From the NCBI GenBank assembly GCA_014695325.1, contig JACJNZ010000039.1, positions 434,001 through 498,000 on the forward strand: a stretch of DNA of 64,000 nt, in the 5' to 3' direction. This stretch comes from Cyanobacteria bacterium FACHB-502. Lineage in GTDB: Bacteria > Cyanobacteriota > Cyanobacteriia > Elainellales > Elainellaceae. Below are positions 1 through 64,000 of the stretch, in pieces. A model generated the notes under the pieces. That model did no database searches, had not been told where the DNA came from, and saw only the letters and a program-made list of their open reading frames with translations. The position numbers and the translations under genes are program-made. How positions within the stretch are numbered: the first letter of the stretch is position 1; each line of letters begins with the position of its first letter.

Positions 1-358
1 CGACCGGGTGATCGGGTACGCGAATGCCGATTGTTGTCGGATCAGTGGGGTTCATTTGACGGGGCAGTTTTTCGCTGGCGGGGAGGACAAGGGTTAAGGC
101 TCCGGGCAAGTATTGGGCGGCGGTTTCTTGCCAGATCGATCGCTCCTCAGGCGTACCTACGACATAATCCCACAAGTCTTCGATGTCGCTGCCCATGAGA
201 ATCAGGGGTTTGGTTTCGCTGCGCTGTTTTGCGTCGTAGATTAACGAGGCGCGATCGGGTCTGCTTGCCAGGGCGGGAACGGTGTCCGTGGGAAAACTGA
301 TGAGTTGAGTCCCGGAACGGGCAGCTTCGATCAAAGTATCAAAGGAGACTTGGGGCAT
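1..358 (-). CDS. Sua5/YciO/YrdC-family protein, 3' end outside window
   Basis: Reading the minus strand from an ATG at 358 gives an open frame to the window edge (about 119 residues, C-terminus missing). It begins MPQVSFDTLIEAARSG and carries the family signature: SFPTDTVPALA near the N-terminus, then LIYDAKQR and KPLILM, and later YLPGALTLVLPA and IGIRVPDHP. Members of this fold make threonylcarbamoyl-AMP for the t6A37 modification of tRNA, or are less defined YciO/YrdC paralogues. Which branch this is cannot be decided without the C-terminus. The start has no strong ribosome-binding site, but the frame upstream does not look coding. Confidence 0.85.
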   Translation of the reverse strand, partial: MPQVSFDTLIEAARSGTQLISFPTDTVPALASRPDRASLIYDAKQRSETKPLILMGSDIEDLWDYVVGTPEERSIWQETAAQYLPGALTLVLPASEKLPRQMNPTDPTTIGIRVPDHPV

Positions 359-721
359 GGAAATTGGCTGCGAGGCGATTTCAAGCAGTTGATTTTAAGA
401 GGTTGTTGGAGCAGTGTGAGCAGTTCTACATCACCCCCTAAATTTCCCATTGATGACTTACCGCTCCAAAAGAGCGAGGGGGCTTTGAAAGTCAACGTGA
501 TTAGCTCGGTTTCCCTCCAAATTGGGAGGCCGGGGGCTTTAGGGTCAGTATGAATGACTATTTAACTATCCTTATTATCATTATCCGTTTCGCGATCGTT
601 TCTCACTATTGAATTTGGTGCCCCATGCCCTAGTACCCGAACTCAACCCCTTTCCAAACCCTTTTGGAAAGAACCAAATCTTATAGAATGATGAAGAGCC
701 AAATCGATCGAGTAGGAGCAT
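359..721. other. Intergenic region with dispersed repeat, upstream of leuS
   Basis: There is no convincing gene between the YrdC-like start and leuS. The left half holds a copy of the window's dispersed CCCCCTAAAT repeat (422-545). The right half is ordinary leader sequence ending in AGGAG (714-718), the leuS ribosome-binding site. A divergent promoter pair must lie here, but I cannot place -10 elements with confidence. Confidence 0.6.
422..545. repeat. Dispersed repeat, copy A
   Basis: The core TACATCACCCCCTAAATTTC (424-443) is followed by GAGGGGGCTTTGAA and then by a second arm with CCCTCC/GGGAGG and CCGGGGGCTTT. C-rich and G-rich blocks can pair, so the element is probably a folded, non-coding repeat. 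Related copies lie at 7919-8045, 30538-30590, 56161-56205 and inside the cheA reading frame at 17672-17745. Such C-rich AAAT elements are widespread in cyanobacterial genomes; whether they move is not shown here. Confidence 0.6.
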
Positions 722-727
722 TTGCGA

Positions 728-3298
728 GTGGAGTCCCGTTATAACCCGGCGGAAATTGAGGAAAAATGGCAGCAAACCTGGGCAGCAGAGGGCATGGATG
801 ACACCTCTGACGATCGCAGCAAGCCCAAATTTTACGCGCTGTCGATGTTTCCCTATCCGTCGGGCAGCCTGCACATGGGGCACGTCCGCAACTATACGAT
901 TACCGATGTGATTGCCAGAGTGCGGCAAATGCAGGGCTATCGCGTCTTGCACCCAATGGGCTGGGATGCGTTTGGTTTGCCTGCGGAGAATGCGGCGATC
1001 GAGCGCAAAGTTCCCCCCGCCAACTGGACGTATCAAAATATTGACCAGATGCGAACAGAGCTTCAGCGATTAGGTTTGTCCTATGACTGGAAGCGGGAAG
1101 TCGCCACCTGTTCACCAGAGTATTACCGCTGGACGCAGTGGATTTTTTTGGAGTTTTTCAAGGCGGGTCTGGCGTACCAGAAGGAAGCGGCGGTGAACTG
1201 GGACCCGATCGATCAAACCGTGCTGGCAAACGAGCAGGTTGATAGCGAAGGACGTTCCTGGCGATCGGGCGCAAAAGTCGAACGCAGAATGCTGCGGCAG
1301 TGGTTTCTCAAAATTACTGACTACGCCGAGCAGTTGCTCAATGATTTGGACAAGCTCAAGGGCTGGCCCGATCGCGTCAAGCTGATGCAGGAAAATTGGA
1401 TCGGCAAATCTACTGGAGCCGAAGTCATCTTTAAAACCGAAGCGGGTGACGCGCTGACTGTGTTCACAACTCGCCCGGATACCCTCTGGGGCGCAACGTT
1501 TATGGTGCTGTCGCCGGAGCATCCGCTGGTGGAGAAGCTGGCCACGCCAGAGCAGGCAGAAATTGTCAAGGCATACCAGACCGCAGCCGCAGGCAAAAGC
1601 GAGATCGATCGCACTGCCGAAGATAAAGAAAAAACAGGCGTATGGACGGGCAGCTACGCAATCAATCCGGTCAACGACGAGCGGATTCCGATCTGGATGG
1701 CCGACTATGTGCTGATGGGCTACGGCACAGGCGCAATTATGGCAGTTCCGGCGCACGACCAGCGCGATTTTGAGTTTGCCAAGCAGTTCGATTTGTCGAT
1801 CAAAGTAGTAGTGCAATCTCCCGATCAGGAGCTTGATTCGGCAACGATGACGAAGGCATATCCCGAATCGGGCGTGATGGTGCGATCGGGTCCGTTGGAT
1901 GGCGTGACGGCGGGTAAGGCAGCAGGGCAGAGCGTTGAGCAGGCGATCGAGTGGCTGGAGGCAAACGGCAAAGGGACTCGCACAGTCAACTATCGCTTGC
2001 GGGATTGGCTGATTTCGCGTCAGCGGTACTGGGGTTGCCCAATTCCGGTTATTCACTGTCCCTCTTGCGGGATTGTGCCTGTTCCAGAGCGTGATTTGCC
2101 CGTGAAGTTGCCGGAAGATGTGGAGTTTACCGGACGGGGTGCTTCACCTTTAACGACGGCTGAAAACTGGCTGAATGTTGCTTGTCCAAGTTGCGGAGCA
2201 GGAGCACGCCGAGAAACCGACACGATGGATACCTTTATTGATTCCTCGTGGTACTTTCTGCGCTACCCGGATGCCCGCAACGACCAGCAGGTGTTTGACT
2301 CGGCGCAAACCAACGACTGGATGCCTGTCGATCAGTACGTGGGCGGCATTGAACACGCAATTTTGCATCTGCTCTATTCCCGATTCTTTACAAAAGTGCT
2401 GCGCGATCGCGGCTTGTTGAACTTCGATGAGCCGTTTACCCGACTGCTGACCCAGGGCATGGTACAGGGCAAAACCTACAAGAATCCGCGCACCGGAAAG
2501 TACGTGATTCCGGCAAACGTGGCTGACCCGAACGACCCTAAAGATCCCGATACGGGAGATGCGCTGGAGGTCGTTTACGAGAAGATGTCTAAGTCGAAGT
2601 ACAACGGGGTAGCCCCGGGTGAGGTGCTGGGCAAGTACGGCGCAGATACAGCACGAATGTTTATTTTATTCAAAGCTCCGCCTGAAAAGGATCTAGAGTG
2701 GGACGAAGCAGACGTTGAAGGACAATTCCGCTTTTTGAATCGGGTCTGGCGACTGGTGACAGAATATTCGGAGTCTGTGGTTTCCCATACACCGCAGGAA
2801 CAGCTCAGCAAACCAGAAAAAGATCTGCGCTATGCAACCCACTTCGCGATTCAGCAAATCAGCGAAGACCTGGAGGGCGATTATCAGCTCAACACGGCGG
2901 TTTCAGAGCTGATGAAGCTGAGCAACGCGATTTCCGACGCGCCCTGCAAAGGATCTCCGGTTTATACCGAGGCGATCGAAACCTTACTCAAGCTGCTGGC
3001 TCCCTTTGCGCCTCACATTGCTGAGGAACTGTGGTACACGCTGGGCTACGATGATTCGATTCATACACAAAGCTGGTGTGCGGTTGATCCGTCTGCGCTG
3101 GTGGTGGATGAAATTCCGCTCGTGATTCAAATCATGGGCAAAACACGGGGCACAATTCAGATTCCGGCGCAGGCAACTGAGGACGAACAAAAGCAGCTTG
3201 CTCGTGATTCTGAACTGGCACAGAAATACATTGCCGGAAAGCAAATCCGCAAAGAGATTCTCGTGCCCGGAAAACTGGTTAACTTTGTTGTGAGCTAG
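728..3298 (+). CDS. leuS: Leucyl-tRNA synthetase
   Basis: This class Ia aminoacyl-tRNA synthetase charges tRNA-Leu in the cytoplasm. Numbering from 722, the ATP-binding HIGH motif appears as HMGH (51-54) after FPYPSGS, and KMSKS at 621-625. Between them lies the CP1 editing domain ([20 protein letters not shown]) and two Cys pairs (CPSCG twice) consistent with zinc binding. The C-terminal anticodon region ends in [13 protein letters not shown]-type sequence (here [14 protein letters not shown]). The first possible start is TTG at 722, only 3 nt from AGGAG (714-718). GTG at 728 is 9 nt away and gives MESRYNP, the usual N-terminus, so I prefer it (856 residues). The stop overlaps the ribosome-binding site of the next gene, suggesting co-transcription. 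Confidence 0.97.
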
Positions 3299-3309
3299 GA
3301 GGACACAGT

Positions 3310-3987
3310 ATGAATTACAAACAATCTGCTGTCCTGCTGCTTGCCGGAGCGAGTTTTGCCAGCCTGAGTAGCTGTTCTATCCTGGAAAATTCGCTCCAGG
3401 GCGGTCAAGCTTTTAATATTGCCGCTGCCAGTACGCCCGAAGCCAGCCCGCCTCCTAGCGCCGAAGACCGCCCTGCAACCCGAATTATGGCGATTCACGT
3501 TGGTGGACGAATGGCAGAAGTTGAGCTAACCCTGCTAAACCAGCCAAGCTTGCCCTTTACAACCTACTTCCCCGCCAAAGACTTTAAGCCCCAATCGATT
3601 GCTTCCCAGGCGGGGACAGGAATTCGGCTAGTCTATAGTCCTCAGGGCAAACCCCGATCGAATACCTATGTCGATATCGTGCAGCCGCAGCAAAAAGCAA
3701 CGCTGGATCAGCTCCGCGATTATGTGCTCGACCCGCAGGGCTTGCTGGCAAAAAATCAGTGGCAGTTGGTCGATCGCACCAACATCGTTAGCTATCCCTG
3801 GGTAAAAGAGAAGCTAATCTACCGTCAGCAAACCCCAAACGGCACGATCGAAGGGGCAGTGTATCTTGGTGAAACTGAAGGGCAGGCATTCTATCTGATG
3901 ACACACTACCCCGAAAGGGAAATCAGCCGCTTTGAGTCGCTGGGGACGATCGCCCTGGAAAATTTGCAGTTTCGCGACGAAGATTAG
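3310..3987 (+). CDS. Predicted lipoprotein of unknown function
   Basis: This 225-residue protein has a hydrophobic leader and a lipobox LSSC with the lipidation cysteine at residue 22. It is therefore probably exported and anchored in a membrane. A Pro/Ala-rich spacer (about 38-55) precedes a compact domain with no motif I recognise; it contains PFTTYFPAKDF and a terminal EREISRFESLGTIALENLQF. The start is well supported: AGGAGGA (3297-3303) overlaps the leuS stop and lies 6 nt before the ATG. It is likely translated from the leuS transcript, though nothing suggests a functional link. It converges on ald with a 14-nt gap. Confidence 0.8.
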   Translation: MNYKQSAVLLLAGASFASLSSCSILENSLQGGQAFNIAAASTPEASPPPSAEDRPATRIMAIHVGGRMAEVELTLLNQPSLPFTTYFPAKDFKPQSIASQAGTGIRLVYSPQGKPRSNTYVDIVQPQQKATLDQLRDYVLDPQGLLAKNQWQLVDRTNIVSYPWVKEKLIYRQQTPNGTIEGAVYLGETEGQAFYLMTHYPEREISRFESLGTIALENLQFRDED

Positions 3988-4001
3988 CTTGCGCTGGCGG
4001 T

Positions 4002-5090
4002 CTACGCTGCTAGGTCGGTAAACACTTGTCGCACTGCCGGATGCACCAACTTGTGAGCGTTCACGTTGAGTCCCTGTGCTAGGCTGCGATCGCTATCCAG
4101 TGCCTTGATGCCTTCGTGTGCCAGCTTCATCACATAGGGGAAGGTGCTGTTGTTGAGTGCCTGGGTTGCTGTCCAGGGAACGGCTCCAGGCATATTGGGC
4201 ACCCCGTAGTGAACCACGCCTGCTTCCACATAGATCGGATGGGTATGCGAAGTCGGGTGCAGCGTTTCAATACAGCCGCCCTGATCGACTGCCACATCGA
4301 CAATCACCGAACCGGGACACATTTTTTCTACCAGCGCACGGTTCACTAAGATCGGGGCACGCCGACCGGGAACGAGAACGGCTCCCACAAGCAAATCCGC
4401 ATCGGGAACGACGGCTTCCACTTGAGGCGCGTTGCTGTAGAGCAGTTCGACTCTGGAGCCAAAGATTGTTTCCAGATACGCCAGCCGCTCCAGGCTGATG
4501 TCAAGAATCTGCACCTGTGCGCCCATGCCGATCGCCATTCTTGCTGCTTCGGTGCCCACCACGCCGCCGCCAAGCACAACCACCTTTCCCGGACGCACTC
4601 CCGGAACCCCGCCCAGCAGAACGCCCCGTCCGCCCTGCTGTCGCTCCAAATATCGTGCGCCAAACTGTACCGAAAGCCGCCCAGCAATAATGCTCATGGG
4701 CGTGAGCAAGGGCAAACTGTGATTCGGCAGCTCAACGGTTTCATAGGCGATCGCCGTAATCCCCGAATCGATTAAATGCTCGGTTAAAGCCCGATTTGCT
4801 GCCAAATGCAGGTAGGTAAACAAAAGCTTTCCTTTTTGCAGGAACTCATATTCCGATGAAAGCGGCTCTTTGACTTTCACCACCATTTCGCGGTTCCAGG
4901 CATCAGCAGCCGTGGAGACGATCGACGCCCCTGCCTGCTCGTAGTCTGCGTCTGAAAATCCTGCGCCGAGGCCTGCCTGGGTTTCGACATGAACCTTGTG
5001 ACCCTGATCGGTTAATCCGCGAATGCTGTTCGGATTTAGCCCTACCCGGAATTCCTGATCTTTGACTTCCTTGGGTACACCGATTTCCAT
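4002..5090 (-). CDS. ald: Alanine dehydrogenase
   Basis: The enzyme interconverts L-alanine with pyruvate and ammonia using NAD. The N-terminus MEIGVPKEVKDQEFRVG is the family's opening, followed by VKVKEPL and FTYLHLAA. The Rossmann motif is VVLGGGVVGTEAARMA, and the C-terminal domain has VDQGGCIET and VPNMPGAVPWTAT. The frame runs 14 codons further upstream to 5132, but the ATG at 5090 gives the canonical N-terminus (362 residues) and follows AAGGTGG, so I chose it. The gene stands alone between the leuS unit and sucCD, divergent from sucC. Cyanobacteria with this enzyme use it in nitrogen and carbon exchange. Confidence 0.96.
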   Translation of the reverse strand: MEIGVPKEVKDQEFRVGLNPNSIRGLTDQGHKVHVETQAGLGAGFSDADYEQAGASIVSTAADAWNREMVVKVKEPLSSEYEFLQKGKLLFTYLHLAANRALTEHLIDSGITAIAYETVELPNHSLPLLTPMSIIAGRLSVQFGARYLERQQGGRGVLLGGVPGVRPGKVVVLGGGVVGTEAARMAIGMGAQVQILDISLERLAYLETIFGSRVELLYSNAPQVEAVVPDADLLVGAVLVPGRRAPILVNRALVEKMCPGSVIVDVAVDQGGCIETLHPTSHTHPIYVEAGVVHYGVPNMPGAVPWTATQALNNSTFPYVMKLAHEGIKALDSDRSLAQGLNVNAHKLVHPAVRQVFTDLAA

Positions 5091-5320
5091 TGCCACCTTA
5101 CCCCAATGATTGAAACTCTTTATCCTAGTCATAACGTATTGCCCTGGTTGTTTGCTTGCTGCTGAAGGGTGAATTCCCCCAGGGGACAGATTCTTTTGTT
5201 TTGCAGTCTTAGCTGCATCCAGACTGGAGCTTAGCGGGTAAGCTCAATAGATAAGCCTTTTTGTGCTGCTGTCGTTTATCGTGGTGGGGTGCATTGTCCA
5301 ATTCCCGCCAGTAGGTTTCT

Positions 5321-6472
5321 ATGGAGTTGTTAGAGTACCAGGCAAAAGAGCTATTTCGGCAAATGGGCATTCCGGTGCTGCCGTCTCAGCGCATTTGTCA
5401 GCTTCAGGACATCAAGCAGCTCACGATTCCCTATCCGGTGGTGCTGAAATCCCAGGTGTACACCGGAGGACGGGGAAAAGCGGGAGGTATCCGGTTTGTT
5501 GAAAATACGATCGATGCCATTGCCGCTGCTCAGATGATTTTTCACCTGCCAATCATGGGAAAATACCCCGAAGTGCTGCTGGCAGAGGCAAAGTATGATG
5601 CCGATCGCGAGTTTTACCTGGCAGTCGTGCTAGATGGCTCGGAGCGGCGTCCGGTGTTGCTGGGGTCGCAGCAGGGCGGCATCGAAATCGAGTCGCAGTT
5701 CGATCGGCTGCATCAAGTCATTGTCGATCAGGAGTTTTCGCCCTACTATGCGCGGCGATTGGCAATCCGCATGGGATTAAAAGGGGATTTGATTCAAGCA
5801 GTAAGCGCGATCGTGGAAAAGATGTATCGGCTATTTGCCACCTGCGATTTGGATTTAGTAGAAATCAATCCGCTGGCGGTGAGCCCTTCGGGCAAGCTGA
5901 TGGCGTTAGACGGCAAAGTAACGGTCAACGACACGGCGTTAGGCAGACAGGCGTTGCTGTCCGAGTTTACCCATCCGCTGCTGCTCCAGGGAAAGGCGGC
6001 ACAATCGCAAACTTCCCCGATCGCCAGGGTTGATCTTGCAGGCAATATCGGCGTTTTGTGCAACGGGGCGGGGCTAACGATGGCAACGCTCGATTTGCTC
6101 TATAAAGCCAAGGGCAGGCCGGGCGCATTTGTAGATGTAGGGGGTGAATATCGGCAGAGCTGCCCGACTTCAACCCTGGAATCACGGATTCAGCAAGGAC
6201 TCGATTTGCTGTTTGAATCCCATGACATCCAGGTAATTTTGGTGAATCTCCTGGGCAGCAGACTTTCCTGTGCTGAGATTGCAGCGCTCATTGCCGCACA
6301 GGTTCAACAGCGAGGCAAGTATCGATCGCTGCCGCCGATCGTAGTGCGATGTGTGGGAGAGGAGCTAGCGCAAGCCAAAACGACTCTAGAGTCGATCGGG
6401 ATTCTTGCCACAGACTATCTCGATGCTGCCATTACCGAAACGCTGAGCCTGCTTCCGGTAAAACAAATTTAA
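5321..6472 (+). CDS. sucC: Succinyl-CoA ligase, beta subunit
   Basis: This is the ATP-grasp subunit of succinyl-CoA synthetase, which converts succinyl-CoA to succinate with substrate-level phosphorylation. It opens MELLEYQAKELFRQMGIPV and has VVLKSQVYTGGRGKAGGI, the nucleotide-binding loop, then DLDLVEINPLAV with metal-ligand residues. The C-terminal ligase domain has GNIGVLCNGAGLTMATLD and GGEYRQ, diverged from the usual GGGA. At 383 residues it is near family size. The alpha subunit starts 10 nt downstream, so the two are an operon. Together they supply one of the steps that close the cyanobacterial TCA cycle. Confidence 0.95.
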   Translation: MELLEYQAKELFRQMGIPVLPSQRICQLQDIKQLTIPYPVVLKSQVYTGGRGKAGGIRFVENTIDAIAAAQMIFHLPIMGKYPEVLLAEAKYDADREFYLAVVLDGSERRPVLLGSQQGGIEIESQFDRLHQVIVDQEFSPYYARRLAIRMGLKGDLIQAVSAIVEKMYRLFATCDLDLVEINPLAVSPSGKLMALDGKVTVNDTALGRQALLSEFTHPLLLQGKAAQSQTSPIARVDLAGNIGVLCNGAGLTMATLDLLYKAKGRPGAFVDVGGEYRQSCPTSTLESRIQQGLDLLFESHDIQVILVNLLGSRLSCAEIAALIAAQVQQRGKYRSLPPIVVRCVGEELAQAKTTLESIGILATDYLDAAITETLSLLPVKQI

Positions 6473-6482
6473 GACAACGCGA

Positions 6483-7376
6483 ATGAACTTTACTGCTGAA
6501 AGCAAAATTTTAATTCAGGGCATTTCTGAGCCGCTAGGGGCGATTTATACGCCGCTGATGCAGGCTTATGGAACACAAATCGTGGCGGGAGTCAGTCCGG
6601 GAGGCGGGGGCAAGCCGATCGCCGATATTCCTGTTTTTGATCTGGTCGAGCAGGCGATCGCCAAAGTGGGGCGAATTGATACCAGCGTCATTTTTGTGCC
6701 GCCCTATGAGGTAATGGATGCTGCCCTGGAAGCGATCGCCGCTCAGATTCGCCAGATCATTATCATCACTGAAGGCGTGCCGCCGCTGGACATGGTACGG
6801 GTGCTACGAAAGGCAGAAGCGACCGAAACCCTGGTCGTCGGCTCTAATTGCCCCGGAATTATCGTGCCGGGACAGCTTTTATTGGGCATTCATCCGCCGG
6901 AGTTTTACCTGCCGGGCAAGGTAGGACTGATCAGCCGCAGCGGTACACTCACCTATGAAATCGCCCTAGAACTTACCCGCGCCGGACTAGGACAATCGAT
7001 CGCAATTGGTATTGGCGGCGATCGCATCCTGAGTTCGTCGTTTCAGCAATGGCTGCAAATTCTGGAAGAAGACGATCAGACCGAGGCGATCGTGCTGGTC
7101 GGAGAAATTGGCGGTGACAGTGAGGAAAGTGCAGCTCGCTACATTGCAGAAGTGATTGATAAACCCGTGGTGGCGTTTCTGGCGGGTTACAGTGCGCCCC
7201 AAGGACAGTTCCAGGGTCATGCGGGGGCGATCGTCGCGTCTCGGATTGCCGGGTTAGGAGCAGACATTGGCTCAGCCCAAAGCAAGCTGGAGGCATTCAA
7301 ACGTGCCCAAGTTCCGGTTGCCGATCGCCCGTCTCAAATTCCCGATCTGGTGAAGAAGGTACTGGAACAAGTGTGA
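6483..7376 (+). CDS. sucD: Succinyl-CoA ligase, alpha subunit
   Basis: The alpha subunit binds CoA and carries the transient phosphohistidine. Visible features are the N-terminal CoA-binding Rossmann region (KILIQGISEPLGAIYTP), ITEGVPPLDMVRVL, the SNCPGIIVPGQ segment, SRSGTLTYE, and the active-site loop QGHAGAI with the phospho-His. It has 297 residues, a usual length. It lies 10 nt after sucC on the same strand. The subunits need each other for activity, so the pairing supports both calls. Confidence 0.95.
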   Translation: MNFTAESKILIQGISEPLGAIYTPLMQAYGTQIVAGVSPGGGGKPIADIPVFDLVEQAIAKVGRIDTSVIFVPPYEVMDAALEAIAAQIRQIIIITEGVPPLDMVRVLRKAEATETLVVGSNCPGIIVPGQLLLGIHPPEFYLPGKVGLISRSGTLTYEIALELTRAGLGQSIAIGIGGDRILSSSFQQWLQILEEDDQTEAIVLVGEIGGDSEESAARYIAEVIDKPVVAFLAGYSAPQGQFQGHAGAIVASRIAGLGADIGSAQSKLEAFKRAQVPVADRPSQIPDLVKKVLEQV

Positions 7377-7426
7377 GGCGCCGTCCATCAGATCACTTAG
7401 AAGGTTAATCTTGATTCGAGGACAGC

Positions 7427-7858
7427 ATGACCAAGCAAGCAACGCGGGAATATGGGGCAGCGGCGATCGGCAGCATAGTGGGAACGTTTCTATTTTCTGC
7501 GATCGGCTTTGGCATCGTCCGGGCTGGGCTGGGCTTGCTGGCATCTTGGCTCTCGTTTGGCTTAGAGGTTGTCCTGCCTGCTGCGCTGTTGGTAGGTTTG
7601 TGCAGTTGGGTTGGGGTAGTTTGTGGCAGTTGGTTTGGACTAAAACGGGTCAATGCTGCCTTAATTGGGCAAACAATCTATATCCAAGCCGGACTGGTTG
7701 TTCTTTGCTACGCAGCCTTGATCGCGCTACAGGTTGCCAGTCAGGGACAAGCTAACCTCCTGGTTGCCTGGACGGTTTTGGTCGCGCTTTCAGCCTTGGT
7801 CTCGCGGGGAATTGCGATCTGGGTCGATACCAAGAAATTGCGCTCTAAGAGGCAGTGA
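7427..7858 (+). CDS. Small membrane protein of unknown function
   Basis: A 143-residue protein with about four hydrophobic helices: GAAAIGSIVGTFLFSAIGF, the segment around LEVVLPAALLVGLCSWVG, QAGLVVLCYAALIALQVA and LLVAWTVLVALSALVS. The C-terminus is short and basic (KKLRSKRQ), suggesting a cytoplasmic tail. GAGGA (7418-7422) lies just upstream of the ATG. It follows sucD by 50 nt and may share its transcript, but no function can be inferred. Confidence 0.7.
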   Translation: MTKQATREYGAAAIGSIVGTFLFSAIGFGIVRAGLGLLASWLSFGLEVVLPAALLVGLCSWVGVVCGSWFGLKRVNAALIGQTIYIQAGLVVLCYAALIALQVASQGQANLLVAWTVLVALSALVSRGIAIWVDTKKLRSKRQ

Positions 7859-8207
7859 TGCTTTGATTCTTCTCGATTGGCTGCACTGCCCCTGGAGGCT
7901 GTTTGAAGAGTCGCAAAGGTTTTACATCGCCCCCTAAATCCCTCCACACGGGTGGGGCCTTTGAACCCTGAATGGTTTGAACACTGGATTAGAAGAGGTT
8001 TTCGCTAGAATTGGGAGGCTAGGGAAGTGTTCGGGGGACGGCTTTAGCTTTCCAAACAGCTTCTCACATTCTCCAACCTTCCTTCTGAACATAACGGCAG
8101 CGATACAGGAATCAACAATCAGTTATTCAGGCTGCTGAAACTTAATACCATTTCAATTCTTTTTTCGTTACCCTGGTATTATCAGCAAAAGCAAACATCC
8201 ACATTTT
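7859..8207. other. Intergenic region with dispersed repeat, upstream of infC
   Basis: No gene is seen. The segment holds repeat copy B (7919-8045). The following AT-rich stretch (about 8130-8200) with ATTCTTTTTTCGTTACC and TGGTATTAT probably carries the infC promoter, which I cannot define further. Confidence 0.5.
7919..8045. repeat. Dispersed repeat, copy B
   Basis: TTTTACATCGCCCCCTAAAT (7919-7938) and CCCTCCACACGGGTGGGGCC give an opening like copy A, with CTTTGAA following. After an unrelated stretch comes AATTGGGAGGCTAGGG and CGGGGGACGGCTTT, like the second arm of copy A. The shared order of both halves over about 125 bp argues for common descent rather than chance. Confidence 0.6.
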
Positions 8208-8221
8208 AGAGGACAAGGATT
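8208..8221 (+). promoter_or_regulatory. infC ribosome-binding site and non-canonical start region
   Basis: AGAGGA (8208-8213) is followed 5 nt later by ATT (8219) and 8 nt later by ATC (8222), both in the IF-3 frame. The only conventional start codon in frame is GTG 8267, which has no ribosome-binding site and would remove conserved residues. An in-frame TAG at 8207-8209 limits how far upstream translation could begin. Confidence 0.65.
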
Positions 8222-8707
8222 ATCGCTACAAAACAGCTTATCAATCGGCAGATTAAAACTGCTCAAGTGCTTCTAATTGACCATGAGAACAACAATCGTG
8301 GTTTGACCGATACCTACGAAGCTCTGAAGCTTGCCGAGAGTGCGGATCTTGATTTAGTCGTTGTTTCCGACAATAAAGAGATTCCGGTCGCAAAAATTCT
8401 GGACTACGGCAAGCATCAATATCAGCAGAAGAAACGGCAGAATGCCAGTGCTAAAACGACTGTTAAAGAAGTAAGACTGCGTCCCAACATCGGTGAATCC
8501 GATTACAGCCTGAGAATCGATCGAGCGATTGATTGGCTTAAAAAAGGAGATTCCGTTAAATTTCAGGTGCGTCTCCGAGGACGCGAACATCAAAACCGTG
8601 ACCGGGCAACTGACTTGCTAGACCGGATCATTGCTGACTTGGCTCAAGCAGGTAAGGTTCAATCGCTTGATAAACGATCGCTGATTGTGCATCTTATTCC
8701 GGGCTGA
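8219..8707 (+). CDS. infC: Translation initiation factor IF-3, divergent, AUU or AUC start
   Basis: IF-3 binds the 30S subunit and checks start-codon and initiator-tRNA pairing. From 8219 the product is about 162 residues: the N-domain has QLINRQIKTAQVLLIDHEN, EALKLAESADLDLVVVS and AKILDYGKHQYQQKK, and the C-domain has VKEVRLRPNIGESDYSLRI, LKKGDSVKFQVRLRGRE and a final RSLIVHLIPG. Starting at GTG 8267 would cut off INRQIKTAQ, a conserved part of the family, so I place the start at ATT 8219 (ATC 8222 is the alternative). AUU starts on infC are known in enterobacteria, where they allow IF-3 to limit its own synthesis; the same control is inferred here. The sequence is diverged and short for a cyanobacterial IF-3, so it may be a second copy. 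Confidence 0.85.
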   Translation: MIATKQLINRQIKTAQVLLIDHENNNRGLTDTYEALKLAESADLDLVVVSDNKEIPVAKILDYGKHQYQQKKRQNASAKTTVKEVRLRPNIGESDYSLRIDRAIDWLKKGDSVKFQVRLRGREHQNRDRATDLLDRIIADLAQAGKVQSLDKRSLIVHLIPG

Positions 8708-8730
8708 AGTGGTATAAGTTAATCTAATCA

Positions 8731-8775
8731 AAAAAAGGGTTCAGGCATTTCTGTCCGAACCCTTTAGTTATATTT
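8731..8775. terminator. Bidirectional Rho-independent terminator
   Basis: AAAGGGTTC (8734-8742) pairs perfectly with GAACCCTTT (8757-8765). On the plus strand it is followed by a loose T-rich tail for infC. On the minus strand the stem is followed by seven T, a stronger terminator for the RRM gene that ends at 8872. It lies between these convergent genes. Confidence 0.75.
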
Positions 8776-8786
8776 AGTTTTTGTAG

Positions 8787-8816
8787 GAGTAATCCCTGAT
8801 CCTTCAGGGATTACTC
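8787..8816. terminator. Perfect 13-bp inverted repeat between convergent genes
   Basis: GAGTAATCCCTGA (8787-8799), a TCCT loop and TCAGGGATTACTC (8804-8816) form a perfect hairpin. It lies between the RRM stop and the first terminator. It may be an additional terminator or an RNA 3'-end stabiliser; no long T run follows on either strand. Confidence 0.5.
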
Positions 8817-8871
8817 TGCTTTAACGCTTACAAGCTAATCTAGCCAAGCTTCAACAAAAACTTGCTTCTAT

Positions 8872-9174
8872 TTAGTAGCTACGTGAATAGCCACCGCCTC
8901 TGCGTCCACCACCAGACGAACCACCACGATCTTCACGGGGCTTCGCTTTGTTGACTTTCAGATCGCGACCCATCCACTCTGCGCCGTCAAGGGCTTCGAT
9001 CGCAGCAGTTTCTTCATTGTCTTCACTCATTTCGACAAAGCCAAAGCCGCGCATACGACCTGTTTCACGATCAATCGGGAGCTGAACGCGCTTGACTGAC
9101 CCGTACTCTGCGAACACAGAGGTTAGATCAGTTTCTGTAACCTCATAGGATAGGTTACCTACATAAATTGACAT
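8872..9174 (-). CDS. RNA-binding protein, single RRM with glycine-rich tail
   Basis: A 100-residue protein of the cyanobacterial Rbp class. The RRM fills residues 1-80, with RNP2 as IYVGNL (3-8) and RNP1 as RGFGFVEM. The tail is Gly/Arg/Ser-rich (GGSSGGGRRGGGYSRSY). These proteins bind RNA, and many are induced by cold. The 175-nt leader between murD and this ATG is AT-rich, as in cold-regulated rbp genes, but that control is an inference. It converges with infC across two hairpins. Confidence 0.93.
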   Translation of the reverse strand: MSIYVGNLSYEVTETDLTSVFAEYGSVKRVQLPIDRETGRMRGFGFVEMSEDNEETAAIEALDGAEWMGRDLKVNKAKPREDRGGSSGGGRRGGGYSRSY

Positions 9175-9349
9175 AGATTTTCTCCAAAATAGAATGTCTG
9201 TGGAGAGTCAAATTTCGGAGAGAAATCTGTCAGTGAAAAAACGTGAAAACTCGCTAATACTAGAAACAAATGCTTCAACCGAATATCTAATGCTCTCTAA
9301 AACACAGTATAGCACTAATCTAAGCATCTGACTGCTGAGGAAAGCGATG

Positions 9350-10693
9350 CTACAGTGCCAGACAAAGCTGCCGAAAATGGTCGCCGCGCTGCTCAAAGTT
9401 AGCGTACTGATCGAAGCTGGCACAGGCAGGAGAAAGCAAAACAACCTTCGCGTGCTGCTGCTGCCCTAACTCCGCCGATCGCTGTACTGCCCGTTCCATT
9501 GTTTCGACGATTTCACAGGACGAATAGCCAATTTGCTGAAGTCGAGCGGCAAAGGCAGGAGCCGCAGTGCCAATCAGCAGTACAACCGCCGCTTTTTGCT
9601 GGATTAAATTAAGCCACTGCCGATCGTCCCCGGCTTTTGCTTCGCCGCCTGCAATTAAAATGACCGGAGCCTGGACTGCGGCTAGCCCAACCTCAGCTGC
9701 GTCATAATTCGTGGCTTTGCTGTCGTTGATAAAATCAATGCCCTGCCAGGTGCAGATTTGCTCCAACCGATGGGAAACACCCGGAAAAGTGCGAATCGCG
9801 GTTTCGATCATCGCGGTTTCAATGCCTGCCAGTCGCGCTGCCAGCACTGCCATCAGCAAATTCTGCTGGTTGTGATCGCCCACCATACGAAGCGCAGAAA
9901 CGGGAATGATCGGTTCTCCCTGCACGATCGCCCAGCCTTCTTCAATGTATGCACCATGATTGGGATTGCCGGGGAGATTCGCTTTGCCAGATACGCTGGT
10001 CCAGTACGCCTCCTGCCACTGGGAAGCGGCTTGTCTCAGATAGGGATCGTCGCCGTTCAAAATTTGATAGCGAGACTGGTGCAGCAGGTGCGCCTTAATG
10101 CTGTAGTAGTTTTCCAGCGTTTTGTGGCGGCTGAGATGATCGGGGGTAAGGGTCGTCCAGACTCCGATTGTAGGCGCGACTCCGGCAGAAGATTCGATCT
10201 GGTAGCTGCTGAGTTCGGCGATGATCCAGTCTGGTGGTTCAGCGACAAGGGCAAGTTCACAGGCAGGATAGCCAATGTTGCCGCAGGCAGGGGCGTTGAT
10301 TCCAGCAGTTTGAAAAATGGCAGCAATCAGGGCTGTGGTAGTCGTTTTGCCGTTGGTTCCGGTGATGGCAACCCAGGGGCGATCGCGTAAGGCTCTCCAT
10401 GCCAGCTCGATTTCGCCGATCGTTTCTATGCCTAAATTTCGTGCCCTTACCAGTGCTGGACTATCCCACGGCACACCTGGACTGACCACAATTTGCTGCA
10501 TCTGCGCTGGATCTGGCTCAAGGGAAGTGCCCAGTTCAACACGAATCCCTTCTGCTACAAGGGTTTGCTGGAGCGTCATTAGCCCCTCAGAGGTGTTGCG
10601 ATCACTGAGGGTTACTTGCCAGCCCTGCTGTTTGAGCAGACGCGCCGCCGCAATTCCCGATTTGCCAAGACCCACTACATACGCACTCAACAT
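9350..10693 (-). CDS. murD: UDP-N-acetylmuramoylalanine--D-glutamate ligase
   Basis: MurD adds D-glutamate to UDP-MurNAc-L-Ala in cytoplasmic peptidoglycan synthesis. The protein has 447 residues. It starts [20 protein letters not shown] (N-terminal Rossmann domain), then the ATP-binding loop [42 protein letters not shown] in the central domain, and a C-terminal domain with [14 protein letters not shown]. All expected Mur ligase blocks are present. It is a single gene here rather than part of a dcw cluster, as is usual in cyanobacteria. Confidence 0.96.
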
Positions 10694-11424
10694 AAGCTCT
10701 GGTAAAGGAATAACCTTGCGATGATCCTGATCCTACCCTCTTGGGGAGCAGTTCTCTAATCAGGCGATCGTTTGCGGCGACTGTTGGGTCGAGAAGGCTG
10801 GCAATCTGGTGCAGCATTTATAGGTTTCGATCGAAATCTATAGAAAGAATAATTAATGGTTTTGAAACCCTGCGCCAAGAATATAACGATCAGCTTGTCT
10901 AAGCATTTCTCAGCGTTACATAAACTCAACAAAATTCTTCTCCGTAAAGCCATGAAGTTTTGTAAAAAGCTCCGGTCTTTGCACAAAAATGTATTCTCTA
11001 ATACAAATCTATCGCCTCGAAATTAATGCAATCAAAATTGACCTCAATGGTGACTGAGTGCTAACCCTAATCTCGCAAATAGTTCCGCGAGTGAATTGCT
11101 AGAGATTTGGTTAAAAACCTGGTGTTAGAACTCTTTAAAGCGCTCAATTGTTAAGTAGATTGTTTAGATAGATTTTCCGAAAACTGCTAGAGCTGTACTT
11201 TATTCATCCTTTCTGCTGTGAAAAGACCTGTTGCGAAAAGACAGTTTTTGACAAGATCTACAACAAGATCTAAACTCTTACTTCCGTTTCGCTGCTCTTG
11301 ATTAATTGCGTTTACCGCTTCGCTTGATCAGACTGTTTCTGAAATCGAAGATTGAGTGGCAGCAGGTTTTATGCTTGCTTCGCTTCCTTTTGTGTTTTTG
11401 AAGAATTTCTTTGTGCTGAAAACT
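10694..11424. other. Long intergenic region, no intact gene
   Basis: About 730 nt upstream of murD and of the amt remnant. Open frames are short and lack family resemblance. It is AT-rich around 10990-11200. I looked for an NtcA-type GTA-N8-TAC site ahead of the amt remnant and did not find a match. Confidence 0.5.
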
Positions 11425-11661
11425 GTGCTGAAAAAATTCCGCTTGTTACGCTGCTTGGTTTACGGTTCTCCAGCAGTACATGGGTTGGAACTGCCGCCGC
11501 TCAAACCACAGCAGAAAACCCAATTAATTCGGGTGATAAAGCAGTTTGTGCTGCTCTCGGCAGCTTTGGTACTGTTTATGACGCCGGGATTAGCGTTTTT
11601 CTAGGGTGGGCTGGTGCGATCGCGCAACGTGCTGAACACCATGATGAGTGGTTCGCTCACC
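11425..11661 (+). pseudogene. Decayed ammonium transporter gene (amt), 5' fragment
   Basis: The translation reads as the start of a cyanobacterial Amt protein, but only by changing frame. VLKK (frame from 11425) is followed one base out of register by IPLVTLLGLRFSSSTWVGTA, AAQTTAENPINSGDKA (signal peptide and first periplasmic residues), then back in the first frame by VLLSAALVLFMTPGLAFF (11548-11601). There TAG (11602-11604) replaces the expected Tyr codon, and GGLVRSRNVLNTMMS follows. One lost A in the run at 11431-11436 and one extra G near 11544 explain the shifts. The rest of the roughly 450-residue transporter is missing. Frame 11719-11760 (STQAGFGSNS) could be a remnant of the 3' end, which is speculative. 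Confidence 0.75.
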
Positions 11662-11765
11662 TCGGTCTGCTGTTTCTGTGCAGTGAGTTTGCGAGCGAAG
11701 CTGAAATTCGATGACTCGCTCGACTCAGGCAGGTTTCGGTTCTAATTCTCTTCTAATAAGCATGG

Positions 11766-11799
11766 AAAGGCGTACTTCTCCAGGGAGTGCGCTTTTTTT
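11766..11799 (+). terminator. Rho-independent terminator after amt remnant
   Basis: AAAGGCGTACTTC (11766-11778) pairs with GGAGTGCGCTTT (11784-11795), with one bulge and G-U pairs, followed by seven T (11793-11799). It is oriented for the plus strand, so it probably belonged to the decayed amt gene, and also separates it from the convergent kinase gene ending at 11812. Confidence 0.75.
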
Positions 11800-11811
11800 G
11801 GGTGCTAGACC

Positions 11812-13071
11812 TTAGCGGCGCGGCAGCGTGACTGTTACGATCGTTCCCTGACCGAGTTCACTGTCGATCGCCACTGTTCCCTGATGCAGTCGCACAATCC
11901 ACTGAACTACGGCTAAGCCCAACCCGACTCCGGGCGTTCCTGGCACTGAGTTGGCATTACTGGCGCGATAAAACTGCTGGAAGACCTCGTTTTGCTCGGC
12001 AGCCGGAATTCCAATGCCGCGATCGCGCACAGTCAGCACAAATTCGCCTGGCTCGGCGCGAAGCTCAAACTGCACAGTGCCGCCCTGAGGAGAAAAGCGA
12101 ACTGCGTTTTGCAAAAGATTGGTGAAAAGCTGCTGAAACAGCGTCACATCGACGGAAGCAGAGGCATTGCCCTGGTCATCGTAAACGAACTCAAGCTGAT
12201 GGGTGCTTTGAGGTGGCAATTTCCAGCCAGAAACGATCGTTTGACAGAGAGTCGCAAGATTAACCGGTTCTGGGCAAAACTGAATCGCGTTTGACTCGGC
12301 AGTCGTGAGCGTCAACGTATTTTTAAGGGTTTGGCTGATGCGGTTGACGTTGGAGTTGATCATGTAAAAGCAGCGATCGTCATCCTGCAAGCTGTTTCGG
12401 CTGCGGTTGAGCTTCAGCATTTGGGTTGCGGTGTTAATGATCGAAAGCGGGGTGCTGAACTCGTGGGAAATTGTTTCTAACAACTGAGCCATTAGAAGGT
12501 TGAGGGACTGTTCTTTTTCCAATGCCGCTTCAAGCTGAGTTTGCAGATTCATGAGCTCTTGATGCCGCGTCTCTAGCTCTGCGGTGCGATCGGCAATCCT
12601 GGTTTCGAGTACCTGATTCAGGGATTCTAACTGGGTCTGAGCCGTAACGCGATCGGCAACTTCCTGCTGAAGCTCCTGCTGGAGCCGACTAATGCGAAGC
12701 TGATTTTCAACTCGAACAATGACTTCAGCAATCTCGAAAGGCTTGGTAATGTAGTCTATCCCCCCGCTCTCAAATGCCTCGATCCTATCGACTGCGTCGG
12801 TGCGGGCACTGAGAAAAATAACGGGAATATGCTGAAGGCGATCGTCTGCTTTAATCAAGCGACAAACTTCGTAGCCATTCATTCCCGGCATCATGAGATC
12901 AAGCAAGATGAGGTCGGGTGAGCTGATTTGGGCAGAAGCGATCGCTTGATCACCGCTCACCGCTTCGTGCACCTGATAGCCTTGACTCGTCAGCAAACTC
13001 GACAACATCTGCAATTCATCTGCTGCGTCATCCACAATCAGAATATCGGCAGTGAACGTTACAGCACTCAT
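11812..13071 (-). CDS. Receiver-histidine kinase hybrid protein
   Basis: This 419-residue cytoplasmic protein has an N-terminal receiver (8-125; acid pocket VDD, phospho-Asp 58 in LILLDLMMPGMNG, Lys in ITKPFE). A coiled-coil linker (125-195) leads to a HisKA domain with H203 in ETISHEFSTPLSII. The HATPase domain has NLLQNAVRFSPQGG, DRGIGIP and GVGLGLAVV. No membrane segment is present, so the input is probably phosphorylation of the receiver, making it a relay component. It is on the same strand as the chemosensory operon but is separated from cheB by a plus-strand gene. It is a candidate output or side branch of that system, by position only. Confidence 0.9.
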   Translation of the reverse strand: MSAVTFTADILIVDDAADELQMLSSLLTSQGYQVHEAVSGDQAIASAQISSPDLILLDLMMPGMNGYEVCRLIKADDRLQHIPVIFLSARTDAVDRIEAFESGGIDYITKPFEIAEVIVRVENQLRISRLQQELQQEVADRVTAQTQLESLNQVLETRIADRTAELETRHQELMNLQTQLEAALEKEQSLNLLMAQLLETISHEFSTPLSIINTATQMLKLNRSRNSLQDDDRCFYMINSNVNRISQTLKNTLTLTTAESNAIQFCPEPVNLATLCQTIVSGWKLPPQSTHQLEFVYDDQGNASASVDVTLFQQLFTNLLQNAVRFSPQGGTVQFELRAEPGEFVLTVRDRGIGIPAAEQNEVFQQFYRASNANSVPGTPGVGLGLAVVQWIVRLHQGTVAIDSELGQGTIVTVTLPRR

Positions 13072-13489
13072 AACAGCCCAAACTCCAGCCAGCGGCTAAT
13101 TTCTTCGAGCGCAAATCCACCGATCGAGTTAATGCATGAAACACCCTATTGATTAACCGCAGTTTGCCCAATCATCAAGCGGAAACTGCATCTCACACGC
13201 GAATTTGTGAAGACCTCATGCAGGCATGATTCTGAACGCTTTAAATTACCTTTGAAAGCAACCCCGAAAACTTCCTTCTAAAGCCCAAGTTTTGACTTCA
13301 TTCATCTCGCATTAATCTAAACTATTCCACAAGCGCAAATTTTGACAGCGTGAGTTGGGCAGTTTTATTAGATCTCGGTAGTTTAGCTCTCCGTACTTTA
13401 AGTAGGGAGCTTCACTCAGCGGAACTAAATAGTTTAGATCTCCGTACTTTGAATAGAGGGGTTTCACTCAGCAGAACCGATATGCTCCA
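13072..13489. other. Intergenic region with a 51-bp tandem duplication
   Basis: This region separates the divergent REC-kinase and the 152-residue gene. The right third is occupied by the direct repeat at 13379-13480; the rest shows no gene or clear signal. Confidence 0.5.
13379..13480. repeat. Two-copy 51-bp tandem repeat
   Basis: Unit 1 begins TAGTTTAGCTCTCCGTACTT at 13379 and unit 2 begins TAGTTTAGATCTCCGTACTT at 13430. Both continue to a shared TTCACTCAGC block. Within unit 1, AGCTC and GAGCT flank TACTT/AAGTA and can form a hairpin. It ends about 10 bp before the following ORF, so it may lie in that gene's leader. Confidence 0.75.
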
Positions 13490-13948
13490 ATGTTAATATG
13501 TGATCAGTCAAATATGGGTGAATCCCAACGTGAATTGATGACTACAATGCTGCAACAAAGAATTCAGCAACACCAATTTATTAGCGATCTGCGAATTCGG
13601 CTGCTCCGCCTGCACAAAACCCTTCTGGAAATGGAGCGGATAGTGTATGAGCAAAAACAGGGACAAGTTTCAAAAAGAGAACTGCTGCGGCTCGTCCTGA
13701 CCGATGCTCAGTTTGACTGGCTCCACCGTCTATCACGGCTGATTGTGCGGTTTGATGACTTGCTTCATGCTGATGAGCCAGTTACGTCTGAGGCAATCGA
13801 CATTCTGGTAGCAGAAGTGGCTGCCCTGCTCACCCCGGCTGAGAATGGCGATGAGTTTGCCCAAAAGTATGAGGCTGCGCTTCAGCTTGACCCCGATGTG
13901 GTGCTGGCACACGCCGATGTGACCCTATTTCTGGCATCGCGTGAATAA
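13490..13948 (+). CDS. Conserved hypothetical protein, mostly helical
   Basis: A 152-residue soluble protein without known motifs. Its body reads LRIRLLRLHKTLLEMERIVYE, LRLVLTDAQFDWLHRLSRLIV, then DEPVTSEAIDILVAEVAALL, and ends YEAALQLDPDVVLAHADV. I recall similar uncharacterised proteins in other bacteria, but cannot name a family. The start is uncertain: ATG 13490, or the internal ATGs at 13514 or 13538, are possible. It sits on the opposite strand between cheB and the REC-kinase gene, which hints at a role near the chemosensory system but does not prove it. Confidence 0.7.
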   Translation: MLICDQSNMGESQRELMTTMLQQRIQQHQFISDLRIRLLRLHKTLLEMERIVYEQKQGQVSKRELLRLVLTDAQFDWLHRLSRLIVRFDDLLHADEPVTSEAIDILVAEVAALLTPAENGDEFAQKYEAALQLDPDVVLAHADVTLFLASRE

Positions 13949-13983
13949 TTCTACGGAAGTCAATTTGAATGAAGCCAACTGAG

Positions 13984-15066
13984 CTACCGCAGCACAGGGT
14001 TCAGCAGATGCCGAGCAATTTCTTCAGGATTCCAGACTGCGACGGCTGCATTTAGCTCTACTGCCGCTCTTGGCATTCCATATACCACACAGCTTGCTTC
14101 GTCCTGGGCGATCGTGTACCAGCCCTGGCTGCGGAGCAAGCTTAGTCCTTCTGCGCCGTCGCGCCCCATGCCGGTAAGCAAAATCGCGGTTCCTCTGGCC
14201 CGCCAATAGTTTGCCAGACTTTTAAAAAAGACATCGACTGAAGGACGGTAAGGGTATTGAGTCGGCTCTTTTACATAGGTCAGAGTTCGATCGATTTGCA
14301 GCGACAGGTGATCATCTGTAGTAGCAACGAGCGCCGTTCCTTTCGTCGGTCGATCGCCAATGGCTGCTTTTCTAACCGTGAGGGCAGTCTGGTGGTCGAG
14401 CCAGTCGATTAAGCCTGCGGCAAACTGGGCATCAACGTGCTGCACAATCACAATTGCGGACGCGAAATTAGCAGGTAGGGGCGCGAGGAGAGTGGCGAGG
14501 GCTTTGGGTCCACCTGTGGAAGCGCCGATCGCAATTAAGGAAGGGGTAGAAGAGTAGAAGGGTAGAGGAGTAGAAGAGTGGAGGGGTGGAGAGGTGAGAG
14601 GACGAGGGGATGAGGAGAGTTGGGAGAGAGTGGGGCGAACGGGGCGAAAAGCAGAAGAGTTGGGGGTGGATTTGCGAATGAGTTTTTCGATCGTGGCAAT
14701 TTTGCGGAGCAGGGTTTGGGTAATTTCGGGATTGCCGTAGCTTCCAAGAATGGGGGTGTTAACGGCATCGAGTGCGCCATAGCTCATGGCTTCATACACT
14801 TTTGCTGCGTTTTGTTTTACGTCTGCAGTGACGATGAGAATCGCACAGGGCGATCGCTTCATAATTTGCCTTGTGGCTTCTACTCCGTCTATTCCAGGCA
14901 TGATCAGATCCATCAGAATTAGATCAGGCGTGTCCTGAGCGCATTTTGCGATCGCTTCGGTTCCGTTTGTTGCAACCCAAACGACTTGGTGTTCGGCAAC
15001 GGTTAACAGCACCCGCCGCATTGCTTCAGTGGCAATTACCATGTCGTTTACAATTGCAATTCTCAT
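13984..15066 (-). CDS. cheB: CheB-type protein-glutamate methylesterase, Wsp-like
   Basis: CheB removes methyl groups from chemoreceptors when its receiver is phosphorylated. Residues 1-115 are a receiver opening MRIAIVNDM (VND where most receivers have VDD, as in WspF-type proteins), with D53 in [18 protein letters not shown]. Residues about 130-175 form a low-complexity Ser/Pro/Thr linker. The C-terminal esterase has its serine in [11 protein letters not shown], the histidine in [12 protein letters not shown] and the aspartate in [12 protein letters not shown]. It is the last gene of the chemosensory operon, 150 nt after cheA. The linker is encoded by a purine/pyrimidine-biased tract. Confidence 0.93.
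14539..14635. repeat. Purine-rich low-complexity tract inside cheB
   Basis: On the plus strand this is an almost pure A/G run of units like GTAGAAGAGTAGAAGGGTAG and GTGGAGGGGTGGAGAGGTGA. It encodes the Ser-Pro-Thr linker ([13 protein letters not shown]) on the minus strand. Very similar tracts occur at 18219-18276 (between genes) and inside the kinase at 39300-39360 and 39620-39690. Confidence 0.8.
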
Positions 15067-15216
15067 GTTGTTTTAATAAAGTTTTCTATCTCAATCTATT
15101 CTCAAACAGTCTTTAGCCAATTTCTTTAATTTAATTAGAAGATAATTAGAGGAGGTTTGAGCAGTCGCGGTTCCTTGAATTTAGTGGATTCAGTAGATTC
15201 ATTGGATTGATTCAAT

Positions 15217-18216
15217 TCATTCACCAATCAAATCGGTCACTGCTCGAATCAGGGTGTCATCATGAAAGCTATTCTTTGTTAAATAATAATCTGCTCCTGC
15301 TTCTAATCCCTGAATTCGATCGTCGTCTCGATCGCGGTAAGAGACAACAATCACGGGAATCGACCGAAACCGCGAGTGTTTTTTGATCTCTTTAATTAAC
15401 TCAATTCCATTCATCCGAGGCATATCAATATCGCTAATCACCAGATCGTAGGGATACGACCGGATGGCGTTCCAGCCTTCCATTCCATCCACTGCGACAT
15501 CAACCACATAGCCGCGATTTTGCAGCAGTTTGCGCTCCATTTCCCGCACGGTGATCGAATCGTCCACCACTAACACTCGTTTTGTATCCTCTCCTTGGCG
15601 CGATCGCTTCCCAGCCTCCCCTGAAGAAGATTGCGTCTCGCCCAGTTTTGCCAGTCGTCCATTATTGAGCAGTCCGGTGAGCGATCGAATCAAGTCAGAC
15701 ACATCCAGAATCAGTACCAGCGAACCATTTGCCATGAGCGCAGCCGCACTCACATCCTGCACCTTTCCCAGGCGCGGATCAAGCGGACGCACAACGAGTT
15801 CTCGTTCTCCCACGCAGCGGTCGACCATTAAGCCGTAGGTAGCGGACTGGTCACTCAGAATCACAACCCAGAGCGGATCGGGTGTGGCATTAGGCGGCGG
15901 CAAATCCAGAACCTGATACAGCGAAATTAGCCCAATATTGCGATCGTCCAGCGTGAAATACTGCCGATTTTCAACGGTGGAAATTTCCTCTGGTTTAAGC
16001 GTCACAATCTGATCGATCCGCGCCAGGGGAAAAGCATATACCTCGCCTGCCACTTCGACCAGCAGCGTTCGTACAACAGAGAGCGTCAGCGGAAGCTGAA
16101 AATGAAAGCTTGTGCCTTTTCCGGGCTTTGAGGAAACGCGCACCGTGCCGCCCACTTCCTGCGCCATACTCTTGACAATATCCAGCCCCACGCCCCGTCC
16201 CGAAATTTCTGTAACCTCAGTAGAGAGCGAAAATCCGGGCAGAAAGAGAAACTCCATCAGTTCGGCATTCGATAGTCTTGCAGCAACATCGGGCATAACC
16301 AAATGCCGATCGACTGCTCGTCGTCGCAATCGCTGCACATCAATCCCCGCTCCATCATCGACGATCGTGATTGCCAGCATTCCACCCCGGTGGGCTGCCT
16401 CTAGCCGGATTCTGCCTTCGGGCGGTTTGCCTGCCGCGATCCGGTCTTGAGGAGATTCGATGCCGTGATCGATCGCATTTCTGAGAATGTGCGTAATGGG
16501 AGCCTCCAACCTACCGAGAATATCGCGATCGACCGACGTAGATTTGCCGATAATTTCCAGCCTCGCTTGCTTGTTCAAACTACGGGCAAGATCGCGTACC
16601 ATCCGAGAAAAGTTTTGCACCCCTTCTTCAAACGGACGCATGTGAGACGTGATCACTTCATGGTAAAGCCGATCGGACAGGCTAGTGGTACGACGGATAA
16701 ACTCCTCAAGTTCCGTGAGCCGATCGCTAAGCAGATTGCGGCACCGCTGCTCTTGCTGACGAACCGTTTCAAACATCGTCTGTTCTACCTGACTTAGCCC
16801 AACCTGGTTTAACAAACGCTGTTCTAGCGCCTCTAGACTGGCGGCAAGCCGGATTTGCTGCGATCGAACCTGCATTAGCGCATCGGCAAAAACGGGCAAA
16901 GCGTTCGCCTCGATCAGCGATTCTCCGGCAAGCCCCATAATCCGATTGAGATTTTCTGCGCTGACTCGTACCACGCGCTGTGGCCCCGTGCTAGAAGGGG
17001 CACTATCCCGGCTAGAGGGTTTGATTCCCCCAGGGGAACTGCTTCGCATCGCACTGCCGTTCGAGCTAGCATTCAGGGCAACATTCGAGCCAACATTCGA
17101 GCCAGTCACCAGCGAATGGGCAGCGTTTTTTTGATTTTTCCCCGTTCCATTCCCTGCGGCGGGAGCCTGTTCAGCAGTCTCTTTTTCCCCGTTTTCAGAT
17201 GCCCCATTTTCAGATGCCCCGTTTTCAGAAAAAGGAGTGAATGCAGCCGTTCTTTCTGGCGGAGAATGCTCTGGCGATTCGCGCAGGGTTTGAATTATCG
17301 ATCGCACCGAATCGATCGCCGCGTCGTGCTGGGTCAACCATGCGGATAAATCTCGATCGCTGACTTGGCTGAGGCTCTGCAACAGATCCACGCCGCGCAG
17401 CAGTTCATCAACTAAATCTGTGTTCAGGGTCAGTGTCCGATTTTGGGCGGCAACAAAGCAATCCTCCATTGTGTGTGCTAAATCCACCGCTGCATCCAGT
17501 CCGACAATCCGTGCCGCGCCTTTGATTGAATGGGCAGCCCGCATGAGTGCCTCAAGGGGTTGGGTTGCCATTGGCTGCGCTTCCAGGGTCAGCAGCCCAT
17601 TGTTCAAAGTTTTTGCCTGTTCCTCGACTTCCAGACGAAACAGATCCAGCATCTGGGCATCGATCAGGGGATTTGCAGGGAATTGGGGTGGGGGGCTAAG
17701 ACTCTGAATGCCCCCTAAATCTCCCAATTCTGAGGGACTGTGAGCAGCAGGGAATTCTTCAGGCTGAAATGCTTCGAGATAAGGGCGATCGAGAAACGTT
17801 TCGTCCTGGAGGTCGGTGATAATCTCGATCGGGTTAATAGGGGGGTTCGCAGCTTGCAGGATAGCAATGTCTTCCAAGTGAGTCGCCAGCCAGGTTGCTC
17901 GATCGGATTCATCCAGGTGACTGACCTCGATCAGCCAATCGGCTGCCTGAAGAAGGCGATCGATCTCCTGGAGACTCAGTTCAATGCCTCGTTGGGCGGC
18001 GGTTAGCTGCGTCTGAATTGCCCGAATCACAAGCAGTACTGCTTCCACACCCACAACCTGAGCCAGCCCGTGAATCGTCTTCAGGGCTTCTAACCCATCC
18101 TGAATCTCGTGCGCCGATCGAGGCTGCTGTTTAAGCATCATCAAGTGCTGCTTCAGGCTTGCAACCTGAGCTGCAACTTCTTGACGAAACAGATCCAGCA
18201 TGGAGTAGTCAGGCAT
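15217..18216 (-). CDS. cheA: CheA-type hybrid histidine kinase with C-terminal receiver
   Basis: This kinase takes signals from the receptor-CheW array and phosphorylates its own receiver and CheB. Order: HPt-like domain 1 (1-110), HPt domain 2 (185-310) with H229 in AAHSIKGAARIVG, a Gly/Ser/Asn linker (320-415), dimerisation (416-555), HATPase (556-710; HILRNAIDHGIE, DDGAGID, GRGVGLDIV), CheW-like domain (714-850) and a receiver (881-999; D930 in VISDIDMP). The first HPt has KTIHGLAQVVG, so the phospho-His position is Lys46; it is probably not phosphorylated. HPt plus fused receiver matches WspE-type kinases rather than chemotaxis CheA. A dispersed DNA repeat encodes SELGDLGGIQ near 162-171, and tandem units encode SENGA and SNVG. 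Confidence 0.95.
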   Translation of the reverse strand: MPDYSMLDLFRQEVAAQVASLKQHLMMLKQQPRSAHEIQDGLEALKTIHGLAQVVGVEAVLLVIRAIQTQLTAAQRGIELSLQEIDRLLQAADWLIEVSHLDESDRATWLATHLEDIAILQAANPPINPIEIITDLQDETFLDRPYLEAFQPEEFPAAHSPSELGDLGGIQSLSPPPQFPANPLIDAQMLDLFRLEVEEQAKTLNNGLLTLEAQPMATQPLEALMRAAHSIKGAARIVGLDAAVDLAHTMEDCFVAAQNRTLTLNTDLVDELLRGVDLLQSLSQVSDRDLSAWLTQHDAAIDSVRSIIQTLRESPEHSPPERTAAFTPFSENGASENGASENGEKETAEQAPAAGNGTGKNQKNAAHSLVTGSNVGSNVALNASSNGSAMRSSSPGGIKPSSRDSAPSSTGPQRVVRVSAENLNRIMGLAGESLIEANALPVFADALMQVRSQQIRLAASLEALEQRLLNQVGLSQVEQTMFETVRQQEQRCRNLLSDRLTELEEFIRRTTSLSDRLYHEVITSHMRPFEEGVQNFSRMVRDLARSLNKQARLEIIGKSTSVDRDILGRLEAPITHILRNAIDHGIESPQDRIAAGKPPEGRIRLEAAHRGGMLAITIVDDGAGIDVQRLRRRAVDRHLVMPDVAARLSNAELMEFLFLPGFSLSTEVTEISGRGVGLDIVKSMAQEVGGTVRVSSKPGKGTSFHFQLPLTLSVVRTLLVEVAGEVYAFPLARIDQIVTLKPEEISTVENRQYFTLDDRNIGLISLYQVLDLPPPNATPDPLWVVILSDQSATYGLMVDRCVGERELVVRPLDPRLGKVQDVSAAALMANGSLVLILDVSDLIRSLTGLLNNGRLAKLGETQSSSGEAGKRSRQGEDTKRVLVVDDSITVREMERKLLQNRGYVVDVAVDGMEGWNAIRSYPYDLVISDIDMPRMNGIELIKEIKKHSRFRSIPVIVVSYRDRDDDRIQGLEAGADYYLTKNSFHDDTLIRAVTDLIGE
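17080..17103. repeat. 12-bp tandem duplication in cheA linker
   Basis: AACATTCGAGCC occurs twice in succession (17080-17091, 17092-17103), encoding repeated SNVG in the linker between HPt 2 and the dimerisation domain. Confidence 0.8.
17187..17228. repeat. 15-bp tandem repeat in cheA linker
   Basis: Three units of CCCCGTTTTCAGATG (the second with A for G, the last partial) encode SENGASENGASENG on the minus strand. The unit length keeps the reading frame. Confidence 0.85.
17672..17745. repeat. Dispersed repeat, copy D, inside the cheA reading frame
   Basis: GCCCCCTAAATCTCCCAATT (17710-17729) with GAGGGACT after it is the C-rich core seen in the intergenic copies. GGAATTGGGGTGGGGGGCTA (17679-17698) beside it resembles the G-rich half. 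It falls in the spacer between the two HPt domains and keeps the frame open, adding peptide rich in Gly, Leu, Ser and Pro. Confidence 0.6.
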
Positions 18217-18218
18217 TT

Positions 18219-18276
18219 GGGGCGGGAGGGGTGGAAAAGTGGACGGGTGGGGAGATGGGGGGATGGGGAAGGGGGG
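18219..18276. repeat. Purine-rich tract between cheA and cheW
   Basis: The whole 60-nt gap between the cheW stop and the cheA ATG is G/A-rich (GGGTGGGGAGATGGGGGGAT and similar). On the coding strand it is pyrimidine-rich, so cheA has no recognisable ribosome-binding site and may depend on translational coupling. Confidence 0.7.
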
Positions 18277-18999
18277 TTAGAGGAGGCGACGATCGAGGGT
18301 GTCGAGTAAACGGTCAGCATCCAGATAATTGACTTTTTCGCCGCGCCAGTCAATGATCCCCTGGGTATAAGCCTTTTGGGTTTTAGCAACGACCACGGGG
18401 GGTTCCTGGAGTTCGTTGGGGTGGAAGCGATAGACCCGATGGACTTCGTCTGCCGGAAATACCCAGCGGTTTTCCTGGCCTCCAATCACTATCATGCGGC
18501 GCAGGTTAATGCGGCTGTAGGTGGGGTCGATCGGCATTTCGACGTTAAGAAACTGGCTGAGGGAAAAACAGGGCAAAATTTCGCCGCGAATGTTGACCAG
18601 TCCCAAAAACAGATCGTTGGTGCGATGGGGCAGTGTATGAATGGGCGAAGGACTGGTGACTTCCTGAAGGACGCACACAGGCAGGGCAAATCGTTCGCTG
18701 CCCAGTCGAAAAATCATCGCGGACTGCGTTGCTTTTGCTTGCCCAATCTTGAGCGAATCCTCTGAGAGAGCGGCGGTAGCAGTTCCAGCTTGAGAGTTAG
18801 CCTGTTGTGCCAGGATTTGCGTCCACTCCTGAAGATAATCGAGCGGAATTTCCCGATCTAAAAGCCTCCGTCCTGCCGTTTCCGGGTCATTGCCCGATTG
18901 ATCGCCAGTTCCATTCGTTGAAGCCAAAGCCGTTTCCGCTTCTTCCCGGAAAAAATTGCCTCCATCCTCAAGCGAATTCCAGCCATTCTCAGAAATCAT
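18277..18999 (-). CDS. CheW-like coupling protein (WspD position)
   Basis: CheW proteins link receptor and kinase in the chemosensory array. This 240-residue version has an acidic N-terminal extension (1-90) and a CheW domain with MIFRLGSERFALPV, LGLVNIRGEILPCFSLSQFL, WVFPADEVHRVYRF and a final GIIDWRGEKVNYLDADRLL. The extended N-terminus and its place directly before the hybrid cheA match the second CheW of Wsp-type operons. It lies between mcp and cheA on the same strand. Confidence 0.9.
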   Translation of the reverse strand: MISENGWNSLEDGGNFFREEAETALASTNGTGDQSGNDPETAGRRLLDREIPLDYLQEWTQILAQQANSQAGTATAALSEDSLKIGQAKATQSAMIFRLGSERFALPVCVLQEVTSPSPIHTLPHRTNDLFLGLVNIRGEILPCFSLSQFLNVEMPIDPTYSRINLRRMIVIGGQENRWVFPADEVHRVYRFHPNELQEPPVVVAKTQKAYTQGIIDWRGEKVNYLDADRLLDTLDRRLL

Positions 19000-19029
19000 T
19001 TCCGCCTCTCCATTGCCGCTCTGCCCATC

Positions 19030-19083
19030 TCTTCATCCATTTATTTACCCATTCATTTACCCATTCACCCATCTATTCACTCA
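19030..19083. repeat. Short tandem repeat between mcp and cheW
   Basis: CATTTATTTACCCATTCATT and following TTACCCATTCACCCATCTAT are imperfect 8-12 bp units based on CCATTCAT. They fill most of the mcp-cheW gap. Confidence 0.6.
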
Positions 19084-20694
19084 CTACACCTTAAACTGCG
19101 AAATCTCCCGCTGAAGCCCCTGCGCCGCATCATCGAGCTGAGTCAGTGCATTATTAGTTTCCTGAATCGACTGCATGGTCTGGAAAGAAGCATCGCTCAA
19201 CTGGGCGATCGCCGTACTGATTTGCTCGGCTCCACGATACTGCTCACCCATGCGCTGACTGATGGTCTCAAATTGGGGCGGTAATCCCTGCACGTCTTGA
19301 ATAAAGTTGGCAATTTGCAGGCTGATTTCACCGACTTCCTGCACGTATTGCGTGACTTCGCGGCTGAACCTGTCCATCTCGATAACACCAGTGGACACTG
19401 AGGACTGCATTCCCTTCACCATTTGCTCAATTTCGAGAGTTGCTAGGGCAGACTGGTCAGCAAGACGGCGGATTTCTCGCGCCACGACTGCAAATCCAGC
19501 TCCGTATTCGCCTGCTTTTTCAGCTTCGATCGCCGCATTCAGCGATAGCAAATTGGTTTGATCTGCGACTTTTGTAATAGTTGTGACGACGTTGTTAATA
19601 TTGTTTGCTTTTTCATCCATTACCTTTAACTTGGACGAGATAGACTGTGTTGCAATCACTAAGCTTTGCATTGCCGCCTGAATCTTTTCGAGATTCTCCT
19701 GGCTGTTCACCGCAGCATTTGTAGTGGATTGGGCAGTGTCGGCAACATCATCCATTTCTTGGGCGAGTTCCCCGGCAGTTGCAGCAATCTGGCGCGAGGT
19801 GGCTTTGACTTCGTGCATTGAGGCGACTTGTTCATTGACCGTGGCTTCGAGCTGTCTGCCTGCGGCTGCAATTTGTGTTGTCGAGGTGCTGATTTGAATG
19901 CCCGATCGCTGTGCCTGGGCAATCAAACCATTGAGGCTTTTAATCATTTCCCGAAACGCCCGCAGCAGCCGCCCAACTTCGGTAGGGTCTTTGGTTGGGT
20001 TGATCGTTTGCGTCAGATCACCTCTGGCAATCGCAGTCGCCGCATCCACGATCGGGGGCAACTGGCGGCGCAGAGGCAGAGTTACAACCAGGCCGGCGGC
20101 AAGCGTCGCGAGAATGGTGATGCCTGTGCCAATTACAATCAGCCGCAGCAAAGAATTCTGAGCATTTTGAACCGCTTGATTATTGCGATTTAGCCCGTCT
20201 TCTAGTTCGCCCACGACCCGGTCGCGCTGTGCCACGGCATTTACAATTCGCTGTTGTCGCACTTCTTCTCTTGCCTGAGGGATGCGATTTTCGCCGACCA
20301 GTCGAAAGGCGTTTTGCAGGGCGCGATCGTACTCTTCACCCAACTGGGCTAAAGCTTCGACCGAGGGTCGGGTCTGCGAATCAGAAAGGGCGATCGCCGT
20401 TCTTGCGCTTTCGGTAAATGCTTCGCGGGCATCGGCGTAGGAATCGTTCGCAGCCGCTGCTTCGCCAGGAAACAGCACATAGGCACGGGTCACACCGGTC
20501 ATCCGGTTGAGTCCATCTACCAGCCCGTTGACGCTGCGGATTTGACGCTCGATTCGATCGCTCTGCTGCTGAAGTTGAAAGGTGCGCGTGCTGGATTCGT
20601 AAACAATAATGCTCAATCCCAACAAAGCCAGAAGCGGAATCGAGTACCCCAGCAAAATGCGATTCGTAATTCTATTCCAGGTCGATCGAACCAT
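19084..20694 (-). CDS. Methyl-accepting chemotaxis protein, membrane-bound
   Basis: The receptor of the operon: 536 residues with a first membrane helix (about 13-30, ILLGYSIPLLALLGLSIIVY), a periplasmic helical sensor of about 155 residues, a second helix (about 186-206, IVIGTGITILATLAAGLVV), a HAMP segment, and a long cytoplasmic signalling coiled coil. The hairpin tip contains NLLSLNAAIEAEKAGEYG and GFAVVAREIRRLADQSA, close to the tip of WspA-type receptors. The sensor has no domain I can name (helical, CHASE3/4HB-like in size). It starts 2 nt after the cheR stop, so the two are translationally close. Confidence 0.94.
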   Translation of the reverse strand: MVRSTWNRITNRILLGYSIPLLALLGLSIIVYESSTRTFQLQQQSDRIERQIRSVNGLVDGLNRMTGVTRAYVLFPGEAAAANDSYADAREAFTESARTAIALSDSQTRPSVEALAQLGEEYDRALQNAFRLVGENRIPQAREEVRQQRIVNAVAQRDRVVGELEDGLNRNNQAVQNAQNSLLRLIVIGTGITILATLAAGLVVTLPLRRQLPPIVDAATAIARGDLTQTINPTKDPTEVGRLLRAFREMIKSLNGLIAQAQRSGIQISTSTTQIAAAGRQLEATVNEQVASMHEVKATSRQIAATAGELAQEMDDVADTAQSTTNAAVNSQENLEKIQAAMQSLVIATQSISSKLKVMDEKANNINNVVTTITKVADQTNLLSLNAAIEAEKAGEYGAGFAVVAREIRRLADQSALATLEIEQMVKGMQSSVSTGVIEMDRFSREVTQYVQEVGEISLQIANFIQDVQGLPPQFETISQRMGEQYRGAEQISTAIAQLSDASFQTMQSIQETNNALTQLDDAAQGLQREISQFKV

Positions 20695-20696
20695 AG

Positions 20697-22172
20697 TTAA
20701 CTGCCTGATTGAGACTGTTCATATCCTTGCTCAGCAAGCCGCTGCGCTCGCCGCTTCAGTCTTTGTGCCTCAACCCAATTACCCTGCTGCTCCTTGAGTA
20801 ACGCCAGGTGAACTAAGGCTTCATAGGCGTTGGGATTGAGATAAATCGCCTTCTGGAAGCATCGTTCTGCCTGTTTGGGCTGGTTGAGTCCCTGATAAAT
20901 TTCGCCTAACAGCAAGTAAGCGATCGGCTGCGCTGAGTTTGCCCGCACATAAGATTCACAGAGTTGGGCTGCCTGAGTCAACTGTCCGCGATCAGCAAGC
21001 TGCCTGGCAGTTTCTAGCGGAGCCGGGAAAGGCTGAACAAAAGCTGGACGGGGGTTTACCGGGTTAAGTTTTGCTAAAGTGGATTTTGGCGCAGAAGACG
21101 AGTTGCCTGAATCTCGTGATTGTGCAGGACTTTGAACTGCGGTTTGCTTCAGCCAAGGGCTGGAAAGACGGAGTTTAGAGTAGTTTGCTTTGGTAGACTC
21201 TTTACGCTTTAGCAATGCCGCCGCAGTTGCATTCGGGGGTGCAGCGTCTGCGTCTAAAGCAGTTCTTGAAGTAGTTCTGAAAGTCGTTCCTGAAGTCGTT
21301 TGCAAGTTTGGCAAAAACACCTTTTGGTAGGCAAAGGCAAACGGATGATCAATCGATTGATAGTTTCGATTTGCCATTTGACCCGTTTCAGCAGATCCCA
21401 AAAACAAAAGCCCCAGCGGCAACAGGGCACGATCGAGCGATTCAATCACTTGATGGCGAGCTGCTTCATCAAGATAAATCAGCAAATTGCGGCAAAAAAT
21501 AGCGTGATACTGTTTGCCCAGCAGAAAACGCGGTTCCAGAACATTGCCCTGGATAAAATTCACGCTTTCGCGGACAATTGGTCGGACTTCGTAGCCTTCT
21601 GCAAAGCCTTCTGGTCGGACTTGAAAATAATGCTCTAGATTTTGAATTGCGCCGCCGCGAAACGACTTCTTGCGATAGATGCCTGCCCGCGCTTTAATCA
21701 GAGCTTGCTGACTAACATCAACCGCATCAATTCGAAACTGAGCCGGAGTCAGTCCGCTATCCAGTAGGGTCATGGCGATCGAGTAGGGTTCTTCTCCGGT
21801 CGAGCAGGGTACGCTGAGAACGTGCAAAACTGCATCAAGATCGATCGATTTGACCCCAAACTGCACGTTTTCATACTTTTCCTTCACGTACTTTTCTTGC
21901 ACGAATTGACGCAAATACTGAAACGGTTCCCGATCGCGGAAAAACCACGTTTCTGGAACCACCACGGCTTCGATGAGCTGATTAAGTTCCTGAGGAGAGG
22001 ATTGCACCAGCGCGAGATAGGCGACTCGATCGGGGAGCTGGCAAGCAATTTGACGCTGTTCAACAGCTCGTTCAATGATTCGTGAACCAACGCTGTTGGC
22101 ATCTAGCCCTAGCTTCTGTCTCAGCAGTGCCTCAATTGTGTTCTGCACCATTTGCCTGACCGTTTCCTGCAA
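20697..22172 (-). CDS. cheR: CheR-type methyltransferase with C-terminal TPR
   Basis: CheR methylates receptor glutamates using S-adenosylmethionine. The protein has 491 residues. An N-terminal helical CheR domain contains VVVPETWFFRD, and the methyltransferase domain has VLSVPCSTGEEPYSIAM (SAM site), IDAVDVSQQAL and AIFCRNLLIYLD. A low-complexity linker (about 300-390) precedes two or three TPR units (YLLLGEIYQGLNQPKQAERC and following). TPR fusions are typical of WspC and FrzF rather than chemotaxis CheR. Its start lies 41 nt inside the upstream cheW, an unusual overlap that implies coupled translation. Confidence 0.95.
   Translation of the reverse strand: MQETVRQMVQNTIEALLRQKLGLDANSVGSRIIERAVEQRQIACQLPDRVAYLALVQSSPQELNQLIEAVVVPETWFFRDREPFQYLRQFVQEKYVKEKYENVQFGVKSIDLDAVLHVLSVPCSTGEEPYSIAMTLLDSGLTPAQFRIDAVDVSQQALIKARAGIYRKKSFRGGAIQNLEHYFQVRPEGFAEGYEVRPIVRESVNFIQGNVLEPRFLLGKQYHAIFCRNLLIYLDEAARHQVIESLDRALLPLGLLFLGSAETGQMANRNYQSIDHPFAFAYQKVFLPNLQTTSGTTFRTTSRTALDADAAPPNATAAALLKRKESTKANYSKLRLSSPWLKQTAVQSPAQSRDSGNSSSAPKSTLAKLNPVNPRPAFVQPFPAPLETARQLADRGQLTQAAQLCESYVRANSAQPIAYLLLGEIYQGLNQPKQAERCFQKAIYLNPNAYEALVHLALLKEQQGNWVEAQRLKRRAQRLAEQGYEQSQSGS
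21262..21300. repeat. 12-bp tandem repeat in cheR linker
   Basis: GTTCTTGAAGTA, GTTCTGAAAGTC and GTTCCTGAAGTC follow one another and encode TTSGTTFRTTSRT in the spacer between the methyltransferase and TPR domains. Confidence 0.7.
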
Positions 22173-22632
22173 TTAATAACGTGGTTTGATGAGCATCAGT
22201 AATAAGATGCTCCCAATTAATTTTTTGAATAATGCCTTTTTGATCAATAAATAATTCGCCCAAATAGGGTGAACTGCTGATTTGTTCTGTAGTTTTTAGC
22301 TGATCATGCGATACTTTTAGCGTTTCAGTCACTCGTTCTGCGATTAATCCTAACGAGCGTTGCGAACCATTTTCGTTTGCCGTCTGCTCTGAGTTAACGC
22401 TGTAGTTCACCAAAATGACACGAGTGCTGTAGCAAACCTGACACGATTCGCCGCGAATCAAATGACACAAATCAATTACAGGTACAATGCTGCCGCGATA
22501 GTTGAAAACGCCTGCCAGATAATCAGGAGCAGGATGAATCCCTCTGAGTAACACCATCGGGATAATCTCAATCACCTTCTCAGTATCGATCGCATATAGG
22601 TTTTCTCCAACGTGAAACAACAGCAGCAGCAT
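22132..22632 (-). CDS. cheW: CheW-like coupling protein, first gene of operon
   Basis: A 166-residue single CheW domain: LLLFHVGENLYAIDTEKVIE, LAGVFNYRGSIVPVIDLCHL, and a C-terminal SPYLGELFIDQKGIIQKINW. It occupies the WspB position, ahead of the cheR gene whose start it overlaps. The upstream 292 nt up to the divergent SulP gene should hold the operon promoter. A run of W-R-MCP-W-A-B on one strand with gaps from -41 to +150 nt argues for a single transcription unit. Confidence 0.9.
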   Translation of the reverse strand: MLLLLFHVGENLYAIDTEKVIEIIPMVLLRGIHPAPDYLAGVFNYRGSIVPVIDLCHLIRGESCQVCYSTRVILVNYSVNSEQTANENGSQRSLGLIAERVTETLKVSHDQLKTTEQISSSPYLGELFIDQKGIIQKINWEHLITDAHQTTLLIAGNGQANGAEHN

Positions 22633-22924
22633 CGATCCAACCTTGCGTTCAAATTTGAATTGAGATCAAAATAAACTTTACTGAAATAACACATTGGCTT
22701 ATAAGCATAGCGCAACGAACTGTACCTCACATCTTCCGTAGGGTTGGAAGTTTTTTGTCGTAAAAAATTCATTTCGCGATCGATTACGATAGGTCGTAAA
22801 ACATTCGATTCAACTGGCTCAAAGGTATATCTGAAGTAGGAAGTTGCTTGCTGATTTGAATGGAGTCGTTCAGAATTCTGTAGGATAAACAGCAATTATT
22901 AATTTTCCTCCAGCTTCTAAGAAA

Positions 22925-25153
22925 GTGACTACTATCGCACATTCCCAACCGGCTACAAACCCTGTCCTCGCAAATCTGATTGCAGCTGCCATTATGGGAC
23001 TGCTGACGGTGACGAGTGCAGTTTCCTTTGGTAAGGTAATTTTTGCCGGTGACTTGGCTCCTATGCTGCCGTTTGGAATCGGGCTACTGCTTTTTAGCTC
23101 TGTTATCGTGAGCGGAGTAACTGGAGCATTAAGCTCGTATCCTGCCCTGATAGTCACGATCGCCGAAGTCACCGTTCCCATTTTTAGCCTGATCGCGAAG
23201 CAGGTTGTGGCAGGTATGCCTGATGCCCCGGTCGAGCAAAAGCTCATGACACTGGTAGCAACCTTTGCAATTAACAGCTTTGCAACGGGGGCAATTTTTT
23301 TAGGGCTGGGCAAGTTTAAGCTGGGAAGCTTTGTGCGATTTATTCCTTATCCAGTTGTCGGTGGCTTTCTGGCGGCGATCGGCGCACTCTTGCTGATGGC
23401 GGCGTTGGGGTCGGTTTCAGGTTTGAGTTTGCAGCCTTTCTCGATCGCCTCCTTTTTTCAGTTCAATGTGCTGCTGCAATGGCTTCCGGCTCTGATTTTT
23501 GCGGTCGTGATGTTCATCCTGCCGCAGCGGGTGAATCATTTTGCGGTTTATCCAGGGATTCTGACCGGGGCGGTCGCGCTGTTTTATTTAGGACTGTCGC
23601 TGACCGGAACCTCGATCGCCCAAGCAACCGAGCGGGGCTGGCTGTTGGGTAACGTGCCTTCCGGCGGACTGTATCAGTTTGCGACAGTTCAGGCATTTCA
23701 GCAGGCAGACTGGGGCGTTGTCATTCAGCAAATTCCGACGCTAGCAGCCCTCTGGCTGGTCTCGGCGATCGCCCTGCTGCTGCACACCAACGGCGTTGAA
23801 CTGGTGGCATCCCGCGATCTGGATCTAAACCAGGAGCTGAGTGGAGCGGGCGTTGCGTGGCTACTTGCAGGGTTAGGCGGCGGCGTGGGCGGGTTTGCCA
23901 GTGCAGGAGAAAATGCTCTAGCTCACGATTTGGGAGTCACGAAACGTTGGGTCGGATGGGTAATTGCGGGAATGTGCTTGGCAATGATGCTGGGCGGTGC
24001 GCCGCTCTTGTCTTTGTTTCCCACATTTATTCTGATCGGAATGCCGCTGCTGATCACAATTGAATTCTTTAATGAATGGCTTTATGAAGCCTGGTTTAAG
24101 TTTTCGAGATCGGATTACGCGATTATTGTGCTGATTGTGCTGATCACTGTCACCGTAGGCTTTCTTCAGGCGATCGGGGCAGGTCTGGTGGCAGCGATCG
24201 TGCTGTTTGTAATTAGCTACAGTCAGCTCAATGTGACACGGCGAGTTAGTTCTGGCAACTATCACCACAGCAATGTGCTGCGAACCTCTAAAGAACTCGA
24301 AATTTTGGAGGCAGAAGGCGACCAGGCTTACATTGTGGAGCTGCAAGGGCTGATCTTTTTTGGAACCGCCAATAAGCTGCTTAATCAGGTTCGCGATCGA
24401 ATTAATCATGACAACCTGCCGCCTGTTCGCTATGTTGTTCTTGATTTTCGCGTGGTGAGCGGGCTGGATGCCTCTGCTGTGCTCAGTTTCGCTAAACTCA
24501 AGCAAATTGCCAGCCAAAAACAGGTGCATTTGCTCTACACCAACCTGTCATCAGAGGCAAAGCAGCGGCTCAAGCAGGGAGACTGCCTGGATGAAAATGA
24601 CCCCTTTTGCCACACGTTTTCCGACCTCGATCGCGGGCTGGAATGGTATGAGCAGCAGGTTTTGCAGCAGTATCAGCCTCAGGTCGAAAACAGCTTCCAC
24701 AGTCCCGCTGCTGCCCTAGCGACCAATCTCAAAGCTGACTTTTCCGATCCCCACCAGGTCGATCGCCTGATGAACCGTCTGGAACTGCGGCAGGTCGCAG
24801 AGAATGAGTATTTGTTCCATCAAGGCGATCCGTTTGATGGGCTGTATTTTGTCGCGTCGGGGCAGGTTAGCGTGGTGCTGGAGTTAAACGATGGGCAAAT
24901 CAAGCGCATCCGCACCTACACCGTGGGCAATACGATCGGGGAAATGGGACTTTATCGCCGCACAGTTCGTATGGCATCGGTAATTGCCGATAAGCCGAGT
25001 GCGCTCTACTTCCTATCTGCTGAAACGTTTGAGCAGATCGAAGACTCTGAGCCCGTTCTGGCATCCAATATCCACCGCTTTATTGTCGATTTGTTGGCAG
25101 AGCGACTTCAGCACCGCGAAGAGGAATTAAAACATTTGCTGGAGTCGGTTTAA
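22925..25153 (+). CDS. SulP-family anion transporter with STAS and cyclic-nucleotide-binding domains
   Basis: This 742-residue inner-membrane protein likely moves an anion such as sulfate or bicarbonate. Residues 15-435 form the multi-helix SulP core, with FGKVIFAGDLAPMLPFGIGL, FVRFIPYPVVGGFLAAIGAL and AGENALAHDLGVTKRW. A STAS domain follows (about 455-575) with the usual phospho-site region VVSGLDASAVLSF. A cyclic-nucleotide domain ends the protein (about 600-725): EYLFHQGDPFDGLYFVASG, and a phosphate cassette TIGEMGLYRRTVRMASV. The order suggests transport control by a nucleotide second messenger. The GTG start has only a weak upstream site. It diverges from the chemosensory operon. Confidence 0.9.
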   Translation: MTTIAHSQPATNPVLANLIAAAIMGLLTVTSAVSFGKVIFAGDLAPMLPFGIGLLLFSSVIVSGVTGALSSYPALIVTIAEVTVPIFSLIAKQVVAGMPDAPVEQKLMTLVATFAINSFATGAIFLGLGKFKLGSFVRFIPYPVVGGFLAAIGALLLMAALGSVSGLSLQPFSIASFFQFNVLLQWLPALIFAVVMFILPQRVNHFAVYPGILTGAVALFYLGLSLTGTSIAQATERGWLLGNVPSGGLYQFATVQAFQQADWGVVIQQIPTLAALWLVSAIALLLHTNGVELVASRDLDLNQELSGAGVAWLLAGLGGGVGGFASAGENALAHDLGVTKRWVGWVIAGMCLAMMLGGAPLLSLFPTFILIGMPLLITIEFFNEWLYEAWFKFSRSDYAIIVLIVLITVTVGFLQAIGAGLVAAIVLFVISYSQLNVTRRVSSGNYHHSNVLRTSKELEILEAEGDQAYIVELQGLIFFGTANKLLNQVRDRINHDNLPPVRYVVLDFRVVSGLDASAVLSFAKLKQIASQKQVHLLYTNLSSEAKQRLKQGDCLDENDPFCHTFSDLDRGLEWYEQQVLQQYQPQVENSFHSPAAALATNLKADFSDPHQVDRLMNRLELRQVAENEYLFHQGDPFDGLYFVASGQVSVVLELNDGQIKRIRTYTVGNTIGEMGLYRRTVRMASVIADKPSALYFLSAETFEQIEDSEPVLASNIHRFIVDLLAERLQHREEELKHLLESV

Positions 25154-25160
25154 TCCCCCT

Positions 25161-26402
25161 TTAAACGCCTTTCAACGCCTGCTCATACCGCGTCCCTGCC
25201 TGCTCCCAGGTAAACTCCTGCTCGACCATCGATCGCGCTGCCTGAGAAAGCTGCTGACGCAAGCTAGCATCTTCAAACAGTCGCCCAATCGCGTGTAGAT
25301 ATTCATCGATCTGATTGGCGCGAATTGCCCGCAGAGGCACGGTTCCATCGACTGCCAGCCCTTCTAAGCCGCGATCGCTTCCGATCACTGGAACGCCTGC
25401 CGCCATTGCTTCCAGGGTTTTGTTTTTGATGCCAAATCCGGTACGCAGCGACACCACGCAGACGGTTGCCTGATGCAGTTCTTTCACCATTGACTCAACC
25501 GGTCCGGTGACGATCACGCCTGGGCGAGCTGCCAATTCCTGCACGGCGGGCACCGGGCGAGCACCCACAATCCGAAACACGGCATCCGGGTATCGCTGTT
25601 GAAGTTGGGGCAGTATCTCGATCGCAAAAAAACGCACCGCATCAATGTTGTGCGAAGCATCCATCGCGCCTACAAAAATCAGCGTCCTGCCGCCAGGATC
25701 GCTTGATCGAAGCGGAAACTGCACGAGATCGACCCCGTTGGGAATGACCTGAATTGGAGCCGTCGCTCCCAGATCGAGAAACTCCTGTCGATCGTCATCG
25801 GTGGTCACGACGATTTGGGAGAATTTACGGCAGTAGCGATACTCATAGCGACGCAACAGCGGCAGATAGAATCGATCGCGCAGCGGATGAACGGCTGCCT
25901 GGGTTTCCAGATGATGGCGCGTCCAGGCATAAACGGAGCTATGCACATCTACAATCGTGCGAATCTGATGGCGAAATTCGGGTCGGATATAGATTTCGTT
26001 AACGCTGTGTTCGCAGGTAATAACGTCAAATTGTTTTGAAGCCACAGCTCGATCGACCCAGGCTTGCAGTTCAGGCGAGTAGCGGTGCAGCACATTGGGC
26101 GGAGTTTGGCGCATCCAGGCTTGCCCAAAGCGAGCGACCCGCCCCAGAAGCTTGGCAGGCAAGGAAACTCCCTTCGGCTCCTGCGGCAGCGGAAAGACCA
26201 CCAGATCTGAAAGATGCGATCGCAGGGCATCTACATCTGCATCGGAGACATCGCCATGACGCTGAGTAGCAACCGTAACGGAGTGCTGCTTTGCCAGTGA
26301 TTTCAGCAGGTGAAACGTTCTCACCTCGGTGCCACCTCGACTAGGCGGATAGGGGAAGGTCGAAGACAGCATCAGAATACGGAGCGGGTGTGAGCTTGCC
26401 AT
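25161..26402 (-). CDS. Glycosyltransferase family 4 (GT-B) protein
   Basis: A GT-B glycosyltransferase that probably uses a nucleotide sugar to extend a cell-surface glycan; acceptor unknown. The N-terminal half has LRILMLSSTFPYPPSRGGTE with the usual glycine-rich acceptor loop. The C-terminal half has IQVIPNGVDLVQFPL, RTLIFVGAMDASHNIDAV, RIVGARPV, and the donor-site stretch FGIKNKTLEAMAAGVPVIGS. The frame opens at 26468, but ATG 26402 (413 residues) begins just before the conserved start, so I prefer it; no clear ribosome-binding site helps. It converges with the SulP gene with 7 nt between stops. Confidence 0.88.
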   Translation of the reverse strand: MASSHPLRILMLSSTFPYPPSRGGTEVRTFHLLKSLAKQHSVTVATQRHGDVSDADVDALRSHLSDLVVFPLPQEPKGVSLPAKLLGRVARFGQAWMRQTPPNVLHRYSPELQAWVDRAVASKQFDVITCEHSVNEIYIRPEFRHQIRTIVDVHSSVYAWTRHHLETQAAVHPLRDRFYLPLLRRYEYRYCRKFSQIVVTTDDDRQEFLDLGATAPIQVIPNGVDLVQFPLRSSDPGGRTLIFVGAMDASHNIDAVRFFAIEILPQLQQRYPDAVFRIVGARPVPAVQELAARPGVIVTGPVESMVKELHQATVCVVSLRTGFGIKNKTLEAMAAGVPVIGSDRGLEGLAVDGTVPLRAIRANQIDEYLHAIGRLFEDASLRQQLSQAARSMVEQEFTWEQAGTRYEQALKGV

Positions 26403-26570
26403 GAGGGAAAACGTTGGGAAAACTGGAAAGACGCAGAGACGATCAAGTCTGCGGTTCAGTATGCCCACAACGGTAGGCTGATTCCCAGGCGAGCGATCAA
26501 AGCTGCTGCTCGTTAGTTAGAATCACCGATCGGGCACAATAGCCGCAACTCACCCTATCCTGGTTTCCCC

Positions 26571-26939
26571 ATGCGTCGAATTCCCCAAAACCGCATCCAG
26601 CCCAAGATCAGCACGCTACCTCGACAGCGATCGGAGGCAGCAGCGTTTCTTGATATTTACAAGCTGGTAGTCGAGAAGAAGCGGCTTCAACAAGAGCTAG
26701 AAAACATGGAACAGCGCAGACAGCAGATTGCTAGCCGTCTAGCCACGCTCGATGCTCAGGTGGCAGACCTGGAAAAAAACGCCCAGCAGATTCGTAGCCA
26801 AACTGACTCAACCGACACAGCCCTGAAAACGGTCTTGAAAGAGCCTTCACAGCCGCAAAATAATCGCTTTAAAACGGACAGCTTTGAAACAGACAGCTTT
26901 GAAACGGATGGCTTTGAAACATTTTTTTTGGAGTATTGA
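26571..26939 (+). CDS. Small coiled-coil protein with repeat-encoded tail
   Basis: A 122-residue protein: a basic N-terminus (RRIPQNRIQPKISTLPRQRS), then a long coiled coil (about 25-80, YKLVVEKKRLQQELENMEQ onward), then a tail of three FETD-type repeats coming from 15-bp DNA repeats. The N-terminus and coiled coil resemble small GvpV-like proteins of cyanobacteria as I remember them, but there is no gas-vesicle gene nearby, so this is a weak suggestion. Confidence 0.6.
   Translation: MRRIPQNRIQPKISTLPRQRSEAAAFLDIYKLVVEKKRLQQELENMEQRRQQIASRLATLDAQVADLEKNAQQIRSQTDSTDTALKTVLKEPSQPQNNRFKTDSFETDSFETDGFETFFLEY
26872..26920 (+). repeat. 15-bp tandem repeat at the 3' end of a gene
   Basis: AAACGGACAGCTTTG, AAACAGACAGCTTTG and AAACGGATGGCTTTG run from 26872 to 26916 and continue partially. 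They encode TDSFE, TDSFE and TDGFE. The number of units is likely to vary between strains. Confidence 0.9.
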
Positions 26940-28051
26940 TTTGCCCTTGTTTTGCCCTGAATAGGCTCGTCTGATTCATTCTGATCGAGAAGAGGTTGAC
27001 GCAACAAATCTAAATCACTTCATTCACGCTGCCAAAAGCGCACCGAATGGTTTCCTACAGATAGCTTCTCGCAGATAGGTTCTTGCAAATAGGTTCTTGC
27101 AGACGGGTTCTCAGGCGAAAGCTCAACCAATCGTCTTCCAACGATCGAATGCATAGAAATAGGATGCATGGAAACAGGATACTGAGCCGAATGCAATTCT
27201 GAACGTTATTTCAAACATGACTGTATATTTCTTGACGGACTGCTGCTGAATGCACTTCTGATTGAAGCATCGAGCAAACCAGATACACTACAGAAACTGC
27301 CGCACTAATGCATCGGAGCGGATCATGAGTCACAATCGTATCAATGATTCGTATTGATACAAGGTTATGAACATCGTGCCACTAGCATCAATGCGATCAG
27401 CATAATGTACATTAACGCACACTGATGCACAGCCAACTGACCCGGCTCCACTTCGCGTTTCAGATAAAATGAGTGAGAGCAAAGTGGGAAATCAGGGACT
27501 TTTGCAGGCTAGGAGTGAGCCTTTTCCTCACCATTTGCTGGCGATGCTGTAATCGCTGCTTCACCATGCTGCGCCAGTCGCTTTGTCGCAAAAATCTTTT
27601 AACAAAACTTAACAACCTCTTCAAAGTTGCTTCAAATTTGCTGTCTAATCTGCATTGTGCATTCTGGGGGCGGCAATCGATACTGTTATGCAGAACTTCG
27701 ATCGCGGACTTCTGTGATGAATCGCTTGTTCTGCTGCATGAAACTGAGAAAACGAGACAGCTCTTTTTACGCCTGTTCCCAATTTCGATAGCGGATCATT
27801 TGCCGTACAACGTAATGTCTCCTCTGCCGTTTCATCCAGTCAAACACGAGCCCATTCAGAATGCGGTCGCTTTTCTGAGCTGGCTTCTAATCAACAGTTT
27901 TACTGAAACGACAGAGAGGCAGTAACCGTAGACGTAACACACATCTGGCTATCTGTGTACCTGCGCTTATCTGACAAAATTCCAGGTTGTAAGCTTTCCA
28001 GCCCGATTGCTTATGGGCTAAAGAAGCGCGTTGGTTAAAAAAGAGGTGAGC
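26940..28051. other. Long intergenic region with tandem repeat
   Basis: About 1.1 kb with no gene I would defend. A frame at 27473-27925 lacks a ribosome-binding site and any family resemblance. The 14-bp repeat at 27058-27113 is the only structured part. The last 100 nt presumably contain the promoter of the next regulator gene. Confidence 0.5.
27058..27113. repeat. Four-unit 14-bp tandem repeat
   Basis: CAGATAGCTTCTCG, CAGATAGGTTCTTG, CAAATAGGTTCTTG and CAGACGGGTTCTCA follow without gaps. There is no open frame using it. Confidence 0.85.
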
Positions 28052-29926
28052 GTGAGAGTTCTATTGGTCGAGAGTGACGAGAAGACAGGCGCAACGATAA
28101 CGCTGGCATTAACTAACCGTCAGTTTTCGGTTGATTTGACTGCGGATAGTCGGACGGGAATGCAAATGGTGCAAACCTACGACTATGACCTGCTCGTGCT
28201 CGATGCCGAGTTGCCAGATATGGACGGCATTAGTCTGTGTCGAAATCTTCGATCGCAGAACTACCAGATGCCAATTTTGCTGCTGACATTGCGAGATGGG
28301 AGCCGCCGACGGGTGATGGGCCTCAACGCGGGCGCAGATGACTGTCTGGATAAGCCCTTTGATCTAACCGAGTTTATCGCCCGGGTACAGGCATTGCTGC
28401 GGCGACGGCAGGTCAACTTTACCCCCACTTTGCACTGGGGCGCACTGCAACTCTTGCCCGCTCTGCGTCAGGTGACGTGGGAAGGCATGCCGCTCAACCT
28501 TACTGCGAAAGAATTTAGCCTGCTTCAGCTTTTTCTGGAGAATCCGCTGCGAATCTTTAGCAAAGACGTGATTCTCGATCGCCTCTGGAATGCTTCAGAA
28601 GCTCCAGGTGAAGGAACCGTCGCCTCCCATGTCAAAGGACTGCGGCAAAAGCTCAAGGCAGCCGGAGTCACCGCCGAACCGATCGAAACTATTTATGGAT
28701 TGGGCTATCGGCTAAATCCGCCCCCTGAAACTGCCCCGATTTCCAACAGTGCTGAGCAAGAGCAGCTTCCTGCTCCTGAATCCATGGAAGGCGATCGCGT
28801 GCGGGCGCATCAAGACATCATGGCAGAGCTGGCGCAAGTGCAGGCAGAGCTAAAAGCCAGCCTTCAGGAAGAAGTGGCAGTATTTGAGCAGGTGATCAGC
28901 AGCCTGTTTGCCGGAACGCTGGAATTCACTCTGCGCCAGCAAGCTGAACGACAGGCTCACCAGCTTGCCGGAACCCTGGGATCGCTAGGTCTGCTCGAAG
29001 GCTCTCAGTCTGCCCGTCAGATCGAGCAGTTGCTTCAAGACGGCGTTTCCCTGGGTTCCACCGAGGCACAGCAGCTTTCTCAGTTGGTGCAGGCGCTCCA
29101 GCAAGCCCTGGATGCAACGCCTGCGGTCGCCGTGCCTGTGCCCGTGCCCAAAGTCGCTTCAGGACGGCTACTGGTGATCGATGACGACGTGGTGCTTACC
29201 AAGCTATTAAAGCAAGCCGCAAGCACCGCCGGATTTCAGGTGGAAGTGGCAACGACGTTAGCTGAAGGTCGAACTGCGATCGCCCAAATGTCGCCCGATG
29301 TGATTTTGCTGGATCTGATCTTCCCCGAAACGACTGAGAATGGCTTCGCGCTGCTGGCTGAGCTGGCTGAGCAAAATTCGGCAGTTCCCGTTGTGGCGTT
29401 GACCATGAAAAACAGTCTTGCCGATCGCGTGACCGTGGCGCGGCTGGGTGGTCAGGCGTTTTTGCACAAGCCCATTTCAATCACAGAAGTACTGCGCGTC
29501 GTCACCAAAATCATTAATCCGGCTCCCCTGCCCGATGCCCAAGTGCTGGTTGTAGATGATGACTCGACCGTGCTGGAAACGCTGATCGATCTGCTACCAC
29601 CTTGGGGAATGCAGGTGACAACGCTGGCAGACCCGCAGCAGTTTTGGGAAGTGTTTACGGCAACTGCGCCCGATCTACTGATTTTAAGCGGCTATATGCC
29701 AACCTTTAGCGGCATCGAACTCTGTCAGGTGGTGCGGCAAGACCCGCAGTGGGCAGACCTGCCGATTCTGATTTTGACCGCTTACGACGATCCTGACGTG
29801 ATTCACCAGATCTTTGCAGCAGGGGCAGATGACTTTATCGGAAAGCCGATCGTTCCTCCTGAGCTGATCGCCCGCATTACCCGATGGCTAGAGCGAACTC
29901 GCCTGCGAAAACGCAATCGTCCTTGA
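28052..29926 (+). CDS. Multi-domain response regulator: REC-wHTH-HPt-REC-REC
   Basis: A 624-residue regulator. Receiver 1 opens RVLLVESDEKTG and has its Asp in LLVLDAELPDMDG; next an OmpR-type winged helix (LTAKEFSLLQLFLENPLRIF, GEGTVASHVKGLRQKL, IYGLGYRLNPP), an HPt domain with the phospho-His in RQAHQLAGTLGSLG, then receivers 2 (Asp in VILLDLIFP) and 3. Receiver 3 has LLILSGYMP, Ser where the phospho-Asp belongs. It probably binds DNA under relay control. The frame opens at TTG 28031, but AAGAGG (28041-28046) sits 5 nt before GTG 28052, which gives the typical MRVLLV start. It begins the two-component cluster. Confidence 0.92.
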   Translation: MRVLLVESDEKTGATITLALTNRQFSVDLTADSRTGMQMVQTYDYDLLVLDAELPDMDGISLCRNLRSQNYQMPILLLTLRDGSRRRVMGLNAGADDCLDKPFDLTEFIARVQALLRRRQVNFTPTLHWGALQLLPALRQVTWEGMPLNLTAKEFSLLQLFLENPLRIFSKDVILDRLWNASEAPGEGTVASHVKGLRQKLKAAGVTAEPIETIYGLGYRLNPPPETAPISNSAEQEQLPAPESMEGDRVRAHQDIMAELAQVQAELKASLQEEVAVFEQVISSLFAGTLEFTLRQQAERQAHQLAGTLGSLGLLEGSQSARQIEQLLQDGVSLGSTEAQQLSQLVQALQQALDATPAVAVPVPVPKVASGRLLVIDDDVVLTKLLKQAASTAGFQVEVATTLAEGRTAIAQMSPDVILLDLIFPETTENGFALLAELAEQNSAVPVVALTMKNSLADRVTVARLGGQAFLHKPISITEVLRVVTKIINPAPLPDAQVLVVDDDSTVLETLIDLLPPWGMQVTTLADPQQFWEVFTATAPDLLILSGYMPTFSGIELCQVVRQDPQWADLPILILTAYDDPDVIHQIFAAGADDFIGKPIVPPELIARITRWLERTRLRKRNRP

Positions 29927-29932
29927 GTTTAG

Positions 29933-29974
29933 TTATTAGTCATTGGTCATTGGTCATTGGTTTATTGGTCATTT
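29933..29974. repeat. Heptanucleotide short tandem repeat (CATTGGT)
   Basis: TTATTAGT is followed by CATTGGT three times (29941-29961), TTATTGGT and CATT. Heptamer tandem repeats of this kind (STRR) are known in filamentous cyanobacteria. It fills the gap between two regulator genes. Confidence 0.85.
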
Positions 29975-30003
29975 CTTCCTGCTGCCTACCCCTACTTCGT
30001 CCT

Positions 30004-30450
30004 ATGCACGAATCCCGACCCCCGGTTCTGCTTGTCATTGAAGATAGCGATGAGGATTTCGCGATTCTGGAACGGATCGTGGAGCAAGCGTTGAATTTAT
30101 GTCAGCTCGATCGCTGCGCCACTGGAGATGAAGCAATGGAATACCTGCTGCAACATCAAAGCATTGTGCAAGATCAGGGCAACCATGCGCTTCCTTCGCT
30201 GATTTTGCTGGATCTGAGTTTGCCGGGAACCGACGGAACAGAGATTCTCACTCGTGTTAAACAAATCGACTCTCTGAGCGCGATCCCGATCGTTGCGTTA
30301 TCGGGTGATCTCAACCCCAAGGAAGTCAATTTGCTCTATCAAAAAGGTGTGAGTGGATGTATTGTGAAGCAGGTTGATGGGGCAAAATTCAAAAGAAATA
30401 TGCAGCTTATGATCGAATACTGGTTTAGTGCGAACAAGCTACCTACTTAG
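30004..30450 (+). CDS. Single-domain response regulator, Rcp-like
   Basis: A 148-residue receiver without output domain: VLLVIEDSDEDFAILERIVE (acid pocket), phospho-Asp in LILLDLSLPGTDGTEIL, and LSGDLNPKEVN. The LPGTDG and GDEAMEYLL blocks and the C-terminal extension resemble Rcp1-type receivers that partner phytochromes. The frame opens at 29884, but its first 40 codons are repeat-derived (SHWSLVIG), so I start at ATG 30004. It could be a second partner for the phytochrome at 33278-35602. Confidence 0.88.
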   Translation: MHESRPPVLLVIEDSDEDFAILERIVEQALNLCQLDRCATGDEAMEYLLQHQSIVQDQGNHALPSLILLDLSLPGTDGTEILTRVKQIDSLSAIPIVALSGDLNPKEVNLLYQKGVSGCIVKQVDGAKFKRNMQLMIEYWFSANKLPT

Positions 30451-30537
30451 CGATCGCTTGAGGAAATGGTTTCGGAGAATAGTTTAGGAAGATGGCTTAA
30501 GGGAGATGGTTAAGGAAATTGTCTGAGGAGCATCAGA

Positions 30538-30590
30538 GATTTTACATCACCCCTTGAATTCCCCAAATCTGGAGGACTTTGAATTCTAAA
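30538..30590. repeat. Dispersed repeat, copy C
   Basis: ATTTTACATCACCCCTTGAA (30539-30558), then TTCCCCAAATCTGGAGGACTT and TGAATTC. It shares the opening of copies A and B but only the short version of the element. Confidence 0.55.
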
Positions 30591-30698
30591 AGAGAATTAG
30601 TTCTCTGTAAAAGTTGGGCAACTGAGCACTCAGAAAACGATCGCGGTTTAAACAACACCGTAGATTAAAGAATTTTAAATAGAATTTTTAGATAAAGC

Positions 30699-32480
30699 AT
30701 GATGATGGGAGATATCCGATCGGTTCTGATTGTCGATGACTGTCTGGAAGACCGGGAACGGTATCGCTGCTGTCTGGCTGAAGATGACCAGCATCGTTAT
30801 GAAGTGTGGCAGGCAACGTCCGGCACTGAAGGCTTAGCTTGCTGTTCACGCCAACTGCCCGATGCAATCCTGCTGGATAATGTGCTGCCAGATATGACGG
30901 GGCTGGAATTTTTGCGTCAGTTTAAGAACCAGTTCAAGAATCAGTTCAAGAGCAAGTCTTCAAGCTTATATTCAGGCCAGCATCCAAGCTCACGTTTAAA
31001 TTCAGATTCGGATTCATACTCAAATTCATACCCAGATTCAAATCCAAGCCAGAGCTTACCGATTATTTTGCTGGTAGAAAGCGAGACAACTTCGACCGGA
31101 GAACTGCTTCGCACAGCGATCGCAGCTTTGAAGCATGGCGCAGCAGATTGTTTGATTAAATGCGAAATCGCGGCTGAGCAATTGCGATCGATCGTGCAGC
31201 AGACGACTGCCCAGTTTGCAGAGTGCAGGCAAATTGAACGCGAACACCAGGAAACTCTGTCCCAGCTTCAGCAGGCAAACCAGGCACGTGAACGCCAGGT
31301 TGCAGCACAAACTGCTGAGCTAATGCAGACCAAGCAGCAACTTCATCAGGAGTCTGCCGATCGCAAGCGGGCTGAGACATTGCTAAGCCGGAGTGAAGCC
31401 GAATTTCGAGTGCTGAGTGAAGCCGCACCGATCGGCATTTTTCGGATTGACATCATGGGAAACTGCACTTATGTGAATCCGCGAGGTCAGGCAATTTGCG
31501 GCTATACGCTTGAAGAAGCAATGGGGCTGGGTTGGCAGCGATCGATTCATCCCGACGATCGCAAGCAGCAGTGGTCGAAGTGGCGGATGGCGATGCTCTC
31601 TCGTCAGGAATACGCAGACGACATTCGCTATGTGCATAAAGACAGTACAGTCCGGTTTGCGCGAGTAAAAACGGCTCCAATCGTTTCTTCTGGCGAAATT
31701 ATTGGGCACGTTGGCACGATCGAAGATATTACCGAAGCGCAGGAAATTGAGCAAATCAAGCGAGAATTTTTGTCGATCGTCAGCCATGAGCTAAAAACGC
31801 CGCTGGCATCGATTCGAGGTGCGCTGGCTCTGCTTTCAACCGGACTATTTGACGACGAACCAGAAACGGCTCAGGAAGTGCTGGAAATTGCTATCAGCGA
31901 CACCGAGCGACTGGTGCGACTGGTCAACGACTTACTCGATCTGGAACGGCTGGAATCACGCCAGATTATTTTGGCCCGCCAATGGTGCGATGCTGCCACC
32001 CTGATGCAGCGATCGATCGATAGCCTTCTGCCGCTTGCTGAAGAAGAGCAAATTTTTCTCACATTTACGCCGCTACCACAGCAAATTTATGTAGACCTCG
32101 ATCGCCTGATCCAAATTCTGGTGAATCTGTTGGGCAATGCAATCAAGTTTTCGTCGCCACATCAAAGAGTGCATCTGAGTGCCGCTCTAGTGACGATCGC
32201 TGGAAATCCAATGATTCGCTTTCAGGTAAAAGATCAGGGGCGCGGTATTCCGGCCGATAAACTGACGCTGATTTTTGAGCGGTTTCAGCAGGTTCGCTCT
32301 ACCGACGCGCAACAGCAAGATGGCACAGGGCTGGGGCTGGCGATTTGCCGTAGTCTGGTGCAGCTCCACGGCGGACAAATCTGGGCAGAAAGCACCCTTG
32401 GTCAGGGCAGCACGTTCTATTTCACGCTGCCGCTACTGCCGCAAAATCAATCGCCACTCAATTCATCACGATCCAAATGA
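30699..32480 (+). CDS. Hybrid PAS histidine kinase with N-terminal receiver
   Basis: A 593-residue cytoplasmic kinase: receiver (8-165; VLIVDDCLEDRERYRC, Asp in AILLDNVLPDMTG), coiled coil (185-225), PAS domain (230-350; EAAPIGIFRIDIMGNCTYVN, IHPDDR), HisKA with the phospho-His in FLSIVSHELKTPLASIRGAL, and HATPase with NLLGNAIKFSSPHQ, DQGRGIP and GTGLGLAIC. The receiver is interrupted between helix 3 and strand 4 by about 45 low-complexity residues (KNQFKNQFKSKS, then Ser/Asn/Asp-rich), encoded by TTCA-based repeats at 30924-31055. The fold could tolerate a loop there, but the insertion is unusual. Confidence 0.92.
   Translation: MMMGDIRSVLIVDDCLEDRERYRCCLAEDDQHRYEVWQATSGTEGLACCSRQLPDAILLDNVLPDMTGLEFLRQFKNQFKNQFKSKSSSLYSGQHPSSRLNSDSDSYSNSYPDSNPSQSLPIILLVESETTSTGELLRTAIAALKHGAADCLIKCEIAAEQLRSIVQQTTAQFAECRQIEREHQETLSQLQQANQARERQVAAQTAELMQTKQQLHQESADRKRAETLLSRSEAEFRVLSEAAPIGIFRIDIMGNCTYVNPRGQAICGYTLEEAMGLGWQRSIHPDDRKQQWSKWRMAMLSRQEYADDIRYVHKDSTVRFARVKTAPIVSSGEIIGHVGTIEDITEAQEIEQIKREFLSIVSHELKTPLASIRGALALLSTGLFDDEPETAQEVLEIAISDTERLVRLVNDLLDLERLESRQIILARQWCDAATLMQRSIDSLLPLAEEEQIFLTFTPLPQQIYVDLDRLIQILVNLLGNAIKFSSPHQRVHLSAALVTIAGNPMIRFQVKDQGRGIPADKLTLIFERFQQVRSTDAQQQDGTGLGLAICRSLVQLHGGQIWAESTLGQGSTFYFTLPLLPQNQSPLNSSRSK
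30924..31055 (+). repeat. TTCA-based repeat tract inside a receiver domain
   Basis: First 12-bp units (TTTAAGAACCAG, TTCAAGAATCAG), then degenerate hexamer-like units such as TTCAGATTCGGATTCATACT and AATTCATACCCAGATTCAAA. All preserve the frame and encode polar residues. Confidence 0.75.
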
Positions 32481-32680
32481 GTGCAACAAGCAAGGACTCC
32501 AGGTAAGTGCCACAGGATTCGTTGCGCTGAAGTTGCGATAAGAGCAAATGAACATTGAATTGATACAGCCCTAGACAAAAATCTAATCCCTCAGAGGGGC
32601 GATGTGCTTGTGATCGATCGCTGCTAGTTTAGGTGAGATCTACCCATTGAAATCCCCGTTGTTCGACAGAGCTTGCTCTA

Positions 32681-33061
32681 ATGACAGCAAAGCGAATTCT
32701 TCTAATCGATGACGAAAAACGCCTTGCGAGAATTGTTGATGTCTGTTTGAGAAGGCTTGGCGGCTGGAGTGTTTCGATCGCAGGATCGGGAAGCAAAGGA
32801 CTTTTGCAGGCAGAAGCAGAGCAGCCCGATGCAATTTTGCTGGATGTCATGATGCCCGACATTGATGGACTGCGGTTACTTCAGCAGCTCAAAGCAAACG
32901 CTGCAACGCGATCGATTCCGGTAATTTTGCTTACGGCAAAGCTCGATGTGGTCACACCCGCCCAAATTCTGGAGTTTGAGATTGCTGGAGTGATTTATAA
33001 GCCGTTTGATCCGTTTAAGCTGGCGGATGAGGTCGCTGAGATGCTGGACTGGCAGATTTAG
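32681..33061 (+). CDS. Single-domain response regulator
   Basis: A 126-residue receiver: RILLIDDEKRLARIVDVCLR, phospho-Asp in AILLDVMMPDIDGLRLLQQL, VILLTAKLD and the Lys in GVIYKPFDP. No output domain is present. Such proteins act by protein contact or relay. It follows the PAS kinase on the same strand by 200 nt and is a natural partner, though there is no strong ribosome-binding site. Confidence 0.9.
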   Translation: MTAKRILLIDDEKRLARIVDVCLRRLGGWSVSIAGSGSKGLLQAEAEQPDAILLDVMMPDIDGLRLLQQLKANAATRSIPVILLTAKLDVVTPAQILEFEIAGVIYKPFDPFKLADEVAEMLDWQI

Positions 33062-33277
33062 GGCGGTAAGAATTCTCTTCACCTGGGAATAGATTAGGGA
33101 TAGGCTAAGCAGACTAACCCGAAGATAGCTAAAGGTTAAGCATCAGTAAACCTTCTAGCAGGCGCGCCAGTTTTCGGGGACGCAATCGCACGCTACTAAC
33201 TTCGCCAATTTATAAAGACGATCGCCAGAAAGCTTTGGGTGTTTTAGAAGTTCCTCAGTCATCCCAATCGAGCATAC

Positions 33278-35602
33278 TTACGTCGGTAAGGTGAAGAAAA
33301 ACGTGCTGCCTTTGCCCACCTCAGATTCGACCCAAATCTGCCCGCCGTGCCGCTCAACAATTTTTCGGGCAATTGTTAAACCCGCCCCTGTGCCGCCGCC
33401 GTATTTTTTGGGGCTGTGCAGCCGCTTAAAAATGCGAAAGATATTCTCCCGGTGATGGTCTGGAATGCCAATGCCATTGTCACGCACATAAAAAACAAGT
33501 TTGGATAGCTTTTCCGATCGCCCCTGACCAATGCCCCCGAAGGGAGAATTGCTTTGCATTGCCGGACAGGATGACGTGATTTCGTCTGTCCAGCCAATCT
33601 CAACCAGTTTATCCAGGGTATCGTTGTACTTAATTGCGTTGCTGATCAGATTGCTAAATACTTCGCTCACCTGCACCGGGTCACACTCGATCGTCGGCAG
33701 CGGTTTGGGAATTTGAATTCTGACGTTCGATCGCGACAGGCGCAGCACCTCGATCACCGCTTTCACCAGCTCATTCAGGTCAATCTTTTGCAGCTCCAGT
33801 TCAACCCGTCCGAGGCGAGAAAAGTGCAGCAGCGTATCGATCAGATCTTCCATGCGCTGGGTTAGTCGCACCAGGGTTTTCAGTTTGGCAACGCCCTCTT
33901 CGTCCAACACTTTGGCATAGTCTTCTAGCAAAAAATTTGAGTAGTTGTGAATGCCCCGCAGCGGTTCTTTTAAGTCGTGAGACGCGATGTAGGCAAAGGC
34001 ATCTAGCTCGTGATTGCTGCGCTGTAGCTCCAAATTAATTCGCGCTAATTCATCGACTCGCCGTAGCACAATGCCAACGATCGCACTTCGCAGTTCCATC
34101 ACGGTCTCCACTTCGCAGGGCTTCCAGGGTAGCGACTTACCCCTCACCGTTTCTTGCCACAGCGCGAAGGATTTGCGAGGCGAGAGCCGCACGGAGCCGT
34201 CCTGCTCGACCTGCACAGGCTTATTGGGATCGCCGCCCCAGTTCACAGTTTGCACGACCTCTGGGCGAAACCACAGAATATAGTTCCGGTTCGTTTTTGA
34301 GATGGCTAAGCCGATGAGCCCGCTTGCCATTTGCTGATATCGAGCTGCGTCAGCATAAACCTGCGCCAGGGCATCGGTATAAAACAAATTGTCTTCGACC
34401 TGGGTTTCGAGCCATTCCACCAGCGCGGACAAGTCGGCGAGGTCAGGGGTTTGCCCAATCTGCATCCAGCGATCGTCCCAGAGGATTGCCGCGCCTTGGG
34501 CACCGACCAGATCCAGCAAATCTGCTGAAGCGTAATCCAGCCCGCTCACCCACTCGCTATGCTGCGAAATTTGCCCAACAAACCGTGCCAGCGTCGATCG
34601 CAGCTTCACCTTGTATTCCAGATCTTCATTTTCCTCCTTCACTCCCAGTTCCCAGGAAACCACCTGTCCTAACAATTCGCAGATCGTTCGGACTTCGTAG
34701 CTCAGAAACTTGGGCGTATGGTGATGACAGGCAATTAAGCCCCACAGCGTTTTTTGATTCAGCTTGTGGTTCAGCAGCGATACCGACATCGACGCACTCA
34801 CACCCATACTGTGCAAATATTCCAGATGCACAGGCGAGACGCTCCGCAGCCCAACTAAACTCAGATCTGTGGGGCAATCGGTGACAGGATTCAGCGTCGG
34901 AACCAGAGCCGCAGGCTGATAGGCGACATCGGGAATGAGCCGCAGCCCATTGAGGATATAAAGCTGTTTTGCCTGTTGGGGAATATCGGTAGACGGATAG
35001 TGTAAGCCCAGATAAGGGGTCGCGTCGTCGCGCTTTGCCTCTGCGATCACTCTGCCCGCGCCTGTCTTGGTAAACTGGTAGACCATGACGCGATCGAAGC
35101 CTGTCAAACGACGAATTTCAGCCACCGCAAAGTTGCACATTTCTTGAAGCGTGGTGGCACTCTGGAGCTTATTTATCGTACCCCTAACCCAAGGGTAGAG
35201 CTGAAGAGAATTTGCAGAAGCCTCAGTTTGGCTCGGTTCTAGCTCCAGCAGAAGCAGCTCATCCGCTCGATGAATTACCCCGTCAAAAATAGCCGCGCCT
35301 TCGGATCGTTCGATCGTGATTTTTAAGGGATTGACGGTCTCAAAATTCTCCGTCAGGCATTGCTCGATCGCGACCGTTTGCTTTGCCCCCAGCAGATCAG
35401 TGAGGGCAGTGTTCAGAAGCTGCTCTGGCGACTTGCCCAGGTAGGCAACCGTATTTTCGCTGACCTGGATAAGGGTGAGATCGGGTTCTTTGAGCACCAG
35501 CAGGCAGCCGTGCGGCTGGATCAAGCCGGGAATATGAATAGGTTCACGCTCGCAGCTAGTGAGATCAAGCACTTCCGAGGCAATTACCGGCTTCTGTACC
35601 AT
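33278..35602 (-). CDS. Phytochrome-type photoreceptor histidine kinase (bacteriophytochrome class)
   Basis: A red/far-red receptor kinase of 774 residues with PAS-GAF-PHY-HisKA-HATPase order. Cys17 in LTSCEREPIHIPGLIQPHG is in the N-terminal position that binds biliverdin. The GAF domain has YPSTDIPQQAKQLYILN, and the region that carries the phycocyanobilin Cys in Cph1 reads LRSVSPVHLEYLHSMG, without that Cys. The PHY tongue has PRKSF. The kinase has the phospho-His in YIASHDLKEPLRG, and NLISNAIKYND, DNGIGIP and GAGLTIARKI. So it is CphB/BphP-like rather than Cph1-like. An Rcp-like receiver lies upstream on the same strand, 298 nt away. Confidence 0.95.
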   Translation of the reverse strand: MVQKPVIASEVLDLTSCEREPIHIPGLIQPHGCLLVLKEPDLTLIQVSENTVAYLGKSPEQLLNTALTDLLGAKQTVAIEQCLTENFETVNPLKITIERSEGAAIFDGVIHRADELLLLELEPSQTEASANSLQLYPWVRGTINKLQSATTLQEMCNFAVAEIRRLTGFDRVMVYQFTKTGAGRVIAEAKRDDATPYLGLHYPSTDIPQQAKQLYILNGLRLIPDVAYQPAALVPTLNPVTDCPTDLSLVGLRSVSPVHLEYLHSMGVSASMSVSLLNHKLNQKTLWGLIACHHHTPKFLSYEVRTICELLGQVVSWELGVKEENEDLEYKVKLRSTLARFVGQISQHSEWVSGLDYASADLLDLVGAQGAAILWDDRWMQIGQTPDLADLSALVEWLETQVEDNLFYTDALAQVYADAARYQQMASGLIGLAISKTNRNYILWFRPEVVQTVNWGGDPNKPVQVEQDGSVRLSPRKSFALWQETVRGKSLPWKPCEVETVMELRSAIVGIVLRRVDELARINLELQRSNHELDAFAYIASHDLKEPLRGIHNYSNFLLEDYAKVLDEEGVAKLKTLVRLTQRMEDLIDTLLHFSRLGRVELELQKIDLNELVKAVIEVLRLSRSNVRIQIPKPLPTIECDPVQVSEVFSNLISNAIKYNDTLDKLVEIGWTDEITSSCPAMQSNSPFGGIGQGRSEKLSKLVFYVRDNGIGIPDHHRENIFRIFKRLHSPKKYGGGTGAGLTIARKIVERHGGQIWVESEVGKGSTFFFTLPT

Positions 35603-35900
35603 TCTTGAGTTGCGATTAAGTAGAAAGCGAGAGACATCTCAAAGTCCCCAAAACGGGAAATTAGCGAGGGCAAGGGAAACTATCAAATACTTTTCAAGCG
35701 CACTTTTTTTAGCAAAATTCAGGCATCCTTACCTCGGGTACCTTTCGATAGACAGTCGATAGACATAAGACTTACTCTAAGCAATCATTGTGTCCCTATT
35801 CTATCTGCTTTCCTACTTAGAAGAATGCAGTGAATGGCAGGCGACGATCGCGCAGATTTAACTTCCAGCAGTAGCAGTTCAACACTGGTTCAATCGTGGT

Positions 35901-36389
35901 TCAACACTGAGGGAATGCGGAACGATGCGATAACCAGGGCTGCTCACTATAAGATAAAACTGCGCTTTCTAGCCAAAAATGAATCAGGGATTGCAGAGTT
36001 GCAATAAATTTTTGGGTATTCATTGCCTTGACCACATAGCTGCTTGCTCCGCGCTGATAGCACTGTTTGATGTGGTCAGGATTGGTGGAGCTAGTGAGAA
36101 CGACGATCGGAATACTTTTGAGCTGGTCGTCTTGTTTGACTCGCGCCAGCACGTCTAGCCCTTCGGTTCCGGGCAGATTCAAATCCAGTAAAATGACCCC
36201 AGGACGGGGCGCAGTATCAGGATCAGCGTACTCGCCCGTTTGAAACAAAAAGCTGAGTGCTTCATCGCCATCTGTGCAGCGAAAGACAAGCTGATCCACC
36301 ACAGTCCGGCTGACCACAGATTGCAGAATCTCAAAGTCGATGTCAGAGTCATCAACCACGAGAAGGGGACGAGTAAGGCTATCCATCAT
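35901..36389 (-). CDS. Rcp-type response regulator, likely phytochrome partner
   Basis: A 162-residue receiver: PLLVVDDSDIDFEILQSVVS, the GDEALSFLF block, phospho-Asp in VILLDLNLPGTEGLDVLARV, and LTSSTNPDHIKQCYQRGASS. The LNLPGTEG stretch and extra C-terminal helix (FIATLQSLIHFWLE) are typical of Rcp partners of cyanobacterial phytochromes. It lies upstream of the phytochrome gene and both are on the minus strand. Two ATG codons in tandem begin the frame. Confidence 0.9.
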   Translation of the reverse strand: MMDSLTRPLLVVDDSDIDFEILQSVVSRTVVDQLVFRCTDGDEALSFLFQTGEYADPDTAPRPGVILLDLNLPGTEGLDVLARVKQDDQLKSIPIVVLTSSTNPDHIKQCYQRGASSYVVKAMNTQKFIATLQSLIHFWLESAVLSYSEQPWLSHRSAFPQC

Positions 36390-37213
36390 GTCAGTGAATG
36401 AGTTGGGTTCTAGCGAATGTGCTGATTTTGCTTAACCGATTTTGCTCAACAAGGTTTTGCTTAACAAAAGAGGCTATTAGAGTTTAAAGGCAGAATTTCC
36501 AGCCACGATCGCCAATGCACGAATTAGCAATCTTAGAATCAACAATTTTAATTGACTAATAAATTAACTAATAATGCTGGAATTATCGCTGTAATCCCTG
36601 ACTCAATAAATCAACCTTAGGAAATTAGCCATAGGGTAGAGTTCTGACAGAGCATTTGACAAAGTGCAATTGACAAAGTATCCAGGGAGGCACATCGCCT
36701 GCGCTGCTTTCCTTGCTTTCTAGCTTGCAACGTGAAGCGGCTTTGAATGCTGGAAGAGAGCCAGGTTCCTGTTCTAGCTTGATAATTTTTCTCTCAGAGC
36801 GAAGCTTGATAAATGCTCAGTTTAATCACCCCAAAATTCCAGTTCTTAGTCTTCTCAGCAATACTTTTAGCGGTATTTTTAATGATATTTTTAGCAATAT
36901 TTTCATGTAAATAAATCCGCAACAAATTATTCTATTAACTATATTTTCGTGACATATTTTTAACGCAGTCTAATTTGCAATAAGGTTTGCAATGAATTAA
37001 GCATGAGTTGAGCTAAGTTGGTTCTCACTCATCCTCTGCCGTTAGAGGGATGTTCATTCAGTCAAAAAAGGCTTTTGATAAGTAGCTAGGATAATTAACG
37101 AGCTAGGTGCAACAGGTTGAGAATGCTGTTTGAGCAGATCTTGCTCTCTAGCTTAGAGCTCGGCCTGAAGTATAAAGGCAATCGCCTGCGGCAGGGGGAG
37201 TAGGAGCAATTCT
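36390..37213. other. AT-rich intergenic region between divergent sensor units
   Basis: About 820 nt without a supported gene. It contains the repeat at 36424-36469 and a second simple stretch near 36866-36905 (ATATTTTTAGCAATATTTTC type). It should hold promoters for both the receiver-phytochrome pair and the hybrid kinase. GGGGGAGTAGGAG just before 37214 provides the latter's ribosome-binding site. Confidence 0.5.
36424..36469. repeat. Imperfect 14-16 bp tandem repeat
   Basis: GATTTTGCTTAACC, GATTTTGCTCAACAAG and GTTTTGCTTAACAAAA follow one another directly upstream of the Rcp-like gene. Confidence 0.75.
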
Positions 37214-40066
37214 GTGTCCGAATTATTAAACGCGCTTGAGGATGAGCGATTCCCGAAGCAATCCTCACACCCATTCTCAGATTCATCCCCAGACCCATCT
37301 TCACAGCGCCTGAACCGAACCGTATTAATTGCAGAAGATAACGAAATCGATCGAGAGTTGTATCGACGCTACCTGCTGCGAAATTCCGAGCAGACTTATC
37401 AGGTTCTGGAAGCTGTCACTGGGAAGGAAGCTCTTGATTTTTGTCGGCTTCAGCCAGACGTAGTGCTGCTTGACTATCGCCTGCCCGACTTTGAAGGACT
37501 GGAGTTTCTGAAGGCACTGCAAGCCCAAAGTGGTCATCTGTCGCCTCCGGTCATTGTGATCACTGGGCAGGGCAATGAGTCAATCGCCGTGCAGCTGATG
37601 AAAGCCGGGGCAGAAGATTATTTGATCAAGGGCAGGCTCTCGTCAGACGAGTTGCAGTTTGCAGTTGAAAGCGCGATCGAAAAGGCTCAACTTCAACGCA
37701 AAATTCGCCAGATCGAAGCCGAACGACAACAAAACCTGGAACGAGAGCGCATTATTAACCGGATTGCTCAGCAGGTTCATCGATCGCTTGATTTAGATGA
37801 CATTTTGCAGACCACGGTGCAGGAAGTGCGGCAGTTTTTGCATACCGATCGCGTCTTGATTTTCAGCTTCGAACCAGAGCTGGAATGGGGCGCAGTCGTG
37901 GCAGAAGCCGTCGTGTCGCCGTGGGATTCTGTTTTATCAAACACGTTTCACGATCCTTGCTTTCATCGGGGCTACGCTGAAGGATATCGCCAGGGAAGGG
38001 TTATGGCGGCAGCAGATATCCGCACGATAGGGCTGGAACCCTGTCACCTTGAGTTTCTCGAAAGCTTGCAGGTGCGAGCCAATCTGGTCGTGCCAATTTT
38101 GCAGAAAGAGACGCTGTGGGGTCTGCTCATTGCCCAAAACTGTGCTGCTCCACGTGAGTGGAAACCCGCCGATGTCGATCTGCTAAAACAGCTTGCAACT
38201 CAGGTGGGTACTGCAATTCAGCAAGCCAACGCCTATGCCAAAATGGCAGAGTGGAACAATCGATTAATTGAAGTGAACGAAGCGCTGAAAGTCACGCTGA
38301 AAGAGTTGCAGACGACCGAAGAAGAACTGCGGCAGCAGCACGAACAGCTTGCCCACGAGCAGCAACGCTATCAGGACTTGTTTAACTTCGCGCCCGATGG
38401 CTATGTCGTCACAAATTCAAATGGGCAGATTCAGGAGGCAAACCAGGCGATCGTAGACTTATTAGCCGTTGAGCCGCAGTTTTTGCTGAACCAGCCGCTT
38501 GCTTGTTATCTGGCGAGTGCTGAAGATCAGCAAGCGTTTTTTATCCAGCTTAATCAGCCTCACTGTTTTCAGCAGGTGCAGTCGCTAGAGTTGCAGCTTC
38601 GATCGCAGCAGGGCAGGACGTTTCCCGCTGGAATTACTATTACGGGTATCTACAGCAATGGACAGCTCACCGGGCTGCGCTGGCTGATTCGAGACATCAC
38701 CGAACGCAAACAGGCAGAAGCCGAACGAGAGCATTTATTACAGCAAGAGCAAGCCGCCCGCACCGCAGCAGAACGGGCAAATCGCCTCAAAGACGAATTT
38801 CTGGCTGTGCTGTCCCATGAGTTACGATCGCCGCTCAACCCCATTCTGGGCTGGGTTAAACTGCTTCAGAGCCATCAGCTTGCCCCAGAAAAAACAACGG
38901 TTGCCCTGGAGACGATCGAGCGCAACGCCAAACTTCAGGCACAGCTCATCGAAGATCTGCTCGACATCTCCCGCATTATGGGCGGCAAGCTAACTCTAAA
39001 CGCAGCTCCGGTCGATCTAGCAACCGTCCTCTCAGCAGCGCTCGAAACGGTGCGGCTGGCAGCCATCGCAAAATCAATTCAGCTTGATCTGGCAATTCTC
39101 CCCTCGGAAAACAACGCAGCAACTCATCTGGCAGCAAACCGCGTTTTTGGCGATGCCACTCGCCTTCAGCAAGTCTTCTGGAATCTCCTGTCTAATGCCA
39201 TCAAATTCACGCCAAACGGCGGCAGAGTTACGGTGAAGCTAGAACAGGTTGCAGCTCAAAATGGGGAGATGGGAAGTCGTGATACCCGCAGATCAGCCAC
39301 TTACCCTTCCTCCACTTCCACACCCCTCCACTCCTCCGCCCCTCCACTCATCCCTCCCTTCACCCAAGTCACCATTACCGACACCGGAAAAGGCATTGCT
39401 CCCGAATTTCTGCCCTTTGTGTTTGAATATTTTCGGCAGGAAGACGCTTCCACAACGCGTCAGTTTGGAGGACTGGGCTTAGGAATGTCGATCGCCCGTC
39501 AGATGGTGGAAATGCACGGAGGAACGATCGCGGCTGCCAGCCCTGGTGAGGGACAGGGAGCCACGTTCACAGTTTGCCTGCCCCTGATCAGGAGTCAGGG
39601 AGATGGAAAGTTGAGGAGATGGAGAGAAAACAATTCCTCTACCCCGCCTACCTCCCCTAACCCCGCATCCCCTTATCCCTCTACTCATCCCCTGGCTGGG
39701 GTACGAGTGCTGATCGTCGATGATGAGCCGGATACACGCGAGTTTCTGGCGTTTCTGCTGCAAGATGAGGGCGCGACGGTGACAGAAGCCACCTGTGCTG
39801 CTGATGTCTTGCAAACAATGGAGCAGTTCAGCCCTGATGTGATTGTCAGCGACATTGGAATGCCTGAAATAGATGGCTATATGTTGATGCAAAGACTCCG
39901 TACCTCTCAACAAACGCGATCGATCCCGGCAATTGCCCTGACGGCATACGCCAGCAAATCTGATCAGCAGCAAGCCATTGCCGCAGGCTTTCAGCGACAC
40001 GCAACGAAACCGATCGATCCCGGTAAAATGATTGCCCTAATCCAGGAGCTAGTCCAACCCCAGTAG
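37214..40066 (+). CDS. Hybrid histidine kinase with DXCF cyanobacteriochrome-like GAF domain
   Basis: A 950-residue protein: receiver (35-155; Asp in VVLLDYRLPDFEG), GAF (178-340), coiled coil, PAS (385-500), HisKA with the phospho-His in FLAVLSHELRSPLNPILGW, HATPase (NLLSNAIKFTPNGG, DTGKGIAPEF, GLGLGMSIA) and a C-terminal receiver (Asp in VIVSDIGMPEIDG). The GAF has DPCF with Cys249 and EPCHLEFL with Cys277-His278, then VRANLVVPI, LWGLLIAQNC. These are the DXCF and chromophore Cys-His motifs of DXCF cyanobacteriochromes, 28 residues apart as in TePixJ. A bilin-binding blue/green or similar sensor is therefore likely. GTG start after GGAG. Two Ser/Pro/Thr-rich insertions come from purine/pyrimidine tracts. 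Confidence 0.93.
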   Translation: MSELLNALEDERFPKQSSHPFSDSSPDPSSQRLNRTVLIAEDNEIDRELYRRYLLRNSEQTYQVLEAVTGKEALDFCRLQPDVVLLDYRLPDFEGLEFLKALQAQSGHLSPPVIVITGQGNESIAVQLMKAGAEDYLIKGRLSSDELQFAVESAIEKAQLQRKIRQIEAERQQNLERERIINRIAQQVHRSLDLDDILQTTVQEVRQFLHTDRVLIFSFEPELEWGAVVAEAVVSPWDSVLSNTFHDPCFHRGYAEGYRQGRVMAAADIRTIGLEPCHLEFLESLQVRANLVVPILQKETLWGLLIAQNCAAPREWKPADVDLLKQLATQVGTAIQQANAYAKMAEWNNRLIEVNEALKVTLKELQTTEEELRQQHEQLAHEQQRYQDLFNFAPDGYVVTNSNGQIQEANQAIVDLLAVEPQFLLNQPLACYLASAEDQQAFFIQLNQPHCFQQVQSLELQLRSQQGRTFPAGITITGIYSNGQLTGLRWLIRDITERKQAEAEREHLLQQEQAARTAAERANRLKDEFLAVLSHELRSPLNPILGWVKLLQSHQLAPEKTTVALETIERNAKLQAQLIEDLLDISRIMGGKLTLNAAPVDLATVLSAALETVRLAAIAKSIQLDLAILPSENNAATHLAANRVFGDATRLQQVFWNLLSNAIKFTPNGGRVTVKLEQVAAQNGEMGSRDTRRSATYPSSTSTPLHSSAPPLIPPFTQVTITDTGKGIAPEFLPFVFEYFRQEDASTTRQFGGLGLGMSIARQMVEMHGGTIAAASPGEGQGATFTVCLPLIRSQGDGKLRRWRENNSSTPPTSPNPASPYPSTHPLAGVRVLIVDDEPDTREFLAFLLQDEGATVTEATCAADVLQTMEQFSPDVIVSDIGMPEIDGYMLMQRLRTSQQTRSIPAIALTAYASKSDQQQAIAAGFQRHATKPIDPGKMIALIQELVQPQ
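39300..39360 (+). repeat. Pyrimidine-rich tract inside the kinase ATP-binding domain
   Basis: Units like CTCCACTTCCACACCCCTCC encode TYPSSTSTPLHSSAPPLIPP between the N box and the G1 box of the HATPase domain. It is the same class of sequence as 14539-14635, in opposite orientation to the gene there. Confidence 0.75.
39620..39690 (+). repeat. Pyrimidine-rich tract between kinase and receiver
   Basis: Repeats such as CCTCTACCCCGCCTACCTCC and CCCCTTATCCCTCTACTCAT encode a Pro/Ser/Thr linker (SSTPPTSPNPASPYPSTHP) leading into the C-terminal receiver. Confidence 0.75.
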
Positions 40067-40140
40067 TTGTTTGCCTGCTGCCCGCAAGAAGTTAAACAGG
40101 GCGATCGAGCAAGTCGGACGGGTTGAACTGGTTAAACAAG

Positions 40141-40176
40141 TCGGATAAATCGGATAAATCGAATAAATTGGGTAAA
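40141..40176. repeat. 9-bp tandem repeat, four units
   Basis: TCGGATAAA twice, then TCGAATAAA and TTGGGTAAA, in the 3' flank of the cyanobacteriochrome kinase. Confidence 0.8.
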
Positions 40177-40392
40177 AAAGTAGTCATAGTAACCCTTTGG
40201 CGTAAAGGTTTACCTATAGATTAGATCGATAAATTATTTGAAGGTGGCTATATTCGAGTCGCCAAATTGTCAGGCTGTTAAGGAAAACCTTTATTGATTA
40301 AGGTATTCACTTCTGAGTGTGTCTGATTTCGCCCAGGTTGAGCGGTATCGCTGTAGCCAATCGGCTGAAGGCAAAGTACAGGGATTTCACCT

Positions 40393-40428
40393 TTGTTTTG
40401 GGTAGAGCAGTTGTTTTGGATAGAGCAG
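40393..40428. repeat. 18-bp tandem duplication
   Basis: TTGTTTTGGGTAGAGCAG (40393-40410) is followed at once by TTGTTTTGGATAGAGCAG (40411-40428), one mismatch. Confidence 0.85.
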
Positions 40429-40493
40429 TTGTATCAAGCACTGCCCTCAGGTTTCTGGCTGAATGTGGACAGCGATGCCTGAAGTCGTGATGA

Positions 40494-40532
40494 ATTGTCA
40501 TTTGCACAAGGGATGGATTGTCATTTGCACAA
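40494..40532. repeat. 23-bp period direct repeat
   Basis: ATTGTCATTTGCACAA occurs at 40494-40509 and 40517-40532, about 50 bp upstream of the aldehyde dehydrogenase ATG, so it could be an operator or simply a duplication. Confidence 0.8.
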
Positions 40533-40579
40533 CATGGAGCAAGGGGTAGCCGGATGTGTTGGGGAAGTAGGGAAGGCAA

Positions 40580-42016
40580 ATGGTATTAACAGAGCTATTG
40601 ATTAACGGCGATCGTCGTCCAGCTGCTGCGGGAAAAACTACCCCTCTGACTGATCCGGCAACCGGAGCAGTGTGGGCAACGATCGCCTCGGCAGATGTGG
40701 AAGATGTAGATACGGCAGTGCGGGCAGCTGATCGCGCTCGGTCGGAGTGGCGCAGGGTGAATAGTCGCGATCGAACTCAAATGCTGCTCAGGCTGGCAAA
40801 CCTAATTCGCGAGAACGGGGAATCGCTAGCGCAGTTGGAAAGCCGCAATGTGGGTAAACCAATTCGCGATGCACGGGATGAAGTGAACCTGGCAGCAGAT
40901 TGTTTTGAATACTATGCGGGAGCGATTAACAAAATTGGTGGACAAACGATTCCCGTCGCGGCAGCGGGAACCCATCTCACGTTTCGCGAACCGATCGGCG
41001 TTTGTGGTTTGATTGCGCCCTGGAATTTTCCGATCGTCATTACTGCCTGGAAGGTTGCGCCTGCGCTGGCAATGGGCAATACGATCGTGCTGAAACCTGC
41101 TTCTCAAACGCCGCTGACTGCTCTGCAACTAGGAGAACTGGCACTGCAAGCGGGAATTCCTGCCGGGGTGTTTAACGTGATTCCAGGAGCGGGGGCAACG
41201 GTGGGCGATGCGATCGTGCGGCATCCGTTAGTCCGCAAGGTGTCTTTTACCGGATCGACCGAGATCGGAATGCACGTCATGAAGCTGGCAGCCGACGACA
41301 TTAAGCGCGTCACGCTGGAGCTGGGCGGCAAATCTGCCAATCTGATTTTTGAAGATGCTGATTTAGAAAAAGCCGTTCCCAAATCCGTATGGAGTGTGTT
41401 GGGCAATGCGGGTCAGGATTGCTGTGCTCGATCACGAATTCTCGTCCAGCGATCAATCTACGATTCGTTCATCGAACAATTAACGCAGCAGTTTAAATCG
41501 CTGAAGATCGGTTTACCGCTGGACGATTCCACCGAGTTAAGCTGTCTTGTCTCTGCGGCGCATCGCGATCGAGTGGCGGAATATATCCAAATCGGTCAAT
41601 CCGAGGGTGCAACGCTGGTTTGTGGCGGCAACGCTCCGACAGCGGATTTCCTGGCAAACGGCGCATATCTAGAGCCTGCGATTTTTACTGATGTGCATCC
41701 GAAAATGCGAATTGCTCAAGAGGAAATCTTTGGTCCGGTGGTCTGCATCATTCCATTTGATACCGCAGAAGAAGCGATCGCGATCGCCAATGATAGTTTC
41801 TATGGTTTGTCCGGCTCGATCTGGACGCGGGATATCAGTCGGGCGTTGCGGGTGGCAAAGGCAATCGAAACGGGGGTGCTGTCGATCAATACGGGGCACA
41901 GCGTTCACCTGGAAGCTCCCTTTGGCGGTGTCAAGCGCAGCGGATTGGGTCGAGAACTGGGCTTAAACGTGCTGGATCACTACAGCGAATTTAAGAGCGT
42001 GTTTATTGCGGAATAG
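40580..42016 (+). CDS. NAD(P)-dependent aldehyde dehydrogenase
   Basis: A 478-residue ALDH that oxidises an aldehyde to a carboxylate. Visible are IAPWNFPIVITAWKVAPALA (cofactor site), LKPASQTPLTAL, FTGSTEIG, the catalytic Glu in LELGGKSANLIFEDAD, the catalytic Cys in GNAGQDCCARSR, EEIFGPVVCI, and PFGGVKRSGLGRELG at the end. It is closest in look to betaine-aldehyde or gamma-aminobutyraldehyde-type enzymes, but the substrate cannot be read from sequence. Neighbours are an SDR oxidoreductase, a retinal protein and a gamma-glutamyl hydrolase, which allow either apocarotenal/retinal or polyamine/GABA chemistry. Confidence 0.94.
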   Translation: MVLTELLINGDRRPAAAGKTTPLTDPATGAVWATIASADVEDVDTAVRAADRARSEWRRVNSRDRTQMLLRLANLIRENGESLAQLESRNVGKPIRDARDEVNLAADCFEYYAGAINKIGGQTIPVAAAGTHLTFREPIGVCGLIAPWNFPIVITAWKVAPALAMGNTIVLKPASQTPLTALQLGELALQAGIPAGVFNVIPGAGATVGDAIVRHPLVRKVSFTGSTEIGMHVMKLAADDIKRVTLELGGKSANLIFEDADLEKAVPKSVWSVLGNAGQDCCARSRILVQRSIYDSFIEQLTQQFKSLKIGLPLDDSTELSCLVSAAHRDRVAEYIQIGQSEGATLVCGGNAPTADFLANGAYLEPAIFTDVHPKMRIAQEEIFGPVVCIIPFDTAEEAIAIANDSFYGLSGSIWTRDISRALRVAKAIETGVLSINTGHSVHLEAPFGGVKRSGLGRELGLNVLDHYSEFKSVFIAE

Positions 42017-42059
42017 CATTCTGGGCTACCAGTTCACAAGTTGGGCAACGGGCTAGCGT

Positions 42060-42098
42060 AAGTTAATCAGTTAAGTTAATCAGTTAAGTTAATCAGTT
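42060..42098. repeat. Perfect 13-bp tandem repeat, three units
   Basis: AAGTTAATCAGTT is repeated three times exactly in the gap between the ALDH and SDR genes, ending 19 nt before the SDR start. It lies in the SDR leader, so copy number could affect expression. Confidence 0.95.
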
Positions 42099-42117
42099 AA
42101 TTATTCAGGAACCGAAA

Positions 42118-42891
42118 ATGCGTCTAGAAAATAAAGTCGCTCTAATTACCGGGGCAGCCAGCGGCATTGGTCGCGAATCTGCCTTACTCTTTGCCAAAGA
42201 AGGTGCAAAAGTCGTTGTTTCAGATGTTAATGAAACGGCTGGACAGGAGACGGTAGAGAAGATTCGATCGAATAACGGGGAAGCGATTTTTGTAAAAGCC
42301 GATGTGTCTCAATCTGCCGATGCCAAAGCGATGATCGAAGCGGCTGAAAATACATACGGTCAGCTCAACGTCTTGTTTAACAATGCTGGAATTTTTCACG
42401 CAGCCGATAACTCAGTTCTGGATACCGAAGAAGATATCTGGGATTTGACAATGAATATTAACTTGAAAGGCGTGTTTCTCGGCTGCAAATATGGCGTTCC
42501 AGCACTGCTGCGATCGGGCGGCGGCTCAATTATCAATATGGCTTCGTTTGTGGCAGTGATGGGTGCGGCAACGCCTCAAATCGCCTATACAGCCAGCAAG
42601 GGCGGCGTTCTGGCAATGACCCGCGAAATCGCGATCGAGTTTGCCCGTCAGAAGATTCGCGCCAATGCTCTCTGCCCCGGTCCTGTCCAGACACCGCTCC
42701 TGGAAGAACTCTTATCTGATCCGGCACGGAAGCAGCGGCGCATGGTTCACATCCCCCCTGGTAGACTCGCGCAGGCAACCGATATCGCGCAGGCGGCTCT
42801 GTTTCTAGCAAGCGATGACGCTGCCTATGTTAACGGCACAACCTTCCTGGTGGATGGTGGCATTACCTCGGCTTACGTCACCCCCGAATAG
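42118..42891 (+). CDS. Short-chain dehydrogenase/reductase (classical SDR)
   Basis: A 257-residue classical SDR oxidoreductase. The cofactor motif is TGAASGIG (11-18), then NNAG (about 88-91), a Ser in MASFVAVMG, the catalytic YTASKGG, and the PG motif ALCPGPVQTPL. The Asp in VVVSDVN at the end of strand 2 favours NAD(H). The final VNGTTFLVDGGITSAY is standard. Substrate unknown. It follows the aldehyde dehydrogenase on the same strand by about 100 nt and converges on the rhodopsin gene. Confidence 0.93.
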   Translation: MRLENKVALITGAASGIGRESALLFAKEGAKVVVSDVNETAGQETVEKIRSNNGEAIFVKADVSQSADAKAMIEAAENTYGQLNVLFNNAGIFHAADNSVLDTEEDIWDLTMNINLKGVFLGCKYGVPALLRSGGGSIINMASFVAVMGAATPQIAYTASKGGVLAMTREIAIEFARQKIRANALCPGPVQTPLLEELLSDPARKQRRMVHIPPGRLAQATDIAQAALFLASDDAAYVNGTTFLVDGGITSAYVTPE

Positions 42892-42983
42892 CCTAAAATT
42901 CCAATCGGTTGGCCGCTTGTGAGGTGGACATCTTGCCTGCCAAGCTAAATGAACAACTGAACAATTCCCGTTTCTTACGTTTC

Positions 42984-43790
42984 TTAAAAGAGATAGGGCG
43001 ATCGTCTGCGTGGACTCGATCGTTGAGGCTTCCTGCCGAAATTGAAAAAAGAAAGGCGAAAGGCATCTCGGACGGATTCGCGTGGCGTTTCTATCCCTTC
43101 AGCATCATAGGTTTTCAGTCGGCGGAGACCGTTTAGATCCAGAACACTAAATCCGACTTTCGAGAAGATGGGCAGCAAGCAAAAGAGAAACGTATCGATC
43201 GTTTGATTAAATACTCCCCAGCCGGACGGACCTAAGATCCAGACGGTCGGATAGCTGATCCACAGCACGGTAAAGTAAGCGACAAGCTTGTCATAGTGCC
43301 TGGCAAGTTCTCTGGTCTGGAGCTGAGTTTTTGCCCGCAGCGGATTCCAGATGCCCCACAGCACAACCAGAAACGCGACCACCCCGCAGATATACCAGAG
43401 GTATCTGACCCAATCGCGCTCTGACAAATCTGCAATTAGCCCGGTCGCAATCACGATTACTTGCGTACTCATCAAAAAGCCAATCAGCGTCCAGTCTTTC
43501 TTTTTCAAATCGTGCATTGCCGTCCAGGACAGGGAGAGCAACAGCAAAGGCGTAGTCACAATCCAGTCGAGATAGCGGGCATAGTGGGTAATTTGTCCTG
43601 CCACTTCGAGCTTGCCCTGCCCGATCGCCATTGCCATATACGCCAACCCTGACCAGATCGGGATGAAGATAGCAACCAGATATTCGTACTGCGGCACACC
43701 CTTGGGATTGCGGCTCAGTATCCAGAAATACAGCGCACCGATCGCCATCACCGCAACGTAGCTCCAGTGCATCACCGTTTGCCAATCCAT
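42984..43790 (-). CDS. Sensory rhodopsin, Anabaena (ASR/xenorhodopsin) type
   Basis: A seven-helix retinal protein of 268 residues. Helix C reads ARYLDWIVTTPLLLLSLSW: Arg72, Asp75 (Schiff-base counter-ion), Thr79 and Ser86 where proton pumps have the donor Asp. Helix G reads FLFCLLPIFSKVGFSVLDL, with retinal Lys211 and Pro207 at the place of the bacteriorhodopsin Asp212. Asp75, Ser86 and the helix-G Pro are the marks of Anabaena sensory rhodopsin, which is photochromic and signals through a soluble transducer. A 50-residue basic cytoplasmic tail follows (ending RSSPRRRSPYLF). AGGAG precedes the ATG. No transducer gene is adjacent: the next gene downstream is the convergent SDR. Confidence 0.95.
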   Translation of the reverse strand: MDWQTVMHWSYVAVMAIGALYFWILSRNPKGVPQYEYLVAIFIPIWSGLAYMAMAIGQGKLEVAGQITHYARYLDWIVTTPLLLLSLSWTAMHDLKKKDWTLIGFLMSTQVIVIATGLIADLSERDWVRYLWYICGVVAFLVVLWGIWNPLRAKTQLQTRELARHYDKLVAYFTVLWISYPTVWILGPSGWGVFNQTIDTFLFCLLPIFSKVGFSVLDLNGLRRLKTYDAEGIETPRESVRDAFRLSFFNFGRKPQRSSPRRRSPYLF

Positions 43791-43820
43791 CGTGATCTCC
43801 TCTATCAGGGTTATGTATTG

Positions 43821-43848
43821 AATTGATTGGGTTTAATTGATTGGGTTT
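43821..43848. repeat. Perfect 14-bp tandem duplication upstream of rhodopsin
   Basis: AATTGATTGGGTTT occurs twice exactly (43821-43834, 43835-43848), followed by a degenerate third unit. It lies 30 nt upstream of the rhodopsin start, in the likely promoter or leader. Confidence 0.9.
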
Positions 43849-44020
43849 AATTTAATTGAGTTTGATTGCGTTATGGGTCGGGCTCGATATCCGGTTAAAG
43901 ATTCGATCGCAAAACAGGGCATAAGCGTGAGCCTGCTTAAAATGCGCGATCGCCGTTCGTGCAGTCCAGATCTTTTGATTTCGGCTATCATGCCTGATGA
44001 TGCGATCGGGCTACTACCTT

Positions 44021-44052
44021 CTAGAGGAAGAATTTGCTAGAGGAAGAATTTG
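44021..44052 (+). repeat. Perfect 16-bp tandem duplication
   Basis: CTAGAGGAAGAATTTG occurs twice in a row (44021-44036, 44037-44052), about 60 nt upstream of the hydrolase ATG. Each copy contains an AGAGGA ribosome-binding-like sequence. Confidence 0.95.
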
Positions 44053-44110
44053 TGATGTAACGCTGTCGCTCACGCAACTTCAAAAACGTTCTTCTAAACT
44101 GTCAAGTAAT

Positions 44111-44851
44111 ATGTCTGTCCCTCTGATTGGAATCACTGCCTATAGCCGCAACGAAGCTGGAGAAGTTTCCCTTCCCGGAGCTTATCTAGATGCCGTATTG
44201 CTTGCAGGTGGAACGCCGTTGATTCTGCCACCTCAGCCGATTACCGAAGCGCAGGTCGATCGCATTCTAGATTCGATCGATGGCTTGATTTTTGCTGGTG
44301 GCGGCGATATCAATCCGTCGATGTATGGTGGCGAAAATCATCCGACGCTGTATCTGATGGATCAAGAGCGAGATGAGTTTGAGCTGGCGTTAGCCCGTGC
44401 TGTGCTGAAGCGAAATTTACCCACGCTGGGTATTTGTCGAGGAATGCAGATTTTGAGCGTGGCAAGCGGGGCAGCTCTGATTCCCCATGTACCTGATGTT
44501 TATGGAGAGTCGATCGCCCACAGGCTAGATCATCCTCGTCGCCCGATTCATCATCCAGTCATGCTTGTCCCTGATAGCCAGATCGCTCAAATGATGGCCA
44601 ATTCGGAAGTCACCGTTATGTCATGGCATCATCAGGCAGTGCGGCAGGTTCCTCCCGGTTGGCGATCGGCGGCATCCGCATCCGATGGACTGGTGGAAGC
44701 GATCGAGCGAATCGACCAACCCTGGCAAATTGGGGTGCAGTGGCATCCCGAACTGTCTCCCGAAGATCCTGCTCATCAGCGCATTTTTCAGGCGTTTGTG
44801 CAGGCAGCAGCAGATTCAAAGCAAGCAGTAGCAGATTCAAAGCGGGGTTAA
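44111..44851 (+). CDS. Class I glutamine amidotransferase-like gamma-glutamyl hydrolase (peptidase C26, PuuD-like)
   Basis: This family cleaves gamma-glutamyl bonds, for example in gamma-glutamyl-GABA. The protein (246 residues) begins MSVPLIGITAYSRNE and has GGTPLILPP, IDGLIFAGGGDINPSMYGGE, the nucleophile elbow LGICRGMQILSVASG with the catalytic Cys, SWHHQAVRQVPPGW, and the His-Glu pair in GVQWHPELSPED. The frame opens further up at 43997, but ATG 44111 gives the canonical N-terminus. The C-terminus AADSKQAVADSKRG is encoded by a 21-bp duplication. With the ALDH it could suggest putrescine/GABA breakdown; other puu genes are absent here. Confidence 0.9.
   Translation: MSVPLIGITAYSRNEAGEVSLPGAYLDAVLLAGGTPLILPPQPITEAQVDRILDSIDGLIFAGGGDINPSMYGGENHPTLYLMDQERDEFELALARAVLKRNLPTLGICRGMQILSVASGAALIPHVPDVYGESIAHRLDHPRRPIHHPVMLVPDSQIAQMMANSEVTVMSWHHQAVRQVPPGWRSAASASDGLVEAIERIDQPWQIGVQWHPELSPEDPAHQRIFQAFVQAAADSKQAVADSKRG
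44804..44845 (+). repeat. 21-bp tandem duplication at a gene's 3' end
   Basis: Two 21-bp units, each containing AGCAGATTCAAAGC, encode the duplicated AADSKQ/AVADSKR tail of the hydrolase. Confidence 0.85.
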
Positions 44852-44963
44852 AATCCATCGATCGGCTCATTTTTAGGAATAAGCCTGTCCGCCTTTAGAT
44901 AGAAGAATGCGATCGACCAGGAGAGTAGTCTTATCACAATTACTGTGTCTGGGAAAACTCGCT

Positions 44964-45125
44964 ATGCAACGTTCTGGTAAAAGAGCAGACAATCAACCAA
45001 ACTATTTCATTGAATATCTGTCGCTTGCTCCTGTTTTAGCTGTTGTCTCCGTCTCCGTTGCGCTCTCCACCTTCATCATTATTAATTCCTACTTCCCCGA
45101 TCTACTGTTCCACCCCATGCCGTAG
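44964..45125 (+). CDS. psaJ: Photosystem I subunit IX (PsaJ) homologue, divergent
   Basis: A 53-residue protein with one membrane helix: FIEYLSLAPVLAVVSVSVAL, then STFIIINSYFPDLLFHPMP. The APV helix start and the FPDLLFHP terminus are the signature of PsaJ, a small membrane subunit at the edge of photosystem I near PsaF. The N-terminus is longer (MQRSGKRADNQPNY), and the Glu that canonical PsaJ has in the IEFNRFFP region (a reported chlorophyll ligand) is Ile here. The frame opens at 44907, but ATG 44964 gives family-like length. There is no psaF next to it; the usual order is psaF-psaJ. It may be a second or special-condition copy. Confidence 0.82.
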   Translation: MQRSGKRADNQPNYFIEYLSLAPVLAVVSVSVALSTFIIINSYFPDLLFHPMP

Positions 45126-45180
45126 ACCGTAGATTCAACTTCAGCTTCTATTTTGTTTAAAACTCAACGATCGATTCATC

Positions 45181-45219
45181 AATGGGAGAACGGAAGAAAT
45201 TCGGTTTCTCCCATTTTTT
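45181..45219 (+). terminator. Rho-independent terminator after psaJ
   Basis: AATGGGAGAA (45181-45190) pairs perfectly with TTCTCCCATT (45206-45215), with further partial pairing of CGGAA and TTCGG, followed by six T. Confidence 0.9.
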
Positions 45220-45244
45220 ATGTTTCTAATTTTTTATGTTTCTA
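45213..45244. repeat. Perfect 16-bp tandem duplication over the terminator tail
   Basis: ATTTTTTATGTTTCTA occurs twice (45213-45228, 45229-45244). The first copy contains the terminator's T tract, so the duplication doubles the T run. Confidence 0.95.
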
Positions 45245-45467
45245 AGTTGCATCCCAGCAAGCGTCTGCTTACAAAACTGACTATCAGCCTAAACGCTCTA
45301 AACTTTACCCAATACATGCTTAATCCGTCTGTCTAAGTACACTTTTGCCTTGCTAAATGCTTTTAGAAAAACATCGTTTAAGGTTCCAGGAACTTGCCGC
45401 CAGCCGCCTTGCCTTCTCGATAGAATTAACAAAGTAAACTTCTGTTAAGCAGACCTGCGAAACCAAC
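45245..45467. other. Intergenic region upstream of the MFS gene
   Basis: No gene or strong signal is visible. It presumably contains the promoter for the MFS gene. Confidence 0.4.
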
Positions 45468-45485
45468 TTGGATGGCAGCACCAAT

Positions 45486-46808
45486 ATGGCAGCACAAACC
45501 CCAAACTCGATCGCCTTTCTGCGCCATGCGGCAGCCCGTCCAATTTGGGTACAGGCGATCGGGCGATTGCTGTATCAGGTGGGCTATACGGCGATTCAGT
45601 TTTACACGCCGCTGCTGTTTGTGAGTCAAAAGGGGCTGTCTGCTACCACGGTTGGGGTTGCGCTTGGAGTCGGCTCGCTTGCAGGCGTGGTCGGGCATTT
45701 GCTGGGCGGGTATCTGGCGGATGCTCCTGCCTATGGGCGAAAGCGTGCCCTGCTGTTTGCAGCAATGTTGGCGATCGTCTCAGCCCTGATGCTGGCAGTC
45801 CTGCCCACCTTTGTGATGCTGATGGTTGCGAATTTGCTGCTGGGTTTGAGTGCGGGGTGTTACTGGACGGCGGCAGATGCGACTGTGGTGGATGTCACCC
45901 TGCCCGAACAGCGACAGGCTGCATTCGCACTGCTGGTTCTGGCAGATAGCGTGGGGGGCGGATTAGGCGTTTGGGGCGGCGGGATGATCGCTCAACAAAT
46001 GCAATGGCTATTTGGACTCAGTGCAGTGCCGATCGTGTTCTTTCTCATCCTGACTCAATTTGCGATGCGCGAAACTCAGGAATTTCAGCCGGGAGCCGAT
46101 CCGCTGAGCGGGTTTGGAATTGCCCTGCGCGATCGATCGCTGCTGCTGTTTGTCCTGGTGAATATTTTGTTTACGACCTACATTGCGCTGGTAAGCAGTA
46201 CACTGCCGCTTTATTTGACTCGCCTGAGTGCTGCCAATGCCGTTTCCCCAGAACAAACCGTGAGTGATGTGGCACAGCTTTTTACCGGCTGTTATATCGG
46301 GCTGGGAGCAGTTTTGCAACTCCCACTCGTGCAGGGGTTGCGCGGCTGGAGCAAGGTTCGTGCCCTGATGCTTTCGATGGGGCTGTGGGGGGCTGGCTTT
46401 CTGCTGGTTTGGCTAACAGGAGCAGCGTCGCTTCCTCTAGGCGGAATGATTGCGGCTCTTGCGGTTTTGTCGATCGCAAGCATCATTTATAAACCTTTTG
46501 CTCCGGCGATCGTGGCAGAATTTGCGCCTACTGCGCTGCGGGGCGTTTATCTAGCAATCAGCTATCAGTGCTGGTCGATCGGCTATTTTGTGGGACCGAT
46601 CGTGGGAGGTTGGGCGATCGATCAGGGGGTGGGTCAGCAGAGCTGGCTTTGGGCTGCCGGAACTACGCTGCTCGGTTGGGTTGGGCTTCAACGGCTTGCG
46701 CGGCATCCTGCCCAGAATTTTACCTTGCCGGATGAGCCAGAAACACAGATTGAACCAGACAGCTTAATCCAAGTAGCTGGCGGCTTTCCAGTCGAGGATG
46801 GGCGTTAG
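45486..46808 (+). CDS. Major facilitator superfamily transporter
   Basis: A 440-residue, twelve-helix inner-membrane transporter. Motif A is present as GYLADAPAYGRKRALLFA after helix 2 (GVVGHLLGG), and the second half repeats the fold (GGMIAALAVLSIASIIYKPF, LRGVYLAISYQCWSIGYFVG). The ISYQCWSIGYFVGPIVGG segment resembles drug or sugar exporters of the MDR-like group, but the substrate is unknown. The frame also allows a TTG start at 45468. ATGGCAGCA occurs in both places, so the start is not settled. It converges with the ABC exporter gene. Confidence 0.88.
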   Translation: MAAQTPNSIAFLRHAAARPIWVQAIGRLLYQVGYTAIQFYTPLLFVSQKGLSATTVGVALGVGSLAGVVGHLLGGYLADAPAYGRKRALLFAAMLAIVSALMLAVLPTFVMLMVANLLLGLSAGCYWTAADATVVDVTLPEQRQAAFALLVLADSVGGGLGVWGGGMIAQQMQWLFGLSAVPIVFFLILTQFAMRETQEFQPGADPLSGFGIALRDRSLLLFVLVNILFTTYIALVSSTLPLYLTRLSAANAVSPEQTVSDVAQLFTGCYIGLGAVLQLPLVQGLRGWSKVRALMLSMGLWGAGFLLVWLTGAASLPLGGMIAALAVLSIASIIYKPFAPAIVAEFAPTALRGVYLAISYQCWSIGYFVGPIVGGWAIDQGVGQQSWLWAAGTTLLGWVGLQRLARHPAQNFTLPDEPETQIEPDSLIQVAGGFPVEDGR

Positions 46809-46838
46809 CGATCGCCAATCAGCTGATGTAGTGCTAGC

Positions 46839-48626
46839 TTACACGCTGACCGTAGCGGCTCCAAGCTGTAGCGCATACAAATTGGCATAGATGCCGTGCT
46901 GCTGCATCAGTTCGGCATGGGTTCCGCGCTCAACGATCTGTCCCTGCTGCACGACCAGCACCTGATCAGCTTGAGTAACGGTACTCAGGCGATGGGCAAT
47001 CACAAAGCTGGTGCGGTTTTTGAGCAATCGGGCGATCGCCTCCTGCACCAGTGCCTCGGTTCGGGTATCAATACTGCTGGTTGCCTCATCCAGAATCAAA
47101 ATGCGCGGATCGATCAGCACAGCACGGGCAATGCTCACCAACTGTCGCTGACCCTGACTCAGGGGTGCGCCACGTTCGCCCAGTTGCGTCATGTAGCCTT
47201 CGGGCAGCGAGGTGATAAATTCATGCACGTTGGCAAGCTGGGCTGCCGCCTCAATTTCTGCCTGAGACGCAAAGGGATTGCCAAACGCAATATTGTCTGC
47301 CACGGTGCCGCCAAACAGGATGTTATCTTGCAGCACAATCCCAATCTGACGACGCAGGCTGGCTTGGGTCACAGAGCGAATGTCGATCCCGTCGATCTTG
47401 ACCGCGCCGCCCGTTACGTCATAGAACCGCAGAATCAGGTTGATAATTGTACTTTTTCCGGCTCCGGTTTGCCCCACGAGCGCGATCATTTGTCCCGGTT
47501 CTGCCTGCAAATTAACGCCTTTCAACACCAGCTGATCGGGCTTGTAGCCAAACTGCACCTGCTCAAATCGGACTTCTCCTCGAATGGGCGGCATCTCGAT
47601 CGCATCCGGTGCATCCCTGAGCTGAGACGGTTCATCCAGCAGCAGAAAAATTCGCTCCAGCCCTGCCAGAGCCGACTGCGCCTGCGTATAAAACTGACTG
47701 AGAATCTGAATCGGGCGAAAAAACTGCTGCACATACAGCAAAAACGAAGTCACCGTTCCCACCGTGACCGTTCCCTGCACTGCCAGATAACCGCCATAGG
47801 CCAATACACCCGCGGTTGCCAGCGTATTGAGAAAATCGATCGACGGGAGAAACGCCGCCGTAATTGCCACTGCTTCCACATTCGCATCACGATTTGCCGC
47901 ATTCAGGCTTTCAAACTCCTCGATGTTGAGCTGCACCCGGTTAAATGCCTGCGCTTCGCGAACGCTGGTTATGTCTTCCTCTAGCTTGGTCGAAAGTTCG
48001 CCGATCGTCTGACGGGTAACGCGAAATCTGGCTCTTGCCCAACGCGCAAACAGCCCCGTTGTCACAATCATCAGCGGCACAACTAGATTGCTCAGCAATC
48101 CCAGCCGCCAGTCGATCGCAAACATCGCAATCACAATGCCAACCAGGCTGAATGAATTGCCCAGCATTTGGGCGATCGTTTGGCCAAACGCCTGATTCAC
48201 CGTGTTTACGTCATTCAGCAGGCGGCTCATTAAATCCCCGGCTTCACTGCGATCGAAGAAGCTAATCGGCAGGGCTTGAATTTTGTTGAAAATATCTTGC
48301 CGGAGCTGCGCCAGCAATCGCTGCATGATCCAGCCGACGCGAATAATTTGCCCGCGAATTGCGATCACGCCCAGCAGATAAATCCCTGCCAACCCCGCTA
48401 GCAGTAGCAGCAGCCCGGACAAATTTCCCTGCGTGATCAGGTGATCGATCGACCAACCAATCAAAAACGGTCCCAAAGATAGCGAAGCTGCCCCAGTCGC
48501 AACCAGCAGCAGCGCAATCGGAATTTCTTTGCGATAAGGGCGAAGGTACTGCAAAAAGCGATGCAGCGTAGAAATCTGCTGGTTCACCTTCTGATCGGAG
48601 GCAATGACGGGGGCAGTCCCTCTCAT
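46839..48626 (-). CDS. ABC-type exporter, fused membrane and ATPase domains
   Basis: A 595-residue half-transporter that works as a homodimer to export lipids, drugs or peptides. Residues 20-330 hold six membrane helices (IPIALLLVATGAASLSLGPF, DLMSRLLNDVNTVNQAFGQT coupling region). The ATPase domain has Walker A GQTGAGKST, signature LSQGQRQLVSIARA, Walker B ILILDEATSSID and the switch His in VIAHRLST. All motifs are intact. MsbA/LmrA-like; the substrate cannot be told. Confidence 0.94.
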   Translation of the reverse strand: MRGTAPVIASDQKVNQQISTLHRFLQYLRPYRKEIPIALLLVATGAASLSLGPFLIGWSIDHLITQGNLSGLLLLLAGLAGIYLLGVIAIRGQIIRVGWIMQRLLAQLRQDIFNKIQALPISFFDRSEAGDLMSRLLNDVNTVNQAFGQTIAQMLGNSFSLVGIVIAMFAIDWRLGLLSNLVVPLMIVTTGLFARWARARFRVTRQTIGELSTKLEEDITSVREAQAFNRVQLNIEEFESLNAANRDANVEAVAITAAFLPSIDFLNTLATAGVLAYGGYLAVQGTVTVGTVTSFLLYVQQFFRPIQILSQFYTQAQSALAGLERIFLLLDEPSQLRDAPDAIEMPPIRGEVRFEQVQFGYKPDQLVLKGVNLQAEPGQMIALVGQTGAGKSTIINLILRFYDVTGGAVKIDGIDIRSVTQASLRRQIGIVLQDNILFGGTVADNIAFGNPFASQAEIEAAAQLANVHEFITSLPEGYMTQLGERGAPLSQGQRQLVSIARAVLIDPRILILDEATSSIDTRTEALVQEAIARLLKNRTSFVIAHRLSTVTQADQVLVVQQGQIVERGTHAELMQQHGIYANLYALQLGAATVSV

Positions 48627-48769
48627 GAAGCGGTTACTCGATCGATTAACTCTAGCGATCGTAGATCAAAAACCCAGAAATCTCGAATCCTTTGGCATAT
48701 CGATCGATTTATGCGTCTGCCCCGTCACAGATAGACCGTCAGCAATACCGTCGCTGATAAAACCATGCC

Positions 48770-49051
48770 CTACTCGATCGGGATAGAGTTAACATCTACG
48801 GGATCAGCCGATGAACTCGTGCTGGAACTCGTTTGGGATGCAACCTCACCTTTGTTTTTGACGCGATCGAGAACGAGCTGAGACACTTCGGCAAACAGCA
48901 GCGTGACCAGCACCGCATCATCAAGCTGTCCGATAATCGGAATAAAATCAGGCAAAAAGTCAAACGGCATGAAGAGATAAGCCAGCGTTCCGGCAATAAT
49001 CCACCAGCGATATTTCGGATTACGAATCGTGTTGCGATACCAGTCGTACAT
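48770..49051 (-). CDS. DUF1232 (YkvA-type) membrane protein
   Basis: A 93-residue protein with the DUF1232 hallmark: RWWIIAGTLAYLFMPFDFLP, DFIPIIGQLDDAVLV and a short second hydrophobic segment, then a Ser/Thr-rich tail (SQTSSSTSSSADP). The family is found widely, with no agreed function; several members sit in membranes. It has no obvious operon partner here. Confidence 0.88.
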   Translation of the reverse strand: MYDWYRNTIRNPKYRWWIIAGTLAYLFMPFDFLPDFIPIIGQLDDAVLVTLLFAEVSQLVLDRVKNKGEVASQTSSSTSSSADPVDVNSIPIE

Positions 49052-49357
49052 GCTTCAGCTCCTTAAACTACTCTTTAATTCTGACAAGAATTCGATGAAT
49101 TAAACATCTTAAAAAAGGCTGGAAAGCCGATCGTCCTTTATGGAGAAACCCGATGGAATGCGTTTGCGGAAAGAAGCAATTAAACTGATTGCAAGCCAGG
49201 CATCTTAACGCAACCTGATTAAAAGAAAATCTCTCTCCAAGTAGATCAATTCTCTAAAAGAATTCGCCGAACAAAATGCAAAGCCTCAGCAAAGATTTTT
49301 TCTGCTGAGACTCCACCCATTTATCCAATTCAAGCCAATTAACGATCGCAACAAAGA
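49052..49357. other. Intergenic region, nothing recognised
   Basis: About 306 nt between the DUF1232 and DUF4870 genes, both on the minus strand. It is AT-rich and should contain the DUF1232 promoter, without a motif I can place. Confidence 0.4.
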
Positions 49358-49699
49358 CTACAGAAGTCTAAAGATAAACGGATAGTGAACTCCCTGATCG
49401 GGATTGCCAAGGCATTGGCTGATTGCCCAGATCGTCAAACCCCAGTGAACCAAGAACCAAATTCCACCCGCTAAGCCAAACGTAATAAACGAAAGCGGAA
49501 CCAGAAGAATGCCGTATAGCCAGACGTTGAAGTGAAAGTTCAGAGCTTCTTTCGCATTTTGCTTCACGACTGGATCTTCTACAGCAAACAAAATGGCAGC
49601 AGGAACAATCACAGATACCAGCAAACCGCTGAAGAAAATAGAGCCGTGAGCCAAAATTGATAGCAGTTTTCGCTTATCTGTGTCGTAAAGACCTTGCAT
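49358..49699 (-). CDS. DUF4870/Tic20-like membrane protein
   Basis: A 113-residue protein with three membrane helices: LLSILAHGSIFFSGLLVSVI, ALNFHFNVWLYGILLVPLSF, and GLAGGIWFLVHWGLTIWAIS. NAKEALNFHFNVWLY is the conserved block of the DUF4870 family. The frame opens at 49720, but ATG 49699 lies 8 nt after GGAGG and starts MQGLYDTDKRKLL, so I use it. The function is not established. Confidence 0.88.
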   Translation of the reverse strand: MQGLYDTDKRKLLSILAHGSIFFSGLLVSVIVPAAILFAVEDPVVKQNAKEALNFHFNVWLYGILLVPLSFITFGLAGGIWFLVHWGLTIWAISQCLGNPDQGVHYPFIFRLL

Positions 49700-49857
49700 T
49701 CCTGTGTCCTCCAAGCGCATTAAGTATCTTGCTGAGATATTTTTATTTTAGCGATCGATTTTTCGCCTTTCTATCGCAGCATCCGGCAGAAAGGGTAAGG
49801 CTTACCGTACTGATTAACCGTATTTTAATAGCCGCACAATCCTCGCTCAATTTTGCT

Positions 49858-50940
49858 CTATCGCAGGGAATAAGTTACACGAGAACTTGCAATTGCTGCT
49901 TTAATATCGCCCACCAACTGATCAATTCGCTCAAACGTCGTCGCCCAGGAACACATAAAGCGAACGCCGCCAGAGCCAATAAAAGTATAAAACTGCCAGT
50001 TTTTCGCTTGCAGTGTTTCAATTACAGGCTGCGGCAGCTCCACAAATACGCCGTTCACCTGACGCGGACAAAGTATTTCAACTGCTTCAAGCTGTAAAAG
50101 CTGTTTTTCCAGGTATTCCGCGCAGCGATTGGCGTGTTGGGCATTTCGCAGCCACGCGCCCGTTTCTAGCAGACCCAGCCAGGGAGCAGCAATAAAGCGC
50201 ATCTTGGAGGCAAGCTGGCCTGCCTGTTTGCAGCGAAACGCAAAGTCTTCTGCCAAAGCTTTGTCAAAAAAGAGAATCGCTTCGCCGATCGCCATGCCGT
50301 TTTTTGTACCGCAAAAGCACAGTACATCCACTCCCGCCTTCCAACTTAGCTCTGCCGGAGTTTTGTTCAGGGCAGCGACCGCATTGGCGAACCTTGCGCC
50401 GTCCATGTGCACCCGCAAATGGTGCTGCTGAGCAACCTGTTTAATGGCTTGCAGTTCGGCGATCGAATATACCGTCCCTAACTCAGTCGCCTGGGTAATG
50501 CTCACCACTTTCGGCTTTGGATAGTGAAGATCATCGCGGCGAGCGGCAATACTGGCGATCGATTCTGGGGTTAACTTACCGTTTGCGCCCTTGCCCAGGA
50601 GCAGCTTTGACCCATTGGACGCAAACTCCGGCGCGCCGCATTCATCGGTTTCAATGTGGGCGACTTCATGACAAATAACGCTGTGATAAGACTGACAAAG
50701 AGCCGCCAGCGACAGGGAATTGGCTGCCGTGCCGTTAAATACGAAAAAGACTTCGCAATCCGTCTCAAACAACTCCCTAAAATGATCCGTTGCTCGCTCT
50801 GTCCAGATATCGTTGCCGTAGGCAGGCGCAGCTCCCTGATTGGCTTGCAGCATATAATCCAGGGCTTCAGGACAAATGCCGGAATAGTTATCGCTGGCAA
50901 ACTGTTCGGGTAGGGCAGAAGGGCGATCGATCGAGATCAT
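49858..50940 (-). CDS. Threonine aldolase-like PLP enzyme (low-specificity L-threonine aldolase family)
   Basis: A PLP-dependent fold type I lyase that would split L-threonine or similar beta-hydroxy amino acids to glycine and an aldehyde. It has FASDNYSGICPEALDYMLQA, YGNDIWTERA, VFFVFNGTAANSLSLAAL, CHEVAHIETDECGAPEF, HMDGARFANAVAAL, and the PLP-lysine motif FCGTKNGMAIGEAI. The long frame begins at 51006 right beside the pentapeptide stop, but ATG 50940 (MISIDRPSALPEQFASD) fits the family N-terminus (360 residues). It lies just downstream of the pentapeptide gene on the same strand. Confidence 0.92.
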   Translation of the reverse strand: MISIDRPSALPEQFASDNYSGICPEALDYMLQANQGAAPAYGNDIWTERATDHFRELFETDCEVFFVFNGTAANSLSLAALCQSYHSVICHEVAHIETDECGAPEFASNGSKLLLGKGANGKLTPESIASIAARRDDLHYPKPKVVSITQATELGTVYSIAELQAIKQVAQQHHLRVHMDGARFANAVAALNKTPAELSWKAGVDVLCFCGTKNGMAIGEAILFFDKALAEDFAFRCKQAGQLASKMRFIAAPWLGLLETGAWLRNAQHANRCAEYLEKQLLQLEAVEILCPRQVNGVFVELPQPVIETLQAKNWQFYTFIGSGGVRFMCSWATTFERIDQLVGDIKAAIASSRVTYSLR

Positions 50941-51006
50941 AATGACGGATTGCTTGCAGGGGAGGAACTTCTTCACGATATCGCAGCCATTTATGCAGGA
51001 GAGCAA

Positions 51007-51846
51007 TTATCCGTGAGTTGTCCCGCTTGGCATTAGCGTACCTGTCAAATCTGCATTCTGAAGATTCGCCTGATTGATATTCGCGCTGACTAAAACAGCT
51101 TCACTCAAATCCGCTTCGCTCAGGTTTGCCCAACACAGGTTTGCCCGATACAGATTTGCCCGCCGCAAATTTGCTCCACGCAGCGAAGTCCAGCTTAGAT
51201 TGATGCCTCTGGCGTTGGCCCGTCCCAGGTTAGCGTTGATTAAATTGGCATTGATAATGCGGGCGCGGCTCAGGTCGGCTTCCCGCAAATCGGCTTCTTC
51301 CAGACTGGCTCCATGCACCATTGCATTCGTTAAAGTCGCCCCTTCCAAAATGGCACCGGTGAGATTGGCGTTCGACAGGTTGACGCCTTCCAAAATGGCG
51401 CGGGTCAGGTTGGTTGCCAGCAGCTTTGCCCGGTGAAAACTGGTGTGACTGAGATTTGCCTCGACAAAGTTTGCCCGGCTCAGGTTTGCCTCCCCAAAGT
51501 TAGCTTCGGGTGAATTGCTGCGATCGAAGTTTGCCCCAATCAGCTTCGCGCTCCGCAGTCCGGCTCGACTCAAATCGGTTTCTAACAAATTTGCCTGTGT
51601 CAGATCTGCCCCGATCAGATTGACTTCTAAAAGCGTTGCATGGCTCAAATTGGCTTCGATCAGCTTGGCTTCGCGCAGATTAGCTGAGCTAAGGTCTGCC
51701 CCTTTCAAAATTGCCTGGCTCAGATCTGCTCCGCGCAGGTTAATGCCGCGTAAATCACGATCGCTTAAATCACATCCTGCCAGCACAAGTTCTCGGAAGT
51801 CTCGCTCTCCTGCAGCGTAGCGGTCTAGCAGTTCTTCGGTTTGCAT
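51007..51846 (-). CDS. Pentapeptide-repeat protein
   Basis: A 279-residue protein almost wholly made of A(D/N)LXX repeats from about residue 25 to the end (for example LRGADLSQAILKGADLSSAN), which fold as a right-handed quadrilateral beta helix. The N-terminal stretch TEELLDRYAAGERDFRELVL is a common lead-in. Such proteins are plentiful in cyanobacteria, and most have no known function. It lies upstream of the threonine aldolase-like gene, with the stop next to the start of that long frame, suggesting a shared transcript. Confidence 0.95.
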   Translation of the reverse strand: MQTEELLDRYAAGERDFRELVLAGCDLSDRDLRGINLRGADLSQAILKGADLSSANLREAKLIEANLSHATLLEVNLIGADLTQANLLETDLSRAGLRSAKLIGANFDRSNSPEANFGEANLSRANFVEANLSHTSFHRAKLLATNLTRAILEGVNLSNANLTGAILEGATLTNAMVHGASLEEADLREADLSRARIINANLINANLGRANARGINLSWTSLRGANLRRANLYRANLCWANLSEADLSEAVLVSANINQANLQNADLTGTLMPSGTTHG

Positions 51847-52320
51847 AAGGCAGCATGATGGGGGCGGTAATGAAGCTGAATGAACTTTAGCTTGCCCTGA
51901 AACGCTGCAAATTCTCGCTTTTTCTAAGGAGGATCTGGAGCAGACGAAAAGCCTGTGCGCTCTGAAGTGCCCTGGTACAATGGGTTCAATTTTGACTAGA
52001 ACAGCGTCAAAAAACTTGAACTGTCCTAGCAGAAGTCGATCGATTTGTACCTTCTCTCCAGAAGAAAGTCAGCGCAAATTAGAACCATACTGATTCACGC
52101 TTCAGGAGAAATGGATGTACGGAAGATTTAGCGTGCCTGCACAGGACTCGTTTTTAGCAATGCGTGTTCCGGGAAACAAGCTCTGAGCGCATGAGAATCT
52201 GAGAAAATCAGAAACAGACCTGACCGATGACCCCTTCGGCGAACTGCGAAGCAACCGACTCAAAACGGAGCGCCGAACTCAAACCTAGATTCAAAATATC
52301 GAACAGCGAAGGAAAAGCGA
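51847..52320. other. Intergenic region between divergent pentapeptide and ilvD genes
   Basis: About 470 nt without a supported gene; it must hold two divergent promoters. TTGACTAGAACAGCGTC (52011-52027) offers a -35-like TTGACT without a convincing -10 partner. I saw no riboswitch or attenuator-like stem that could be tied to branched-chain amino acids. Confidence 0.4.
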
Positions 52321-54006
52321 ATGCCTGACAATTTACGCAGTCAAATCATTACCCAAGGCGTGCAGCGATCGCCTAACCGAGCCATGTTGCGGGCAGTCGG
52401 GTTTAACGACGAAGACTTCACGAAACCGATCGTGGGAGTCGCTAGTGCCTACAGCACGATCACGCCCTGCAATATGGGAATCGCGCCGCTTGCCGAACGC
52501 GCCCAGGAAGGAATCCGGGCTGGAGGAGGAATGCCGCAGATTTTCGGCACAATCACTGTTAGCGATGGCATCTCGATGGGAACCGAGGGCATGAAGTATT
52601 CGCTCGTGTCGCGGGATGTGATTGCTGACTCGATCGAAACAGCCTGCAATGCCCAGAGTATGGACGGTGTACTGGCGATCGGCGGCTGCGACAAGAATAT
52701 GCCGGGCGCGATGATTGCAATGGCGCGGATGAACATTCCGGCAGTTTTCGTTTACGGCGGCACGATCAAACCCGGACATCTCGAAGGCGAAGACCTGACC
52801 GTGGTGAGTTCGTTTGAAGCCGTGGGACAGTACAGCGCAGGCAGAATTGACGAAGTGCGGCTGATGTCAGTCGAGCGCAACGCTTGCCCGGGAGCGGGTT
52901 CCTGCGGCGGGATGTACACGGCAAACACGATGTCTTCGGCATTCGAGGCAATGGGCATGAGCCTGATGTATTCCTCGACGATGGCAGCGGAAGATCCTGA
53001 AAAAGCAGACAACACGCTGCTGGCAGGCAAAGCACTGGTCGAGGCGATTCGAGCAAACCGTCGTCCGCGAGACATCATTACGCGCAAGTCGATCGAGAAT
53101 GCCATCTCGGTCATTATGGCAGTGGGTGGCTCGACGAATGCGGTGCTGCACTTTCTGGCGATCGCCCATTCTGCTGGAGTGCCTTTGGCGATTGATGACT
53201 TTGAAACCATCCGGCAACGGGTTCCCGTCCTGTGTGACCTGAAGCCCTCCGGTCGCTATGTTGCCACGGATCTGCACCGGGCAGGCGGCATTCCCCAGGT
53301 GATGAAAATGCTGCTGAACCAGGGCTTGCTGCACGGCGACTGCATCACGATCACCGGAGAGACGATCGCCGAACTGCTCAAAGACATTCCCGATAACCCG
53401 CGCCCCAACCAGGATGTGATTCGCCCCTGGGATCGTCCGATGTATCCGCAGGGACACTTAGGCATTCTCAAAGGCAATCTTGCGACGGAAGGATCAGTCG
53501 CCAAGCTGACGGGCATCAAAAACCGCAAAATTACCGGACCTGCACGGGTATTTGAATCCGAAGAATCCTGTCTAGACGCAATCCTGGCAGGCAAGATTCA
53601 GCCCGGAGACGTACTGGTGATTCGCTACGAAGGTCCAAAAGGCGGTCCCGGCATGCGCGAAATGCTGGCTCCCACGTCTGCAATCATTGGCGCTGGCTTA
53701 GGCGATGCAGTCGGACTGATTACTGACGGTCGCTTTTCTGGCGGTACCTACGGCATGGTCGTGGGTCACGTTGCCCCAGAAGCTTATGTGGGAGGGACGA
53801 TCGCCCTGGTTCAGGAAGGGGATCAGATTACGATCGATGCCGACCAACGCCTGCTGCACCTGCACGTCTCTAATGAAGACCTGGCAGACCGCCGCGCTCA
53901 GTGGACCCCACCCGCACCTCGCTATCAACGGGGCGTTTTAGCGAAGTATGCCAAGCTGGTTTCTACCAGCAGTCTGGGGGCCGTGACGGATCTGAATGTG
54001 CCGTAG
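52321..54006 (+). CDS. ilvD: Dihydroxy-acid dehydratase
   Basis: IlvD dehydrates dihydroxy-acids in valine, isoleucine and CoA-precursor synthesis using an iron-sulfur cluster. The 561-residue protein has STITPCNMG (first cluster Cys), [35 protein letters not shown] (second Cys), [20 protein letters not shown] (third Cys), [22 protein letters not shown] and [11 protein letters not shown] with the metal-binding and catalytic region. Its start follows AAGGA by about 9 nt. It is monocistronic here. Confidence 0.97.
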
Positions 54007-54199
54007 AAAGGATGAGGGAATGGAGAGATGAGGAGATAAGGGCAGCGTCAGTTGCTTCATCCTCTGCTCCAGAAAAGCTGTAAGGGCGAGGCGGCTGCGA
54101 CAGGACTTTTGACCAGGCTGTTCTCCGGGCACAAATCTCCTGGTGTAAAAAACACGACCGCAACTGCTTCACCCCTTATAACGATGCCCTACCGATGCT

Positions 54200-55693
54200 C
54201 TAGCTTTTAGCCGTGCTTTCTTGGAGCTGCGGGAGCTGAATCACATAGCGGAAGCCTTCTTCGGGCGATCCCTGCATCGTAATGCAGCCCTGGTGCATCT
54301 CGACAAGCTGATGACTGAGCATCAGACTCAGACCTTCACGCGATCGAGACTGGTTGGAAAGATTGCTGTGCGGCTCAGAATCCAGCAGCCCGAGCGAGGA
54401 TTGCCTGCCAGCATGATTGGCAAAAAGCTTGCCAGAGCTTAAGTCTGAGTTTGACTGCTGTTTCCACGGCTCCGAGGAAAAGGAATTGGAGCTTGAGCCA
54501 GGATAAGACAGGGGAGCGAGGTCAGTAATCGGCAAGCCGTCTCCTAACCAGGGATGGGAAGTCCAGATCATGAGATGAAGGGCGTTCTGGCGGCGCGAAC
54601 CGTGAATCCGAATCACGCTGTCAGAACTAGAAGACTGAATCACATTAAAGACAAGATGGTAAAGAATTTGCCGAACTTTGTCTTTGTCAAGCATCCAGAA
54701 GCGAAGACCCGGCTCTACCGTGAGCTGAATGCGCTGTTCCCGACGGTGGGCTGCCTGGTTGAGGCTGCTGATGGTGAGCTGACACAGCATTTCTACATCG
54801 ACCGGTGAAAGCGTCAGTGTGGTGCTGCGATCGTTCAACACGCCCAGTTCTACGATTTCATTAACCAGCGATAGCAGATATTGTCCGCTGTTATGGATAA
54901 TGTCAATGTACTCCTGCTGTTTATCGGTCAGTGCGCCGTAAATTCCCTGACTCAGCACCCGCGCCATGCCCAGGATCGAGGTGAGCGGTGTCGAGAGCTC
55001 CTGCGTCATCTGGCTGATCAAATCTGCTTTCACCAGAGTCGGGTTCTCAGATGGACTGGACGAAGCTGGCTCGCTGGCAGCAGAGGGAAGCAGTAGAGCG
55101 GTCTCTTTGATTTCGCTAGAACCGGGATGGAGTTGCTGATTGAGCAGCCAGTTTCGCTCAAATTCGCTGATGCTCCAGCGTGCCATGAGTTCTAGAAACT
55201 GAATATCGCGACTGGTAAACTGGCGTGGAGCCAGATCCATTACTGCCAGCACGCCCAAACAGCGACCACGAGAATCAACAACCGGAACGCCCAGATAAGC
55301 GCGAATGCCATACTGCTGGAAAAGAACGCTGCTGGAAAATCGATCGTCTGCTGCCGTATCAGGAACCGTTAAAGGACGCTGACTCTCAATTACCTGGAGA
55401 AATAAACCTTCGGTGCGTGGAAGCTGACGAGAAGCCGCAAGCTGGTTCATCAAGCCAATTCGCGATAAACCAACTGCTGCCTTTAGCCAGACTCGATCGC
55501 GATCAAGCAAACCAAAGGTACAAATTGGCATTTCTAAAAAATGAGCTGCCGTTTGAGTTGCCTCATCAAAGATGGGCATTGTTTCTGCTTCTAAAAGTCC
55601 TAGTTCTAATAAGGCTTGCATCCGATGTTGCTCTGATTCCAAATGGACGGCTGGATCGATCGAGTATTGCGGTTTATGCTCAGGGTTCTTCAT
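54200..55693 (-). CDS. GAF-domain histidine kinase-like protein lacking the phospho-His
   Basis: A 497-residue cytoplasmic protein. It has a GAF domain (30-185; TFGLLDRDRVWLKAAVGL, YLGVPVVDSRGRCLGVLAVM), a HisKA-like segment (225-290) reading LISQMTQELSTPLTSILGMA, and an HATPase-like C-terminus. In an active kinase, SHE would stand where TQE is, so the phosphorylated His is Gln. The N box is weak (HLVFNVIQSSSSDS) and the G1 box is not recognisable. It is thus probably a pseudokinase acting by binding, or a non-His scaffold; similar TQEL proteins occur in cyanobacteria. Ser-rich stretches (about 400-450) interrupt the HATPase region. Confidence 0.85.
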   Translation of the reverse strand: MKNPEHKPQYSIDPAVHLESEQHRMQALLELGLLEAETMPIFDEATQTAAHFLEMPICTFGLLDRDRVWLKAAVGLSRIGLMNQLAASRQLPRTEGLFLQVIESQRPLTVPDTAADDRFSSSVLFQQYGIRAYLGVPVVDSRGRCLGVLAVMDLAPRQFTSRDIQFLELMARWSISEFERNWLLNQQLHPGSSEIKETALLLPSAASEPASSSPSENPTLVKADLISQMTQELSTPLTSILGMARVLSQGIYGALTDKQQEYIDIIHNSGQYLLSLVNEIVELGVLNDRSTTLTLSPVDVEMLCQLTISSLNQAAHRREQRIQLTVEPGLRFWMLDKDKVRQILYHLVFNVIQSSSSDSVIRIHGSRRQNALHLMIWTSHPWLGDGLPITDLAPLSYPGSSSNSFSSEPWKQQSNSDLSSGKLFANHAGRQSSLGLLDSEPHSNLSNQSRSREGLSLMLSHQLVEMHQGCITMQGSPEEGFRYVIQLPQLQESTAKS

Positions 55694-56359
55694 AACAACC
55701 CTTCCTTTGGTAGGCAGGTTTAAGCCATCGAATCGAGAGGGATCGATGGGGGGTGCGATAAATCCATACTTCCCGGACGGATTGCATCTTGAACAGATGA
55801 ATTAAAGCGATTGTGAATTTCCGAGCTTTCCAGGATCTTTTATTGGTTGAGTGATGATCAAGGTTCCGTAAAATTACCTGCACCGTTTAGTAAAAAAAAG
55901 ATTAGAGCAGGGTGAAATGGAGTGAATCGAGCGAACAATAGCCATTTTTTAGGCAGCCCAAGGCATTACAAAGACCCTGCCCTTGATGCAAAGCGCAGTC
56001 GCTACTCGCTCTAGTTAGTAACGAATAGATATAACAGATGTTTACAACTTATTAGTGAGCTGTTTCCCCAAGGAAAGGTTTACAGCGGAAATGCGGTAAT
56101 CGATTGCAGAAATTTGAGAAATATTTGAGATTCTGAGTAGGATTTCAGAAGGATTCGAGCTGCTCTATTGCCTCCTTAATCCTCGAATTACGGAGGACTT
56201 CAGAACCAGAATAAGACATCGTTTCAGCACGACTGAAGGCAATTCGGAAAACAATTAGGCCTTCAAATATTCCCTTGAAGCAACAGAACTGGCAGCCCAA
56301 TTGCGCCCCTGTAGAACACCGTTGATCGCCAGAGGACGCTTTTTGGTAAAGGGGGCAAA
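55694..56359. other. Intergenic region with degenerate dispersed repeat
   Basis: About 665 nt between the pseudokinase start and the GGCT-like stop. Apart from repeat copy E (56161-56205), no gene or RNA is recognised. Confidence 0.5.
56161..56205. repeat. Dispersed repeat, copy E (degenerate)
   Basis: TATTGCCTCCTTAATCCTCG (56166-56185) and AATTACGGAGGACTTCAGAA show the same order as copy C (C-rich, TTAAT, then GGAGGACTT), but weakly; it may be an old copy. Confidence 0.4.
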
Positions 56360-56908
56360 CTATGCCGATCGCAAACTGGTGCAGGCTTGGCTGGCTTCAG
56401 TTTGCTGGAGTTGGTGCATGTGGCTAAACAGCTTCCAGCAGTATTGCTCTGGCAAGCCGCAAGTAACCGCGCCGCGCAGCACGACATTAAAATACCAGTC
56501 GTTGGGTGCGTGTTCTTCGGTGAGCTTTTCGATCACGGTATAGGTGCGAACGTGAGCATAGCGGTGTCCCTGGCTCACCACTTCGATCGTTTCGTGACGA
56601 TAGCCTTTTTCTCGCTCATCGAGCCGATCGCTCAGCCGCTGGGGGAGCCGATACAGCACGCCTTCCACCTGCGATCGCCCGTCTTTCACAATATCCAATA
56701 CACCGCAGTTGCGAAGCTGCGATCGTTGGAAAAACCCCAGTCGATAACCGCTAAGCGTTGCATGACCGACGACGTAAGGGTGCATTTTCTCGCCGAGCGA
56801 TCGCTTCAGGTCTACCGGACACATACAGGAACCGTAGGCAAAGTAATAAAAGGACGGTTCGATCGCTTGGAGGCTGCGGGAAAACCGATGCGACGAGAGA
56901 GATTCCAT
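56360..56908 (-). CDS. Gamma-glutamylcyclotransferase-like (GGCT/AIG2 fold) protein
   Basis: A 182-residue protein of the GGCT-like fold. The family loop is FYYFAYGSCMCPVDLKRSL, with YGS forming the substrate pocket, and a Glu that could be catalytic lies in LDEREKGYRHETIEV. Members release 5-oxoproline from gamma-glutamyl amines or are of unknown activity. The C-terminal third (NVVLRGAVTCGLPEQYCWKL) is typical of the cyanobacterial group. It is divergent from the GH116 gene. Confidence 0.85.
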   Translation of the reverse strand: MESLSSHRFSRSLQAIEPSFYYFAYGSCMCPVDLKRSLGEKMHPYVVGHATLSGYRLGFFQRSQLRNCGVLDIVKDGRSQVEGVLYRLPQRLSDRLDEREKGYRHETIEVVSQGHRYAHVRTYTVIEKLTEEHAPNDWYFNVVLRGAVTCGLPEQYCWKLFSHMHQLQQTEASQACTSLRSA

Positions 56909-57074
56909 ACGGGATGCGAGTCAGGAAAGAGAGATTAAGAAATAACCTGATCCTAAAGCCTTGATTACCCAGGAATTGTATCAGATATATCGGAGGATTG
57001 CCACATATCCCGACCAATGAACCGGAGTATGGGAAGAGTGAAGATTGGGGGCAGGTGTTCGGTAAAATCGTCTG

Positions 57075-59522
57075 ATGATCAATTCCGACTCTTTCTTCCA
57101 AATTCCTGATTCTGCCTGGACGCGATCGATCGGTTCTGGTTGGGATCATCCTTACACCGTTCGCTATGCCAGCAATATCGATGATGGTCCCTGGCACGGA
57201 ATGCCGTTAGGCGGTTTTGGGGCGGGCTGTATTGGGCAATCGTCCCGCGGCGATTTTAATTTGTGGCATATCGACGGCGGCGAACACTGGTTTGGGTCGA
57301 TGCCTGCCTGCCAATTTAGTGTGTTTGAGCAGGAGGGTAATCAAACCCAAGCATACGCGCTCTGTACTGAAGCCCCTACAGATGGAACATTAGGGGCATG
57401 GCAATGGTACGGGGAAATGGCAGAAGAACAGGACAAGGGAGACTATGCTGCGCTGTATCCGCGAAGCTGGTTTACTTACCGCAACAGGTTTCGAGCGGAG
57501 ATAGTGTGTGAGCAGTTTTCCCCGATCTGGGCAGAAAATTATCGAGAAAGCAGCTATCCGGTGGCGGTGTTTTTGTGGACGGTACGAAATTCGGGCGATC
57601 GTCCCTTAACGCTGAGCGTGATGCTGTCCTGGCAAAATATGACGGGCTGGTTTACGAACGCGCTAAAATCGCCCGAAGTCAAAGTGCGAGATGATGGCAG
57701 TCCGGTGTATGAGTATCAGCCGCGCATCGGGGAAAGTGTCGGGAACTTTAATCAGGTTCAGGCCGATGGGGGCGGAATTGGCTGTGTGATGGGTCGGGTT
57801 TGCACAAGTGATCCGGCAGAAGGCGATGGGCAATGGGCGATCGTCACTGATGCCAACGCAGGCGAAGTGTTTTATCACAGCCGATGGAATCCGATCGGGG
57901 ATGGCGCGGATCTGTGGCAGTCCTTCGGTCGAGATGGATCATTGCCCAATACTCACGACGAAACTCCGGCAGGGACAGGCGAACAAATTGGCGCAGCCGT
58001 CGCAGTGCGAATCACGCTGGCTCCCGGTGAGGTGAAGCAGATTCCCTTTGTGCTGGCGTGGGATTTTCCGGTGACGGAGTTTGCTGAGGGAACTTCTTAT
58101 TTTCGTCGCTATACCGATTTCTTCGGGCGGAGTGGAGACAATGCCGGGTCGATCGCTCAAATGGCCCTTGCTCAATATCCGCAGTGGCGCGAGCAGATTC
58201 AGCAGTGGCAGCAGCCGATCCTCGATCGCTCGGATTTGCCGCAGTGGTTCAAGATGGCGTTGTTTAACGAGCTGTACGACCTGACCAGCGGCGGAACTTT
58301 GTGGAGTGCGGCAAGCGATCGGGATCCGATCGGGCAATTTGCCGTTCTGGAATGTCTGGACTATCGCTGGTATGAAAGCTTGGACGTGCGGCTCTATGGC
58401 TCGTTTGCGCTGCTGCTGCTGTTTCCAGAATTGGATAAAGCGGTGATGCGGGCCTTTGCCCGAGCAATTCCGACCGCAGACGATACGCCCCGCGTGATTG
58501 GCTATTACTTCACTCAGAAAATGGAAAGCCCGATCGCCCAGCGCAAAACGGCGAACGCAACGCCCCACGATCTGGGTGCGCCAAATGAGCACGTCTGGGA
58601 GAAGACCAACTACACCAGCTATCAAGACTGCAACCTATGGAAAGACCTCGGCTCCGATTTTGTGCTGCAAGTGTATCGCGATTTTGTGTTTACGGGCAGC
58701 CAGGATATAGCGTTTTTGCGGGAAAGCTGGGGGGCGATCGTCGCCACGCTGGACTACCTGAAAACCTTTGACCTGGACAATGACGGCATTCCCGAAAACT
58801 CCGGCGCACCCGATCAGACCTTTGATGACTGGCGATTGCAGGGAGTCAGCGCGTACTGTGGCGGACTGTGGATTGCGGCGTTAGAGGCAGCGATCGCGAT
58901 CGGGCAAGTTCTAGGCAAAGCAGATGGAGCGGTAGACGGGCGAAAACAACAAAGCGAGATTTATCAGGGCTGGTTGGGGCAAGCGCGATCGGTTTATCAG
59001 GAAAAGCTGTGGAACGGACAGTATTACCGTCTAGATAGCGGCAGCGGTTCAGCAGTGGTGATGGCGGATCAGCTTTGCGGGCAGTTTTACGCGCGGTTGC
59101 TGAGTTTGCCAGATGTTGTGCCAGAGAACTGTGTGCGATCGGCGTTAAAGTCGGTGTATGAAGCTTGTTTTGTCAACTTTAATCAATATGTCGCGGCGAG
59201 CCGTGAAAAATCAGGGGAATCAAGAGAGGCATTTGTGGCAATCGGGGCGGCAAATGGAGTGCTGGCTGATGGGTCTCCGGTGAATCCTAATGATACGCAT
59301 CCGCTCGAAGTCTGGACGGGGATTAATTTTGGGCTGGCAGCTTTTATGCTGCAAATGGGAATGCGATCGGAAGCGATGGCAATTACGGAGGCAGTGGTGC
59401 GGCAGGTTTACGAGAACGGACTACAATTTCGCACGCCGGAGGCGATTACAGCAGCAGGAACCTTCAGGGCGAGCCACTATCTGCGGGCAATGGCAATTTG
59501 GGCGATTTACTGGCTATTTTGA
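57075..59522 (+). CDS. GH116 beta-glucosidase / GBA2-like glucosylceramidase
   Basis: An 815-residue glycoside hydrolase of the family that includes non-lysosomal glucosylceramidase. The N-terminal beta-sandwich has PLGGFGAGCIGQSSRGDFN and FWDF-like blocks, and the C-terminal (alpha/alpha)6 barrel has the nucleophile region FNELYDLTSGGTLW (Glu399), LDVRLYGSFALLLLFPELD, and the acid/base region FDDWRLQGVSAYCGGLW (Asp584 or Asp585). It likely hydrolyses beta-glucosides; the natural substrate in this organism is unknown. No signal peptide is seen, so it is probably cytoplasmic. It stands alone; GGCT is divergent. Confidence 0.92.
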   Translation: MINSDSFFQIPDSAWTRSIGSGWDHPYTVRYASNIDDGPWHGMPLGGFGAGCIGQSSRGDFNLWHIDGGEHWFGSMPACQFSVFEQEGNQTQAYALCTEAPTDGTLGAWQWYGEMAEEQDKGDYAALYPRSWFTYRNRFRAEIVCEQFSPIWAENYRESSYPVAVFLWTVRNSGDRPLTLSVMLSWQNMTGWFTNALKSPEVKVRDDGSPVYEYQPRIGESVGNFNQVQADGGGIGCVMGRVCTSDPAEGDGQWAIVTDANAGEVFYHSRWNPIGDGADLWQSFGRDGSLPNTHDETPAGTGEQIGAAVAVRITLAPGEVKQIPFVLAWDFPVTEFAEGTSYFRRYTDFFGRSGDNAGSIAQMALAQYPQWREQIQQWQQPILDRSDLPQWFKMALFNELYDLTSGGTLWSAASDRDPIGQFAVLECLDYRWYESLDVRLYGSFALLLLFPELDKAVMRAFARAIPTADDTPRVIGYYFTQKMESPIAQRKTANATPHDLGAPNEHVWEKTNYTSYQDCNLWKDLGSDFVLQVYRDFVFTGSQDIAFLRESWGAIVATLDYLKTFDLDNDGIPENSGAPDQTFDDWRLQGVSAYCGGLWIAALEAAIAIGQVLGKADGAVDGRKQQSEIYQGWLGQARSVYQEKLWNGQYYRLDSGSGSAVVMADQLCGQFYARLLSLPDVVPENCVRSALKSVYEACFVNFNQYVAASREKSGESREAFVAIGAANGVLADGSPVNPNDTHPLEVWTGINFGLAAFMLQMGMRSEAMAITEAVVRQVYENGLQFRTPEAITAAGTFRASHYLRAMAIWAIYWLF

Positions 59523-59699
59523 TTTTCAGCGATTCTAAGTTTTTTTCTGGAATCGCGGAACACTCGGCTCCTCCTCAAGTCATAGGTAGCAGCTTATTTA
59601 CTGAAGCTAGCATCCCCCATCGGGGAGAGGATTTCTTGCAGTCCTTATATCGTTTGCTGCTTTGCCGGGTTGCCCCTGCTTAGGTCATCAGGAGGATTT

Positions 59700-61853
59700 A
59701 TGTCAAATCGTTTTGCGTCTGGGGCGTTCCCTCAGGCTCGCTCGAATGCGTCGTTTCAGCTACAAACGGATTCGCCGCTATTCCAGAAAGTTCAGCCAGA
59801 GACTCAGCGCAAGTTTCTGAAAGTAAGCAGTTCAAGAAATTCGCCCTTCCAAAAGATGCGGTTTGCTCAGTCAGGCAACAGTACTGGCAGTCTGAAGATT
59901 CAGCCCATTAGCGCAACGGCAACGGCAAATCAAGGCTTAGCTGGCAACAGCTTATCGACTGCCAATAATCTGGGCAACCTGAGCGGACGAGCGGAACTCA
60001 CCTGGAATGGCTCGATCGGCGGCAGCACGACGGATCAGTATTTTCGGATGAATCTGTCTCGATCGCTGCGGTTTCGACTTACTCTGAGTCAGCTTAGTGC
60101 CAATGCGGATCTGTCAATCGTGCGGCAAAACGGCGATTCCGTGGCGCGATCGTTGCGAGGCGATCGGCAAGATGAGCGAATCGAAGGCAACCTGCGGGCG
60201 GGAACTTATTTTATTCGCGTTTCGGCAGGCACCACTAGCACCAACTACACGCTGAAGCTGAAAGGATCAGGATTTGCCAGCGATGCCGGAAATACTACCC
60301 TGTCTGCCTTGGATGCCGGGAACATTAGCCGCCTTCAGCGCAGTTACCAGGGACGGGTAGATTCAAAAGACAACGCCGATGTCTATAAGTTTTCCCTATC
60401 CGAAGCTGGGCAAGTCGCGCTGAACCTGAAGGGTCTTTCCGAGGATGCCGATATTCAGTTGCTCAGCAGCACCGGGGCAGAACTGGGACGATCGGGCAGC
60501 GATGGACAAACAGAGGAAACGATTCAGCAGCAGCTTAATGTGGGCAGCTATTTTGTGCGAGTCACTCCGTTCGACTCCGATCGCGCCAACTATACGCTGT
60601 CGATGACAGGCGGCACTGGGGCATCAGCCGCTTATGTGCCAAGTCCTTCCCCGATTCCTGCACCCAGTCCAACTCCGGGTGGGGGAGCCACTTCGAGCGG
60701 TAGTGCTCCTGGAACCTCGCTCAGCACCGCATCTGTTCAATCTGCCGCTTTTTCACGCAGTGACCAGCTTAGTGCCAGCAATCGGGAAGACTTTTATCGC
60801 TTCAGCCTTTCCCAATCTGGGACATTCACGGCAAACCTGAGTGGCTTAACGGGCGATGCCGATGTGCGGCTGATTCAGGACAAAAACAATAACGGCGCGA
60901 TCGATCCCGGTGAGGTGCTGGGCTGGCAGTGGGAATGGGGAGCTACCGGGGAATCAGTTCGCCGCTTTTTGTCTGCCGGAAACTACTTTGTGCAGGTAAT
61001 GGGCTACGGTAACCAGTCCATGAACTACACCGTCAACACCAACTTCACGCCCTCCGGTAGCGACGATCGCAAATTCTCGATGCAGGTTAATTTCGCAGAC
61101 GGGATAGAAAGCCTCAACTTCAACGTTCGTAATGCGATTACCGAAGCCGCTAAATTCTGGGAAAATGCCATCACCCACAGCAGCTTTAACGGTTCCCATC
61201 TGCTCCAAATTGACGTTCAGGGCGTGAATAGCCCCCAAGCCTGGCTGGCAGCCGCAACCAATCGATCGGGCGCGACCGATGCGAAAGGGAACTGGATGCC
61301 CACCACGGGAATTGTCCGTATCAACACCAGCTACAGCAATTCCTATAACTCTGATCCCAGCTACCTGAAAACGCTCGTGATTCACGAACTGGGTCACGTT
61401 CTGGGCATCGGCACACTTTGGGAGAAGCAAGGACGCAGCCTGATCGATCGCGGCAGCAACACCTACAAAGCAGACAGCTACGCAGGCAGGGCTTATGGCG
61501 AAATTTCCGGCATACTTGCGCCTAAAGCCATTCCGGTTGAAGCGGGCACGTTCGGTCACTGGGACGAAGGTAAATTTGGCGATGAGCTGCTGACTCCCTT
61601 TGCGGAAGGTGCAACCGTGAAGATGCCGCTGAGCCAGGTTACGCTTGCTTCGCTACGAGATATTGGCTGGAACGTCAACTACGGCGCGGCAGATAGTTTT
61701 TCCGTTACCCAGTCTGTGCTGGCTCCTGAGGGTCTGGTTCCCAGCGGCACGACGGTAAGTGGCTGCGGCTGTTCGATGTGTGCCAACGTGCGCTCGGCTG
61801 CGGGACTGGATGAAATTGGGTCTGGAAGTTTGATGGCAGCGATTACCGCGTAG
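59700..61853 (+). CDS. Metzincin-type metalloprotease with PPC domains
   Basis: A 717-residue, probably secreted zinc protease. After a low-complexity N-terminus come three PPC (pre-peptidase C-terminal) beta domains (about 85-205, 210-305, 350-455; each with a FRMNLS or YKFSLSEAG type strand and YFIRVSAG or YFVRVTPFD). The catalytic domain has VIHELGHVLGIGTLW with His562, Glu563 and His566, and GHWDEGKFGDELLTP with a possible third ligand. It resembles the leishmanolysin-like (M8) group. A terminal SGCGCSMCANVRS has three Cys in a row of six. AGGAGG (59690-59695) supports ATG 59700, not the earlier 59670. No classical signal peptide is visible. Confidence 0.88.
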   Translation: MSNRFASGAFPQARSNASFQLQTDSPLFQKVQPETQRKFLKVSSSRNSPFQKMRFAQSGNSTGSLKIQPISATATANQGLAGNSLSTANNLGNLSGRAELTWNGSIGGSTTDQYFRMNLSRSLRFRLTLSQLSANADLSIVRQNGDSVARSLRGDRQDERIEGNLRAGTYFIRVSAGTTSTNYTLKLKGSGFASDAGNTTLSALDAGNISRLQRSYQGRVDSKDNADVYKFSLSEAGQVALNLKGLSEDADIQLLSSTGAELGRSGSDGQTEETIQQQLNVGSYFVRVTPFDSDRANYTLSMTGGTGASAAYVPSPSPIPAPSPTPGGGATSSGSAPGTSLSTASVQSAAFSRSDQLSASNREDFYRFSLSQSGTFTANLSGLTGDADVRLIQDKNNNGAIDPGEVLGWQWEWGATGESVRRFLSAGNYFVQVMGYGNQSMNYTVNTNFTPSGSDDRKFSMQVNFADGIESLNFNVRNAITEAAKFWENAITHSSFNGSHLLQIDVQGVNSPQAWLAAATNRSGATDAKGNWMPTTGIVRINTSYSNSYNSDPSYLKTLVIHELGHVLGIGTLWEKQGRSLIDRGSNTYKADSYAGRAYGEISGILAPKAIPVEAGTFGHWDEGKFGDELLTPFAEGATVKMPLSQVTLASLRDIGWNVNYGAADSFSVTQSVLAPEGLVPSGTTVSGCGCSMCANVRSAAGLDEIGSGSLMAAITA

Positions 61854-61956
61854 CGAGCACTGCTTCACATCAGGGTTGCCTGATCCGCGATCGTTTCCTC
61901 CTTCTGACCCTGCTGAAAGCAAAAGCGGGATGCTAGATTGTGGCTAGGAGTCATTC

Positions 61957-62718
61957 ATGCGAATGGTTCCTGGCTTTTCTTTTTCAGGCAAACCCGTTCA
62001 GGTTAAGCAATTAGCAATGGCAAGAGGCGATCAGATTTACGTGATGCGACCCCTCCTCAGCGTTGAGGGCGTTTACGAACATCATGGAATTGATTGTGGG
62101 GATGGCACGATAATTCACTACCACAAAGGCGATGATGCCGTGATTACGCGCACCACGATGGAGGCATTTGCCAGAGGCACCCCTGTTTACACCAAACAGC
62201 AGCCGCTTGCTTTTATTCCCGATATTGTGCTTCAGCGGGCAGAGAGCCGGCTGGGCGAACGGCAGTACAATCTGCTAACCAACAACTGTGAGCATTTTGC
62301 TAACTGGTGCAAAACAGGCAAAAACGAAAGCCAGCAGCTCATCAACTACGGCTTAGACTTGTCCCAAATTCGATCGCTTGACTCCCGCCGCATGATCGAA
62401 GAAGCTGCCCAGGGAGGCGATCCGGTGACTGCGATGCAGTTGCTCAACCACGCCCAGAGCAATATTTCTGTTGCTCAATCGACCCTGCAAGATCAATACA
62501 ACCGGGCACAGCAAGACATGACCACCTGGGAACGAGTGGCAACGCTGGCGTTAAAGCAAAGCCGAGAAGACCTGGCGCGAGCAGCCTTGGAACGCAAAGT
62601 GCAGGCGAAGAAACAGGCAGAAGCCGCCAAAAATCAGCTTGCAGAATTGGTTGGTATTCGAACTACGCTCGATCGCAACAGCCTGCAAATTAAGCAGCGG
62701 CTCACCCCGGTTAGCTAA
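61957..62718 (+). CDS. LRAT-type (NlpC/P60-like) thiol hydrolase with coiled-coil tail
   Basis: A 253-residue protein. The LRAT-like domain (15-125) has DQIYVMRPLL, VYEHHGIDCGDGTIIHYHKG with His42/His43, and NLLTNNCEHFANWCKTG with the probable nucleophile Cys111. Such domains act as thiol acyltransferases or hydrolases on lipids or peptides. The rest (150-253) is a long coiled coil (YNRAQQDMTTWERVATLALK, KVQAKKQAEAAKNQ) that resembles the PspA/IM30 style of membrane-binding helices. AGGAG lies 6 nt before ATG 61957. It follows the metalloprotease by 100 nt on the same strand. Confidence 0.87.
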   Translation: MRMVPGFSFSGKPVQVKQLAMARGDQIYVMRPLLSVEGVYEHHGIDCGDGTIIHYHKGDDAVITRTTMEAFARGTPVYTKQQPLAFIPDIVLQRAESRLGERQYNLLTNNCEHFANWCKTGKNESQQLINYGLDLSQIRSLDSRRMIEEAAQGGDPVTAMQLLNHAQSNISVAQSTLQDQYNRAQQDMTTWERVATLALKQSREDLARAALERKVQAKKQAEAAKNQLAELVGIRTTLDRNSLQIKQRLTPVS

Positions 62719-62763
62719 CCATCGGGCTGCTGGACGGCTGCAGCTCTATCAGAAAGCCGAATG

Positions 62764-63456
62764 CTACTTATTCGCAACCGCCTCAGCAGGCAAGCACAGC
62801 AAATTATCACCGTAGGTGCGAATCAGCCCGCGCTGGCGCAGTTTGCCCATCAAGCGCGTGACCGTAACCCGGGTTGAGCCGATCGCGCTGCCAATCTGAG
62901 CATGGGTGAGTGACCAGGGCAGCCCGTAGCCTTCATCGCAGGGTTCGCCAAATTCTTCAATTAGCAGGGTGAGGAATCCGAGCAGGCGATCGATCGTGCG
63001 GCGTTGTCCCAGCGTGCTGAGCCAGAGCAGCTTCCGCTGATGCTGATAGCGAAAGGCATCCAGAACTTCGCGCCGAAAGTGGGGCCAGTTGTCCAGGTCG
63101 TGCCAGTAGAGCCAGATCACCGCCGTTTGATCGACATGAGCAAAACTTTGGAGGGTGAACGGCGACTGCGCCACAATCTCAAAGGGCTGACCTGCCCCAA
63201 CAAATCCCAGAAATGCTTCTTCTGAATTGATCCGGGGTAAACGGGAGGACCCGCTGCTCACACTAGCACTCACCTGTGCCTCGCCAACCAGACGAACCGC
63301 TCCACGCTGTACCAGGTAAAGTAAACCTGCCCGTGCCGGAATTTTTTCGTCTTTGCTAAAGGTACGGTAGCGGTAATGCTCCTGTGCCCAGTCGAGAATA
63401 CGCTGCCAGGTAAGAAATGGACGGGAGGTTTCTGAGGGTGAAGACACTGAATACAT
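62764..63456 (-). CDS. Crp/Fnr-family transcription regulator, NtcA-like
   Basis: A 230-residue regulator: an N-terminal cyclic-nucleotide-type beta barrel (about 25-130, LLYLVQRGAVRLVGEAQ), a long dimerisation helix (LLWLSTLGQRRTIDRLLGFL), and a winged-helix DNA-binding domain with LTHAQIGSAIGSTRVTVTRL. The recognition helix STRVTVTRL matches the NtcA class, so a similar half-site is possible. The barrel lacks the canonical cAMP-binding cassette, so cAMP is not expected to be the effector; it is not NtcA itself by overall sequence. It converges with the LRAT-like gene. Confidence 0.88.
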   Translation of the reverse strand: MYSVSSPSETSRPFLTWQRILDWAQEHYRYRTFSKDEKIPARAGLLYLVQRGAVRLVGEAQVSASVSSGSSRLPRINSEEAFLGFVGAGQPFEIVAQSPFTLQSFAHVDQTAVIWLYWHDLDNWPHFRREVLDAFRYQHQRKLLWLSTLGQRRTIDRLLGFLTLLIEEFGEPCDEGYGLPWSLTHAQIGSAIGSTRVTVTRLMGKLRQRGLIRTYGDNLLCLPAEAVANK

Positions 63457-63739
63457 AAGGGGTGACTACAACAATCAGTAGAGATGGGGGACTCTGAACT
63501 GAACTGGACGATAATGAACAGAGAGAATAATCAACAGGGAGAACGGCCGAAGAGAATACAAAATCGATTTCTTTGAGTTGTGCTTTGTGCTAATTGCATC
63601 AGTTAATACCCGTAGAACGGCTTCTTTAAGCCTTACTTTGATCTGAATCTTGATATATTACAACCAAAGTTAAAAAATCGAGTTCAGCGAAATCGACCCG
63701 CTTCTCAGGAAGCACAATAATTCTACCGGGAGTGTTAGA

Positions 63740-64000
63740 TTGCATACCATTCTATCTGCTGCTCTCCGATCGCGACTAGTTCATCGGATACAAAAAGCAC
63801 TCCATACTGAGAAGCTTCAGCAGGATGGAAAAAGCCAGACGCTTCCGCTTAAGCAGACCCGACAAGGTAAACAAAAGCAGCTTGAGTACGTTTCAGCGGT
63901 TGCTCTGAGATATGCACAGCCCTTGCAGAAGCCAGCACTACAATTGGCGAAAGACCTGATGGAGAAGCTGAGCAAACCGCTCGAAAAACTCGATGCAACT
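63740..64000 (+). CDS. Partial ORF, ArgS N-domain-like, continues beyond window
   Basis: An open frame reaches the window end: MHTILSAALRSRLVHRIQKA, then a polar stretch, and LEYVSAVALRYAQPLQKPA, LQLAKDLMEKLSKPLEKL. The middle resembles the N-terminal domain of arginyl-tRNA synthetase (the D-Y-x-x-N-V-A-x-x-L-A block) but weakly. Some cyanobacterial proteins combine that domain with a DALR anticodon domain without the catalytic core. The TTG start at 63740 follows GGGAG (63728-63732) by 7 nt. With 87 residues visible, the identity is tentative. Confidence 0.5.
   Translation, partial: MHTILSAALRSRLVHRIQKALHTEKLQQDGKSQTLPLKQTRQGKQKQLEYVSAVALRYAQPLQKPALQLAKDLMEKLSKPLEKLDAT

Follow-up and report, generated by a model that had tools for sequence, protein, structure and literature searches.

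Anabaena sensory rhodopsin (ASR) serves as the model of a photochromic sensor, and accounts of its mechanism usually center on the transducer ASRT. The protein is reviewed in PMC3267196, and work on ASR as a gene regulator (Irieda 2012) is referenced in PMC4005646. De Souza 2009 (PMC2739507) reports ASR-ASRT linkage only in Nostoc and proposes sugar binding for ASRT, and Ugalde et al. 2011 (PMC3198991) describe ASRT as missing from other xenorhodopsin genomes. The absence of ASRT alongside such rhodopsins has thus been in print since 2011. ASR and the inward pumps BcXeR and PoXeR share the xenorhodopsin clade (PMC7541481), which accounts for 15 of 56 cyanobacterial rhodopsins according to the same source and for 35 of 102 according to PMC11528372. 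Almost all cyanobacterial genomes examined in PMC7541481 are stated to carry diox1, a carotenoid oxygenase gene and thus a source of retinal. Here, we compare an ASR-type rhodopsin gene of Cyanobacteria bacterium FACHB-502 and its surroundings with these systems.

An ASR-type rhodopsin with a basic tail

The window, i.e. the whole stretch of 64,000 nucleotides analyzed, encodes an ASR-clade microbial rhodopsin of 268 residues and seven helices at positions 42984 to 43790. The preliminary description had given these coordinates exactly but without a strand; the ORF lies on the minus strand (43790 to 42984) and the plus strand of the same interval holds stops. Asp75, Ser86, Pro207 and Lys211, which had been named as ASR-like residues, were all recovered in a residue check of the 268-residue translation, and Asp218 is present too. 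In total, the window rhodopsin shares Glu36, Asp75, Thr79, Ser86, Pro207, Lys211 and Asp218 with ASR. The type-1 rhodopsin fold with the retinal lysine (Lys211) in helix G was recognized via a PF01036 match (E 3.3e-65) and via structural comparison with ASR. Using phmmer against the PDB, the best solved relative was 1xio, Anabaena sensory rhodopsin (E 5.5e-123), with 79.4% identity to the crystallized protein over 223 residues, in good agreement with the ASR-type identity proposed earlier. An AlphaFold2 model built on 44 of our own aligned sequences reached a mean pLDDT of 89.1. Foldseek with the predicted core again ranked 1xio highest (E 1.1e-21; rmsd 1.3; TM-score 0.98, normalized by target length), followed among other proteins by the inward pump BcXeR (7ZMY) with 46% identity. 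NCBIfam contained no model for either of the two ASRs of the genome, and a promoter scan near the rhodopsin gene yielded 0 promoter-like sites where shuffles averaged 1.3.

In 13 close orthologue pairs, core dN/dS ranged from 0.02 to 0.13; the 3 pairs that include the window gene were saturated at synonymous sites. Because the predicted fold matches ASR and the core dN/dS of orthologue pairs is this low, the window ORF is not a chance ORF. ASR-clade genes are patchily distributed, and broken copies occur in G012, G465, G509 and G547, as would be expected of a functionless gene that had been acquired as cargo or was in decay. Such a status is very improbable for the window gene, however, given its intact ORF, the retention of all functional residues and the strong purifying selection that its orthologues show in the core.

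The basic tail, previously put at 50 residues, is real and comprises 52 residues from Leu217 with 12 K/R and 6 D/E. Helix G is predicted to extend to approximately residue 230, leaving about 38 loose residues (231 to 268, mean pLDDT 48-63 per block). Together with the stop codon, this low-confidence, Arg-rich segment occupies positions 42984 to 43100 on the minus strand. A long Arg-rich C-terminus is a named ASR feature in PMC5118547. Tail comparison across 55 complete ASR-clade proteins gave 45 long and 10 short tails. A net charge of at least +3 in the last 22 residues was found for all 9 long tails whose genomes also carry ASRT, for 34 of 36 long tails from genomes lacking it and for 4 of 10 short tails. 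The basic tail is a known ASR feature and occurs both with and without ASRT. Mean identity of the window rhodopsin to the others was 73% in the core and 27% in the tail (the latter against other long tails), and tail dN/dS was 0.08-0.52 in the 13 close pairs. The tail had been suggested to signal via DNA or protein binding; such rapid divergence speaks against sequence-specific recognition, and the fast change together with the tail dN/dS is better explained by a role of charge than by one of specific sequence.

To place the gene among its relatives, a tree of the 55 complete ASR-clade proteins was built with the tails cut off. Clade I contained 26 rows including the window protein (98/98), clade II 17 rows (100/97) and the short-tail clade III 7 rows (100/99), with five rows elsewhere. 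When ASR was added, clade I grew to 27 rows holding both the window gene and ASR (SH-aLRT 96), i.e. the two cluster even in the absence of the tails. Glu36, Asp75, Pro207 and Lys211 were found in 55/55 aligned proteins and Asp218 in 54/55. The combination of the Asp75 counterion with a proline replacing the second counterion (Asp212 of BR) thus holds for the window rhodopsin and throughout the clade. Residue 86 was Ser in 18, Ala in 35 and Thr in 2 proteins, and Ser86 is not a family constant. One of the 55 aligned proteins (L148:2799-3521, G270) naturally has Glu in place of ASR Asp217, a substitution which in the laboratory turns ASR into an inward proton transporter.

Two rhodopsin genes accompany the window gene in the genome (three in total): a paralogue on contig 51 (237 residues, 75% identity) which falls in the short-tail clade III, and a gene on contig 29 (30% identity). 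For the latter (L003:1477-2199), the nearest protein was Synechocystis halorhodopsin (7zou, E 4.7e-86), and the helix-C motif, as judged by eye, reads T-S-T. Its neighbors resemble urease accessory genes.

ASRT in cyanobacterial genomes and remnants of ASR

In agreement with the preliminary description, no transducer gene adjoins the window rhodopsin. The convergent downstream neighbor is, as described there, an SDR-family dehydrogenase (42118 to 42891, plus strand, 92 bp from the rhodopsin stop), and a divergent Peptidase C26/GATase-like gene lies 206 bp upstream (43997 to 44851, plus strand). Past the SDR gene follow an aldehyde dehydrogenase and a hybrid kinase, while the opposite side holds MFS and ABC genes, with the MFS gene 1.7 kb past the start of the divergent gene. 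SDR and aldehyde dehydrogenase were considered as conserved partners and rejected, as SDR-cluster genes occurred in 6 of 57 ASR neighborhoods at scattered positions. The observation of an ASR-type rhodopsin without an adjacent transducer is thus confirmed.

It had been suggested that the transducer may be encoded elsewhere. A PF07100 (ASRT) search of the genome (6.6 Mb, 99.99% complete) returned no match at E<=0.001, and the same search found the family in the Thermotoga maritima genome used as positive control. Within the order, the ASR clade was present in 13 of 36 genomes and ASRT in 0 of 36. An assembly gap is unlikely as the cause of the missing ASRT because PF07100 is absent from all 36 genomes, and both an ASRT elsewhere in the genome and its loss in an assembly gap were rejected. 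An ASR-ASRT signaling pair, with PF07100 co-encoded or at least present, was accordingly found neither here nor in the order. The partner may be unrelated to PF07100, or may be a very divergent ASRT relative missed by this family model.

We defined the ASR clade as matches of at least 52% identity and surveyed a class sample of 388 genomes and the 217 genomes of the Nostocaceae (family f32), with some genomes in both sets. The class sample contained the ASR clade in 39 genomes, ASRT in 15 and both in 7. None of these seven has the genes linked; in G059 they lie 2.6 Mb apart on one contig and in the other six on separate contigs. In case of the Nostocaceae, 23 genomes carried the ASR clade (broken copies in G465, G466, G509 and G547 included), 24 carried ASRT and 8 carried both (G426, G459, G465, G466, G545, G547, G558 and G562). 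ASR-clade genomes without ASRT therefore number 32 of 39 in the class sample and 15 of 23 in the Nostocaceae. Set against Nostoc, the missing transducer is real but not unusual, the ASRT-less state being the commoner one. The window gene is an ordinary member of a known family in this state, and the suggestion that it is special fails. The four proteins most like crystallized ASR (G579, 91%; G469, G467 and G468, 89%) belong to genomes without an ASRT match. Since ASR-clade rhodopsins usually occur without ASRT, many of them must act by another route.

ASRT is not irrelevant to ASR, as co-occurrence exceeded expectation in Fisher tests uncorrected for relatedness: ASRT was found in 7 of 39 genomes with the ASR clade vs 8 of 349 without it in the class sample (p 2e-4), and in 8 of 23 vs 16 of 194 in the Nostocaceae (p 1e-3). 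ASRT-bearing genomes were scattered on the tree, requiring 8 changes where shuffles required 10.2 (a value this low arose in 20 of 500 shuffles). Probing 57 ASR neighborhoods with an ASRT protein revealed an adjacent ASRT in four (G459, G558, G562, and G465 with a truncated ASR). Together with the co-occurrence, this adjacency indicates that in some lineages ASR and ASRT are truly linked. In G426 and G545 (L169 and L174), ASRT lies 10-12 kb from ASR on the same contig and is 58-59% identical to the operon type.

Starting from the transducer side, 42 ASRT loci with flanks of about 1.5 kb showed an intact ASR adjoining in G459, G558 and G562, a truncated ASR in G465, and an ASR start of 23-24 residues beside ASRT in G135 and G429. 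Using DNA and tail-peptide searches, ASR tail remnants were found immediately before the start of full-length ASRT genes in five genomes (G135, G429, G402, G572 and G580), none of which gave an ASR match in the Nostocaceae genome search. The relics are located at L085:1266-1489, L036:1304-1471, L086:1328-1468, L088:1370-1475 and L090:1889-1989, and the same ASR tails had no match in 40 control regions. In G429, a single open frame joins the first 23 ASR codons to the tail, whereas in G135 the frames differ and in G580 the tail is frame-broken. Such remnants beside ASRT in ASR-less Nostocaceae are new here and imply that the pair once existed and that ASR was repeatedly lost while ASRT stayed. 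Selection for the tail peptide in ASR-less genomes was considered and rejected, since frame breaks interrupt the relic in L036 and L088 (in L085 it is still one open frame); passive remnants are for this reason the better account. The broken ASR gene of G509 is followed by weak ASRT-like fragments (L173:5883-6067, E about 0.01), and here both genes are possibly decaying together.

Recurrent neighbors of ASR-clade genes

Of 68 known ASR-clade loci, 57 with flanks were used for ORF clustering; the 11 left out (G012, G052, G140, G102, G293, G270 C57 and C61, G317, G274, G466 and G547) were mostly broken or at contig ends. Sixteen neighbor families were compared with 40 random control regions from the same contigs. 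Counted over 40 neighborhoods and 40 controls, the following families were more frequent near ASR than in controls, although the p values in this section are a guide only since families were chosen for recurrence beside ASR and related genomes and loci were counted as independent: P-type ATPase (9 vs 0), CAP-domain lipoprotein (9 vs 0), YflT stress protein (8 vs 0), AI-2E permease (7 vs 0), TrkH (6 vs 0), a 125-residue membrane protein (9 vs 2) and glycogen debranching enzyme (7 vs 1). Enrichment was absent for MscS (4 vs 2), DUF389 (2 vs 0) and others. In 10 of 57 neighborhoods, a CAP-domain lipoprotein gene (L166:5898-6443 and relatives) lies downstream of ASR in the same orientation, at 57-106 bp in seven of them.

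The recurrence of P-type cation ATPase, AI-2E permease and TrkH genes would suit a xenorhodopsin-type role as an inward proton pump or leak driven by light, which would alter cytoplasmic pH or membrane potential and need no protein transducer. Both BcXeR and PoXeR, the latter 51% identical to ASR (PMC5118547), pump inward, and the ASR mutant D217E transports inward (PMC5118547). The window protein, however, keeps Asp218 and Ser86 like wild-type ASR, which moves no ions according to PMC5118547, and its own neighbors are not transporters apart from the MFS gene at a distance. We consider inward pumping a possible but doubtful function of the window protein, although sequence does not decide between sensing and weak inward H+ transport.

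A further set of neighbors surrounds the short-tailed paralogue on contig 51 (L135:5084-5794). This island (L135:1591-8319) contains a YflT protein, a P-type ATPase, the ASR gene, the 125-residue membrane protein, a response regulator and a kinase, and is complete in five clade-III loci from three families (G000, the genome studied here, and G016, G055, G223 and G358). At stricter identity, 12 of 57 ASR neighborhoods covering all three main clades contain at least two of the genes for the 125-residue protein, the regulator and the kinase, and 7 contain all three. The conserved short-tailed ASR island and the module recurring near ASR are new here; a literature search of open-licence papers found no paper on either the island or the ASR relics described above. 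Best NCBIfam models, all below cut-off, were RppA (241.7 of 250 bits), RppB (330.3 of 400) and a PMR1-type Ca ATPase (697.1 of 798.3). In Synechocystis, RppA controls carotenoid and chlorophyll genes (PMC13421787).

These neighbors raise the alternative that ASR-clade rhodopsins couple to an RppA/RppB-like regulator and kinase together with the small membrane protein. Besides the five complete islands, the module frequency argues for such coupling, with 2 of 40 controls (p 0.038, uncorrected) containing the module, both hits lying on the same contig as an ASR at 16.0 and 15.5 kb from it; PMC3198991 also notes that the Cyanothece PCC 7424 gene has a two-component system in its vicinity. Against it, none of the island or module neighbors is found beside the window gene, the families were picked after their recurrence was seen, the loci are related, and at a loose threshold regulators and kinases are not enriched (10 of 40 vs 7 of 40 each). 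Further, the RppA and RppB matches remain below cut-off, and the island was not seen at two of the seven short-tail clade members in the DNA examined (L136, and L148 on a 4.5-kb contig). Two-component coupling of the window rhodopsin is hence unlikely. We regard as equally speculative a broader scheme, in which ASRT pairing would be local and repeatedly dissolved, and the wider output of the ASR clade would be a pigment- or ion-related module (RppA/RppB-like proteins, small membrane protein and Ca-type P-ATPase) that the window copy joins in trans.

Putative output and comparison with known systems

Based on our sequence analysis, the window gene probably encodes an ordinary photochromic ASR orthologue within clade I of the cyanobacterial xenorhodopsins, with an ASRT-independent output (probability about 0.6). 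Arguing against this reading, sensing is known in the family from ASR alone, and a relative at 46% identity (BcXeR) is an inward proton pump. By analogy with ASR, light would switch the Lys211-bound retinal between all-trans and 13-cis. With Pro207 replacing the second counterion, the Schiff-base proton would shift toward the cytoplasmic Glu36/Asp218 pair, which may in turn alter the cytoplasmic face and the tail. The residues of this proposed proton path are present in the window protein and nearly invariant in the clade. As the genome holds no PF07100 protein, we infer that the output does not use ASRT; the photochromic switch would instead act on another cytoplasmic or membrane partner, and the Arg-rich tail would probably provide electrostatic contact and not sequence-specific recognition. 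Many close ASR orthologues, the window protein included, belong to genomes lacking ASRT, and elsewhere ASRT outlives ASR; the strains and neighbor genes listed here allow the output of the receptor to be tested.

Compared with ASR of Nostoc PCC 7120 (1xio), the window protein is alike in sequence (79% identity), key residues, predicted fold and long Arg-rich tail, whereas its genome lacks ASRT, its gene has other neighbors and its tail sequence has diverged. With the xenorhodopsin inward pumps BcXeR (7ZMY) and PoXeR it shares the proline at position 207, Asp75 and Asp218; PoXeR differs in having no Arg-rich tail and a DTL motif (PMC5118547) where the window protein has D-T-S. The paralogue of the same genome has the same key residues and is 75% identical, but it has lost the tail and its gene belongs to the conserved island that also holds the P-type ATPase and the RppA/RppB-like pair.
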